From: Erodium maritimum
Taxonomy: Eukaryota > Streptophyta > Magnoliopsida > Geraniales > Geraniaceae
NCBI GenBank assembly: GCA_963921825.1
Contig: OY997592.1
Coordinates: 18,789,432 to 18,853,431 of the forward strand
Direction: 5' to 3'
Length of the DNA stretch: 64,000 bases
Part shown: positions 1-64,000 of the stretch, one piece after another
How the letters are laid out: each line of letters opens with the position of its first letter
Position numbering within the stretch: the first letter of the stretch is position 1
Translations under genes and position numbers: made by a program
The notes under the pieces: generated by a model
What the model was told of the DNA's origin: nothing
The model's input: the letters and a program-made list of their open reading frames with translations, nothing else
Databases searched by the model: none

Positions 1-1977
1 GTAACATTGCTCTTGGAACATCAGGTACCCCTAAAGATGCATTCTCTTTTCACTTTCCTGTGTATGGGTTTTTGTTATACATCCCAAGGGTAGGTAATCC
101 TGTTGGGTAAGTTTCTCTCTTTTGAAAAATGTTAATGATGAGGAGATGTTGGAAGAAGAGGTTGAATACTATAGTGTCATTGTGAGTATAATACTTATAA
201 TGGTCAATTACTCAAGTTGATTTCAATCTGGATCAAAATAGGGTATGCTAACTTTGTTCAAAATTTTCAGGATAGTTAGCTCGATGAAGGAAAAAAACTG
301 TGAAGTGTGAATGAGCTCCTACAAACATTTTTCGTATTCCAAAGGTATTGATGGAAAATCCTTAATTTGCTTTATTTATGCACGCTTTCCTTTAATGAAG
401 TCAGTTTTGTACATGATGTTTTGTGAATTTGTGATGATTATGGGTTTTAAGTTTAAGTTCCATTTTTTATAAATGCGTCTGAGTTTTTGAATAATTTTTT
501 AACATAAGTCGTTCTGATGTTAGTCTGGGGCTTACCTTTCAAGATCTCAAGGATTTTCTATTTAGACACTTACAGTTGTAATTTGGGCCATTGAAACACA
601 CAATATATAACCCAGATTCCAGTTTAGTTGATTTGGGATGGTTACTAAATTTTTATCAGATGCTCCCTACATGCCAGAATGAGCATGAAAACTTGACATG
701 GGAAGGGGTAGATGTGTGTGGGTTTGGTTGGGCCTTTGTTCTATCTTGAACAACATATATTTCCAACCGCTTTACTGTAACTTAATCTGTATCTGTTGAT
801 TCATAATGGTGGGTTTCTTTGTCTCCTTTCTTGTGGACCTAGAGTACAGGGTTGTTGTGTCCAGGTGATGCCTTGAAATTTCACCTATGTCTGTTGGATG
901 TACTGTTGAGAATGAGGCTTTTGATTTTTGGTTGCTTGTCCATGAAAAAAAGTGAACATAAATAATATGGCATTTAAGAGGTGGACCGGAGACCCTTTTA
1001 TGAACTTAGTAATTTTTTTCAAAGGGATCTAAAATGGAAACTTAAAGGAAAAAGAAAAGCCCGTGTATTGACATTTTTCATTTTTGTTTGTTGTTTTCTG
1101 TGCACTATTGTTTTTGCAAGATGCTTATGAAATGTGTAACATCAAAAGAAATCATTTTCTAGAATCCCATGAACATTCAAAGCAACATGATGGAATTGAC
1201 ATGACTTTATTATAATGAACATTCTAAAACAGTAACTATACAATTGTTGGATGCTAGCTTTCATATGATTCTGTTTCTTTTGTTGCTTGCTTCAGAATAT
1301 GTGAATGATATGCACTTGTGAGTCCAAACTAAGTTTGGGTTGTAAACTAAAAACAGTTGAATCATTATAATTTATTATGTGTTGTTTTGAAACATAAAAG
1401 ACGCGATATTTATTTTATTGGGATAATTGCAACAACTTACAGTGAGTTTGCATGTTTTGCAAAAGCTTACAGTGAACTATTTTTTCTTGCAAAAACTCAC
1501 TGTGTATTATTTTCCATATGCCCCTTTATTCACTTTTGCTTTCCTCCCTTTCTCCTGTGATGCCCTTTGTTGTTATTTTGGCTTGCTTATCTTTTGCATG
1601 TGTTGTTCAGTCGTCTTTTAGCGCCTTTAGGTTATTTGTGGTCCTTCGAATCTATGTATTGCTTTTGTCAAATAGCCCTATGTGATTGCATGTTGTTACC
1701 ATGCCGCATACCTCGGCACATTTTCATTTCTGGTTTGCTATTCTGCCTGCAAAGCTGATGATCTTCATTATTGTGGGAGTGATCATCTGATGCATTGAAC
1801 ACATATACACCGTAGGAGGATCATTATCTCAACCCATTAATTCTGTTGTAGAGTTAGTTGGAGGATCATAATGGTTCTGTTTGCTTTTGAAGGTCAGTAT
1901 GATGGAATAGCATCTATTCTGATCGATTTGATTTGCATCTCCAACACAGAAGTATCGCACGCCCTCTCTCACACCAT
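1..1977. other. AT-rich region upstream of the ARM/TPR gene, no coding gene recognised
   Basis: No long open frame and no recognisable protein domain was found on either strand. The stretch is AT-rich. The last part, from about 1400, has the look of non-autonomous transposon sequence and leads into the Helitron-like end at 1978-2009. A 3' splice-site-like sequence (pyrimidines then TGCAG) at 2121-2125 suggests that part of this region is a 5'-UTR intron of the downstream gene, but no matching donor or first exon could be fixed by reading alone. Confidence 0.5.
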
Positions 1978-2009
1978 GCACCGCGCATCGCGCGGTGCCC
2001 CTTGTCTAG
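1978..2009 (+). mobile_element. Helitron-like 3' terminus (hairpin plus CTAG end)
   Basis: A perfect GC-rich hairpin has arms GCACCGCGC (1978-1986) and GCGCGGTGC (1990-1998) with a 3-nt loop. It is followed after seven bases by CTAG (2006-2009) and then a T. Plant Helitrons end in a GC-rich hairpin a few bases before CTRR and insert between A and T, so this fits a 3' end on the plus strand. The 5' end (an A followed by TC) was not located, so the size of the element is unknown. The hairpin is seen directly; the assignment is inferred. Confidence 0.6.
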
Positions 2010-2178
2010 TTATAATAATAATGACCTGATGACATTTCCATAAAATCTTGAAGTGTAATCATTTATGTTATCTGTTTGGTACCTCATGTTTGATTGGTGC
2101 GAACCCTAATATTATTCTGATGCAGTGTTGAGGACAATCAAGAGCTGACTTTAGACTACTGTTTACCTATATTTGATT

Positions 2179-4800
2179 ATGGACAAAGCATCCACTGACT
2201 GTCCATACCCAGGATGCTTCTTTTGCGTCATGAAAGAAGGGAATCCAAGTAAGCGCGGAGCAAGCATACGGAAGTTCTTTAGGGAGCTTCCTTCACAAGA
2301 TGATGATGGTCAGGTTCTCCCTATTAGTGGCCTCTGGAACACTGCTATGGCACATCCGAATGACCCCGAGTTCATTGAGTTGGGAATATTTGAATGCATG
2401 GCAGCACTTATATGGAAGGGTCTAAAGAACCGCCGCTGGCTTTCCCATGACCAGAATATATACATTCCTTATTATGCAGCACACATAATTGGATCCTACA
2501 CTATGAACATGGAGGAATTTGCAGATAGTGCTGTGCATGCTAGGGTAATACCTCCATTGGTGGAACTGTTAAGAGGTAGGTTGACTTGGGTGGAACAAAG
2601 AGTGGCAGTGCGAGCTCTAGGACACTTGGCTACATATGCTAGCACCATCTCAGCTGTAGCAAGTCATGGTGAAATCCTTGAGCTCTCCATTCAACTAGCA
2701 ACGAGTTCACTAGAAATAGTGTACTCACATTTTTACCAATACATTGACAGAAGGTTAAGTTATCATTGTGATCTGCTTACACGTGGGATGGGTGGTGTTG
2801 AGATGGAGTCCAGGAAGGCAGAGGAATGGGCTAGCCAGTTGCAGTGCTGGTCCCTACAGCTCATTAATTGTTTTGCTTTCAAACCTGAATTTCTTCCCAC
2901 CATATGCAAACCTGAGTTCTTAGTGAAACTACCAGGCATGTGGGGTGGACTTGTTAATGAAAACTCTCCAGCTGGTATTGGTTTATTAAGAACAATCTGT
3001 CATCATAAGCTTGGCAGGGGACCTGTAGCGAGCTGCCCTGTTCTCATTGAAGCATTGTGTAATATTGCTTGCTCATCAGATGATTGGCAGTACATGGCAA
3101 TTGATTGTCTTCTCTGGTTGCTGCAAGACTCTAGCACATGTCATAAGGTGCATTTTTTTTTTCTATCGTACTTTCACTTGGTTCTGGATAAGATCGTTCC
3201 ATGAAGTTCCCCATTGCTAGTTCTTGCATTTTTCATTATCTTCTTACTTGTTATATGTTTGCTATATAGGTTGTTGAAAAGTCAGTTCCTGTACTCGTAG
3301 ACCTTGCAGAGATCACAACACTCGGTGATCATAAGAAGCTTGGATATTCCATAGTTAATATCCTTCAGGAATGCATGCAATCACAAGGAACAGGCCGTAC
3401 CTCTATTGATAACTGCATAAAAGAACAGACTGAAGAACTATTGAAATCCAGACAAAGATTGAAATTGGAAAAGAACATGCCAAAGGAGGATCTCCACATT
3501 AAACAAGCAGCATCTTTAGTGGTCAAGCTTGAAGGAAATTCTTTGTTCTCATCAGGAGATATATCTGGAGCAGTATCAAAGTACTCTGAAGCACTGGCAT
3601 TGTGTCCAATGAGGTCTAAAAAAGAAAAAGGTGTCCTGTACAGTAGCCGAGCTCAGTGTCGTCTTCTGTTGCAACAACCCTTAGCTGCTATAAGCGATGC
3701 CACACGTGCACTTTGTCTTCATAGCCCTGTTAATCGTCATGCCAAAAGCCTGTGGAGAAGAGCTCAAGCTTATGACATGCTTGGGTTAGCTAAAGAGAGC
3801 TTACTAGATGCCATTATGTTCATAAACGAATGCTCTCAGTCAAATGACCCTGATCTCTCTCACAGGCAAAACAAGGTTCCCGACTATGCTGAGCGGTTAG
3901 TCAAGAAACACATGCGCACAACTTGGCTATTTAGAGATGCAGCAGTTAAGCACGTTGGGGTCCATTGTGAGGGTGATGTCTATGGCCGAGAGACTGATGA
4001 CTCAGAATGGGAGACAGCCAGTGAAAGTGATATAGGGAATGATGGAAGGGAGGATTTAGGAGACAACAATGATGATAATGAATGGAGGAGTGAAGATGAC
4101 AAAAAGGATAAATATGACAAACCATCACTTTTAAAGGTATTATACAAAACTTCAGCAAATCTTTACTTCAAACCATAAACCTTATCATTTAGAGGAGGTA
4201 GGATCGTACTTGAGAATCATATTATATTCATACACATCGAATTTAGCCTTTTACCATGCAACCCATTATCTACTATAATGAGGATTTTGGGGATTAGTTG
4301 TTGGTTTTCAAGTTGTGATAACATGAACTAGAGATGGTTAGTTACCTTATGTAACCGAATGATAATTCATCTTTCTCAGTCTGCTTGAGTTTTTCCTCTC
4401 TTTCTTTCCTCTGTTTTCTCTCTCCCTTTCTGAGCGGTGCCTTTGTTTCTTTTTTTTTTCTGGCCTTTTCGGGTTTTCTGGACCTTTGGTGGATTTTGTT
4501 GTTGGTTCGGAGGTTGCCTCCCCAGAACCCATGCCACTTTTTTTAATGCATTATTCTTTTTCTGATTAAAAAAGTCTGGGTGAAAAAGTTTTCACATAGT
4601 CAGGTTAAAGATTACTCTTTATGAATCAAGATTTGAGTGCGCTAGGCATTTTACATTTCAATTGGTTGTCAAGTATAGTTATGCATACTCATGTTCTTAA
4701 CTACTCATTTACTCACTTTCTAAACAATGTTTGGGACCTACAACATGGCACAGATATAAAGCATGGGTACAATGTGCAGCTTGCAGAAGATGAACCATAA
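2179..4800 (+). CDS. ARM-repeat/TPR protein (homologue of Arabidopsis At5g43120-type proteins), three coding exons
   Basis: This is the one host gene. Exon 1 is 2179-3147 (323 codons) and ends at AAG|GTGCAT. Exon 2 is 3270-4136 (289 codons), after TATATAG, and ends at AAG|GTATTA. Both junctions are phase 0. The start is the ATG at 2179; the TTG two codons upstream is not needed. The N-terminus has a CxxxxCxxC cluster (residues about 9-17). An alpha-helical ARM-like region follows to about residue 360, then about three TPR units (about 404-515), then an acidic tail rich in D, E and S. I recognise the whole layout as the conserved plant family annotated 'ARM-repeat/TPR-like protein'. Its molecular role is not established; these repeats normally bind protein partners. 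A last small exon near 4754-4800 encodes a tail ending in QLAEDEP, which I recall as the conserved C-terminus. Its exact acceptor is unclear: an AG at 4760-4761 keeps the frame, while the AG at 4752-4755 would give an early stop. A 5'-UTR exon may begin at 2126. Confidence 0.85.
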
Positions 4801-5163
4801 GTCATTGTTGATATGACAGTGGTAACATATAAAGCAGCTATGGGTTATTCTTTTTAGCGCGGAAATGCAGGTACATCTCTCACCAGTTAGAGAAGAACTT
4901 GTTGAGATTATATGTGTTTGTAAAGTAGAATTTGATATTATTTATCCTATTCTGTGCCGTACTCTTTTGGTGTTGAGTTCAACTGTAAAATAGAATGTGA
5001 AGGTTGAGTAAATGGGAAGCAATGACCATTGATTGAATTAAGCGTTTTTTGTATAAGATGTACTTACAAATTTATAAGGTTTTGGCTTTGAAAAAAGCAT
5101 TTGGCATGTTAAGGTAAAATTGATTTTGCAGCTATAAGATATGTAGATTGTTCTATGAGTACA
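4801..5163. other. 3' flank of the ARM/TPR gene
   Basis: This is AT-rich sequence after the TAA at 4798-4800. It probably holds the 3' UTR and polyadenylation signals. No other gene or repeat is recognised. Confidence 0.5.
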
Positions 5164-6600
5164 TTTTTTTTATCAGCAATTTTTTTTAATATATAAGTAA
5201 ACCCCTCACAAGGAGGAAGAGGAATACAAGCTTAAGATCCAACTACTGACCAAGCAACAAAAAAGAACATCAAACTGAAATACAACAGGGTATGAAAATG
5301 AAACCCCTCCACAGCCACGCAATTACAAACAGAAATTGACTAACGCCACACTAACACAAGAGACAGACCTAAATCACAAAAACAGCTAATACTAAGTCTT
5401 GAAGAACCTTTTCTGAACTGAAAATCTGCAGCAAATGAAATATGAAAAGATGTCTTGATGCTTGAAATTGGTTGATGTTGAGCTAAACCAGTGAAGAAAG
5501 AAAAGAGCAAGAGTTGATGACAATCTTGAAAGCTTGCTTGAAAGTCTGAAATCTGTTTGATTTGAGATGAATGTTGATAAAAGATCCGGAGCAAAGCACA
5601 AGATGAGAAACCCCGAGCCTCGGAAGATTGTTTGAAAGAAAGGGAACTTGAGAAGAGCTTGAAGGAATGAAGCAGGTGAAAAGAACCAAAGTAGGGAGTT
5701 GAGCTGAACCGACAAGAACTTGATGAAAAACGCCCAAAATGAAAGAACCAGGGCAGAAAAACGAAAACACCAGCCGAGGCAGAAGGAAACCCAGAAACCC
5801 TATCAAGACAGATAAATCTGATCAAACCCGAATTACCTTCTAGCCCTAACTGGAAGCTTCTGAATAGGTAAACTTGCCCTGAATCTCGCCGGCGGCCTAC
5901 CCCTTGACCGGCGAGCTCGACCCTCACAAGGACGAGATGAAGCGAAGCAAACCAGAGAGAGAGAGAGAACGGGTGGGAGAAGACACATCCAACCAAATAG
6001 AGAGATGAGCTTACCCAGGAAATATCATCCTTCAGATCCTCCACGGCAGCATGCGAGCCCTGTCCTCCAGACGCTTCAGCCAACCCAAAAAAACGCTCAC
6101 CGGAGGACGATATTTCTACCGAGGACTGACCTGCGCCAGGATCTGTCCGATCTGAAACCCACGTCGACGGTTGGAGAGGGAGAAACTGGAGGGAGAAGCG
6201 CCGCCCAGCAACCGCCACGAACAGGAAGGGATCTTCAAAGATCCGCTTCAATCCATCCCGAAACAGCGTGGAAAAGAGCCCCACGGCCGGAAATTGAAGG
6301 CCCCTCTGTCAACGACGGACAACCGAGAACCACGGCGACAAGTCCGGGCCAAATCCACCACGATCCAAGCCGGATGAGCTTGGAAACGCGTCCCACACAT
6401 GGATTTCGCTTCGTACAGAGCCACTAGAAGAAAAGCGGACGACCAAGCAACACCGAGAAGAAGGGGACGGAGAAGGAGGAGAAAAGGTAAAATTGAACGG
6501 GGGAAAAAGAGAGGAGGGCCTGAGAAGAAGATCTCCGCCGACAGCGACCACAGCCGAGGCCGTGGCCTCGCCGACGAGATCGAAAGGAGAAGTTAGGGTT
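5164..6600 (-). mobile_element. Non-LTR retroposon A (minus strand, no reverse transcriptase)
   Basis: Read on the minus strand, the unit ends in TTGCTGATAAAAAAAA (complement of 5164-5179), the usual tail of plant L1-type retroposons. The body is GC-rich toward about 6600. Open frames exist on the minus strand (the longest about 5340-6284), but they are low-complexity S/F/L-rich and show no RRM, endonuclease, RT or zinc-knuckle motif. The right edge is approximate and no clean target-site duplication was found (only a weak TTCTATRAGTA-like match near 6737). Retroposon H at 47885 shares the same tail motif and general look. It could also be a 5'-UTR/ORF1 piece of an L1. Confidence 0.45.
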
Positions 6601-7047
6601 TGTGAACAGTGAGAGAGGTGAGAGCGAAAGGAAGTGAATGCTTAAAAGTTATCGTATTTTGTAAAGCTCTCCAACGCTAGTTGTTACTGCCTCCTTATTT
6701 TGCAGCAGTCTTCTCTCATAATTCTTGGTCAACTTTTTCTATAAGTAGACTTGAGATTGCATGTCAGACTTAAATGGAGAGTTTTGGAGTAAGCGTGAGC
6801 AAGGTTCTAATTCTAAATAACAGTAACAGTCAAAAACTTATGAGGTATATAGAGAATATTTTGTCGTGAATGAAGTTGGATGGAACAAACACTAAGACAC
6901 CGATGACCTAAATTAATAATAAGAACACAAGAGGTTTGTGTATATGGGTTGATTTCTAAGAATATAAGAAAAAACACTTGAGAGTTGAAAGGTGAAAGGT
7001 AGAGAGAACTTTCATTCATATCTTGAAAGTGTTTCACAAGTATTGTG
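6601..7047. other. Spacer between retroposons, nothing recognised
   Basis: AT-rich sequence lying between the 5' edge of retroposon A and the poly(T) run that marks the tail of the next LINE. No open frame or repeat of note was found. Confidence 0.4.
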
Positions 7048-8850
7048 TTTTTTTTTTATCCACGAAAAAGACGATTTCATATCAACCCAAGACTAAAGTC
7101 TCAAAAGAGACAATGCAAGAGGAAAGAGGAGAAAGAACTAAAAGAAAAAACAAGAACGATAATAATAAGGGCAAACATCTATAAAAGCCAAGGGGAACTC
7201 TGAAAGATCTTACAGACATCGGCATCACAAGCAGAAGTTGTGAATCCCAAAGATTTACAGAGAGACCAAGCTCGCTTAGCTTCCGTATTTTTGCCCAATG
7301 AGCGAGAAGGGCTAGAATCCTCTGGCATAGAAACCGGAGGCGGTTTGGAGACCTTGCGACAACCAAGTTTTTTTGCGTTTCTTTTTCCTGATAAAGCCGA
7401 AAAGAGGGGGGAATAATCATTCTCCAAAGAAGAATTGATATCCACAATGAAATACGGGAAAGAATCCGGACGAGAAGTCGTTAGCAAAGGGATCTTCGGG
7501 GTCCTCGACGGGGGAAAAACTATTGCCTTGTCTAAAGCTTCCATATCAGCAGAAGAAATTAGGGAAGAGTCTGGGCTGAAAGGAATGGCCGGACAAGGCC
7601 CATCACTTGGAACTGGGCCGAGCGAAAGCCCAGTGAGGGCCCAGTCGTCTAGACCTCGGGGGCATGCGACCTTTCCACGCAAACCTCGGGAGCCAACAAC
7701 TGTAAAGGCACTTTGGGACTTGGCTTTTGGTTATTCGAGGAAGACGCTTTGAAAACTAAAGACCCACCATCGATCCTAACGTCGGGGGCCAGAACGGCGA
7801 GGGAAGCGGAGACAAAGGCAGGGGAAGGCGATCAGACGGAGATTCCTTCTTCGCCGGAGGAAGGAGGATGGAATTCCCCTTCTTCAAGATCCAACAAAGA
7901 ACACGAGGCAGAAGCAGAGGAAACTAAGATCTAGTCCAGGAAGTAGATACGGGCGAGAAAGGATTTCCCAAAGAGATGGAGCTTGACAAATTTGCTCACC
8001 GGCGACAAATCGAACGAAAAGATGAGGACGAAGGCATAATCGAGCCTTTCACGAGCAACAGAGAAGGGATGAACGAACAAGGGATTACCAGCGAGCGCAA
8101 CGATGTTGATAATCGAATCTTGAGTACAACTGGAAAGAGGAATACCGAAAATGGAAATCCACCGGAAGCAACTTACGTTAACAAAATCAGAGGTGTTGGT
8201 ACTAAAGAAGCAGAACCATGAGTGCAACCACGACCACCCAGAGCTAACAACAACACTATAGGCCTATGAATCTGAAAAGGAGATGAGAGAGCAACGATTG
8301 CCCAAATCAGCGAAGTGAGCGAAGAGCTTTTGAGTTGGAGATAATTCCGACCAGATTGCAATAATATTTTGGCAAGAGGTTTCCACTCCAACTATGTTGA
8401 GATTCAAAGCAATGGTCCAACTCGCATTTGAGGAACCCGAGCAAGAGAGAACCTGAAGTGGAGCAGTAGAAGAGGGAAAAACACTCGGACGGAAGTGGAT
8501 TTGAGAGCGATAAAGCCTAAAGAGTAGGCTAGAGAGAAGTTGACGATGAGGGAATCTGAACCCAACTTAGAGCGATGCAAGGATGAGATAGCCAAAGCGG
8601 CTTCATCAACGTTGACGAAGTGAACGGATCCGAACCTCTTCTTCGACCTACTGAGTTTTACCGATAGAAAGCGCGATAGATCGATCTAAACGAAGAGAAA
8701 AGATCGAGAAGCTTCTCTTGGGTGAAAGCAAAGGGAAGGTTACAAATGAACAACTTAGGGCAAGGAGGGCCAGAGGGATGAGAGTATGACGGGGGAAAAG
8801 GGGGCAACAACGGGTTAGGAGGTTTACTCATTTTTTGGTTGACCGAACTA
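7048..8850 (-). mobile_element. ORF1-only L1-type LINE derivative B (minus strand)
   Basis: The minus-strand element ends in a run of ten A (complement of 7048-7057) after a GATAAAAA-like tail motif. Its body carries only LINE ORF1 sequence: an RRM, then a DUF4283-like segment, then the conserved ORF1 C-terminal motif. The poly(A) follows directly, with no trace of endonuclease or reverse transcriptase. The left (3') end is sharp. The right (5') end is approximate and seems to abut a copia LTR relic. No target-site duplication was identified. Compare the element at 23946-25893, which has the same ORF1-only plan and clean boundaries. Confidence 0.6.
7180..8765 (-). pseudogene. Degenerate LINE ORF1 with RRM and DUF4283-like segment
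   Basis: Read from about 8765 leftward, the frame gives an RRM whose RNP2 motif is LFICNLPF (about 8734-8757). After a stop it resumes with the RNP1-like FGSVHFVNVDEAA (about 8600). Further on, WISIFGIPLSSCTQDSI and a following RERLDYAFVL segment (about 8000-8170) resemble the DUF4283 domain of plant LINE ORF1 proteins. The end, near 7180-7270, has the W..C..LGF...ADV pattern usual at ORF1 C-termini. ORF1 proteins of this type bind RNA and form the LINE ribonucleoprotein. Several frame changes and stops show that it is no longer functional. Confidence 0.6.
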
Positions 8851-9420
8851 TGTGTAAGAAGTGTTGAGTGTTGTTACATGGAGATGATACATCTATTGTC
8901 ACGCCCCAATTTCAGTAAACCGAACTAGGGACGCGAACATTTAAAATAATAAAACCGTTTGAAACCTGTTTTGAATAAACACTTTAAAAACCTCCATTTA
9001 GTTAATCAAATAATATTTACAACTTAAAATACGTCCCAACACGTGGACAAAAGTACAAGGTATCCGTCACTAGACTCAAAAGACAAAAACCCGGACTCCG
9101 CTCCTAGCTCCACAAGCTTCGAGAGCTCACCTAGTCCGTCCTGTGATCAGTACCTGTAGGAAAAGCAGCTAGGGGTGAGCGTTCGCTCACCACCACAGAT
9201 AACAGACTGACTACGACATAATTAGCAGACAATGCCGGTAACACCCACAACAAACTCAACTCCGGGGATCACTGTCCCCAACTCAAGTACTCCGACTGAC
9301 AGACACCCACGGTGACCTTCCTCGAACGACTCAACACTCAGACACGTAAGTAGGCCCGACACAACGATTGACAACCACTTCCCAAGACTCAAAAGACCAC
9401 CACACAACACCCAAGATCAC

Positions 9421-9800
9421 AAAGGATCGCACACCAAAAAAGATCACAAAGGATCACACACCAAACAAGATCACAAAGGATCGCATACCAGCTGCTCAGT
9501 AACCCATCTCCCACTCATACGAACACGAATCAGGCTAGCCAAAGAATGCTTACAACCTGTGATACTCAAACTCGGATCAGGTCAACCAAAGAATGCTTGC
9601 AACCTGTTGATACTCAAACTGTGTCAGACCAGCCAAAGAATGCTTGCAACCTGTTGATACTCAAACTGTGTCAGGCCAGCCAAAGAATGCTTGCAACCCG
9701 TTGATACTCAAACTTGGTCAGGCCAGCCAAAGAATGCTTGCAACCTACCGGGATCCGCAACCACAATCACAAGCACAATCACAATCACAATCACAATCAC
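9421..9800 (-). repeat. Tandem arrays inside solo LTR copy L
   Basis: About three copies of a roughly 27-bp unit containing GATCACAAAGGATCGCA lie at 9412-9490. About five copies of a roughly 47-bp unit containing GCCAGCCAAAGAATGCTTGC follow at 9535-9750. A short array of ACAATC hexamers sits at about 9765-9803. The first two arrays recur, inverted, in the other solo LTR (45083-45412), so they are part of the LTR family and not local accidents. Confidence 0.85.
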
Positions 9801-9913
9801 AAGCAAGTTCAACAACCAGTAACAACACAGGTTCAACACTCACAGGCACTCATGGCCACCAAGACACCAACAGTAAAACTCGGACTCAACAGCCCCACAG
9901 GCACTCACGGCCT

Positions 9914-11597
9914 TGTTGGGTCTCGAGGTAGGGTTGGAGATGAACCAACTCGCAGCGGAAAATCAATGAAAACCAAGAGACGATTAAACCATGAAACAAC
10001 TAACAAAGAATGGATTCACAAGAGAAAAATTCAGCACTATTTCTTACCAAAACAAGAACACCGGTTAACGAATGATTGGCTTGAGTCTGCAAGACGCCTA
10101 CGTATCCACATGGGAATCAAAGCCACGTAGTTCTTCTCTTTGAGGACTCAAGAACACAAAAATGGAGGTGGAAACTAGCCAAACCCGAAATGGCCATGGA
10201 AGAGGGAGAGAAAATGTGTTTCCTATTCTTGTCTTGTGTTTGTTATGTTGAAAAAAGATGACTTAAACATAACAAAACCCATACTTGTCCAACTAAAGGC
10301 ATGGGACAAGTATGGTGTCAAGTAAGGTGTAAATAGGACAAGTATGGCAAGACAAGATTGGGTTAGGTGGTGAATCACCAACACTTTAATCCTTGTCTTG
10401 CTTACTTAGTACTAATTAATCAAGACTTGATTAATTAGTTCCATGGGCCTTGGTTGCATGGGCCTTTCATGGGCCTCTTGGAACATGGCCCGTGGCCATT
10501 TCTAACGAGGTCCCGTGATTCGCTCATCGCCTCCAAGCCTTCCATACCGGAAATGTCCAACATTATCCGACGCGATCAATCCCAAGACTCCAAGCCTTGT
10601 CTCGATCCGTAAAGTCCTATTCACGTGCGAGCACATGACCCAAAACCCAGTTTTGGTCATGTCCCGAGACAACTCCCTTTTGGCCATTCTCCATAAATGT
10701 GTCAATGAGTTTCATCCTCCGGTGTGACCCTTAGGTTTATGCATGTCAATAGATCAACGTAAAATCCCATTTTACTTGATCCTATTTAAGTGGCAACTAA
10801 CGAGACTTTAGTTGCCTGACACTGCATAACGAATCGACCCTGTCGATTCTAACCTTTCCGTCATCCCTGTCATTATCCTTTTATCTCCGATATCCTGATT
10901 GAGATAAGGCATAGAGCCGTCATCCTTATTATTCTCAATCACCGTTCCTTGATATGTGAGATGACTGAAGATATGATACCCAGTATCATGTGCATGACCA
11001 TGCTATTCTTTCAGTCACTCTCGATCAAGCGGCCGAGAACCGATATCTTTCCCATACCTCAGTATGAGGGATAAATCCCTTAGCCGCCTTTCGTGTCACT
11101 CATGTAGCCCGTCCCCAAGCCAATCCTGGCCGTTATGGGAGCCCTGTTACGGACAACGTTAGGCTCAGGTCAAACTCAGTTGTTGACTACATAGCGATCA
11201 CAAAGACTCCTTGGTCTAAGGATACATGACAAGCTACGACACTGAATATGTTCATGACTTAATCTATGGCACATATTCAGGGCGTGTCGTCCAATATCAT
11301 GTCCCACATGATATCTATGATCAGACTCCGAAATCCCATTCCAATGACTAACAGAATGTAAGCCATAAAGAGCCATCTTTCATACTAGTCGCTTCTAGTG
11401 AAGCTTTGTTGACTAGGGACCCATCGAGTGTGATCTATCTCGATCTATGGTTCTATTCGCATGGTGGGCATAGATCAGAGCACACATCGATATATTACTC
11501 CAACACATAAGTAATATAGAGCCGCTTTAATTTTATTGCTAACGATGATATATACATTTGGACATTTAGGATTGAACTATGGGCACTAAGACTAACA
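9914..11597 (-). repeat. Copia 3' LTR (left-hand copy)
   Basis: This LTR is 1,684 bp, TG...CA. A by-eye comparison with the other LTR finds about 15 substitutions and one 2-nt indel (AGTTGCC here, AGTATTGCC there, near 10810/17567), so about 0.9% divergence. It ends next to the polypurine tract. Confidence 0.92.
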
Positions 11598-11611
11598 ATC
11601 TCCCACTTGCC
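11598..11611 (-). promoter_or_regulatory. Polypurine tract of the copia element
   Basis: The minus-strand reading is GGCAAGTGGGAGAT, directly upstream of the 3' LTR. It would prime plus-strand DNA synthesis. Confidence 0.8.
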
Positions 11612-11739
11612 TTAGTTCCAATCTAAACTCCAATATGTCCCCATCGACTTTACATGTCTAACATGTTCAGGTAGTGACACTGCCTTAGTCAAAGGGTTGG
11701 CTATGTTATCATCTGTTGCAATATATGTTATCTTCACTT

Positions 11740-14700
11740 CACCTCAGTTCAGTATTTCTCTGATGAGGTGGATACGACGCAGTACATGTTTGGATTTGTT
11801 ATGCGATCTGGGCTTTTAGCTTGCGCAATGGCCCTTGTGTTGTCGCAAAATGGATTCACCGTGCTGGATGGGTTTTTAATTACACCCAGCCCTGCCATGA
11901 ATTTCCAAATCCACATAGCCTCCTTAGCTGCCTCTGCAGCATCCATGTACTTGGCCTCTGTCGTAGATTCGGCAATGATATCTTGCTTTACGCTCTCCCA
12001 GCTAAAGCTCTGTCATTCAGCGTAAACACATATCCTGACTGACTTCTAAAGTCATCTGGATTTGTCTTGGAAAACTAGCGTCTACTCATCCTTCGACGAC
12101 TAGTTCAGCATCATCTTTCCCCCGGGTTAGAATGATGTCTACTGGTACAACATAAGGCTTACGAGACGTCCGGTCTCATACATGTCATGGCATATATGAT
12201 CGATCCTGCCCCTAGGCGCATAGGATTCTCATCATCATTTTCAGCTCATCAGCTGTCTTAGGACACCGAGTCTTGCTGAGATAAATGCCTTGACTAGTGG
12301 GTAAGAGTAATTTTTTGAATCGAGCATTAAGAACCTACTCAATACCTTGTTCACATAGGTTCCCTGACTTAAATCCAAGACCCTCTTGGTGCGATCTCTA
12401 CATATCTTAATCCCTAAGATATAAGAAGCATCGCCTAAGTCATTTATTGAAAAACACTTCCTCAACCAAGCTTTAGTCTCGTGCAAGGTTGGGATGTCGT
12501 TTTCAATGAGAACCAGAAAGGTAATCTTGCTCCCACTAGCCTTCTTATAAACGCAAGATTCATCCTCTTTCTTGATTAAGCCAAATCCAATTACAATTTC
12601 ATCAAAACGAAGGATCCAACTCCGAGAAGTTCGTTTCAATCCATAAATGGATTTCAACAACTTATAAATCTTTCCTTTATTCTTCGGATCGTCAAAACCT
12701 TTGGGCCGAGACATACAAACGTACTCAGTCAAATTTCCATTTAGGAAAGCGGTTTTGACATCCACTTGCCATATCTCATAATTATAATACGCAGTTATAT
12801 CGAGAAGAATTTGGATCGATTTTGACCATTGCCACTAAGGAGAAGGTTTCCTCATAGTCAATCCATGCCTATAACCTTTCGCCACCAGTTGAGCTTTGTA
12901 GGTCAGAGGGTTGCCGTCCATGTCCATCTTCACCTTGAAGATCCATTTGCATCCGATGGTCCTCACACCATTGATGGGATCAACCGGTTCCCAGACTCGG
13001 TTGTCCGACATGGATTGCATTTCCTCCCTCATGGCTCCCAGCCATAACTCGGAGTCGGGCTCATCCACGACTTCCTGAAAGGTGGCTGGATCATCGTGAT
13101 CCACCATGACTTCATTGTCACCTCCGGATACCATATATTGGAGGTGGAAGATTGATCCTTTCAAATCGCCTTGGACCTTCCGGAATTGTAACAGGAATTG
13201 GTTCTTACTCTACGACAATCTCTGGCTCCTTTCTACTGGGTTGCCAATTGGTTTAGACAGATCTGTACCATCCTGAATTTCTTCGAGATGCACAGTCCTC
13301 CCAATGACGTCTTTGGAAACAAAACTCCTTTTCCATAAAGACCCCACCCCATGCGACGAACACCATGTTCTCACTGGGATTGTAGAAGTAGTATCCCCTT
13401 GTTGCTTTGGGATACCACACGAAGGTGCATATCTCAGATCTTGGTTCGAGCTTAGTCGAAACCAAATGTTTCACATAAGCCTCGCAACCACAAATCTTTA
13501 GGAAGGACAAAGCGGGCATCATCCCGTACCATTTAAAAATAGTATCCCTTCCACACCCTTCGTCGAAGCCCGATTCACTATGAATGCGGTCGTCTCTAGA
13601 GCATAATCCCAGAAAGAGATTGGGAGATCAGTCCAACTAATAATGGAACGGATCATTGTCTAACAATGTCCGATTTCTCTGTTTGGCTACACCTTTCATC
13701 TACAGTGTCCTAGGAGGAGTCCATTCCAAAAGGATCTCATTCTCTTTTAGATGATCTAATAACTCTGTGGTCAAGTATAGTCCACCTCGATCCAATCGAA
13801 GTGCCTTAATACCTTTGTCGAGCTGGTTTTCTACTTTAGTCTTAAACTTTTTGAATTTATCAAAAGCTTCAGACTTATGTCTCAGCGAATAGACATAACC
13901 ATATTTACTGTAATCATCAGTAAATGTGATAAAGTAGCTAAAACCCCTCCTGGCAAGTGAACTTATTGGTCTACACACATTCGAGTGTATCAGCCCCAAT
14001 AATTCACCCGCCCTTTCATCGCGATCGATAAAAGGGCACTTTAGTCATTTTGCCCATCAAACAAAACTTGCACCTATCGATCGAATGGAATTCGAATGAA
14101 CCTGAAAGTCCGCACTTCTTAAGTGCTGATAGGTGCTTCTTGTTTATGCGACCTAAATGACAGTGCCTTAACAAAGTTAGGTTTAAATCGTTGGATTTAG
14201 ACTTCTTGGTATTAACGGAATATATAGAACTTGAGGCATTGTTACCCATATCTAATATGTACAATCCTCCAACCAAGTCAGTACTGGTATAAAACATATC
14301 ATTGCATAGAACATTGAAAACTCCATTTCCAATATTAACATTATATCCTTCCTTGTCAAACACGGATACAGATATAATATTTCTACTAAAAGTAGGTATG
14401 CAATATACATTATACAGTACTAAGATAAGGCCTCTTGGCAAAGCAAGACTCATGGATCCTACAGCAGTTGCCACAACTCTGAGGTCCACTTCGTGCTTTC
14501 CAAACCTCTCCTATTTTCAGCCACCATATATAAGTGCATGTGTGAGATTCAGTGCTGGTATCTAATACCCATGAATCTTTGGAAGTAGAGAGATGTAGCT
14601 CTATAGAGTTAATACCGGATGAAGGCACGGTCCCACCGCCCTTCCTTAGATCATCCAGGTTTCCTGATGAAGGCGCAGTCCTACTGCCCTTCTTCAGATC

Positions 14701-15120
14701 ATCCACGCTATTTGATGAAGGCGCAGTCCCACTGCCCTTCTTCAGATCAGCCGTGAACTTCCTGTAATCCCGGTTTCAATGACCAGGCTATTTGCAGTAG
14801 AAGCAGACATTCTCATGTGTCTCATCTTTCCTGCCAAGTGCGCATGGGCCCCGCCCTTGCCACTTCCAATTCTCTTGTTGACCATCAGAATATCCTTGTA
14901 TCCTAGATCCCTGATATATTCTTCTCAGCAGTTAATGACTTCATGTAACTCTGATATGGTCTTAGAGACAGCCTTGTCAAGGACATATTCTTTGCGTTCA
15001 GACTTGAGGACTATCCTCAAAATTCTGTACCAGTCCAAATAGTTTGTCCTATTTAGTTTGACCCTGTCAAGAATGGTTTTTAATGACAAACTATTAATAT
15101 TCGCTGAATTTGCCATTTGA
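11740..15120 (-). pseudogene. Decayed copia gag-pol
   Basis: Pieces appear in order on the minus strand. The gag N-terminus (about 15116-14925) has LNRTNYLDWYRILRIVLKS. The protease region (about 14706-14410) has WVLDTSTESHTC where an active copia protease has a DTG/DSG core. Then come the GAG-pre-integrase HCC-type segment (14489-14016), integrase (13999-13700, FTDDYSKYGYVY) with a downstream piece (13522-13253), RT (13164-12835 and 12765-12241, MDVKTAFLNG) and RNase H (11946-11749, CDNTRAIAQAK). The usual YVDD region of the RT reads as IENDI, so catalytic aspartates are lost. Frames change many times and stops are frequent. This protein cannot be made, so any recent movement must have used enzymes from another copy. 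Confidence 0.88.
14618..14761 (-). repeat. Three 48-bp repeats in copia gag
   Basis: Three tandem copies of a 48-bp unit start at GATGAAGGC (14618, 14666, 14714). On the minus strand they encode 16-residue units of the type DDLKKGSGTAPSSG. They lie between the gag body and the protease segment. Confidence 0.8.
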
Positions 15121-16655
15121 TCTATAACAGATAAAATTCAATCAGTAAACTGAATAAATTTTATGAAGATCAAGCTTAAACACCAACAATCGATTCTAAA
15201 ACTTTAGAATCTGAAACCAAGATCCTTGATTCACTCGATTAAGCTGAACTAATGCTCACCACTTAATAGAGCTATGTAGGTAGGACTCCATCCAATCACA
15301 TCCAATGTGACTCTTGGCTAGGGTATGTACTTATGTACCTGACTTACCTTATCTGTTACCCTAGCTCAACCTCAGGCTGAGAATCGTAGTCGGGTCCACC
15401 AATTTTCAACTATGGCCCGTCACTATGTAGGTGCTCCGCTAAGGCGCACGACACCCACATATGTCGTCCAAACCTACTACCCCGCTTCCCCATGGATGCT
15501 CCACTAATGCGCACGACACCCATAGGACGGGGAGGTAGTAAGGTGTTGATGATTGGGAGGTATCGGACATGACCCGCTTTTACTTGTCCAGTTGTGTTCA
15601 AAACTTTGGCACATCCTAGATGCGATGAGCACATCAACTACATTCCAAATGCAATGATGCCTCAAATTACATCCAATGTAATTCTTCCTTTGAACCCGTC
15701 AACTACATCCAATGCAATGACGGTTCTAAGGGTTCACACACAAGGATTAAAATTCCAATTTTATCTTTGCATTTGAGGTGATATGCTCGGTAAATAAAGT
15801 TAAGCATGCAATTCTAAAACACATAGAATTAATCATGCATAAACTTAACCAAGCATAAAGCGATAAATGTGCACATAATAGCCCCCTAAACTAACTCCCA
15901 CTAGCTTCTTGAGCTCCACCGACTCCAAGCCGATGCCAACACCCGAAAAGCCACCAAATGACCTTTTCGCCCTTTCTTCGTCTTGAGTAAAAAATTACAA
16001 TTTAATACACGAATCGCAGGGAATAAATAAATATTACAAACAAGTGGTTCGACGACCACACCTTGAAAGAATAATTACACGTTAACTCTAACGGCTCGCA
16101 GGCCGTGAAAAGCGATAAATAATTAAATCGAGCTCGGGGTTATTATGTACACCATGCCAACATCACATCACACATCGTGTTATCAAACAAGCATGTTATC
16201 AAACATCATGTGATTTTCCGGATTTAATTAATAGCCAAGTTTCGAAAATTTTTGATGCTCGGTTTATCGAAACCGTTCAAAAATGAAACTTTTGAACATT
16301 TGATCTTCGAGTTCGTCATGACGGTTCCAAACTCGTCATAACTAACAAAACGGTTTAGCCTTGACATATCAACCATCCAATGGTCATGCTTGGCCTAGCT
16401 CCGTCCAACGGAGCCCCGTTCGGTCTCGGTTTCGGCTCCCCGAGAGTCCCGCTCCTGAGACCCGAAAAATCAAACTTTTTTCAAAATTTCCAGATTTGAA
16501 ATAATTTTCAAAAATTCATTTTACATGCATTAAATCCATAAACAATAATTTAAAACATGTTATCAATCAATTTAGCAAAACAACATGCCAAAAACGAAAC
16601 TTTCAAGCAAAACCGAAACTTTGAACACCGTCTTGTGAATCCCGGAGGTAGCACG

Positions 16656-16667
16656 GCTCTGATACCA
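16656..16667 (-). promoter_or_regulatory. tRNA-iMet primer-binding site of the copia element
   Basis: The minus-strand reading is TGGTATCAGAGC, one base from the 5' LTR. It is complementary to the 3' end of initiator methionine tRNA, the usual primer of plant LTR retrotransposons. The stretch from here back to about 15120 is untranslated leader with no gene seen. Confidence 0.9.
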
Positions 16668-16668
16668 C

Positions 16669-18354
16669 TGTTGGGTCTCGAGGTAGGGTTGGAGATGAAC
16701 CAACTCGCAGCGGAAAATCAATGAAAACCAAGAGACGATTAAACCATGAAACAACTAACAAAGAATGGATTCACAAGAGAAAAATTCAGCACTATTTCTT
16801 ACCAAAACAAGAACACCGGTTAACGAATGATTGGCTTGAGTCTGCAAGACGCCTACGTATCCACATGGGAATCAAAGCCACGTAGTTCTTCTCTTTGAGG
16901 ACTCAAGAACACAAAAATGGAGGTGGAAACTAGCCAAACCCGAAATGGCCATGGAAGAGGGAGAGAAAATGTGTTTCCTATTCTTGTCTTGTGTTTGTTA
17001 TGTTAAAAAAAGATGACTTAAACATAACAAAACCCATACTTGTCCAACTAAAGGCATGAGACAAGTATGGTGTCAAGTAAGGTGTAAATAGGGCAAGTAT
17101 GGCAAGACAAGATTGGGTTAGGTGGTGAATCACCAACACCTTAATCCTTGTCTTGCTTACTTAGTACTAATTAATCAAGACTTGATTAATTAGTTCCATG
17201 GGCCTTGGTTGCATGGGCCTTTCATGGGCATCTTGGAACATGGCCCGTGGCCATTTCTAACGAGGTCCCGTGATTCGCTCATCGCCTCCAAGCCTTCCAT
17301 ACCGGAAATGTCCAACATTATCCGACGCGATCAATCCCAAGACTCCAAGCCTTGTCTCGATCCGTAAAGTCCTATTCACGTACGAGCACATGACCCAAAA
17401 CCCAGTTTTGGTCATGTCCCGAGACAACTCCCTTTTGGCCATTCTCCATAAATGTGTCAATGAGTTTCATCCTCCGGTGTGACCCTTAGGTTTATGCATG
17501 TCAATAGATCAACGTAAAATCCCATTTTACTTGATCCTATTTAAGTGGCAACTAACGAGACTTTAGTATTGCCTGACACTGCATAACGAATCGACCCTGT
17601 CGATTCTAACCTTTCCGTCATCCCTGTCATTATCCTTTTATCTCCGATATCCTGATTGAGATAAGGCATAGAGCCGTCATCCTTATTATTCTCAATCACC
17701 GTTCCTTGATATGTGAGATGACTGAAGATATGATACCCAGTATCATGTGCATGGCCATGCTAATCTTTCAGTCACTCTCGATCAAGCGGCCGAGAACCGA
17801 TATCTTTCCCATACCTCAGTATGAGGGATAAATCCCTTAGCTGCCTTTCGTGTCACTCATGTAGCCCGTCCCTAAGCCAATCCTGGCCGTTATGGGAGCC
17901 CTGTTACGGACAACGTTAGGCTCAGGTCAAACTCAGTTGTTGACTACATAGCGATCACAAAGACTCCTTGGTCTAAGGATACATGACAAGCTACGACACT
18001 GAATATGTTCATGACTTAATCTATGGAACATATTCAGGGCGGGTCGTCCAATATCATGTCCCACATGATATCTATGATCAGACTCCGGAATCCCATTCCA
18101 ATGACTAACAGAACGTAAGCCATAAAGAGCCATCTTTCATACTAATCGCTTCTAGTGAAGCTTTGTTGACTAGGGACCCATCGAGTGTGATCTATCTCGA
18201 TCTATGGTTCTATTCGCATGGTGGGCATAGATCAGAGCACACATCGATATATTACTCCAACACATAAGTAATATAGAGCCGCTTTAATTTTATTGCTAAC
18301 GATGATATATACATTTGGACATTTAGGATTGAACTATGGGCACTAAGACTAACA
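16669..18354 (-). repeat. Copia 5' LTR (right-hand copy)
   Basis: This LTR is 1,686 bp, starts TGTTGGGTC, ends CTAACA and is followed by the target duplication GGCCT. It carries the promoter for minus-strand transcription of the element. Open frames in it recur in the other LTR with scattered changes and are not genes. Confidence 0.92.
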
Positions 18355-18359
18355 GGCCT

Positions 18360-18915
18360 CCCAAGACACACCAACAGTAAAACACGGACTCAACAGCCCC
18401 ACATGCACTCACAGCCTCCTAAGGTACACCAACAGTAACTCACGGGCTCAACAACCCCACGGGCACTCACGGCCACTCAAACCACCAATAGTAAAGACAC
18501 GGGTTCACAACCCCACGGGCACTCATGGCCACCCAAAACACCAAAGGTAAAGACACGGGTTCAACAACCCCACGGGCACTCATGGCCACCCAAAACACCA
18601 AAGGTAAAGACACGGGTTCAACAACCCCACGGGCACTCATGGCCACCCAAAACTCAACAATAATACACGCTCGCAACTTACCGAGACTCTAACTCGTAAG
18701 CCAACCAAAGAATGCTCGCAACCCCCCGAGACTCTAACTCGGTCAGGCCAGCCAAAGACACCAACCTTAGTACACGGGCTCTCATGGCTACCCAAGACAC
18801 AACAGTGATACACGGGCTCTCATGGCCACCCAAGACACAACAATAATAACACGGGCTCTCATGGCCACCCAAACTCAACAATAATAACACGGGCCCTCAT
18901 GGCCACCCAAGACGT
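18360..18915 (-). repeat. GGCCATGAG-type tandem array of solo LTR copy L
   Basis: Roughly ten copies of a 35-55 bp unit whose plus-strand core is CACGGGCTCTCATGGCCACCC or a close variant. A few more copies lie on the other side of the copia insertion (9845-9913). The array continues the one at 44325-45015 in the other solo LTR. Confidence 0.85.
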
Positions 18916-20547
18916 AAATTAAACAGTCAACCTCCGGGCATGGTCATATGCCTCCAGTAATTCTAATATCGCTAAGTTCTCTATTCCTACGACACTACTA
19001 AGTGTCACATGCTTTTCTCATAAACGCTACATTCCCGTATCATGCCTTTCTAATATTCAATAACCTACTCAACCCACGACACCCCGGTGTCACATGCAAT
19101 TCTACTGTTAACTTTCCCTAGTCAGGGCCGAGATCCGGCTACTTTTCCCTACCTCGTGCGTGTTCTCCAAAAGCCAACCAACGAGCTCCGGTGTGATCTC
19201 AGTTACTCACCCAGCTTTCCCTTGCCTCGGTCTGCGGCACGATCTAAAAGAACACAATTTTAAACGCTTTTAAGCTTGCAGGCATAATGCTGAATTTTAA
19301 TAAACCTGACGCCCAAAAGTAACCCCGACAATGTCGATCACTCCCAAACTCCCCAATTACTCGACATTGTCGATATTGGACCCGTAAAGGCCCGATTCGC
19401 CCGACATGGCGAATCTGCCCGGGTTTTGGAAATGCCCTTCCGGGGCTCCAAAAATTCCCATTTTCGTTTCTACGGTCTTAGAATAATTCAAGGGTCCCAA
19501 TGCACTTGACGGAATCGAATTCCGACTTCCGAGTCAATTAAATGACGTTTAAAGTTTCCAAACCCGATAATTACAACTTTCGCAATTCAATTCCAAATTT
19601 CGATCCGGGTGTGGATTAACGACTTGGAGAACATCCTAAACCACCCGAACACGAAAACCCGACACCCGGGCATGTGGGCCCCACACGGCCACAATGGAAA
19701 AATTCCCTTTTTGCCCCAAAACGTTCCTAACGAACCCCAAACCTCAACCATTCATCTTTAAAACAATTCTAACCAAAACCCAACCATATTTGAATCGTTT
19801 AAACTCAAACCCTAAAATTCGAACTTAACAAAACGAAAATCGGTTAGGTGCTCACCGTAGAGAATGACGGTGTGAACTCGATTCTTCTATCGTTGAGACG
19901 ATCCACCGGTCAGATGAACGAGAAACGTCACAAATCCCCCCAACCTCTTCTCTTTTTCTCTCTTCCTTCTCTCTTCTTTCTAACACCACTTTCTCTCTCC
20001 AAGTCTTTTTTTTTTGAAATGAACGTGTATCAACTTCTTTCCCTTTTGTTTTATTTTAAAAAAACAAACAACTAATACTTAAAAGCAAACTAACACCTAA
20101 AGTAGTCTTCCTTGTCTTGTCCCACACCTAACACCACCACTTGCTTGACAAGTGGCATGGTGGGTCCCACACAGATTCGCGAAATTCAGACGTTTCGGGC
20201 CCCGAACGGGCACTTTTCCCAAGAAATTACGAAACTTGACGGGCTACAAGGAAACGGCTCAACTAAGACCGCTGCGATGACGGCTAAGCTTTTTGGATCC
20301 AAAACAGTCCTCGAATGGACCAAAACGTCGCTCGGTTGACTTTTCCAGCGAAAAGTCAACATTTCCCAAATTGATGAGAAAGTTGCCCTGAGTCCCCCGG
20401 AACTCACTTTGGTCGATAACGGGGTCAACTTAAGTCCGGTATGACCCTCGGGGTCCAATTCCGGTTCAGTTCAGTGTCTGCTCAAATTTTTTAAATTTTC
20501 CTGTTTTTCGCAGATTTGACTGGCGTTGACCGAGAGTGGTTATTACA

Positions 20548-20935
20548 TCTATTTATAGGAGCCAACAAGTCATGAGAGATTGACTCATAACTCTTTGCAT
20601 GCAAGAACTAGTGCCATGTATTTTGTGGTGGCCACACATGGCATATACATGCCATCTCACAACACCCCCCCATTGGACACTATAATGTGCTCCAAGTTTA
20701 GGTTACCTCGTTAAAATCCTCCCCAGGAAAACCCAGTGGGAACAAACCTGTAAGAAAAAGAGTGCAACACAAAACGTGCTTGAAGTAGTGCTTGACGCTA
20801 CCTCGTTAAAAACCTTTCCAAGAAAACCATGTGAGACAAAACTTGGATAAGGGAAAAAGAGTACATCGCATAAAACTTGTCTCCTCTTGATGAAAGGCGG
20901 GCTCACTTTGGTTGTTTGTTAAAGCGATGCATGCC
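20548..20935 (-). mobile_element. Fragment of a second copia element (LTR and 3' internal end)
   Basis: The segments 8851-8896 and 20548-20662 were contiguous before the solo LTR inserted. Together they read on the minus strand as an LTR starting TGTGAGATGGCATG with a TATAAATA box (about 20553). Next to it, the minus strand shows a G-rich purine tract (complement of 20664-20672). A region with duplicated TTTAACGAGGTARC motifs (about 20704 and 20810) follows, which I know as the stretch between pol and the 3' LTR in many copia elements. No coding domain remains. The boundaries are approximate. Confidence 0.5.
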
Positions 20936-21425
20936 GATTATGAATGTTAGCTTTTCTTTGCGTCTTGTACTCTGCGTCACTATTCGTTTATGATGTTTTA
21001 CATTTCTCTTCACCTCCTATGTTATGTAAGGTTTTAAAAAGTGTCAGACGCTAGTCGGACGACTAGAACTATTAAAGATTAATCGGAGACTAGTCGAAGA
21101 TTAATCGGGGACTAATCGGATTTGTATTATTCTACATTCTTTTATTTTTTTTAACAAATATGTTATTATATGTATGAACAAAATATGAATTTTCTTATGA
21201 AAAAATAGTAACAAATATTAAAAAAATACAAAAAAATATATATATTTATTTCATGCTTATCTTTAAATGAAAATAAAGTTCAAATAAACAACATTAATAT
21301 CCTTATATAAAATATAAACCAGGAATAAAAAATTTAAAATTAATATGATATTTTCCTAAAAAGATAAAAAATTATCAGTAAACAACATTAACAGACACAA
21401 TTATTTAGGATGTAAGTACATATCA
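20936..21425. other. AT-rich stretch with short GACTAGTCGG-type repeats
   Basis: From 21047 to 21120 there are about five imperfect copies of a motif like GAYTARTCGGRGA. The rest is very AT-rich. No gene is seen. Confidence 0.5.
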
Positions 21426-21434
21426 TCTATGCTT

Positions 21435-22924
21435 ATCAAAAAGGCGGGAGACCTCTGGAACACAACGTCGGATAGGGTTTCTACCGCCGCTGATTGTTGT
21501 GGTTTCAAGCTTGATCACAGTTGGATCATGGCTTTGTTCTCGGGGCTAGAGCACATGATCAAGCCTATGTCTCTTTTGGTTTTGACTGCGGTGTGGGGTT
21601 GGAGTTTTGAAGCGGAGCAGGTGCATTTCTGTTGGGCGATGGTTTTGATTGGCAACAGAGTAGGGGTGGCTGAGGGAAGGGGTTTGGACCCCTGGTGACG
21701 ATGGCTGCAGCGACACCAGCCTTGTCGTGTCGACGGGGAAGAGGGCCCAAGATTTGGCATCGGGTGGCCACATCGTGCCGGAGGCGGAGAAACGATCAGT
21801 CCATTCATCGCCGTGGACGGAGGTGCATGGCGGCGACATGAGGTGTTGCGAGGATCCGACGGTGAGGGTTGGTCACCCATGGGTGCAAGGCGAGATCTCG
21901 GCGAGCCATGGCGGCAGAGAGGGTAGAAGCGAGGCACCTCCGATGAGGCTCGTCATGGAGGTGCCGTTTGGTGAGATGCGATATTCAGGTGGCCGGTCAT
22001 CGATGGTGGCGTGAGTTGTAGAATATCAAGACATCGTTGGTCGAGGTGACGCCCGATGATCTTGGGCGGACAAGACGACGATGATAGCAACGATGGAGGA
22101 GAAAGTGGAGGCAGTGGTAGTAGTCGGACGATGCTTCAATGCATAAAGGTTGTTCGTCTGACTGCAGGGGGGCATGTATCGCAAGGACCTGGTCCTCAGT
22201 CACCGACATGAGGTACCTGTCTACTGGTAGTGTTTAGACGTTCAATGGTCTGACACTAATCCTGACCATTAAGTCAGAGGGACATGCGAAGTCCAATAGA
22301 GGGACACCACAAACGGAGAGGGGCAGAACGCACCCTCGCCTCGAGCAATGAGGACTTCGTGGTCCAGTGGGGGGTCTGCCGGTAATACCGCCTCACTGGA
22401 CGTAGGGTGGCATCGATTCCACCAAGTACCAGTGCGACATTCTTTAATCAGATCGGGAACCAACAATTTTACGTTTTTAAATGACCTCATTATCATCAGA
22501 GGGGGGACGGCGTCTGCTGGCTCCTCGAAAGGATGCAAAGTCCAATTGAGCCATTTCAGTCTCTGGTTACAAGGCTGCCCAAGCCGCCACTCTTGGGCTT
22601 TAGTATTCTACTAGAGCATAGCTCAGAGTCGATATATGCTTGATAAGATCTTAGGGTTTACTCGGCCTTACCCCACGGTCTTCAATTGTTGTACCGGTTG
22701 CCTTGACGGCTATCGCAACATTCTCATGTCAACACCCTCGAAACACTTCGGTGAAAGAGTAATTTTCAATTTAGTAGCTGTCCCACGATGTGTAGATCTC
22801 CTATTTTATTTTCTTGCAAAAATTTCAATTGTTAGTTGTCCCTCCTAGGTGACCCGTTTTAGGATTGTACCTCCGGAGAGTTCTTTTTATTAATATATTA
22901 CTCTCGTTACTCGCTCAAAAAAAA
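21435..22924 (+). mobile_element. Plus-strand non-LTR retroposon D
   Basis: This 1.49-kb unit ends in TACTCGCTCAAAAAAAA (22908-22924), a plant LINE-type tail. It is flanked by the duplication TCTATGCTT (21426-21434 and 22925-22933). It is GC-richer than its surroundings. Short open frames exist on both strands but no RT, endonuclease or RNA-binding motif was recognised. It is either a strongly decayed, 5'-truncated LINE or a non-coding retroposon. Confidence 0.6.
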
Positions 22925-22933
22925 TCTATGCTT

Positions 22934-23130
22934 TTGGATGAATTGTACTCCTGCCCTCTAAAAGTGAGAGTGTTCCACATTAAGAGGAGTAGGTATGGGG
23001 ATCATGCTCCTCTTGAAGTGCTGGCTGAATAATAAATTATGTTTTTGTTGAATTTGTTAAATTCATATTTAATTAACAAAATACTAAATAATTTTTTTAA
23101 AAATATAAAATTAATTAATACATAATTAAA
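22934..23130. mobile_element. Harbinger-family remnant (left part; continues at 26403)
   Basis: The sequence around GAGTGTTCCACATTAAG...CTGGCTGAATAATAAATTATG...TTGTTAAATTCATATTTAATTAAC matches the non-coding end of the Harbinger element at 49870-49966 plus 54941-55020, with many differences. A Mutator-like element interrupts it at 23131, and the remnant resumes at 26403. No complete TIR pair was found, so only the relationship is claimed. Confidence 0.55.
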
Positions 23131-24117
23131 GAGGTGAAATCGGCTACAAACCACTCTTAACCTAAAAACTAGAGAACCAATCCTATCCACACACACCTAA
23201 GATCCAACATTCACCATGATGCCACATCATCACCCCAATTTCATCCAAATTCACGCCACTTTCATCCTTTCTCACACAAGCAAGGGCATAATTGTAAAAG
23301 CCATCAATTCACTAATTTAATATTTCCCGATTCGTTTGAACTCCGATTAGCTTCAAACTTGCGCCAATATTTTTATTTTTTTAAGGGCTTTAAATCAAGA
23401 TCAATCATGAATATATTTTGAAGCACGAAAATAAAAAGGTATATCGGGGTGATAAAAATAATGTTGAGTGTTGATAAATCTTTACCAATAAATGTTTTAT
23501 ATCGGAGGTATCAAACTAGTGCTAAATGTTGATAAAAACATGTACTGAGGTGATAAAAACCATGTTCAATTTTGATAATAAGTGTGATAAAGTAGAGTTT
23601 AGCGTTGATATAAAAAACATGTGATGGGGTGATAAAAACATATGTAATTTAATGGTAAACATAGTGTTTAGTGTTGATAAAACTAGTGCTCATAAAAACA
23701 CGTGATGAGGTGATAAAAATCATGTTCGGTTTTGGAAAATGAGGTGATAAAACTAGTGTCCAGTGTTGATAAAACCAGTGTAAAATGTTGATAAAACCAA
23801 TGTAAAGTGTTGATAAAAATTACGCAGATATAAGTTTTTTTAAATCAGCCCCGAAATAATTCTTTTTTTCGTGCTTCAAAAAAAAAACATGTGATGGGGG
23901 TGATAAAACACACGCAATTTAATGATAAACCTAGTGTTTGGTGTTTTTTTTGATAAGCGAAGAGATTTTATTAGGCAAACGTTCTACAAGAAAGTAAAAC
24001 GATGCGAGAAAAACGATCCTGAAAAGGACCTTTTCCCCAAACCGAAACAAGCATACGCAAAAATAAAAAATAAAAATAGAACAAGAAGCAAACTAAACAG
24101 AACACCGCCCTCCTTGC

Positions 24118-25877
24118 CTACTTCCTATCCGGATTCAAGCAAAGAAATCGGTTAGAGACCGAAACAGGAGTTAATTTTCCTGGAGTCACTTCCAGAATAC
24201 TCTCAATCTCGCTTTCCTCGTAGTCCTCCTCAACCTCAACCTGCCGTGGGAATTTACTTGGAGAGTTGTCAACATTCTTTTTCACATATCGCTTGCTAAA
24301 GCTCCACGAACCTTCGTTGTTTTGTTTAGCAATGTCAATAATGATACCTCCCACAGGACCCCCTTTATCAGCTGATGTTTTGGCTCTTGTCTGATAATAA
24401 ACAGTTGGAGGGACTGTCTTTTTTGGCTGCCCTTTTTTTGGACGACCACGTTTCCTTGGAACCTCCACAGGATTGATTTCTTTACGCAAAAGAATATCTT
24501 TCCACGGACTATCTTGAGGACCAAATTCTATTGAATCTCCATCCTGAGGCTGACAAACTTGCGTGTCTGAAACCGAACACACATCAACTGCTTGACCCAA
24601 ATCAGTATCAACGCGTTTAAAAACGTCAAACAAGCTCGGATCACTGGCCGGCGTAGATGGATCCTTACTGGCTAGAAAGGCCTGAACCCGTCCACCTTCA
24701 TGGGCCATAAGAACTGGTCCACTAGTAGCCAAAGTAGCTCCACTAACCAGGCCCGAAGCTGCTGGACCTGACTCACTCACCTTCCACTTTGGCCCATGCT
24801 CAAGCCCAAAACGCGACAGCCCACACACCTCACCACGCGTTTCAGAGACTCGCGTCTCCTCCAAATCTCGCTTCTCCTCCAAATCACGCGTCTCCTCCAA
24901 ATCAGGAACGCGATTCGCGCCAGCTGAAATCACGGGGGCAGGGATTGCCGGTACTTGAAGATCGGGCGAAGAAGCAGGGAAATTCAAATTTCCGAGAAAA
25001 CAGACGATACTGAATTGATTCCCACAGCGATTTCCGGGGGATTCAGTAATCCCTGCGTCGACATTGAAGGAGAAACGCCCACGAACTCAGCATCGCCACC
25101 AACGCCGTCCGGCGGAACTCGCCGGAGAAGGTCCGTCTCCCTCGAACCAGAAATTCCGCCAATTGTGATGCTCTGTTTCGAAAGTGACGGAACAGAGGCG
25201 CCAGGGACAATTTGACGTCCATTCTGTTCTGATACCGGACGAGCGATTGTGACCAAGAGCTGATAACCGTTCAGCTTGAAGCCGTTAAGCACTTCTATAG
25301 CCCGGAAAGCCGACTCCTTGTGTTTGAATTCCACGAATCCAACATAGCGACCTTTCCGGTTTGGTTTTCTCAGAACCTCGACAGACAGAATAACCCCGAA
25401 CACTCCCAGTGAGTTCCGCACAAATTCCGGTGAGGTTTCATAAGGGAGGTTATAAATAAAAACCTTGCAACCTTTGTCTTCTTCCACCACTGGCAACACA
25501 GATCGATCCGAATCAAGTATAAGACCAGCTCCCTGTTTTGACCCAGCAGAAACGTCCTCCATAGATGCGGCTTGAACTTCAACCGGAATCGTCTTGGTTC
25601 GAGCTTTTTTGGCCGAAACCTTCTTGGCCGGAACGTCCTCCATAGGTGCGGCCTGAACTTCATCCGGAATCGTCTTGGTACGAACTTTTTTGGCCGGAAC
25701 CTCCTTGGCCGGAAACTCCTTGGCCGGAAACGGCTTGGCCTTCCTCTTTGCACCGTCACGAACCTTCGTCTTTGTGGCCGGAACAATTGCTTCTCCATAC
25801 CTTAGATCTGCAACAACTTTGCAGTACTCTCCGTATAGAGAAACAAGGGTGGAGCCAAACTCAGAAAAAGAGAGCAT
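24118..25877 (-). pseudogene. LINE ORF1 protein with RRM and AT-hook, one frame change
   Basis: The first frame starts at the ATG 25877-25875, only 16 bases inside the element, and runs 297 codons to a TGA at 24986-24984. A second frame, open across that point, continues for about 289 codons to 24118. The first part has lysine-rich PAKKVRTKT repeats, then an RRM (RNP2 KVFIYNLPY, RNP1 KGRYVGFVEF; residues about 150-225). The second part has repeated DLEETR units, an AT-hook (RKRGRPKKG) and an acidic end. By family knowledge ORF1 binds the LINE RNA; the AT-hook suggests DNA contact, which is inference. A single indel near 25000 would explain the two frames; programmed frameshifting cannot be excluded. 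Confidence 0.72.
25554..25715 (-). repeat. Two 81-bp repeats in the LINE ORF1
   Basis: Two tandem 81-bp copies begin GTCCTCCATAG on the plus strand (25554 and 25635). On the minus strand each encodes a 27-residue basic unit containing ARTKTIP/VRTKTIP and EVQAA.MED. They lie just N-terminal to the RRM. Confidence 0.85.
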
Positions 25878-26412
25878 TTTTTATTCTGAAGTTGTGTTTG
25901 GTGTTGATAAAACTAGTGTGCATAAAAAGCACGTGATGATGTGATAAAATTATGACCAGTTTTGGAAATGAGGTGATAAACCCAGTGCAAAGTGTTGATA
26001 AAACCAGTGTAACAGTGTTGATAAAAGCAGAGCAAATTGTTGATAAAAATTACCCATGTATAATTTTTTTTAAAATCAGCCCCGAAATAATTTTTTTTTC
26101 GTGCTTCGAAATATATCCATGAGTGATCATGATAGAAAGCCCTTGAAAAAACAAAACTAATGGCGCAAGTTTGAAGTCAATCGGAATTCAAACGAAGTGA
26201 GAAAAATTAAATTAGTGAATTGGTAAAAAAATAATATGATAGTTTTACTAAAAAGCCCTTCCCACTTACAAAAAAATGCTGTTTTTTGCAGTCAACAAGT
26301 CAACAACTCAATTATATCTCATCCCACCATTTTTAAAATAAATGGCTTAGATTGGTGTTCTAGTTTTTAGGTTAAGACATGATTTGTATTTGATTTCTCC
26401 TCCATAATTAAA

Positions 26413-28719
26413 TTAACAAAAATGCAAAAGTAATTAGTATGCGTAGTAATAATGCCTTAAAACCTTGTGCATGAGACACTTTTCTCAATTTAATATGCAT
26501 AAGAGCATGTGTAGTAATAATGCCTTATGAGATTCTCGGTTTTGGGGTTCGTGTTTTATAAGTTGGGGTGGTGTAACTTGTAGTGGCCAGATGGTTCAAT
26601 TAGTATGCTTCATAAAATATCATTTTAACGGTAATTAAATTCAAAATTACATAAAACTAAACATTAATGATTGATTACAAATTAAATAAACATAAGAAAT
26701 ATACAATCAAAAGTTATATTCTACAATATAATAGAAAAATTATCTCTCGTTCTGTTAGTATTTCCTCTTTCAGCATTCCTTTGCTCGTCTTTTAACTCCT
26801 CCACTGCCTCCAACGAACTCATCACAGTTTCTACCACAACACCTCCCGATCCACCGATAGCCACCACCTCGACGATCCACGTGACGACCTCTCAGCCCCG
26901 AGAAAGTTATCCCCTTGACGAGTTCCCAAGCGGCTATGGCTACTCGACTCGAGGCTGTCCCCCGTCCTTTCCCATCGCATCCCATCATGCCTCCGACACC
27001 CATTTTGGAGGTTATAAAATTGGAGCGGTTTCGCATCAACCCAACCCAACCCAACCGAGCTCCGCAATCTTCGTGACTGCGCCCCACCAGAAAAACGACC
27101 ACCAGAAACACCACCAACTATCGTCACCTCTTCCACAAGACGAGGCAACAGGATCCTGACCCTCTATTGTTGACCCTGGTCTATAACGAGCGCCTCCCAT
27201 ACCTACCATTTTCCCTAGTTGGGGAGGCTTACTTTGCCTACTACGCCATACCTGACTGGCTCACATCGCCGATCGTAGGAGGGTCTGAACCACTCTAACA
27301 CTAGAAAACCAATCCATGGCCTGTCCTAAATGGGGAATCTTGCAACATGAAGACGCCGCCACCGAGTTGCTGACCAGAAGGATGGAACACTGACCTTTAC
27401 CGGAGGGATTTGAACACCGCAGATGAGCCCCTTTTCGTCAGTTGCCACACTCCACCACCCAACAACGGTCCATGACATGGAGCATTTGGGATATGAGCAG
27501 CCCCAATATCTACCGAACGAAATACAAGATGTCAACCGGGAAACCCCACGCCTGAGTCCTCCTACCATACCGAGGCCTGCATGTTGGTCATTCCTCAACC
27601 AATCATTTGTCCAGGATCTTCTTCCTAAAGAACCGTCATTAGTGGGGACGGTGTGCGGTGTGTCCTCTCTTTCCAACCGGTCCTTCGGTGATGGACGGAC
27701 CCTAGGATCAGGAGAGGTAGAGACGATACAGGACCTCCTACCTAACCCGTGGTCCCTTCTAGTTGGAAAAAAGCCCTTTCATGTCTCGGAGGTCCTCCAC
27801 GATATTCTAACAAATGACCAACCAAGGGAAGGGGAGCGGATACAACGACTCCTACTACGATTAAGGCGAGACCCACCAAGTGGTCTCGCTGAAACCCGTA
27901 AATTGCCCTACCAACACCGGGGTGTGTGTGGGGAAGCACACCTCTCCATGTCATTGTCGAGTTATAATCGACCCCTGTTTCTCCCATTTCTTGGATTACT
28001 CCCTGGCTTCCCGCTATCCCCTCAAGCGCACCAGATCCTTTACGACAAATATCTTCAGGTTGAGACAGGAAGTGACAACAATTGATGTTATAGTGTCTAC
28101 CCATCCTCTCAAGGCATTGGTCTCCTCACTACTACCCTTGGTTTAGCCGGAAAATCTGTTATACAGTTAGCGTTTGATGTCTACGGAATAGAACTTAGTC
28201 TAACTCTTTTGTTTCCTAGTTATATTCATTGCATGTTGATAACCGTAAGAAATTAATCATAAGTAAAAATATTAACTGAACATTACATAATTAAACATTA
28301 AATGCAGACACAAACATTTGGAAAATTCTGGTCTTGTTGAGAAAAGACAAAAGCAAAAATATACAAAGTATTACTTTAGATGGTAACTAAACTAAGTGTG
28401 CTAATTTATCCTTCAACCGTGCTCGTTATCTCGTCCAAATAGATAACCTAAGTCGGCGTGAAGTTCGATGTGTCCATCTCCTCCAACTCCTAGAGTTTTC
28501 CATGTAGTTCATCCCATCGGCAGTAACTTCTCTTTCTCTTTGCTGAATATACTCTACCTTTGTTTTTATATATTCCTTCAGGAGATGGATCTCCTAGTAA
28601 TTATTTTCTATGTTCTTCCGTTTCGTTTGACCACCTTATGTCCGGATGTCCTTGTTGACGCGTATCATGAGGCGGGGATTGAGGTACACAGCTGGAATCC
28701 AGGGTAGTGGTGAAACAGA
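26413..28719. other. Unassigned region with an open 220-codon frame
   Basis: After the foldback element the Harbinger-like remnant continues briefly. At 26504 a sequence GAGCATGTGTAGTAATAATG preceded by TAA resembles a Harbinger TIR, but no partner end was found. From about 26760 to 28140 the sequence is GC-richer and carries an ATG-initiated frame (27423-28085, plus) and overlapping minus-strand frames. I recognise no family in any of them, codon use looks unstructured, and a decayed transposon is the simplest reading. From 28150 to 28719 it is AT-rich with nothing recognised. Confidence 0.35.
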
Positions 28720-31303
28720 TGCAGAATTATGAATGGTTTCTTAAGGTGTTGAGGATGAGCTGTATTTACTAATTTCATGCAAACTTGACCACTTCTCAAT
28801 CTGAGTGCCTTCGTCCACATTTACAAGACTGAAGGTAAACTTCAGCAAATCTACTCTAATTGCTCTAAATCTTTCCATAGAGGACATTCAACATAAAAAA
28901 TTTTGTTTGTACAAGTGAAGCACTACCACTCCCTTATCTTGGTTTCTCATTAGGAGCCAACCCCAAGAGGCTTGTTACTTGGCAACCTATCAACCACAAA
29001 TTTAAAAAGTTTTGGGTTATGGCAAGCAAAAATGATCTCCTTTGGTGGGAGGATTACCTTAATCAAATCAACCCTCAGTGCATTACCACTTTATTAGTTT
29101 TCACTCCTCAGAGCTCCAAAAGAAATTTTAAAAGACATGGAGAGATGGAAAAAAAGGTTCTTTTGGCATGGAGCAGCCCCTTCTAAGGTATTCTGCAAGG
29201 TTGGATGGAATCAGGTTTGCAAAGCTAAAGCTGATGGGGGTCTAGGCATTAAAAATCTCAATCTTATGAACATCTCTCTACTTGCAAAATGGTGGTGGAG
29301 ATTTTCTTTGGAAGAAAATTCATTATGGAAGCAAACAATATGTGCCATAAAGGGATGGAACTATAATGAGCGGGACTTATCTAAATTTACTGAAATAGGC
29401 AGGTCTATCTTCATCTCACACTTCTTGACATTGCTCAAAGATACAAGGCTGTCTTACTGCTTTGGGCACAAAGGACTTGCTTGGGTGCTTGGAAAAGGAA
29501 ATATAATCCATTTTTGGGAAAACCTCTAGTGGGGGGATTTATTTTTCAAATCTCTCTTCCCCAAACTTTATTCACTAGCAAGCTCCAAAAACAAAATAGT
29601 TGCAGAAATATGGGAAGATGACACTTGGGATTTGATTATGAGGAGGAATCCTTTAGGAAGGGAAGCTCAAGAAGGCGGGGGGGGGGGGGGGGTGCGGCGT
29701 TCTCCATTCAATTCTAGATTATGTACATTTGGGAACTGCTGAGGACACAATTTGCTGGAAATTAGATGAAAAAGGCTTCGCTGTTAATAGAATCTATGCT
29801 TTACTTGCACAACAAGGTAACTCAGAAACTTGCTGGACCTCTAAAATTTGGACCTTTGGGGTCCCTCCAAAGATCTCTGCATTCTCATGGCTGGCCTGCC
29901 TTGAAGCAATACCTTCCAAATGCTTCCTTGAAAGAAGGGGTATGGAGTTCTCATTCCAACAATTAGTATGTCCACATAGTTCATGAGACTTTGAAGATGC
30001 TGCACACATTCTATTGCACTATAAAAAAGTTTGGGAAACCTGTATTCGAATTTGCAGGTGGTGGGGAATTCTTTGGGTTTGTCTTGCCAATGTAAAATAT
30101 CTATTCAGCTCAAGATTCACTCTAGTTCCTTCAAAATTGAGGAGATGCTGGGGGAGCGTCCTTTAGGTCACAATTTGGAAGCCATGGCTTGCAAGAAACA
30201 CACTCATCTTCAATGGGATTGATGAATTCTTAGATACTATTTTCAACTGAATAATCAACAAGGTCTATGGTTGGGAAAGGGCCTCCTTCAATCACAACTA
30301 TCACTTCAGCATATAAGATTGGATCTCATCACCAAGAGCTTTGGTAAAAAAGTAATTGATAGCTTGACACTCTACTGCTCCTTCATTCCACTATGGTTGG
30401 TGGACTTTCCTATGGTCATCTTCAACTGGTTAAGAGCATTATTCTTCTTCTCTTGTTTAGGGCTGGGGTTTTGGGGTGAGTTTGGGTGGTGGGTGGTGAG
30501 GCTTGTAGGATCTTGTGAGGTTTAGGAGTGCCCTTGGGTTGGTTTCCTCTTCTGGTGTGTGAGTTCTAATGCTCCTCCCCTTCTTCTGTGTAAGGGTAAG
30601 TGGTTTTTAGGCTTTGAGTGTTCTCCTTTTACTTTTCTCCTTCTTACAGGTCCTTTCATCGTCAAGGCTACTCTTTTTGGAGCTCAACACCATGGATCTC
30701 TCATTTCATCAACATTACTTGGAGCACAAAGAACTGAAAATTCCTCTTATTTCGCTCAGATCTCAATGATCCGAGGGCTAAGCTGCATGTTTCAATAACA
30801 ACAACTCAGGATCATAACTACTCTGCAACAAGATTTGAAGATTAAGAGCCATACAGCATATCAACTAAATTCCTTTAGACAAAAGGAATTAATCAACTCG
30901 CAACCTCCCTACTCTTAATTTCACATTTCTCTCATCATAGTGCTACTATCCCATCCAGACGTGCAAGGGAGACTCTACAAAATCATATCTCAAGGAGAGA
31001 TTGATATTGATTTACTCGTGACAACCTTCTCGAACTACCAAAGATCTCTCATCATCAGAATACTACCACATTCAGACTCCCAAAGGAGTTACTGCAATAC
31101 AAATTCAGGGGGAAATTTCTCAGAGAATTCACTTGTCTTTGGTTGATATTTACTTGTATTCTCTGCATTTTATCAGGACTTGTCTTTTTGGAGCTTTGGC
31201 TTTTTAAAAAATTTCAATCTGTAGCAAGATTGCCTTTGTGACCTTTTTTCTACCTCAGAAGAGGGTAATAATCTATCTTTTTGTTTTCGTTGATAAAAAA
31301 ACA
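28720..31303 (+). mobile_element. 5'-truncated L1-type LINE E, plus strand
   Basis: The body starts within RT sequence (about 28720-28830) and ends in CGTTGATAAAAAAA (31290-31303). About 1.1 kb of non-coding sequence follows the last coding motif before the tail. A run of about 17 G lies at 29676-29693. No target-site duplication was found, and the 5' edge is approximate. Confidence 0.65.
28830..30160 (+). pseudogene. LINE ORF2 C-terminal part (RT end and zf-RVT)
   Basis: LKVNFSKS near 28835 and LGANPKRLVTWQP near 28960 are the end of a LINE reverse transcriptase. A frame at 29137-29529 has KRFFWHG and KADGGLGIKNLNLMNISLLAKWWWRF. The next, 29729-29986, has the zinc-binding zf-RVT region (WTFGVPPKISAFSWLACLEAIPSKCFLERRG). 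Stops and frameshifts separate the pieces and the poly(G) run breaks the frame at about 29680. The product would have been the C-terminal half of the LINE polymerase. Confidence 0.75.
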
Positions 31304-31439
31304 GAATAACTGCCACTAAATGATGGTAGACGAGGACAAGATGTATTTGTTTCGATGCATACATATCTAAGGACGGATGGACTTCGCCCCCCTTAACTAG
31401 CGCCTCTAGCGGCCTCATTACAGTATGGAAAAACACCTT

Positions 31440-31743
31440 CTTCCAGTTCAACATCAAGTCTCATTCTAGCTACTAGAATAATCACTGACCTTTATCAATA
31501 TTGGTTTTTCTTGAATTTCTATGCCCCTTTTTCTACAATTGGTAGATGCGACTTATGGAGATCGATCAACCTTTTCTTGGTACCATTCTTACATGCCTAC
31601 ACCCTGGTTGGAGATTTTAATGCGGTCTTCTACCGAGAGGGACACATTGAAGCCTGCAACTTTTGCCTTGTAGATGCTCAATACTTCCAATCCTTTATCC
31701 AACAAGCAGACACTGAAAATATCCCGCTTATCGAAAACTCATA
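31440..31743 (+). pseudogene. LINE endonuclease fragment
   Basis: The frame contains LNFYAPFSTIGRCDLW and VGDFNAVFYREGH, the middle of the APE-type endonuclease at the start of LINE ORF2 (GDFN is the conserved metal/active-site segment). Nothing upstream or downstream completes it. It follows the tail of LINE E and must belong to a different, truncated element. Confidence 0.65.
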
Positions 31744-31873
31744 AAAGAGTTGGTATGAATCGTAATTCTCATTCTCATCATGTCCTAATATATACAAGTG
31801 ATATATCCTGATTCAAATACAAAATCTAAGGATAATGATCTATTTAAATATTACATTTGAATATATACAATAT

Positions 31874-33122
31874 GTGGAGAAATCAAATATAAACCACGTC
31901 TTAACCTAAAAACTAGAGAACCAATCTAAGTCATCCATTTTAAGAATGGATGGATGAGATGCAATTGAGTAGTTGACTTGTTGACTGCAAAAAAAAACAG
32001 CACTTTTTAATAAGTGGTAAGGGCTTTTTAGTAAAACTATCTTGTTATTTTTTTTAATCAATTCACTAATTTAATTTTCCCCGCTTCGTTTGAACTCCGA
32101 TTGGCTTCAAACTTGCGCCATTAGTTTTGTTTTTTTAAGGGCTTTAAATCAAGATCAGTCATGAATATATTTTGAAGCACGCAAAAAAAATTATTTCGGT
32201 GTTGATTTTTTTTATAAAAAAAATCTGTGTAATTTTTATCGACACTTTGCTCTGGATTTATCAACACTTTTACACTGGTTTTATCAACACTTTACACTGG
32301 TTTTATCATCTCATTTTCCAAAACTGATCATGTTTTTATCACCTCATCGCGTGCTTTTTATGAACACTAGTTTTATCAACACTAAACACTAGGTTTATCA
32401 TTCAATTACATGTGTTTTATCATCCCCATCACATGGTTTTTTTGAAGCACGAAATTGTTTTTATTTCGGGGCTGGTTTTTAAAGAAATTATATCTGGGTA
32501 ATTTTTATCAACACTTTGCTCTGGTTTTATCAACACTTTGCTCTGGTTTTATCAACACTTTACACTGGTTTTATCAACACTCTACACTGGTTTTATCACC
32601 TCATTCTCCAAAACTGATCATGATTAGTTTATCACACTTATTATCAAAATTGAACATGGTTTTTATCACCTCATTACATGTTTTTATCAACATATAGCAC
32701 TAGTTTGATACATCCGATATAAAACATTTATTAGTGAAGATTTATCAACACTCAACATTTTTTTATCACTCCGATATACCTTTTTATTTTCGTGCTTCAA
32801 AATATATTCATGATTGATCTTGATTTAAAGCCATTGAAAAAATAAAAATATTGGCGCAAGTTTGAAGCTAATCGGAGTTCAAACGAATCGGGAAATATTA
32901 AATTAGTGAATTCGTGAAGAAAAAAATGGACACTTGTCCACATGGCACCATGCTTTTACAATTATGCCATTGCTTGTGTGAGAAAGGATGAAAGTGGCGT
33001 GAGTTTGGGTGAAATTGGGGTGATGATGTGGCATCATGAGGAACGTTGGATGTTAGGTGTGTGTGGCTAGGATTGGTTCTCTAGTTTTTAGGTTAAGAGT
33101 AGTTTGTAGCCGATTTCACCTC
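31874..33122. mobile_element. Mutator-like foldback element, copy B (inverted relative to copy A)
   Basis: This is a 1,249-bp element with left end GTGGAGAAATCAAATAT and inverted right end GAGGTGAAATCGGCTAC. It is flanked by a 10-bp duplication with one mismatch, TATACAATAT (31864-31873) and TATACAGTAT (33123-33132). Its inner arms (about 32060-32180 and 32790-32910) are inverted repeats, and its middle (32215-32780) is an array of TTTTATCAACACT-like units. It matches copy A end to end in the opposite direction. No open frame of note, so non-autonomous. Confidence 0.85.
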
Positions 33123-33132
33123 TATACAGTAT

Positions 33133-35091
33133 AACTAACATATATGCTAGATATGCTAACAAGCTGACGCCCTGAGAATTAACTCACAAAAAGGACTCGG
33201 CAACCGCACCGGTCGTCAAGTAGTATTTCGATTCAAGTCCGGTTATCGTAGCCAAGAGAGCAATAAAACAGTCACTCGATTTAAAATCTGTTAGTTAATC
33301 TGTTTCTTGAAAAGATTTGATTTTGGTTTCGAAAATGTAAATAACAAGTTGAAATTTAAGGTAAAAGAAATTGAAATCAAGTACGAGGAAAAAATAGCAG
33401 ATGTTGTGAAATTAAGAAGAAAAGGTGATCTAGGACTTTAATGGGGTTATAATATGATTAATAATTCACAGACATTCCTGTTTACATGTGCAGACAAGGT
33501 TTGTTTAAATGCAACGGAAACTCTCTCGACTAGTCCTAAACAGCTCAAGATCGAATTAGGACCCTATTATAATCTAACCGCCTAGTTATCTCTAATCTAG
33601 GTGTAGAGAGACATAAATCATTAAGATTCGTGAATTCCTCTAACTTTCGGGTTGTAATCCTATAGTTGTTGAACTCGTGTTAACCTAATTTATTAGAGAC
33701 TAGATTTAAACCCGAGTTGCATAATCCGTAGTCCTTTTAGCTATTCCCATCTCTCTGTTGTTGAATCCTAAAACCTAAACATCTATCAATTGATCAATTT
33801 GACAATTCATTAAGTGTAAATCATGCAAACACTCACCTAAACACAAATTGCACTTAGTTAATACGAAAGCTTTAAATTATGTCATCATATTGTTTCCCCT
33901 AGCCCTAGATCAATGGAAATTTAACTCATGAAGATAAAGGAAGAACACAAAGAAGGAGATGGACAAGAGAAAAACATATTTGAAAGGTAAAGTTGATACA
34001 AAATATCAATTCAATGATGGAACCTCAATGGTTTTGCTTCAATCCTTGTTCCTAAGCACTTCTCTCTCACAAAACCGAAGCCCTAACTCTCAATCCCTAT
34101 GAAATTATGCCCAATAGAAGTTCTCCCTCTCCAAATTCGTTCTCCTCTATTTATAGTAGTTTAGGTGGTCCTTTTCTCCTAAAACTCGGATTTAGGAAGA
34201 GGAAATTTGGCCATTTTACTATTAATAATCGAATATGGAAATCTGACTTTGCGCGCCGCCCTGAACGAGATATGAGGCTGGCTGGAAAACGGTCCGTTTG
34301 GCTGCCCTAGGCGGGCAGCATAACAGCCCGTTTCGGAGCCCGTTCCGAGAATCCAAACGGGAACGGACATAAATTAATCCTTAACAAAAGTTGTAGATCT
34401 TTGAATTCTCTTCGATTTGATATAAAATATGAGGCAATCGGATTACTTATGAAGAAGTTATGCCCTTCTCAAGATCAGCCATCCTCCAAAACTCAAACCG
34501 TTTTTTCTCTCAATTTTAGCCCTTTTTTCAATCAAAGCACTACAAAAAAAATGAGCGACAAAGTACGAGTAACGAGAGAAAAGTGTACCAAATTATACAA
34601 CCCGGGACAGAAAAGGTCAATAATGTGGGATAAAACATCCAAAACCGATGCATTTTATGTCCACATCAACACCCCACACTTGAACTTTTCTCAGCCAGAG
34701 AAAACTAACCTAAGAAAACAATTAAAGATATATTCCAGTTAAACCTCGAGGTTCAACTTAGGAGGAGTCCGGGCCTCCTTTATTCAAAACAATAAAAAGT
34801 AAAGATGCATGTGCAATGCATGAACCTAAATCTAATGCATTCCTAAGACATACTATATAATGCATGCAAAAAGGCACACAAATAGGTGATAGTCGAATAC
34901 TTGTGCATAGAGGATCAAAAAGGATTTTCTCAAAGTTTATACATGCCATAAACCCTTACACACATCAAACAATCATATAGACTAATGAATACAACCAAAC
35001 ACGATGCTACTTACAATAAAGAATGCTTATGCGTAACTACTCATTTTTTTTAAAGTGACCATAAGTCACATGTTCTTGTGCACGCCAAACA
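33133..35091. other. AT-rich region, possible gypsy relic, no gene
   Basis: No open frame with a recognisable product. The CTCGGCAACCGCACCGG motif at 33199 and the CACCCCACACTTGAACTTTTC motif at about 34670 resemble non-coding parts of Athila/Tat-like Ty3/gypsy elements as I remember them. No LTR pair was found. Treat the relic idea as weak. Confidence 0.3.
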
Positions 35092-35106
35092 TGTTCTCAA
35101 GTTATT

Positions 35107-38100
35107 TTTTTTGAGCGAAAGTTGCAACTTTATTATAGATCAGAATTAAAGATACATTAGAGTGCATCAGACATAGGGTCTGACCACTGAAGAACAGGCA
35201 TATAATAAACTTCTCTGGCTAGCCAGTGGGAAGCTCTGTTTGCAATTCTTTTTAAAAATTGAAGGGTCGTCTCTTGTTGAGAAAGAAGCTCACGAATATC
35301 CTTAATTAGCGTACCTATGGGCGAGACCCGAGAATCACCACGAGAGATTAGGTTGAGGAGGACCTGAGCATCAAAGCGAATGATAACATTAGGTCTAAAA
35401 CTCGGTACATTCTTCAATGCCATCGCCATCGCGCAAGCTTCAACCATGATCGGGGACCATACTCCTGGTAGTATACTATTTGCGATTAGACGAATCGACC
35501 CCTGTGTGTCTCGGGCAATGATGCCCCATGCAAACTGCTGCGTATCCTGGAAGACAGCCCCATCCACATTAATGACGATGGTACTTGGGGGTGGGCGAGT
35601 CCACTTAGCCGGACAGACAATCGATGCTCTTCTGGGCTTCGGGGAAGCAGCTTTCGTCTCCTACCAGGCCGACAGATGGGCTGTCACCAATGGGATTACC
35701 CGTAATGCCGCCGGGGGTGTACCCCTCCATTTGAGCTCATTCCTGGCCTTCCATATTTCCCATAGAATGGAGAGAACCGCTACTAGCTTATCCCGAGGCC
35801 TCCCCGCCACTAGCCCCTCCCACCATTGCACAAAAGTCCCTCCTATCCCCTAGGGAATAAGGTCCCCAGCCTGAGCCTAACAAGTCTTTGCGAAACCACA
35901 TTCGAGGAACAAGTGGTCAACTGTCTCATGTGCTCGCCCACAAAAATCACAGGTATCAAGAATGGGGACAAACGTACGATTGAAATTGGTAGCCATTTGT
36001 ATAGTGTCAGTTAGACCTCGCCACAAGAAAACTAGGAGACGTGGGAGAGCGAGAATCGACCACAGGACAGACCATGTAACTAGCACCTTATGTTGCCTCG
36101 CTGTGGCTAGTATCGAATAGCCTGTTGTTGTAGTATAATACCACTTGTCCTTAGTCTTGAGTGGTGAAAGAGGAACCTAAATTATATTATCTCGTTCTTT
36201 GTCATAGAACACCCGACCCATCCGGGTGGCATCCCAGCACAACCTTCTTGGCACCATGAGCCCCGACACTCAAGCCCCAACCAAGGCCTGATTAGATGAC
36301 GTGATCTCCGGGTTAGGCCCCAAGAGCCATGGGGTACCCTTGATGAAGGTATCTCATCCATCCCCTATCGCGATCCGAAGGCCACCCCACAGTATTTCCT
36401 GAGTGGTCAAAATACTGGCCCATGTAAAGCTCTGGTTGGGCACAACCCCAGCCTCGAGAAAGTTGACCTTTGGGAAATACCGTGCCTTAAGCACCCATCC
36501 ATCAAGGACTGGGGACGATGGACCAGACTCCATGCTTGCTTTCCCAAGAGAGCCTTGTTGACATCACTCAGATGGCGAAACGCCATACCTCCAGCTTCCT
36601 TCGACATACATAGCTTGTCCCAATCCTACCAGATAATTGGTCGACCCGATTTTCCCCCTCACCAGAAATGGGCGAGGGCCACATGTATCCGATATATGAT
36701 CTTAGTAGGTATCGTAAAGACTGATATAACATAAACAAGAAGCGAGGTAATCACTGACCGGATCATCCCTTCCTTTCCTGTTGGGGAGAGGAGTTTTCCA
36801 TCCCAAGATCTAATACGCTTAATGATCCGGTCACCTAGGTATGCCATCGTCGCATACATATTCCGCCCGATCATATTCGGGACCCCGAGGTACATAGACC
36901 CCACCGAGGTCTCTTTAATATTCAATATCTGACAACATTGTTGTTTCATGAGCGCAGGTGTATTCGTGTTGAATAGAACTGAAGACTTATCCAGGTTAAG
37001 AACCTGGCCTGATAGGGTGCCAAATAGGGGTCTGCGCATCTTTAGGCGTGGCCCGGCAGAAGATATAACAATCATCCACGAAGAACATATGAGATATTTG
37101 CAGGGCCCTCCTTGCGACACAGATTCCCCTCAGACGCCCCTCACTCTGGGCTTGACGCAGTAGGAAAGATAAACCCTCCATACAGAGAAAGAAAAGATAC
37201 GGAGACAGTGGGTCACCCTGACGTAACCCCCGAGTCGGCGTAAGCTGTGACATCTTTCGACCCCTATACGAAATCATATAGTGAACGGATTTTATACAAC
37301 AGGCCACCAATTCAATCCAGTCCGCCGAGAATCCCAATCGACCCATAATCCGAATGAGGTAGTCCCATTCCACCCGATTATAAGCCTTACTCATATCAAG
37401 TTTAAGTGCCATAAATCCTACCGACCATTGTAGATTCTTTTAAAGGAAATAGATGACTTCAAAAGCGATAAGGATATTATCCTGAATACACCTGCTCGGT
37501 ATAAAAGACCTCTGGGTATCCGAGACAATAGTATGAAAAAGAGGCCGCAAACGATTGCGAGAACCTTAGATAGGATCCTGAAGATGACGTTACATAGAGA
37601 AATTGGGCGAAGGTTTGTTACTCTGTCTGAATTAGGACAATGGAGGTGTCGTTCAGCGTGTGATCAAAAGTATGAGAAGTCAACATTTCCCCTATGAGGT
37701 GCACCACCTCGTCCGCCACTATCGGCTAATAGTGTTGATAGAACCGAGGATTCAGGCCGTTTGGTCCAGGTGACTTGTCCGGCCCCATCTGAAACACTGC
37801 CATCTTGACCTCTGATACCGAGCATGGAGATAGCAAGGACTGGTTTTGTACTGGAGTAATACAACGAGAGAGAGCAATGGGAAATTCCTGCATATCAGGC
37901 ATACTTGAAGTATACAACGTGGTGAAGTACTTCACAATTAAGTGCCACATCCCTGTGTTCCATCTAACCAAGTCCCCAACGTCGTTTTTGAGATACATGA
38001 CCGCATTGACTCGACGCTGGTACGAACAAGCCGCCTGAAAGAATTTCGTGTTGCGGTCACCCTCATCCAGTCAGTGTTGCTTCGCGCGCTGACATCAAAA

Positions 38101-39747
38101 ATCCTCATGTTCTACCAGTGCACGTTCATATTAGCTCTGAATCGCCTCCCGACGGTGCACCCCTGCCCTATCCGTGCGGCCGTTGAGCTCCGCAATCCGC
38201 CGTTAGCACAATTTAATGCGATTAATGTTAGGACGGAAGTGGTTCCGACCCCAGTTATGCAGGGATTTGCCCACTTCCTGTATGGAGTCCCCAATAGGTT
38301 TCGCTTGGTGTTTATCCCAAGAGGCCTGAATAAGACGGTCATAGTCCGGATCCTGAACCCATTGAGATTGGAAGCGGAATTTTGGCGGGCCTCGGTGAGA
38401 GACCTAGCGGGCCAGGGAAAAAAGTACAGGCCAATGATCCGAGGTTGTCACACCCGTATTACAGAAGTCCAGGTCCGGAAGATAAGAGAATAGTGCATCT
38501 GAGACCAAGGCCCTATCCAATCGTGACTAGATTTGTGCATCATGTCGTCGACCACTGTACCAGGTATACTGATGGCCAGTCATAGGGACATCCACCAGGT
38601 GTAGGTCATTCACCATAGAGCAAAATTCATCCATAAGACTCAAAGGATACGACCAACCTCCCGTTGTCTCATTCGGTTCCAGGATGCCATTGAAGCCCCC
38701 TATCAGAATCTAGTTGGGTCTCGTTGGGGCATGGAGATCCCAGATCATTTCCCTTGTAAGATTCCGCCTATCCTGGCGAGGTTCTCCATATATCCCCGTA
38801 AGACGCAGATCTACATGGCTCGGGGCCGAGACCTCAATATCAATGTACCTCGCCGTTGACTCCCGAAATGTCACACTTATACCAGAAACCCAAAACATAG
38901 CCAAACCCCTCTGGCCTGGCGTACCTCTAGAGCCTCAGACATGTGAGACACAAGGGTAGTCTTGAAATCCTAGGGACCGAGAGAGGAGAGAACAACTTTT
39001 AGTATCCATCAACGTTTCCGATAGGAAAAGTAGGTGAGCACGATGGTCACAGAGCAAATGGCTGAGCTGCTGTTTATGCAATCCCGTCCCTATACACCGG
39101 CAATTCCATGCCAAAAGAAGGCCAGGCTTGGCCTACAGTGACGGAGCCTTAGGATTCAGGGCCCCAATTTCGTTGTGGTGTCCTCACTACTAAAGACGAT
39201 GACAATGGGGGTGAAACTGGTGGAGTATGAATTCGAGCCCCCATCTGCCCTTGCGACACAATTACATCCAAACCAGGAGCAGAAACAATCGGAGTCGATC
39301 CAAAAATCGGCGTCGAGGAGCTTTAGTCCGGTCTCGGGTCCAAAAATTGCAAAGGAGTAGAAGGAGTTCGGGGGGGGGGGGGTGTAATTCACTCACCGGC
39401 GGTATAGAGATGGGGATTGTACCACGATCCCCATCCTGAAAGTAGCTGGAGTTCCGATCCGCGGGAATCGATGTCGTGGGTTGACTTCGGACAGGGCGAC
39501 GACGGCGTAGGGCAAAGGGCCAATAGCGTGCCCGTCGACGCGCGGACGAGGGGTCCTACGATTCAATCTCAACCAAACCAGGGGCAGGCAGAATCAACGA
39601 AGAGAAGACCGAGAGAACCTGATCCAGGAACGGAAGAGGAGTACCAGAACTCTACCGAAAAGGGGAGGCTCGGGACTGACGACGGCGCGCAGAAACCCGG
39701 TAGACATTCTTGGGGAACAAAAAGGTCCGTTTCCCCATTATAAGTTT
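35107..39747 (-). mobile_element. L1-type LINE F with RNase H, minus strand, 4.64 kb
   Basis: The minus-strand tail is GCTCAAAAAA (35107 on). A perfect 15-bp duplication TGTTCTCAAGTTATT flanks it (35092-35106 and 39748-39762). It holds the end of ORF1 or 5' leader (39120-39747, with a 12-G run at about 39370), an endonuclease, RT, zf-RVT and a terminal RNase H. It is probably truncated within ORF1. It fits plant L1s that carry an RNase H after the RT. Confidence 0.92.
35157..39115 (-). pseudogene. LINE ORF2 (endonuclease, RT, zf-RVT, RNase H), frameshifted
   Basis: Read from 39115 leftward, the endonuclease start LLAWNC is followed by broken frames and a middle EN piece at 38904-38710. The RT fingers include DKSPGPNGLNPRFYQ (about 37750). 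The RT palm at 37412-36996 has LDMSKAYNRVEWDYL, GLRQGDPLSPYLF and a catalytic box FVDD in place of the usual FADD. A later RT/thumb piece is at 37120-36659. The zinc-binding region with CDFCGRAHETVDHLFLEC is at about 35960-35890. The RNase H-like domain at 35567-35157 starts MDGAVF, with IIARD further on. At least five frameshifts or stops make it inactive. Confidence 0.85.
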
Positions 39748-39762
39748 TGTTCTCAAGTTATT

Positions 39763-40764
39763 GACAAGCACTAAATCCAACATAGATAAGTACAGACAGA
39801 TCTTAGATTTTTTGATGAATGAAATCCAGTAAAAATAAGACTAATGCTTTACAAATTATATTTTTAATAATCTGATCTGACCTCTTCGTTGAAATTATGA
39901 TCTTGTAATAGCATCACCTACCATATATCAGTTACTCTTTCCTTCCACTCACTAATCCGTTGACTAACTAATCAAACTCAAGGTCTATATCTCCACATCA
40001 TGACAACCAAGTGCACAATCGAAAAGACCCAAATGAATTCACCTTGATTTCTAAATATTTAACATATTAAAATTTCATATAGCTAAGGTTGGTGATGTGA
40101 TCTTATCGATATCTATTTGCCGAGACTAAGTTGTATTGGATTGCCCACTTCTCCTTACTTAATCTCATCCCATAGGTGAATTATTGATGGTTACAGCACC
40201 TTATATGGGAGGTTTCATTTACGGGAAAACCTGGCATTCATTTTAAGATACATTAACAAATTTATTTTATAGTGAATATCATATCTAGAGGTAAAATAAT
40301 GTTTAAAACTCGGTCTAATTACTCAAAAATAATGGCTTCTACGTCCTCCATTGAACCACCACATGGTTTTGAGAGATCTCAAGGTTCGAGTGGAGAGAAG
40401 CACAAACTTGATGGGTGGAAGGGGTGGAAACCTATGTGAAACTTAAAGGTGGTCGCAGAAGTTGTCATCTCTTGTAGGGAGGGACGAAATGTGAACTTAT
40501 TGGATCTTCATCTTGAGTCTTATTTGGTTATAATATTATGTAAATCATATATGTCTAGAGTTGGAGATTAATTTGAAAGGTCTAGAGTTGATTTTTAACT
40601 GGTTGCATTTTTTTATACTCAAAACGTGTTTTTGTTGTTTCTAGGAACAAACAATTTAATACCGATGTAAGTTGCTTTAAAAACTATAAGCAAATACAGC
40701 AAATGCCATGTTTTTGGAATATATTATTATCTTAATGTGGGTATTACTAAAAGTACGATTACTC
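39763..40764. other. AT-rich spacer, nothing recognised
   Basis: No open frame above background and no repeat or transposon end was identified between the right duplication of LINE F and the left duplication of retroposon G. Confidence 0.5.
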
Positions 40765-42585
40765 GAAGAATTCTCTATTTTTTTTGTCGGAAATACAAAT
40801 TTAAATTGAAACTGCTCTTTGGAAGGAAGAACAGAGTAGAAATACAAGCACACGAGCAATCACAAAAGGATCCTCAACCAAACATCTCTACAAACAGAGA
40901 GAACAACAAGATACAACACAATGAAACAATCAAGGAACTCAACGCAGTGAGTATGAACCAAAGGAATACAAAGACAAGCCCAAAGGAAGAACAAGCAACA
41001 AAAGAACAAATTAAAGCTAATAAGGCCTTAACACCGGATTTGACTAACATTAAGCACCAAGAAAATAGGCCTTAGGAACCAAAATTTTCAACCATTAAGC
41101 GCGAAAGGGAGCTAAAGGCCTTCCAACTGTCCGAGAAGCCGCCCAATACTTAGCCAAAGCTAGACAAAGAACCCTCCCCAAGCATACCAGATCCCACATC
41201 TTCGAAGAAGATGATCACTAGCAGGCGCCGTCGGCCAACACCAGACGACAGGGCCAATCCAGCGAAGATCAGACCAATCCTCCAGAGGCTTCTGTGGGCA
41301 GAAATGCCCAAGGAGCTCGCCGTCGGCCAACCCCGAAATACCGGCGAGCCCGACCCACTTGGTCGGGAAGAACAGAAGACCTAATGAGAAGAGGAAAGAA
41401 AGGGGAGGGAGAGGAAGAGCCAGCCAAGGAAAAGGAGCGAGTGTCATACCAGAGAGCCCAAGGGGCAACGAAGACGCTGAAGAGAATAGCCTCCGCCAGA
41501 TCTAGGCGAGCCAACACCACAAAGATCCTCAGCGAGGAAGCGCGTCCCTCGGCTGAAACTGGACGACCACGACGTCAACCGAGAACACAACCCTCCTGCA
41601 GCTTCATCGAAGGAAAAAACCCCACCACCACCACAAAGGCAAAGCAGACCCGCGAGAATCCTCACAAGAGAAACTCGTCCCACGCCAGATTTGGGAATCC
41701 CCGCGCCGAAGATAAGGATGATGACCAACCCTAATGCAGCCACTCGAACTCAATCCTCCGCTACCGCCATAGAGACGATAACCCTTTTCCAACCATCACC
41801 GAAAATAGGCCCAGAAGAGGAGGATCGACATTTCTGTCGAGTACGAGGGAGCCGAAGAGGGAGATCTGACCTCCATAGCTCAGAGCAGCCGAAACTCAAG
41901 GCCGACGACCAAAACCCGAGTCGAACCGATCAACACACGACAACAACCAAAGTTCGGGAACTGGGGCTCCTAACCCAACAATCGACTAAGAAAAGGAAAT
42001 GCTGGGGGTCAACACCCATGAAACCAGCAGAATTCAAACCTAAACTAAGCCGAAAGTCGTCTTACCTAATATGTGACGATCTAATCCCAAAAGGAGAAGA
42101 AACACCTCTCACTCCGGAGAAAGAAGACAAAACGACAAAGCTTGACGAAAGCAGGCCAGAAAGAGCGAAACCGGGTCTGCAGAATAACCTAGCCCGAATC
42201 CGACCCGACTATCTACCCTGAACCGCCGACCCGTACCAGCCAAAACCACAGACCCGACCCGGGCCAAGACCCACGAACCAGAAACACCCCCGGGCCTGAC
42301 ACGGCCCAAACAGCCCGACCCAGAACGACCCCAAATCCAGAGCCCAAACAAACCCCGGATTGGCCGGTCCAAACTCTACCCGACCAGCACCCGAACCACT
42401 AAAGTCTTACCAGCCGCCCCAACGCCTTCTGCAAAACCCGACAGAGACGTCGGTGATGACGCTGGTGACGAGGAACCGAACAGAAGCAGCAACCAAGGAA
42501 GGTGGCCCAACAATTGTCGGCGTAGCTCAAGGCAAAACTCCGACCAACCGAACACGACACCGCTTTGGCGAGGCTTGACTCCATC

Positions 42586-45500
42586 TGTAATAACCACTCC
42601 CGGTCAACGCCAGTCAAACCTGCGAAAAACAGGAAAATTTAAAAAATTTAAGACAGACACTTAATTTAACCTAAAATGACCCCGAGAGTCATACCGGACT
42701 TAAGTTGACCCCGTCATCGACCAAAGTGAGTTCCGGGGGACTCAGGGCAACTTTCTGATCATTTTGGGAAAAGTTGACTTTTCGCTGGAAAAGTCAACCG
42801 AGCGAAGTTTTGGTCCATTCGAGGACCGTTTTGGATCCAAAAAGCTTAGCCGTCATCGCAGCGGTCTTAGTTGAGCCGTTTCCTTGTAGCCCGTCAAGTT
42901 TCGTAATTTCTTGGGAAAAGTGCCCGTTCGGGGCCCGAAACGTCCGTTTTTCGCGAATCTGATTGGAAAATATCTTCTAGATATTGTTCCAACAAGGTGT
43001 GGGACGCACCTTACCACTTGTCAACCAAGTGGTGGTGTTAGGTTTTGGGGGGGAAATGAGAGGTGAGGGTACAAGGGGGTGGCCGGCCACTTAACAAAAA
43101 GAAAAGAAAAGAAAATAGAAATTGGAAGAGAGTTAGGTTTTAGAAAGAGAAAGAAGAGAGAGGTTGGAGAAGGAGAAGAAGAGAGAAAAGAGAAGGAGTT
43201 GGGCTAGGGTTTGACATCCAACCCTTGGATCGTCTCAAGACAAGGAGAAAGCGACTTCCCCTCATCCTCCTCTACGGTAATACCCAAACCGATTCTCGTT
43301 TTGTTTATTTTGGAAAGCTAGGGTTTTGTTAAAGTGAATGATTGAGGGTTGTATGGAGGTTGGGGAGGTGTTGGAGACGTTTTAGAGGTGTTTGGAGGAG
43401 TGTTTGCACATTTTCCGGTGACCGGGAGCTCGGGAGGAGCTCCGACCACCGTGGGTGGTGGCCGGCCGGCCATGGGGTGGCTGGCCGGAGCTGGGACCAG
43501 CCACCACCATGGTGGCCAAGCCCCATTTTGAGCCTAGGGCCCACGGACAAGTTGGGCCGGGTGGGGCCCACGTGCTCGGGTGATCGGGTTTTGTGTTCGG
43601 GTGGTTTAAACGTTCCCCGGACCATTTATTCATAACCGAATCGAAAATTGAAATTAAATTGGAAAAGTTATAATTATCGGGTTTAGAAACTTTAAACGTT
43701 AATTAATTGACTCGGGAGTCAGAATTCGATTCGGGCAAGTACTTTGGGACCCTTGAGTTATTCTAAGACCGTAGAAACGAAAACGGGAATTTTTGGAGCC
43801 CCGGAAGGGCATTTACAAAACCCGGGCAGATTCGCCATGTCGGGCGAATTGGGCCTTTACGGATCCTTTATCGACAATGTCGAGTAATTGGGAAGTGTGG
43901 GAGTGATCGACATTGTCGGGGTTACGTTTGGGCGTTAAGTTTAATGAATTTCAGTTTATTCCTGCGAGTTTAAAGTGCATTGAAAATTGTGTTCTTTTAG
44001 ATCGTGCTGCGGACCGAGGCAAAGGGAAGCTAGGCGAGTGACTGGGATCATGCCGGGGCTTAGTTGAGCACTTGTGGAAAACACGCCCAAGGTAGGGAAA
44101 AGTAGCCGGATCTCGGCACTGACTAGGGAAAGTTAACAATAGAATTGCATGTGACACCGGGGTGTCGTGGGTTAATTAGGTTTATCGAATAATAGAAAGG
44201 CATGATACGGGAACGTAGTGTTTATGAGAAAAGCATGTGACACTTAGCAGTTTTGTAGGAGCAAAGAACTTAGTGATACTAGAATTACTGGAGGCATATG
44301 ACCATGCCCGGAGGTTGATTGTATTATTGTTGGTGTCTTGGGTGGCCATGAGAGCCCGTGTATTATTGTAGATGTCTTGGGTGGCCATGAGAGCCCGTGT
44401 ATTATTGTTGAGTTTGGGTGGCCATGAGAGCCCGTGTTATTATTATTGAGTTTGGGTGGCCATGAGAGCCCGTGTTATTATTGTCGAGTCTTGGAAGGCC
44501 ATGAGAGCTCGTGGTATTATTATTGGTGTTTTGGGTGGCCGTGAGTGCCCGTGGGGTTGTGAACCCGTACTTTACCGGTGGTGTCTTGGGTGGCCATGAG
44601 GGCCCGTTGGGTTGTTGAACCCGTGTTACTTTAGTATTGGTGTCTTGGGTGGCCGTGAGTGCCGTTGGGTTGTTGAACCCGTGTTGCTTTATTGTTGGTG
44701 TCTTGGGTGGCCATGAGTGCCCGTTGGGTTGTTGAACCTGTGTTACTTTAGTGTTGGTGTCTCGGGAGGCCGTGAGTGCCTGTTGAGTTGTTGAACCCGT
44801 GTCTTTACTGTTGGTGTGTCTTGGGTGGCCATGAGTGTCGTGGGGTTGTTGAGCCCGTGAGTTACTGTTGGTGTGTCTTGGGTGGCCATGAGTGCCGTGG
44901 GGTTGTTGAGCCTGTGAGTTACTGTCGGTGTGTCTTGGGTGGCCATGAGTGTCGTGGGGTTATTGAGCCCGTGAGTTACTGTTGGTGTTTTGGGTGGCCA
45001 TGAGTGCCTGTGGAGTGTTGAACCTGTGTTGTTGCTGTGTGTTGAACTTTGCTTGTGGTTGTGATTGTGGATCCCGGTAGGTTGCAAGCATTCGTGGGCT
45101 GGCCTGACCAAGTTCGAATCCCGGTAGGTTGCAAGCATTCTTGGGCTGGCCTAACCAAGTTTGAGTATCAACAGGTTGTAAGCATTCTTGGGCTAGCCTG
45201 ATCCGTGTTTGAGTGTCAATAGGTTGCAAGCATTCTTGGGCTGGCCTGATTTGAGTTCGAGTATCAACAGGTTGTAAGCATTCGTTGGCTAGCCTGATCC
45301 GTGTTTGCGTGGGTGAGGGAGGTTACTGAGCAGCTGGTATGCGATCCTTTGTGATCTTGTTTGGTATGCGATCCTTTGTGATCTTGATTGGTGTACGATC
45401 CTTCGTGATCTTGGGTGTGGCGTGGTGGTCTTTTGAGTCTTTGGAAGAGGTCGTGATCGTTGTGTCGGGTCTACTTTACGTGTCAGGGTGTTGAGTTGGT

Positions 45501-45918
45501 CAAGGAAGGTAATAGTGGGTGCGTGTTCAGTGAGAGTACTTGAGTAGGGGACAGTGATCCCCGGGGTTGAGTTGTTGTTGGTGTTACCGGCATTGTCTGC
45601 TAATTATGCCGTAGTCAGTCTGTTATCTGTGGTGGTGAGCGAACGCTCACCCCTAGCTGCTTTTCCTACAGGTACTGATCACAGTACGGACTAGGTGAGC
45701 TCTTGAAGCTTGTGGAGCTAGGAGCGGCGTCCGGGTTTTGTCTTTTGAGTCTAGTGACGGATGCCTTGTACTTTGTCCACTTGTTGGGACTTACATTGGG
45801 TTGTGAATACTATTTTGTTTAACTAAATGAAGATTTTAAAGTGCTTATCCAAAACAGGTTTCATTGTTTTAAAATGTTCGCGTCCCTAGTTTGGTTTTAC
45901 TGAAATTGGGGCGTGACA
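42586..45918 (+). mobile_element. Solo LTR copy R (3.33 kb)
   Basis: It starts TGTAATAACCACTC, ends GGGGCGTGACA and is flanked by the duplication CCATC (42581-42585 and 45919-45923). It is the uninterrupted counterpart of 8897-20547 in inverse orientation. It contains an AG-rich stretch with a GTTTTAG/AGAGAGAAAG look (43100-43200) that could be the transcribed leader. Tandem arrays fill its last 1.1 kb. No gag-pol and no partner LTR is present. Plus orientation is chosen because ...GGGGCGTGACA resembles the 3' end of known LTRs. Confidence 0.78.
44325..45412 (+). repeat. Three tandem arrays inside solo LTR copy R
   Basis: About 14 copies of a 37-63 bp unit built around GGGTGGCCATGAGAGCCCGTG lie at 44325-45015. 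About five copies of a 47-50 bp unit containing GCAAGCATTCTTGGGCTGGCC follow at 45080-45300. Three copies of a 27-bp unit containing GCGATCCTTTGTGATCTTG lie at 45340-45412. All three are shared with the other solo LTR. Confidence 0.88.
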
Positions 45919-46206
45919 CCATCCACATCAGGTTGCCCATAGGTCAAGGGACGAGTTTACCAGTCAAGGAAGAGGAAGGTTGAGGTCGGATCCGGCCAAA
46001 GCTCGAACAAGAAAAGTATATCTAAAAACGAGAAGAGAGCCAACAGGATGGAGAAGAAAGAGGAAGAAGGAGTAGAAAGGAGAACATGTAGGAGGGGAAG
46101 ACCTCGCCGGCAACAACCCAGGCCGAGGCCAGAGCCGACGAGGGTGAAGGTCGTAGATGGCGGCTACAAGCAGAGGGATATTTTGATTAATGAAGAATTC
46201 TCTATT

Positions 46207-47036
46207 GACATGTATAATAACCAGTAAAAATTGTCTTTCATCCTCTCATGATGCTTGAGAATGTCTTCAATCCAGAAGACTTGTCTTTTTTTTTACCTTG
46301 GATCTCGTGAGGAAGGAAGGGAAGAAAATAATTTGTATGCATAACTCAAACGTATAGATATATGCTTATCCCACCATAAATATACATATTTCATCCTCTA
46401 GTCGTGAGGCAGACACGGAAGAAGAAAGTAGTTTTGACTACGTTTACGTACACTAACATATACATGTGTTACATATGCATACGCTAACCTTTAGAAAATA
46501 CATACCTACCTTAACCTTTACATCTGGTATGTAGGTTAGTGTATGCATATGTAATTTCAACAATTAGGTTAGTGTAAGTATCTATTAAAATATTAAAAAT
46601 ATATAAAATTTAGTGTAGGTATCCTTGATTTTCAAACATTAGTGTGTGCATGTGTAATACATGTATATGTTAATGTAGGATAATTAAACCAAGATAGTTT
46701 ATATGCATGACTCAAATGCACACAAATATTCCTATCCAACCTTAAATATACCTATCCAACGCAATTTTAGAAAATACCTATCCTACCTCAAGTATAAATA
46801 ATTCCATCTTGTGTGGAGACTCGAGATGGAACGAAATGAGAAAAAGGGGTTTGATTAAACAAGTAAGGATGGTCAAGAAAAAATGAAAGTTCAATTGAGG
46901 TATTTTCTTATGGGGCTCTGTTTTTAATGTAACTAACGTGATTTATTTCATTCCATTTTTTGGAAAAGTTTAAAATAATTAGAACCCTTACCCCAACCAA
47001 ATGTTATGATAACAACCAAACTTCCAATCAATAACA
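46207..47036. other. AT-rich spacer with a small inverted repeat
   Basis: Around 46450-46560 the string ACATATGCATACGCTAACCT reappears inverted as AGGTTAGTGTATGCATATGT, a hairpin of roughly 20-bp arms. Related TAGTGTAGGTAT/TAACCT motifs recur until 46800. No gene is seen. Confidence 0.5.
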
Positions 47037-47343
47037 AGGGTTAATTACCTTTTGTATCCATTTTCTGTTGGTAGCATACCTTTTGTACCCTTGCATTTTG
47101 TAACGGTCAATAATAGTCCCTCCGTTTTGGTAACTGTCATTTGATACCGTTTATGAATTAGTCACAAGTCATTTAATACCCCTTATGTATTGATAACAGA
47201 ACATTTAATACTCCTTATGAATTGCTCACAAATCATCAAAATGACGTAAACTTGACCAAAATTTTGTCAAGAGCGTTACCAATACATCATGGTACTAAAG
47301 GAGTGTTACCAATACATAAGGGGTACTAAAGGTAATTAACCCT
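47037..47343. mobile_element. 307-bp MITE with AGGGTTAATTACC termini
   Basis: The left end AGGGTTAATTACCTTTTGTA and the inverted right end AGGGTTAATTACCTTTAGTA match over about 20 bp. The flanks share AATAACA (47030-47036 and 47344-47350). The interior is made of related TTTRATACYCCTTATG units. It has no coding capacity. A 7-bp duplication is unusual; a decayed 8-bp (hAT) or 9-bp (Mutator) duplication is possible, so the superfamily is left open. Confidence 0.75.
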
Positions 47344-47350
47344 AATAACA

Positions 47351-47884
47351 TGCATAGAAAATGGGTTAAATTATTTAGCGTATATTTTATTTACGAAGTT
47401 TAATTGTCTTCCCCTACATATGACGTTGGTTTGACAAAGAGAAGTTCCAAGTCTAAGGTAGAAATATTTATTTATTTTTAGACAATTGTTTTCATCAGCT
47501 ACATATTATGTAAAATTATAGAAATATAAAAAAATTATAGTGGGTCACTTCTTGTGGGACTGAATTACGTATGCGAGCTCTTAATGATTTTTTAATTTTT
47601 GGTTCGTGTAGGGAAAATACAAATTAATAATATATATGAATATCGATGTTGACATTCATATTCGAAAATAATTAGCCATGACATCGATAATTAGGTAAAC
47701 TATATTGAACCGCGTTGTTCGGACATAAAATACTATAAGTAGCACCACCGAGTTTATTTGATATTCAAGCACTATGAGTTATGGTATGTATTTAGAATCC
47801 ATGACAATGACCCTTGTTTTTAAGCTGCTAATTATAGTTTAGGCATTGGTTATTCGACATGTTTGATACCACCAAGTAATGATA
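47351..47884. other. AT-rich spacer, nothing recognised
   Basis: No open frame, repeat array or transposon end was recognised here. Confidence 0.5.
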
Positions 47885-49650
47885 TTTTTTATCAGCAAAG
47901 AAAATATATAAAAACCCATCTTTCAGAGGATGAAAGATGAGAAACACAAGAAGAACCCTCATAAGACACTGCACCGAACTAGTTTCGGCCTAAACAAGAA
48001 ACACTAGAGGACTAAGCATATCTCAGCCTCAAACCAAACAACAGATCCTAAAAGGATCGAAACCGTATAAAGAAAGAGCAACCTTATCAAAGGATCCTCA
48101 ACAACCCAACAAGGGTGCAAACCAGACAACCAAGGTATAATAACCATATTTTACAATCATTAAGCCCAAAACAAGTGAACATGAAATTAGGTCTAGAACC
48201 CTAATTTTTCAACCATGCGACACATAAGACTAGAAAATGTCTACAACCTGGATTTTCTAACCATTAAGCCCAAATGATGCTTATTACAACCCAATTCTCT
48301 GCTTGAGATTATAGAGTAGCTTGTCTCATTAGGACCATCAACCTCTCACATAAAGAGGATGAAGGAAACTAACAAGCCAGGGACCAAGACTGTAAACGAC
48401 GGAGACATATACTGTGGAAAATTCACCCCAGAACACACTATACCCTAAATCGTATATGAAGGTAATCAAACAATAGGCACAACTTCCTGATCCACTCACC
48501 GACAACCAACACCTACAAACCGGCGAGCCTTTACCACCGTAGTAGAAGGAAACCATTGAAAACCCAAGCAGAAATGATATAAGGACAAATTGGGGGACAA
48601 CAATACTTAAGAAAAGAAAATGGAGAGCAAGTATAATTCGTTTGAAGAAGAGGCAGGCAGACGCCGAGAGAACCAATATACCATGCCCAACATTGGAACA
48701 AAGTGCCATCGAACTGGGGCCAGAACCACCAGAACCCATGAGGAGGCACGAATCAAGGAAATTCACAACGATCTACGGCCGAGCAGGTCGAGAAATGTGT
48801 CCCACACCGGATCAAGTCGAGACGTCGGAGACACATCAGAATCAAAGAGGGAGGAGTTAGAGGACCCGAGTACCACATATGCGATCACCAAGAGAGGCTC
48901 GTCCAAATCCATGATGATCTACAACTAGGATGGTCGAGAAGGGTGTACCATTCTGGATCTAGTTTGAGATGCCAAAAACTTCACTAAGAACGAGACAAGT
49001 ACGACCTGGGCCACAAAACCCAAGAGTATCAACTCCACCACGAAACCCACTATGGTCAAACGCTGGGGAGGAGCAGAACAGCAGGGAAGGAGCACTTCAT
49101 TACCATCGGTGTCACCTGAGCCTCACGAGCAACAACACTTACCAGAGCAACCTGCATCGACGAGGAGGAGCGACTATATCTCCGGCAAAATAGGTCAGAT
49201 CTGGCATGGGCGAATAGAGAAGAGTCTTCCCCGAACTCTGATGAATAATCTCCCACGAACTCCGACGAATAAGCTCCTCTAGACTCTAGAGCCTCATAGG
49301 CACGGACGTCGAGAACAAACGCCAGACACGACCACTCCTCTTCGGCGAGACGCATAATGAGGAGGTTCAAGATTTGAGCCCACAGAGAACGTGAGACAAG
49401 GAGGGCGGAACAAAAACCGAAAGCCGGTGAGTGGAAGTCCGATCTACCCTCCCCGGGGTCATGAGGCAGGCAGAAAACGTGGTCGAAGCTATCAGGAGCC
49501 AGGATCAACAGAGCTGAAGCGAACAAAAGAAGGGAGAAGGAAGAAGGAAGGAGAGGTCGTCACCGATGAAAATCATGACTGATAGTCACAACCATCACGG
49601 TGGAGAAACAAAAGGAACAACGACTATATACAGTGTTCGGGTAAGATTGG
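47885..49650 (-). mobile_element. Non-LTR retroposon H, minus strand
   Basis: The minus-strand end reads TTTGCTGATAAAAAA (complement of 47885-47899), the same tail motif as retroposon A. The body is GC-richer to about 49600. Minus-strand frames at 48338-48766 and 49056-49526 show no LINE domain. No target duplication was found, so the right edge is approximate. It appears to be another non-coding retroposon of the A/G type. Confidence 0.45.
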
Positions 49651-50352
49651 TTTTTTACCAGAGAGAATTTTGGGCCATTTCTCATAAAAGAAGGGACGAG
49701 TTAGTGATAATTGCATAGGATTATTAAGATATGTATTTATTTAGGTAATTCGGATAGACTAATTAGCATTAGAGGATCCAGTTATATGTGGTCTTGACTC
49801 AGGGTCTATTAGAGCATGTACATCGAAGGGGCTTGAGGCTTGAGGCTCAAGCCCCTTTGAAATTAAGAGTGTTCCACATCAAGGGGGCATAAGAGGGGCT
49901 CATGCCCCTCTGAAATGTTGACTGGATAATTAATCATAGTTTTGCTGAATTTATTAAATGCATATTTTTCTTTGATAAGCTCGAAATTTTATTAATAATA
50001 AAACCAATTCTAAAATGGAAAAGGCCAATGAGAACAATGATAACAAAGGAACTCAAAAGTGAGCTAGGGGTCCAAGACCTGAAAAACTGATCACCAGCAA
50101 ACAGGAGATACAACAAAGAGCAATACCAAACTGGTGTCTCACCGAGACCAACGAACAATACCTCAGGGTGAACAGGTGGATCCTCTGGTCTCAGAGAGAC
50201 TAAGTAATACGTGCCCCTCCACTCCTAGAGTAGATCGGCCCTTAGCGTTCCCCCGGATGAGCACTCGCTGGACCTCAGTGAGAAACAGACGAATCCTGAA
50301 AGATATAAACTCTCCGCAGACCCTGTCAAAACAAAACAAAACTATAATAAAA

Positions 50353-53300
50353 TCAAGTCCGACCCTGCCTCCGACGCGGCCGGATGCACAAGCTGGGTCT
50401 CCTGCACCAATCCTCATAAGAAAAGCCGACTCTCAAGGCCTGAGACTGCCACAAGATAACAAAGGAATGGTTCCTAATCTTCCCAAATAGAGTATCACCG
50501 GAGTTCATCACCTGATTAAACACCACTCCATTCTTGAATAACCACAAATGCCAAACAGTAATATAACAGACACGGACCCAAACCTTCCACATATGATGCG
50601 AGCCCACACCTCTCCACATCAAGATCAAATCTCCTACAGTCCTTGGCATGACCCACATCAGTCCCCACCACTCAAAAACCTTCCCCCAAATCCACCAGGA
50701 TAAATAACAATGCAGGAAAATATGATCTGTAGTTTCCATGAAAGACTTACACATAGGGCAAAACATCTGATTAATCGTTACAAACATACCCCTTGCCTCC
50801 AAGAAAATAGCAGTAGGTAAAGCGTTATGTGCAGCTAACCAAACCAACACATTGTGCTTGCGTGGTATATCGGCCACCCACAAAACAGAATCCCACGACT
50901 CGACCTCCATCAGCATAGAATAAGCAGCAGAAACTGTAAAACCAAAAGAGGATTTCGTCCAAAGGAGAGTATCATCCAAATCGGGGGCCAAAACACAATC
51001 TTCTAAATAGGTATAAAGAGCACTCACCTCTTCTCTTTCTTTATTGCCACGATTGTTCCTGAAAGAAACCAACCACCCTTGCTCGTTCCAAAAATCAGCC
51101 ACAACCCCTTCCTTGTTAACTGCTCTAGAAAAAGCCAACGGGAACCGAGATCTCAAGGGTGCCTCGCCGATCCAAACATCATCCCAAAAGGAAATGGAGT
51201 TTCCACGCTCCAAATTCCACGAGAGTCCCTGATTACCAAACATACTGCAAAATAGGGGATCACTAGCAAGTTCCAAAATATGATTCAAAAGATAACAAAT
51301 ACCATTATTATCTAAACGCGATAGATCCCAATCATCAACCGACCACCCCATCCTCAAGCAAATAAGCCCTTCCATAAAGATCGCTTAGTAGTGGAGAACG
51401 CAACCACCATTTAGCTAACAACGCTACATTCATCACTCCCAATCTACGGAGGCCGAGACCCCCCAAATGCTTCGGCCTACAAACTTTTCTCCATTTAACC
51501 TTATTTAGAACCCGTCCATCTCCCCCATTCCGCCATAGAAAACGCCTTTGAGTAGCCTCAAGATTTTTAATGATTCATTTTGGTGCCTTACATAACGACA
51601 TGAAAAATAGAGGCAAACAAGATAAAGTGGACTGAATCAAAGTAATTCTACCAGCAACAGATAGATACTTAGCCCGCCACAACTCCAGGGCTGAACGATA
51701 TTTACTTAACACCGGCTCCCATGTAGCCAATCTCTAAGGGGAAGCCCCTAAAGGAAACCCCAAATAATTCATAGGTAACGAGCCAGACTCACACCCCAAC
51801 ACCTCACTTACTTCCTCAGCTGAAAGAGAATTAGCATTAAGAACAATGGCCTTTGACTTAGAAAAGTTAACCTTTAGCCCAAAGACTAACTGAAAACCTT
51901 CCAGATCAAACTTCAGCATAATCAAATCATCCAAAGAACCACGAACAAACAGAATAGTATCATCGGCGAACTGTAAATGCGAAATGGAAAATCCGGAATT
52001 TCCAACACAAACGCCTCTCAGATACCCGACCTCCTTTCCCAACTCCAAATACTGGAGTAAGCCTTCTACTGCAATTAAGAATAAGAATGGAGACATAGGG
52101 CATCCTTGACGAAGTCCATTCACCATCTCGAAATCTCGAGAAGGAACTGCATTAACCAAAACAGAGAGATGAGCCCTTAAGCAAGAGGCAAACCATCTCC
52201 TCCACCTTCCCCCAAAATTCATCTGAATAAAAACTTCCTCCAAATACCCCCATTGCACCAGATCATATGCTTTCTCAAAATCAAGTTTCAAAATCACAGT
52301 CTCCAATCTCGACTTCTTCACAAACTGGATGACCTCTGAAGCAATCAGAACCCCATCTACCAATTGACGGCCAGCCACAAAGCCACTCTGGTTGTCACTG
52401 ATCAAATCACCAATAACTCTCTTTAACCTGTTGGCTAAGACCTTGGCAAGAATCTTATAGGTACTCGATATTAGACTTATAGGCCGATAATCACTGAATA
52501 TCTCAGCTTGGGAATGTTTAGGAATCAAAGTAAAAAAAGTGGAGTTCAAGCCTTTTCCCAACAAACCTGTAGAATAAAATTCCTCAAAAAATCTCAGCAC
52601 ATCTCCCTTAAGTATGTCCCAAGCAACCTTAAAAAAATTTAAGGTAAAACCATCCGGCCCAGGTGCTTTCTCGCTCCCACAAGCATCAACATCACTCTCA
52701 ATATCAGCACAAGAAAAAGGCCGCTCCATATCCACCCTCTGATCATAAGATAATAACTGAAAGGGAAAGGATGGTAGAGTCCCACGGTCAGGCAACGGGT
52801 TACAAAACTGCTGTTCAAAATACGAAGCTGCACCTTCCAAGATTTCAGACGGAACCGAAGTAAAACTTGTCCCAATCCGGATCTTTGATAACCGGTTCCT
52901 CTGAGCTCTAAAGTTTGCAATCTTATGGAAAAAATGGGTACACCTATCACCACAACGAAACCATGCCATTCTAGACTTTTGTCTCCAAATCTTATCCAGA
53001 ATCTTCTACTCAAGGATCATAATAGCCCGAAGCCAGGACCGATGGCTCACTTCGGAACCAGGCAGAGGTCTCTCGTCCTGAATTCTATCTAAAGCATCGA
53101 TTTCAGCCACTAGGTTCTTCACCCTCTCCTCAGAATTTCCAAACACTTCCTTGTTCCAAGATTGCAGATCCAAACGAAGTGACCTCAACTTGAAAAATAA
53201 ACTGTAGCTGGCTGAAACATGATCATAATAAAAAGACCAAAAAGAACGAACAACAAATACAAATTCAGGATGATCTACCCAAGCATTAAAGAACTTTATC

Positions 53301-54012
53301 GGGCGGGCTCCCCACACAACTTCATCTACCTTCAAAAGCAACAGTCTATGACCTGACAAAGATCTAGGTAAAGCAACCTGAGACAGTGGCCTGAAAAGAG
53401 ACATAAAATCTGCAGATACAAGAAATATGTCAATACGAGATAATTTATCTGCAGAATGGTACAAAGTAAATTGAGACCCATATAAAGGTAGATCAATGAG
53501 GTCCATTCTGGACACAAAATCCTGAAAAACCCGAATATCAGCTTGTAAGGAAGCATAATTACGATGCTCATCCGCCAAAAGCACATAGTTAAAATCTCCT
53601 GCATAAATAAAAATATCAGCCAACAAGCCCCTTTTCGATCTCAACTCATCCCACAAAGATTTCCTATCCCGAGCATTATTCGGAGCATAAACATTAATGA
53701 ACGAAACTCTCACATCAACAAATACACAGAATCCAGTCCAAATGGAGGCATTTCGAACCGGTACAACCGATTCCATCCGGAAGCTGGAATCCTGCCAAAG
53801 ACTGAGTACACAACCAGCAGAACCAATAGGTGGTATATAACTAAAACTCCAACTACCGTGTAAACCCAAACTTCGAATAAAAGCATAATCCACTGTATGA
53901 ACCTTTACTTCTTGTAACATAATAAACAACGGTCGATAAATACCAAATCTCTCAGACAACGTCTCTTCTGAGAGGAATTAAGTCCTCTCACATTCCATGA
54001 GAGGACCCTCAT
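50353..54012 (-). pseudogene. LINE C ORF2 (endonuclease-reverse transcriptase), few lesions
   Basis: It starts MRVLSWNVRGLN at 54012. A frame change near 53950 leads to the endonuclease (53959-53009: IMLQEVK, GDFNYVL, SRIDIFLVS). The last endonuclease motif reads LSGHRLL where LSDH is expected, so a catalytic aspartate is replaced by glycine. A TAG at 53008-53006 separates it from the RT, which is in the same frame (52969-51734: APGPDGF, LDFEKAYDLVQW, GLRQGCPMSPFLF, catalytic QFADDTILF). Another stop and frame change lead to the zf-RVT part (51375-50353: CPMCKSFMETTDHIFLHC). The enzyme would nick target DNA and copy the LINE RNA. It is inactive as it stands but the least decayed LINE here. 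Confidence 0.9.
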
Positions 54013-54867
54013 ATATGAGATAGAGCTTAAAACACCCTCCGAAGGATTAGAGGGTTCAATCAGTAAATTTGTAACAGGAACAACAAGATCTCCAGAACCA
54101 GATAATAAAGTATGTTTATCACAAAAATACGGCAACCCATCCACTACAAGCCAATTCCAATATTCACCAAGTAGAGCTAAGGAGCCATCCAAGCTCAGAA
54201 CGTTAAACCACGTCAGAAACCAACGCCATTCCGTCTCACGTAACATGGAAGCGAAAAGGACATCCGAATAGAGCAAAATGAAGAAATTTCCACAAATTCT
54301 CCTCATCTCCATTCCTTTAGCTCCACAACTCTCCATTTCTTCACGAACTTGCTCCAAAACCAGACCGGTCCGGAGAGAAACAATTGCTCCTTTGGATATA
54401 CGTTCCACTTCCTCTCGCCGGACCAAATTACCCTGAGAATTGGTTGCGACCGGTTCCGGTAACTTAGGCCTCCACACTGGACGGCGTCTCACACTTTGCC
54501 TACCCCCTGCTTCCATCCAGTCCAATGCCACAAACAAGAGAAAGCCTTTGATCTTTTTTCCATTTTGACTGTCAATTAACTTTGTAGCATCTGCCCTTGA
54601 ACGTACATATGCAAAACCAAACACCTTCCCAGTGAGGTTTGGCTGAGCCACCATAGTGGCTTTGACAATCAGAAAAACACTACCAAAATACGATTCAAAC
54701 CACTCATGCGTAGTGCCAAAAGGGAGGTTACAAATGAAAACCTTGACGAGTTTACTTGGATTCGCCACATCGACTGCATGTGCTCCTCCTCCATGGATAA
54801 ACGAGGTCGCCGGAACAGTACACGGAGCCACCGGAGCAGCCGCAAACGAAGAACTTTCTCCCCTCAT
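54013..54867 (-). pseudogene. LINE C ORF1 with RRM
   Basis: From the first ATG in frame (54867-54865), 285 codons lead into ORF2 without a stop, so ORF1 and the first ORF2 codons form one frame. The RRM has RNP2 KVFICNLPF and RNP1-like GKVFGFAYVRS (residues about 42-115). A tryptophan-rich C-terminal part follows (about residues 190-250). The RRM resembles those of the ORF1-only elements at 7180-8765 and 24118-25877. By family knowledge it binds LINE RNA. The fusion to ORF2 could reflect loss of the ORF1 stop. The frame is open upstream of this ATG. Confidence 0.75.
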
Positions 54868-56046
54868 GAGCTCTAACAAAAACAAACCCTGGTCAACTTT
54901 GGTTGGTATGCGTGATCGTTTGCATTGTTAAATGCATATTAAATTAACCAAATATTAAATAAAATTAATAAAATAAATTAATAAATACATAGATTTAAAA
55001 AAATACAAAACTAATTAATAAACTTGAAATTTCATTAATAATCAAACATTAAAATGGTTTCTAGTACATCAAATTTATTACAAGAATAATCTCAATCGTC
55101 CGAATCCGTGTCGTTGTCTGAGTCACGGTAATTCGCTCCAAACCGAGTCCATATGTGCTCCATAAGGTCATGCTGGAGTTGTCGATGAGTCTCATCATTG
55201 AGGACGCTGACTCGAGCACGCAACTCATCTCGTTGTGGCAAGGGCCCTCCTTGATGGCATCGTTGAGGTGGTGCCCAATCTGGTATGTCTGGCGGGGGCT
55301 CGAAATACAATTCGCCATCCCCGGCTTCGTAGCGGTCGCGTTCATCCTCCACAATCATATTGTGTAGAATGATACAAGCATGCATCATGTTAGCCAAGGT
55401 CGACTTCTTCCAGATACAAGCCAGCCGTGAGATTATGTGCCACCGTGCTTGGAGGACTCCAAAAGCCCGTTCAATATCTATCCGAGCTCCTTCTTGACAT
55501 TTGACAAACAACTTCTGTTTGCGAGTATGAGGATGGCGAATCGTCTTCACGAACCGACTCCATGTGGGGTAAATGCTGTCAACTAAATAATACGGACGGT
55601 TGTAGCGAAGCCCGTTGAGCTCGTAATGCACGGACAAGTCACAACCATGGAAAGCGTCCTTGAATAAGTGACCGGCGTGGAGGACATTAATGTCGTTGTT
55701 CAAGCCAGCCATCCCGAAATACGCATGCCAAATCCACGTATCACGGGAAGCAACCGCTTCAAGCATAATGGTTGGATTCCCGTGATCTCCACGTTCGTGT
55801 TCTCCTTGCGATGCGATCGGACAATTCTTCCACTCCCAATGCATGCAGTCAAGACTGTCAATCATACCGAGGAACCCTCGGTTGTGGCCCGGCTCGAGTA
55901 ATCGCTGCATGTCCGCCTCATTCGGCTTCCGCAGGTATTCCTACATGAAAACCTCAATAATGGCTATACAGAAACGTCTAACACATTTAAGTATAGTACT
56001 TACCCCCATAATTAGTGTGTCGTCCAATCAATCGGCGGAGCACCCG

Positions 56047-56891
56047 TGATGAGGACATCGAAGCTATCACCAACTTTCCTACTATGCGATCAGCACCGGA
56101 CGTCGAAGCTATTAGTACTTTATCCGAGCCCGAAGAAGAAGCTATCAACAACATTGCTATTATGCGATCAGTACCAAGAACAAGATCAGGAACTAAAGCA
56201 TTACATGAAGAATTCAACAAGAAAGTGGAGAATTTAATAGAGCATGAGGAACTCCAAGAAGACGTGATCACCAAGGCAAATCAAGAAGGCATTCAAGAAC
56301 AATTCAAGACTTCAACAAATCTGTTTTTGCCTCTACTTCAAGGAATTAATGAAGCCAACTTATTCATCATTTCCAAAGGAAATTCAGCCCCTCAAACCAC
56401 TCAAGAACATTAAATAGCCAAGGTATGCATTTAAATTCAGATTATTAATTAATTACTTTTGCTGTTTTGCAGATTCAAAGCCTTTAGTTTATCAAGAGTC
56501 ATTTAACATTAATTGAGTCAAATGTAATCAATTTTAGACCCTTGAAGGTCACTTGCTGCTGGAGTATTTAATAAAGTCCCTTCTCAACATGTATGATGCA
56601 AGTTTTATGAAATAAAAATTCAAGTTTTCTTCTGGGAAGAACTTATCACATTCAACCTTCTTGTGTGCGAAACCTTGAAGTTGTTTGTTCGACTTATCGC
56701 AGACTTTCCATAATCTGTGTGGCGTCATTCAATCCACCATCTATCCTCCTAGTTACTTCGATTCTTCAAAGAGTGATGTACGGCCAGTTGAAGCAATCTC
56801 CATCATCGACTCCATCTTCATCTATTGGAACCTTAGAAAGTATTGTACGTCCAACTAAGGTTCTCCATCCTACCACCATGTTCCTGTATCA
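56047..56891 (+). repeat. Gypsy 5' LTR
   Basis: This 845-bp LTR starts TGATGAGGACATCG and ends CCTGTATCA. Its first 367 bp still carry the open frame that, in the 3' LTR, encodes the C-terminus of the polyprotein. About 28 differences from the 3' LTR were counted by eye (about 3.3%). Confidence 0.92.
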
Positions 56892-56893
56892 TC

Positions 56894-56903
56894 TGGTATC
56901 AGA
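56894..56903 (+). promoter_or_regulatory. Primer-binding site of the gypsy element
   Basis: TGGTATCAGA begins two bases after the 5' LTR and matches the complement of the initiator tRNA-Met 3' end. The match ends after about ten bases. Confidence 0.85.
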
Positions 56904-57137
56904 ACTAAACGCTCCAAATCAGGTTTTATCTATCCTTTATTTTATTAATTCCGTTTTTATCTATTTGCTACTGTTTTTCTTTCAAAAAAAAGAAAAGAAG
57001 AAGTTTTGAACAAAACTCAAATCTGTCCAGATTTGTTTTCTGAGTTTGTTGTTTCATCATTTCAAGTTCAATACCTTTTCAACTTCCTTTGCACTTGATT
57101 TGTTTGTTTGTGAGAAAAAAAATCAAATTTTAGGACT

Positions 57138-60100
57138 ATGGAAAAACAAGGCGATGCAAACATGGCTCAGATTCTTGCTGCCATCCAAGACCTTGGAAAT
57201 CGATTGACAAGAATTGAACAACCACCACCCCCAGCACGTAGAAATCCTATTCGAAATGTGAATGCTCCAAGAATGAATCAAAATGAAGATGAACCAGATT
57301 CTGAAGATGATGAACAACCATATTTTTATCAAAACCCAAGGCCAAGGAGACAATACAATTATGATCGAGGCCGAGAAGATGATGCTAGGAATGAAAACAA
57401 AGATGTCAAGCTCAATGCTCCAACTTTTGCAGGGAAGGTCAATCCAGAAGCTTATCTTGATTGGGAGAAACGTATGGAGTATATCTTTGAATATTAAAAT
57501 TACTCGGAACAAAGGAAGGTGTCATTAGTTGCTGCCCAACTTACCGAAGGTGCTTTGGCTTGATGGGACAGAGATGTGTCCGAGAGAAGGAGGCATAGGC
57601 ATGGTCAGATTGCAACTTGGGAGGACATGAGATTCATCATGAGGAAGAGATATGTTCCAACCTATTATTACCGAAGCCTCCAACAAAAATTCAGAAAGCT
57701 CTCTCAAGGGAATAAATCAGTGGAGGAATATTTTGATGAGTTTGAGACACTTCTAAACAGATTAGAATCTGAAGATTCAGAGGAGTCTCTAATGGCTCAA
57801 TTTTTAGATGGACTTCATGATAGAATTGCTAGAAAGGTGGAGAGGCAAACCTACCATGATTAGGAAGAATTGTTGCACCTTGCTACACAAGCTGAACAAC
57901 AGATTAAGAGGAAGACAACTTCAACTAATCAAAACAAGAATTCTTGGGCATCCCAACAACAAAAAATGCTAGACAAAGGAAAGACCGATGAGGTGCACCA
58001 GAAATTCAAAGAGAAGCTACCAGAATCATCAAAAGGAAACAAACCAGAGCAAGGTAAGGATTTAATTCAAAGAATTCTTGACATTACTTTTTTTAAATGT
58101 CAGGGAAAAGGACACTATGCACGAGAATGTCCAAACCAGCGAGTGATGATCCTCAAAGCTAATAGAGAATATGAGTCTCAAGATGAGGAAGAAGAAACAA
58201 TTGAATCCGAGGAAGATATTATCGATTATGCAGAGAACGGATAACTACTAGTCATAAGGAGAGCTCTTAGCTCACTCTTTGATCCCGAGACTATTCAACG
58301 AGAAAACATCTTTCACTCGCGATGCAACATAAATTCTAAGGTATGTCGCTTGATTATTGATGGAGGTTCATGTACTAACGTAGCCAGCAAGTATTTGGTT
58401 GATAAGCTAGGTCTCCAAAAGACAAGGCACCCTCGACCATACCGGCTGAAATGGCTCAATGATGCCTCCGAGCTCAAGATCTCTGAGCAAGTCACTATAC
58501 CTTTCAACATAGGAAAATATGCAGATCAAGTTGTGTGTGATGTAGTTCCTATGAAAGCTGGTCAGCTTATTTTAGGACGACCATGGCAGTTTGATAAAGA
58601 AACTATACACAATGGAAGGACCAACTACTACACTTTCACTCACAACAACAAGAAGCACACTTTGGCTCCTCTTACTCCACAAGAAGTGCATGAAATGAAA
58701 ATATCTATGTCCAAAGGAGATAAGTTAGATAAAACCAACCTTTATATTACACCTTCTACTGTTTTGAAATATCTTGATTCATCAAATAAGGTGCTACTAA
58801 TGATCTTTAAGGAAGGTTTGTTTTAAGGTCAAGAAGAGCATGAATTATTTCCCGAGATGCTTGAACTATTGGAGAAATTTAAAGAGGTGTTTCCCAAGGA
58901 GATACCACCAGGTCTGCCACCAATAAGAGGAATTGAGCACCAAATTGATCTTGTTCCGGGCATACCATTGCCAAACAGGCCAACTTATAGAGTTCGTCCC
59001 AAAGAGGCGCAAGAGCTAGAAAAGCAACTTCAAGATCTCATGTCAAAAGGTTATATTCGTGAAAGTCTTAGCCCATGTGCAGTACCTTTCCTTCTAGTGC
59101 CTAAGAAAGATGGAACATGGAGTATGTGTGTTGATTGTCGAGCCATCAACAATATCACCGTCAAGTATAGGCATCCAATTCCGAGGCTTGATGATATGTT
59201 AGACGAGCTAAATGGAGCTACAATATTCTCTAATATTGATTTGAGGAGTGGCTACCATCAAGTCAGAATGAAGGAAGGAGATGAATGGAAAACAACGTTT
59301 AAAACAAAGCAAGGTTTATATGAGTGGCTGGTCATGCCATTTGGACTCACAAACGCTCCAAGTACATTCATGAGACTCATGAATCATGTCTTATGGGCAT
59401 ACATCAGTAAGTTTGTGGTAGTATATTTCGATGATATATTGGTTTATAGTTCTAACCTTGCATATCATTTAAACCACATCGGACAGGTTCTAGAGACACT
59501 ACGAGCTGAAAATCTCTATGCAAATCTTAAGAAATGCTCATTTTGAACTGGTCAAGTTGTGTTTTTAGGATTTGTTGTAAGCTCGCAGGGATTGAAGGTT
59601 AATGAGAAGAAAATCAAAGCCATTCAAGATTGGCCTACACCAACCACCATTGGACATGTTAGAAGCTTCCATGGATTGGCCAACTTCTATAGGAGATTTG
59701 TGAAGGATTTTAGCACCATTGCTGCCCCTTTGAGCGTTGTGATTAAAAAGAATGTGGAGTTTAAATGGGGTCAAGCACAAGAGGAAGCATTCCAAAAGCT
59801 CAAAGATAGCCTTACACATGCACCTGTTCTGGTATTACCTAACTTTGATAACACATTTGAAATTGAATGTGATGCTTCAGGTACAGGTATAGGCGCTTTC
59901 CTAACTCAAGGGGGAAAACCAATAGCATATTTTAGTGAGAAACTCAATGGAGCAGCCCTCAATTACCCTACTTATGACAAAGAACTCTATGCTTTGGTTA
60001 GATCTCTTGAAACTTGGCAACATTATCTATTATCCAAAGAGTTTGTTATTCATACAGATCATGAGACCCTCAAGCACCTAAGAGGACAAACCACTCTTAA

Positions 60101-61847
60101 GAAAATACATGCGAAGTGGCTTGAGTTTATAGAGACTTTTCCATATGTGATCAAGTACAAGAAAGGCAAGGAAAACGTCGTAGCTGATGCACTATCAAGG
60201 AGACATGCTCTAATTTGCACAGTGGAGGACAAAATCATGGGATTTGAGCATATCAAGAGTTTATATGAAACTGATCCAGATTTCAAAGAAACTTTCAAGG
60301 AGACAAGCAAAGTTGCGTATGGATTATTTTATCAACAAGATGGATTCCTATTCAAGGATAGAAAGTTTTGCATACCACAAGGATCTATGAGAGATTTGCT
60401 GATCAGAGAAGCACATGGAGGAGGGCTTATGGGACACTTTGGTCAAGACAAAACTCTAAGTGTGCTTATGGATCATTTCTTTTGTCCACACTTGAAGAGA
60501 GATGTGGAGATGTTATGTGCTAAATGCATCACTTGCTTAAAGGCAAAATCCAGGTCACATCCTAATGGTTTATATATGCCTTTGCCTATTCCTAACCTAG
60601 CATGGGTAGACATTTCTATGGATTTTGTTTTAGGTCTGCCAAAGATCAACCACAAGGACTCCATTTTTGTGGTAGTGGACAAATTTTCCAAAATGGCTCA
60701 TTTCATCCCATGCAACAAGACTAATGATGCTCCTCAAATTGCTGATCTCTTTTTCAAAGAAGTAGTACGTTTGCATGGATTGCCTTGGACTATTGTATCA
60801 GATCGTGATACCAAATTTCTAGCCCATTTATGGAAAACTTTATGGAAAAAGTTGGGAACGAAGCTGCTCTTCTCAACTACATGTCATCCACAAACAGATG
60901 GCCAAACTGAGGTAGTAAATCGGACTCTTTCAACATTGTTGAGAGCCACGGTGGGTAAGAATTTAAAACATTGGTTATCTTGTTTAACATTTATTGAGTT
61001 GGCTTACAATCATGTCAAACATTCTGCTACTAAATTCTCTCCTTTTGAAATTGTTTATGGCTTTAACCCTAGTACTCCTCTACATCTTGTATCTTTGCCT
61101 CAAGGTGTTATTTCTAGTGAAGGAGAAAGCAGAGCAGCTTTTATCAAGAAACTCCATCAAAAGGTCAAAGAAAATCTGGAGAAAAGGACCGAGAAATACA
61201 AGCAACAAGCTAATAAGCATCGAAAAGATATCATTTTTGAAACTGGAGACTTGGTATGGGTACACATGAGAAAGGAAAGGTTCCCAAATCAGAGAAAATC
61301 CAAGCTCTCACTAAGAGGAGAAGGATCATTTCGAGTGTTAGAGAAAATCAACAACAACGCTCACAAGCTTGAGCTTCCAGGTGAGTTAAACATTTCTCCA
61401 ACTTTCAATATTACTGATTTGGCTCCCTATCATGCAGATGAATCAGTTCTGAGGTCAGAACCTTGTCAAGAGGGAGGGGATGATGAGGACATCGAAGCTA
61501 TCACCAACATTCCTACTATGCGATCAGCACCGGACGTCGAAGCTATTAGTACTTTATCCGAGCCCGAAGAAGAAGCTATCAGCAACATTCCTATTATGCG
61601 ATCAGTACTAAGAACAAGATCAGGAACTAAAGCATTACATGAGGAATTCAACAAGAAAGTGGAGAATTTAATAGAGCATGGGGAACTCCAAGAAAATGTG
61701 ATCACCAAGGCAAATCAAGAAGGCATCCAAGAAGAATTCAAGACTTCAACAAATCTGTTTTTGCCTCTACTTCAAGGAATTAATGAAGCCAACTTATTCA
61801 TCATTTCCAAAGGAGATTCAGCCCCTCAAACCACTCAAGAACATTAA
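57138..61847 (+). pseudogene. Gypsy gag-pol polyprotein, one frame with six nonsense codons
   Basis: From ATG 57138 a single frame of 1,570 codons runs to TAA 61845-61847 with no frameshift. It is interrupted by TAA 57495, TGA 57561, TAG 57861, TAA 58242, TAA 58824 and TGA 59544. Gag (57138-58244) ends with a CCHC knuckle, CQGKGHYARECP. Protease has IIDGGSCTNVAS (58350 on). RT (58857-59540) has [14 protein letters not shown] and YFDDILVYS. RNase H (about 59850-60200) has [10 protein letters not shown] and DALSRR. Integrase (about 60400-61440) has an HHCC finger ([11 protein letters not shown]...CAKCITC) and the DDE residues in [15 protein letters not shown] and QTEVVNRT. The last 122 codons lie in the 3' LTR and include a duplicated MRSxPDVEAIS-like segment. 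Confidence 0.93.
61468..61480 (+). promoter_or_regulatory. Polypurine tract of the gypsy element, inside the coding frame
   Basis: CAAGAGGGAGGGGA (ending at 61480) directly precedes the 3' LTR and would prime plus-strand synthesis. It is also translated (QEGGD) because the polyprotein frame crosses into the LTR. Confidence 0.85.
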
Positions 61848-62325
61848 ATAGCCAAGGTATGCATTTAAATTCAGATTATTAATTAGTTACTTTTGCTGTT
61901 TTGCAGATTCAAAGCCTTTAGTTTATCAAGAGTCATTTAACATTAATTGAGTCAAATGTAATCAATTTTAGACCCTTGAAGGTCACTTGCTGCTGGAGTA
62001 TTTAATAAAGTCCCTTCTCAACATGTATGATGCAAGTTTTATGAAATAAAAATTCGAGTTTTCTTCTGGGAAGAACTTATCACATTCAACCTTCTTGTGT
62101 GCGAAGCCTTGAAGTTGTGTGTTCGACTTATCCCAGACTTTCCATAATCTGTGTGACGTCATTCAATCCACCATCTATCCTCCTAGTTACTTCGATTCTT
62201 CAAAGAGTGTTGTACGGCCAGTTGAAGCAATCTCCATCATCGACTCCATCTTCATCCATTGGAACCTTAGAAAGTGTTGTACGACTAGTTAAGCTTCTCC
62301 ATCCTACCACCACGCACCTGTATCA
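61481..62325 (+). repeat. Gypsy 3' LTR, first 367 bp coding
   Basis: This LTR is 845 bp, the same length as the 5' copy. It encodes the last 122 codons of the polyprotein before TAA at 61845. The remainder holds the promoter and terminator signals (AATAAA-like strings at about 62003 and 62045). Confidence 0.92.
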
Positions 62326-62840
62326 ACTCGTACGCTAGCATTCGTACTGCGGCAATGCATTTCTGGTGCGTTGATAACCCCATTCGTCTCGCAACGTCCA
62401 GCTTCTGCACAAAATAATCGTCATGAGCCGCTACCGCGGCCATAACCCTTAAAAATAATGGTCTGGACATGCAAAATCGACGCCTGAACAGTTTGGGCCC
62501 ATAGGTCGGGTAGTCGACAAAATAATCCGCCATCAGTTGCTTGTGGCCTCCGACATGATTTCAGTGAATCTCTCGTCGGGAACCTTCCCCTCTTAGGAGC
62601 CTTTCCCGCATTGTATCGATTCTGGGCATTGCTCTCTCTATCATTCTGTCGGCCCTCCACCGGATTCCTTCCTCCCGAACACGAAGTTCGGCTTCGTACT
62701 CGCGTTCTGCGGCTTCGAACTTCTCCCTCAATTGAGCCTCTTCGTCGGACATTGCTTGTTTAAAATAAAATATACAAAATGGAGAGAAAATGTTGACAGA
62801 ATTAGAGAGATTGTTGGTGTAGATTGGATGAAAGAGGGGT

Positions 62841-62850
62841 GGTATTTATA
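62841..62850 (-). promoter_or_regulatory. TATA box of the Harbinger transposase gene
   Basis: The minus strand reads TATAAATACC, about 90 bp upstream of the transposase ATG at 62752. Spacing and sequence fit a plant core promoter. Confidence 0.6.
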
Positions 62851-63101
62851 GGTGTTTGAGAATTGATTTTTTTATTTAATTTTTATTACAAAAAAGAGTC
62901 GTTGCAACTAGCCATTAAAGGTCGTTGCTGCCACGCGTCACCAACAGAGCCGAAGTAGACGGAGCCGCGGCGAGAGGCGCAGCCTCTCGCACCGCTCTCG
63001 CATGCCCCCTTACACGCCCCCTGCCCCCTCGAACCCCGAACCCCACCCCACCCTCCCCGCGCCCCGACCCCCCTTCCTCTCCATCTATGCACATGCTCTT
63101 A

Positions 63102-64000
63102 GAAGTAGTATAAATTGAAATTGGTTTACGTTAAATCACACTTTCACGAGGATAATTAATACTTGTATGCCTTCCCATCTTTGACTCACTTTATTTTTTA
63201 AATCACATTCATTTTGAATTAGCATATTCACTAATTATGTAATCGGTAATCTCTTTTTATTTGTTAAATTACTTATCCAACAAGTATGAAGTATCCTTGT
63301 ATGAATGAACTTGGCTATTTCGGTCGAAAGATGGAAGTAGAAATGAAAATGGGCGGAAGCAAGAAAAGATGAGTGTGAAGATGTCCATGTCCATTTATTC
63401 GAGTAAGTTGATAAAGTTGGAATATACAGGTCATTGTTCAACAACCAAGTTGGTTCGTACGTGAGCACTAAAAAGATTTGACTAGCCGAAAACATATACA
63501 TAGTCACAACGCACAAGGTTCGCCACAAAACTGCATCATTTTTCTACAATGTGATGATGATATTCTGTGCACTTTCGAAGACGCACCACCCATTTCGAAT
63601 ATATACGTCCCACTTTGGCTCTTGTGTGTGACGTGATCATTGTCTATCCATTACAGATATGCCACGTGCTTCCACCTCCTCATCCATCAAATCTATACCC
63701 TCTGTCACTATTACATATATGTATATGTTTTCATCTGTTTTATAGACTCCGTAACAGTAGTTTCCATGACCGTGTATGTCCACGCTTCTTCTTCATGTCC
63801 TCCTCAATCCTCATCCATTAGGATGGTAGGGTTGCTTGCGTCAGTATTTTTTGGCATTTGGTCATTTGGTAACCCTTTTATCACAACATCGGGCATATGG
63901 ATCCTCATTCTGCCTCTAAAAATTACAGTATTTTTTGGTTATATACAAGCAGTCTTACTTAATGATATTTTTTTGGCAAAAACCAATTGTATTTTTATTT
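63102..64000. other. AT-rich flank of the Harbinger element, nothing recognised
   Basis: No transposon end, repeat array or protein family was recognised. Short frames at 63235-63528 (minus) and 63567-63821 (plus) look like chance. It may be genuine host intergenic DNA or promoter sequence of a gene beyond the window. Confidence 0.45.

Follow-up and report, generated by a model that had tools for sequence, protein, structure and literature searches.

The window, a 64,000-nt stretch of the Erodium maritimum genome, contains an element, here called the window copy, at 23946-25893 on the minus strand, which is a retroposed insertion between two 12-nt target duplications (Table 1). The duplicated word, GTGTTTGGTGTT, occurs in the window only at 23934 and 25894. 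The poly(A) of the window copy is short, with 6 A plus 2 that are common to the duplication, and 166 nt separate it from the ORF stop. The copy was inserted in a repeat copy at about 23123-26400. This host repeat has long inverted arms (23305-23436, for example, is 86% complementary to 26091-26222) and many GTGTTGATAAAA-type direct repeats, and two copies of it are found in the window, at about 23123-26400 and 31846-33147. Because the flanks of the window copy are repetitive, a chance origin of the 12-nt repeats had to be excluded, and the site was therefore compared with the other host-repeat copy in the window. When joined, the flanks aligned across the junction with 32635-32131 (minus strand) at 82% over 515 columns. 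This empty-site paralogue rules out chance, an objection that the initial annotation had raised against itself; the coordinates, minus orientation, poly(A) and 12-nt repeat are as that annotation had claimed.

Table 1. Features of the window copy, its insertion site and the full-length L1 of the window.
Feature	Position	Strand	Basis or remark
ORF1-only LINE-derived element (window copy)	23946..25893	-	12-nt duplication; at least 52 related matches in the source genome, itself included
Target-site duplication, element 3' end side	23934..23945	.	GTGTTTGGTGTT, two occurrences in the window
Target-site duplication, element 5' end side	25894..25905	.	GTGTTTGGTGTT
16-nt leader, from duplication to ATG	25878..25893	-	resembles other copies only in the A-run beside the ATG
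ORF1 5' part, 297 aa	24984..25877	-	open frame; holds RRM_1
In-frame basic repeats, PAKK/PAKE type	25548..25736	-	visible in translation
RRM, aa 139-207	25257..25463	-	PF00076, E 4.5e-14; dN/dS 0.21 across 18 loci
ORF1 3' part, -1 frame, 289 aa	24118..24987	-	open frame; related tail in the L093/L096 L1
AT-hook motif KRGRPKKG	24431..24453	-	by eye; within the stretch aligned to the L1 ORF1 tail
3' UTR	23952..24117	-	at least 41 source-genome matches; 18-copy alignment
3' UTR hairpin 1	24006..24038	-	predicted fold
3' UTR hairpin 2	23975..24005	-	predicted fold
Poly(A), 6 nt plus 2 shared with the duplication	23946..23951	-	read from the sequence
Empty-site paralogue, second host-repeat copy	32131..32635	-	alignment through the junction
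Full-length L1 (RRM ORF1, endonuclease, RT, zf-RVT)	49967..54927	-	13-nt duplication; Pfam

Other LINE-related elements lie in the same window. In the full-length L1 at 49967-54927 (minus strand), the RRM-containing ORF1 and the start of ORF2 lie in a single continuous open frame. At 35115-38070 (minus strand) there is another LINE, whose 3' end is different and which has an RNase H-like domain (PF13456). Element F, at 7050-8870 (minus strand), is a decayed LINE-like element that has an RRM-type ORF1 with a middle domain, a 3' UTR and poly(A). No ORF2 was seen in element F, and by eye it has no clear target duplication; it could be an L1 that was polyadenylated prematurely, or an ORF1-only element of a second kind.

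The ORF1 of the window copy consists, in order, of a basic N-terminal region, an RRM recognized by the Pfam profile RRM_1 and an AT-hook tail. It is spread over two overlapping open frames of 297 and 289 aa, the second in the -1 frame, and owing to this frameshift the window copy is not intact. The full ORF1 with basic repeats, RRM and AT-hook described initially is thus borne out as to its length and its three parts, and its intactness has to be given up. Taken together, the two ORF1 frames exceed chance: the longest frame was as long as 298 aa in one of 1000 dinucleotide shuffles, and no shuffle contained two such frames. Between the 81-bp internal duplicates in ORF1, 8 codons differ and 6 of these differences change the amino acid; the duplicates therefore give no signal of selection. 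The endonuclease, RT and zf-RVT of the window L1 had no match inside the window copy, in agreement with the absence of ORF2 noted earlier.

The source genome (Erodium maritimum, 763 Mb in 40 contigs) was searched with several parts of the element. At least 52 matches were obtained with the whole element (40 of 2027 candidates scored), at least 41 with the 3' UTR alone (40 of 1136 scored), and at least 132, with identities down to 35%, with the N-terminal half of ORF1 (132 of 9812 scored); the first-look candidate numbers, including the 17162 of the L1 search described below, are not copy numbers. Among the 132 scored ORF1 matches, 82 are stop-free, and 26 of those also lie within an open frame of at least 500 aa. 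The window copy and 57 further fetched copies, 58 distinct copies in all, were examined as stretches, 21 of them over only the 3' part of about 1.5 kb and 8 over 1.1 kb around the end of ORF1. An ORF2, looked for with the endonuclease, RT and zf-RVT of the window L1, was found inside the element in none of the 58 copies. In the part-fetched copies, the end of ORF1, the 3' UTR and the poly(A) follow one another directly, or a short 3' piece is present; six of them (L048, L049, L054, L055, L058, and L061) match the window copy over its last 207-343 nt only. The sole overlap among the copies is at L023, which is nested inside an L1, where the RT match overruns the start of the element slightly as a gapped alignment run-over. 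The RT frame at L023 continues beyond the element with repeated residues NS(L/V)YKI, which look like an imperfect target duplication.

These results show that the window copy belongs to a large, old family and isn't the product of a single deletion event, which is ruled out by the searches with the whole element, the 3' UTR and the N-terminal half of ORF1. The initial annotation had named two outcomes to look for, many copies lacking ORF2 with their own duplications or a lone deletion among relatives that carry ORF2. The former was found: there are many copies without ORF2, several of them full length with their own target duplications, and the latter is at odds with 0 of 58 copies. No relatives of the window copy were detected in a scan of viral collections, and a scan of further genome contigs returned one bacterial RRM only, judged to be a general RRM match.

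Target duplications were searched for at the expected distance in 26 of 28 loci, with swapped 3' flanks as controls (L015 and L016, which have another 3' end, were dropped; L012 is without a 3' end). Exact duplications of at least 9 nt were present in 12 of the 26 copies against 30 of 650 controls, those of at least 10 nt in 8 (the window copy included) against 8 of 650, and those of at least 12 nt in 4 against none of 650. The other 14 copies have no exact duplication of at least 9 nt at the expected distance, and some of the shorter duplications are runs of few bases (L024, L034). A 13-nt duplication flanks the 5'-truncated copy L021, and at L016 there is a 14-nt duplication with repeats 1937 nt apart. 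Duplications of varying length together with poly(A) are what LINE-type retroposition by target-primed reverse transcription (TPRT) leaves behind, and the insertions of the family are independent.

The 5' ends of the copies differ from one another. Similarity between copies begins at the ATG, and there is no common 5' UTR. Each of L011, L013, L014, L016, L022, L025, L026, L031, L034, and the window copy has its own unrelated leader before the ATG. The leaders of nine copies that have a duplication, which in two of them is just 9 nt, are 10-25 nt long; positions -4 to -1 are mostly A (7-8 of the 9 copies), and positions -10 to -5 agree at 0.24, as random sequence does. L026 and L029 are 95.5% identical yet wholly different upstream of the ATG, the duplication of L029 not being found. 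A scan of their own loci for a local source of at least 9 nt for the nine leaders, a weak scan that stopped at the first length with more than one match, returned only the leader itself and sub-words in the lengths printed. The unrelated leaders of about 6-21 nt before a mostly conserved AAAATG might mean that the 5' end is supplied anew over rounds. Candidate sources are transcription that begins in DNA beside the element, template jumps, and the addition of a leader to the RNA.

Selection on ORF1 was assessed from Nei-Gojobori counts on in-frame pieces from 18-20 loci, the pairs being not independent of one another. The median dN/dS of the RRM is 0.21, and all 143 usable pairs of 153 are below 1. 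Elsewhere in ORF1 the medians are 0.66 at the N-terminus (below 1 in 88 of 99 usable pairs), 0.77 in the segment that follows the RRM (84 of 105), 0.70 in the segment behind it (176 of 190), and 0.55 in the final 135 codons (186 of 190), where close pairs often have a dN/dS near or above 1, as expected after insertion. Our results indicate that the RRM of the family evolves under purifying selection. In most pairs with the window copy, the last 135 codons show a synonymous divergence several times below that seen in the RRM; RNA constraint and recombination could both produce such a low divergence.

The relation of this ORF1 to L1 ORF1 proteins was examined with several of its parts. The RRM of the window copy matches the RRM in ORF1 of the window L1 with 39.1 bits. 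It also matches the single-RRM PDB entry 2dgv_A with 38.5 bits, and proteins with several RRMs score more; hence the RRM alone cannot set the window copy apart from host RRMs. In the reverse query, the window L1 RRM scored 39.3 bits against the window copy and at most 22.5 against single-RRM PDB entries, and its 50.5 bits against Pab1 are summed over four RRMs. A search of the source genome for L1 RT, in which 99 of 17162 candidates were scored and which gives a lower bound, included an ORF2-bearing L1 on contig C6, seen at loci L093 and L096. Its RT shares 57% identity with the window L1 RT, the match being free of stops within an open frame of 1240 aa, and the element has an 11-nt duplication. 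Two parts of the ORF1 of the L093/L096 L1 resemble the ORF1 of the window copy, namely the RRM (40.5% over 74 aa) and the AT-hook tail (44% over 59 aa); in the L096 copy this ORF1 is itself split across two frames. The AT-hook tail peptide of this L1 matches 45 of the 60 entries searched, the window copy included. Matches to the middle ORF1 domain of this L1 are confined to the window L1, element F, and two places outside family copies (L019, beyond the element, and L064, on the other strand), and the domain was found in no family copy among the 60 entries, several of which are a 3' part only. The family has probably lost ORF2 and the middle ORF1 domain, rather than the L1s having gained them. 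Because the RRM is weak evidence when taken alone, the case for L1 descent is carried by the 3' tail, the AT-hook tail, and the ORF1 architecture. Judged from its sequence, the family is derived from plant L1s, both ends of ORF1 and the 3' tail being L1-like.

In an alignment of 18 family 3' UTRs, two adjacent hairpins are predicted (-20.4 versus -7.3, sd 2.7; 0 of 200 column shuffles). The initial annotation had recommended comparing this 3' end with those of full L1s, and the comparison brought out one ORF2-bearing L1, L093, that shares a tail of about 100 nt. Twenty L1s were fetched and the ends of 17 were located (all but L077, L080, and L084), two of them with less than 60 nt of upstream sequence (L092, L095). 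The L093 tail aligns with the window copy over about 100 nt, including both hairpins, and scores 59, where 5000 shuffles gave at most 41. For the last 60 nt, L093 scores 48 and the other 16 L1 ends 14-24; the long match is thus found in 1 of 17 located ends, and the other 16 match about 20 nt or none. The hairpins are predicted at the same places in the L093 L1 and in most family tails despite changed stems. Single-sequence folds without both hairpins exist (e.g., L068 and L071), and the joint fold of a mixed set of 13 L1 and family tails retained hairpin 1 only. Single-sequence folding also covered the tails of the window L1, element F, the RNase H LINE, and a plus-strand L1. Compared with the window L1 by itself, the window copy has only a 22-nt end match in common, the shuffle counts out of 5000 being 8 for the last 40 nt, 38 for 60 nt, and 2222 for 150 nt, and the 3' end of the RNase H LINE has no match to the end of the window copy.

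Cross-comparison of 9 L1 tails with 8 family tails separated two classes. L093 is the best fit for the tails of L068-L073 and for that of the window copy (38-73, with 0 of 300 shuffles in each case); a few weaker matches to window-type tails also occur, such as that of the window copy to L086 (32, 0 of 300). The tail of the divergent member L075 fits window-type L1 tails (44-58, and 35 for L089; all 0 of 300). The window L1 itself gives it a score of 39 over the final 48 columns (0 of 1000), and it does not fit L093 (23, 31 of 300). L015 and L016 end in an L093-type tail (113 of 121 and 113 of 120 identical, 93-94%) that is joined onto the family's own 3' UTR; they may go back to one common event of tail acquisition. 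The simplest reading of these tails is that an L1 reverse transcriptase would start on family tails and could switch templates, so that the parasite could acquire the tail of a helper.

Taken together, the copies very probably represent a non-autonomous, L1-derived family that has no ORF2, carries a shortened ORF1 and an L1-type 3' UTR, and would be copied in trans. The L093/L096-type L1 is the candidate helper, by virtue of the similarities described above. In the proposed mechanism, the family RNA would be transcribed by Pol II and translated to its own ORF1 protein, which would coat the RNA that encodes it. The two-hairpin tail and the poly(A) would then be taken by the ORF2p of an L1 acting in trans, leading to target-primed reverse transcription. 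Only ORF1 has been kept under selection, which implies that the family's own ORF1 protein acts on its own RNA. The non-autonomous LINE proposed in the initial annotation finds support in a family without ORF2 and in a tail shared with an L1, and its movement would be in trans.

A bolder reading, to which we give somewhat less than even odds, is a single-origin old clade in which ORF1 was kept under selection, the 3' tails were swapped between L1 helper families by template switching, and the 5' end of the RNA or cDNA would be supplied anew by a source outside the element. The two tail classes, which match two L1 families, could also reflect recurrent independent deletions from several autonomous L1s instead of one lineage. 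We consider this unlikely, as no family copy among the 60 entries searched showed the middle ORF1 domain, and 26 ORF1-only rows stand apart from the 3 L1 ORF1 rows in a midpoint-rooted RRM tree. The support of 93/97 for this split is moderate and below the tool's own mark, with only 3 L1 RRMs included. Rows shorter than 65 aa (L014, L023) and L1 loci without an RRM match (L100, L101) were left out of the tree, and L097, from the element with the other tail class, groups among the ORF1-only rows.

Processed retrocopies of a host RRM/AT-hook gene family, with selection acting on the host gene, would account for the poly(A), the duplications, the absence of introns, and the purifying selection, and the canonical RRM resembles host RRMs too. 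Such an origin is nevertheless very unlikely: the 3' UTR is related to an L1 3' UTR including its two hairpins, the AT-hook tail and RRM match L1 ORF1, and similarity between the copies starts at the ATG and not in a common 5' UTR. We give still less credence to prematurely polyadenylated L1 RNAs, in which each copy would be an L1 transcript that ended after ORF1. Premature polyadenylation is suggested for human L1 in a passage of a previous report (PMC4859970), and it would yield a full 5' end, an ORF1, and poly(A) without ORF2. For the ORF1-only family, this explanation is contradicted by the sequence after ORF1, which is like an L1 3' UTR and not like an ORF1-ORF2 junction, by the absence of the middle ORF1 domain as well, and by the single 3' end common to 18 aligned copies. 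The non-autonomous L1-derived family copied in trans therefore remains the preferred explanation.

To our knowledge, ORF1-only LINEs with persisting coding function are known chiefly from mammals. The mammalian half-L1, HAL1, descends from a mammalian L1 with a coiled-coil ORF1. In passages that cite Bao and Jurka 2010, HAL1 is described as an ORF1-only, L1-derived element thought to be moved in trans by L1 (PMC4859970; PMC4161310). The Erodium family is similar in having ORF1 and lacking ORF2 (0 of 58 copies) and in a 3' end like that of its candidate helper L1. In contrast to HAL1, it lives in a plant, its ORF1 has an RRM and an AT-hook tail without the middle domain and is related to the L1s of the same genome, and it has a long hairpin tail common to a particular L1. 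The likeness to HAL1 drawn in the initial annotation thus applies to the mode of life, ORF1-only and L1-derived, and not to membership, since the ORF1 carries an RRM and an AT-hook and the relatives are plant L1s. The BNR-type plant L1 of Heitkam and Schmidt (2009) reportedly has an RRM in ORF1, as does the Erodium family (PF00076); BNR LINEs carry ORF2, whereas no ORF2 endonuclease or reverse transcriptase was found in the Erodium family.

HeT-A of Drosophila is a Gag-only non-LTR element without its own RT and is telomere-specific, of an animal, and of a different clade; the Erodium family likewise has no RT of its own, and differs in its plant host and its clade. The Sadhu retroposons of Arabidopsis are described as non-autonomous, non-coding elements of about 900 bp with poly(A) and 7-16 bp duplications, consistent with LINE mobilisation (PMC2848041). 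The Erodium family is also a non-autonomous plant element with poly(A) and target duplications; however, it is protein-coding, with an RRM dN/dS of 0.21 and at least 26 stop-free matches in frames of at least 500 aa. For flowering plants, another report names three tail-sharing pairs of a SINE and a LINE; in one of them TS is paired with an RTE-clade LINE, and in maize a SINE and an L1 have in common a 3' tail with a hairpin (PMC3747384). Here, too, the parasite and an L1 share a hairpin-bearing 3' tail, but the parasite is a 1.9-kb coding element and not a SINE.

No ORF1-only LINE family was found in the open-licence literature on plants. What appears to be new is a coding, ORF1-only LINE family in a plant, together with a candidate helper L1 and indications that tails were exchanged, as read from the sequences compared here. 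It would allow a direct test of the role of ORF1 apart from ORF2, and of cis preference. With two tail classes and two L1 families, it would also be a further case beside the few tail-sharing pairs of parasite and LINE in flowering plants. Annotation pipelines may list such ORFs as genes for RNA-binding proteins.

L1 pieces adjoin several family copies, upstream at L012, L019, L022, L024, and L028 and downstream at L025, and an L1 surrounds the nested copy L023. The L1 matches near family copies share one orientation, which is the same sense as the copy in the six loci that were sense-turned; L012 was read as fetched in this check, and the copy there is also forward. This common orientation may reflect insertion into A-rich strands. 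In the window itself, a Plant_tran transposase frame (PF04827, 8e-89) lies at 55092-55940 on the minus strand.
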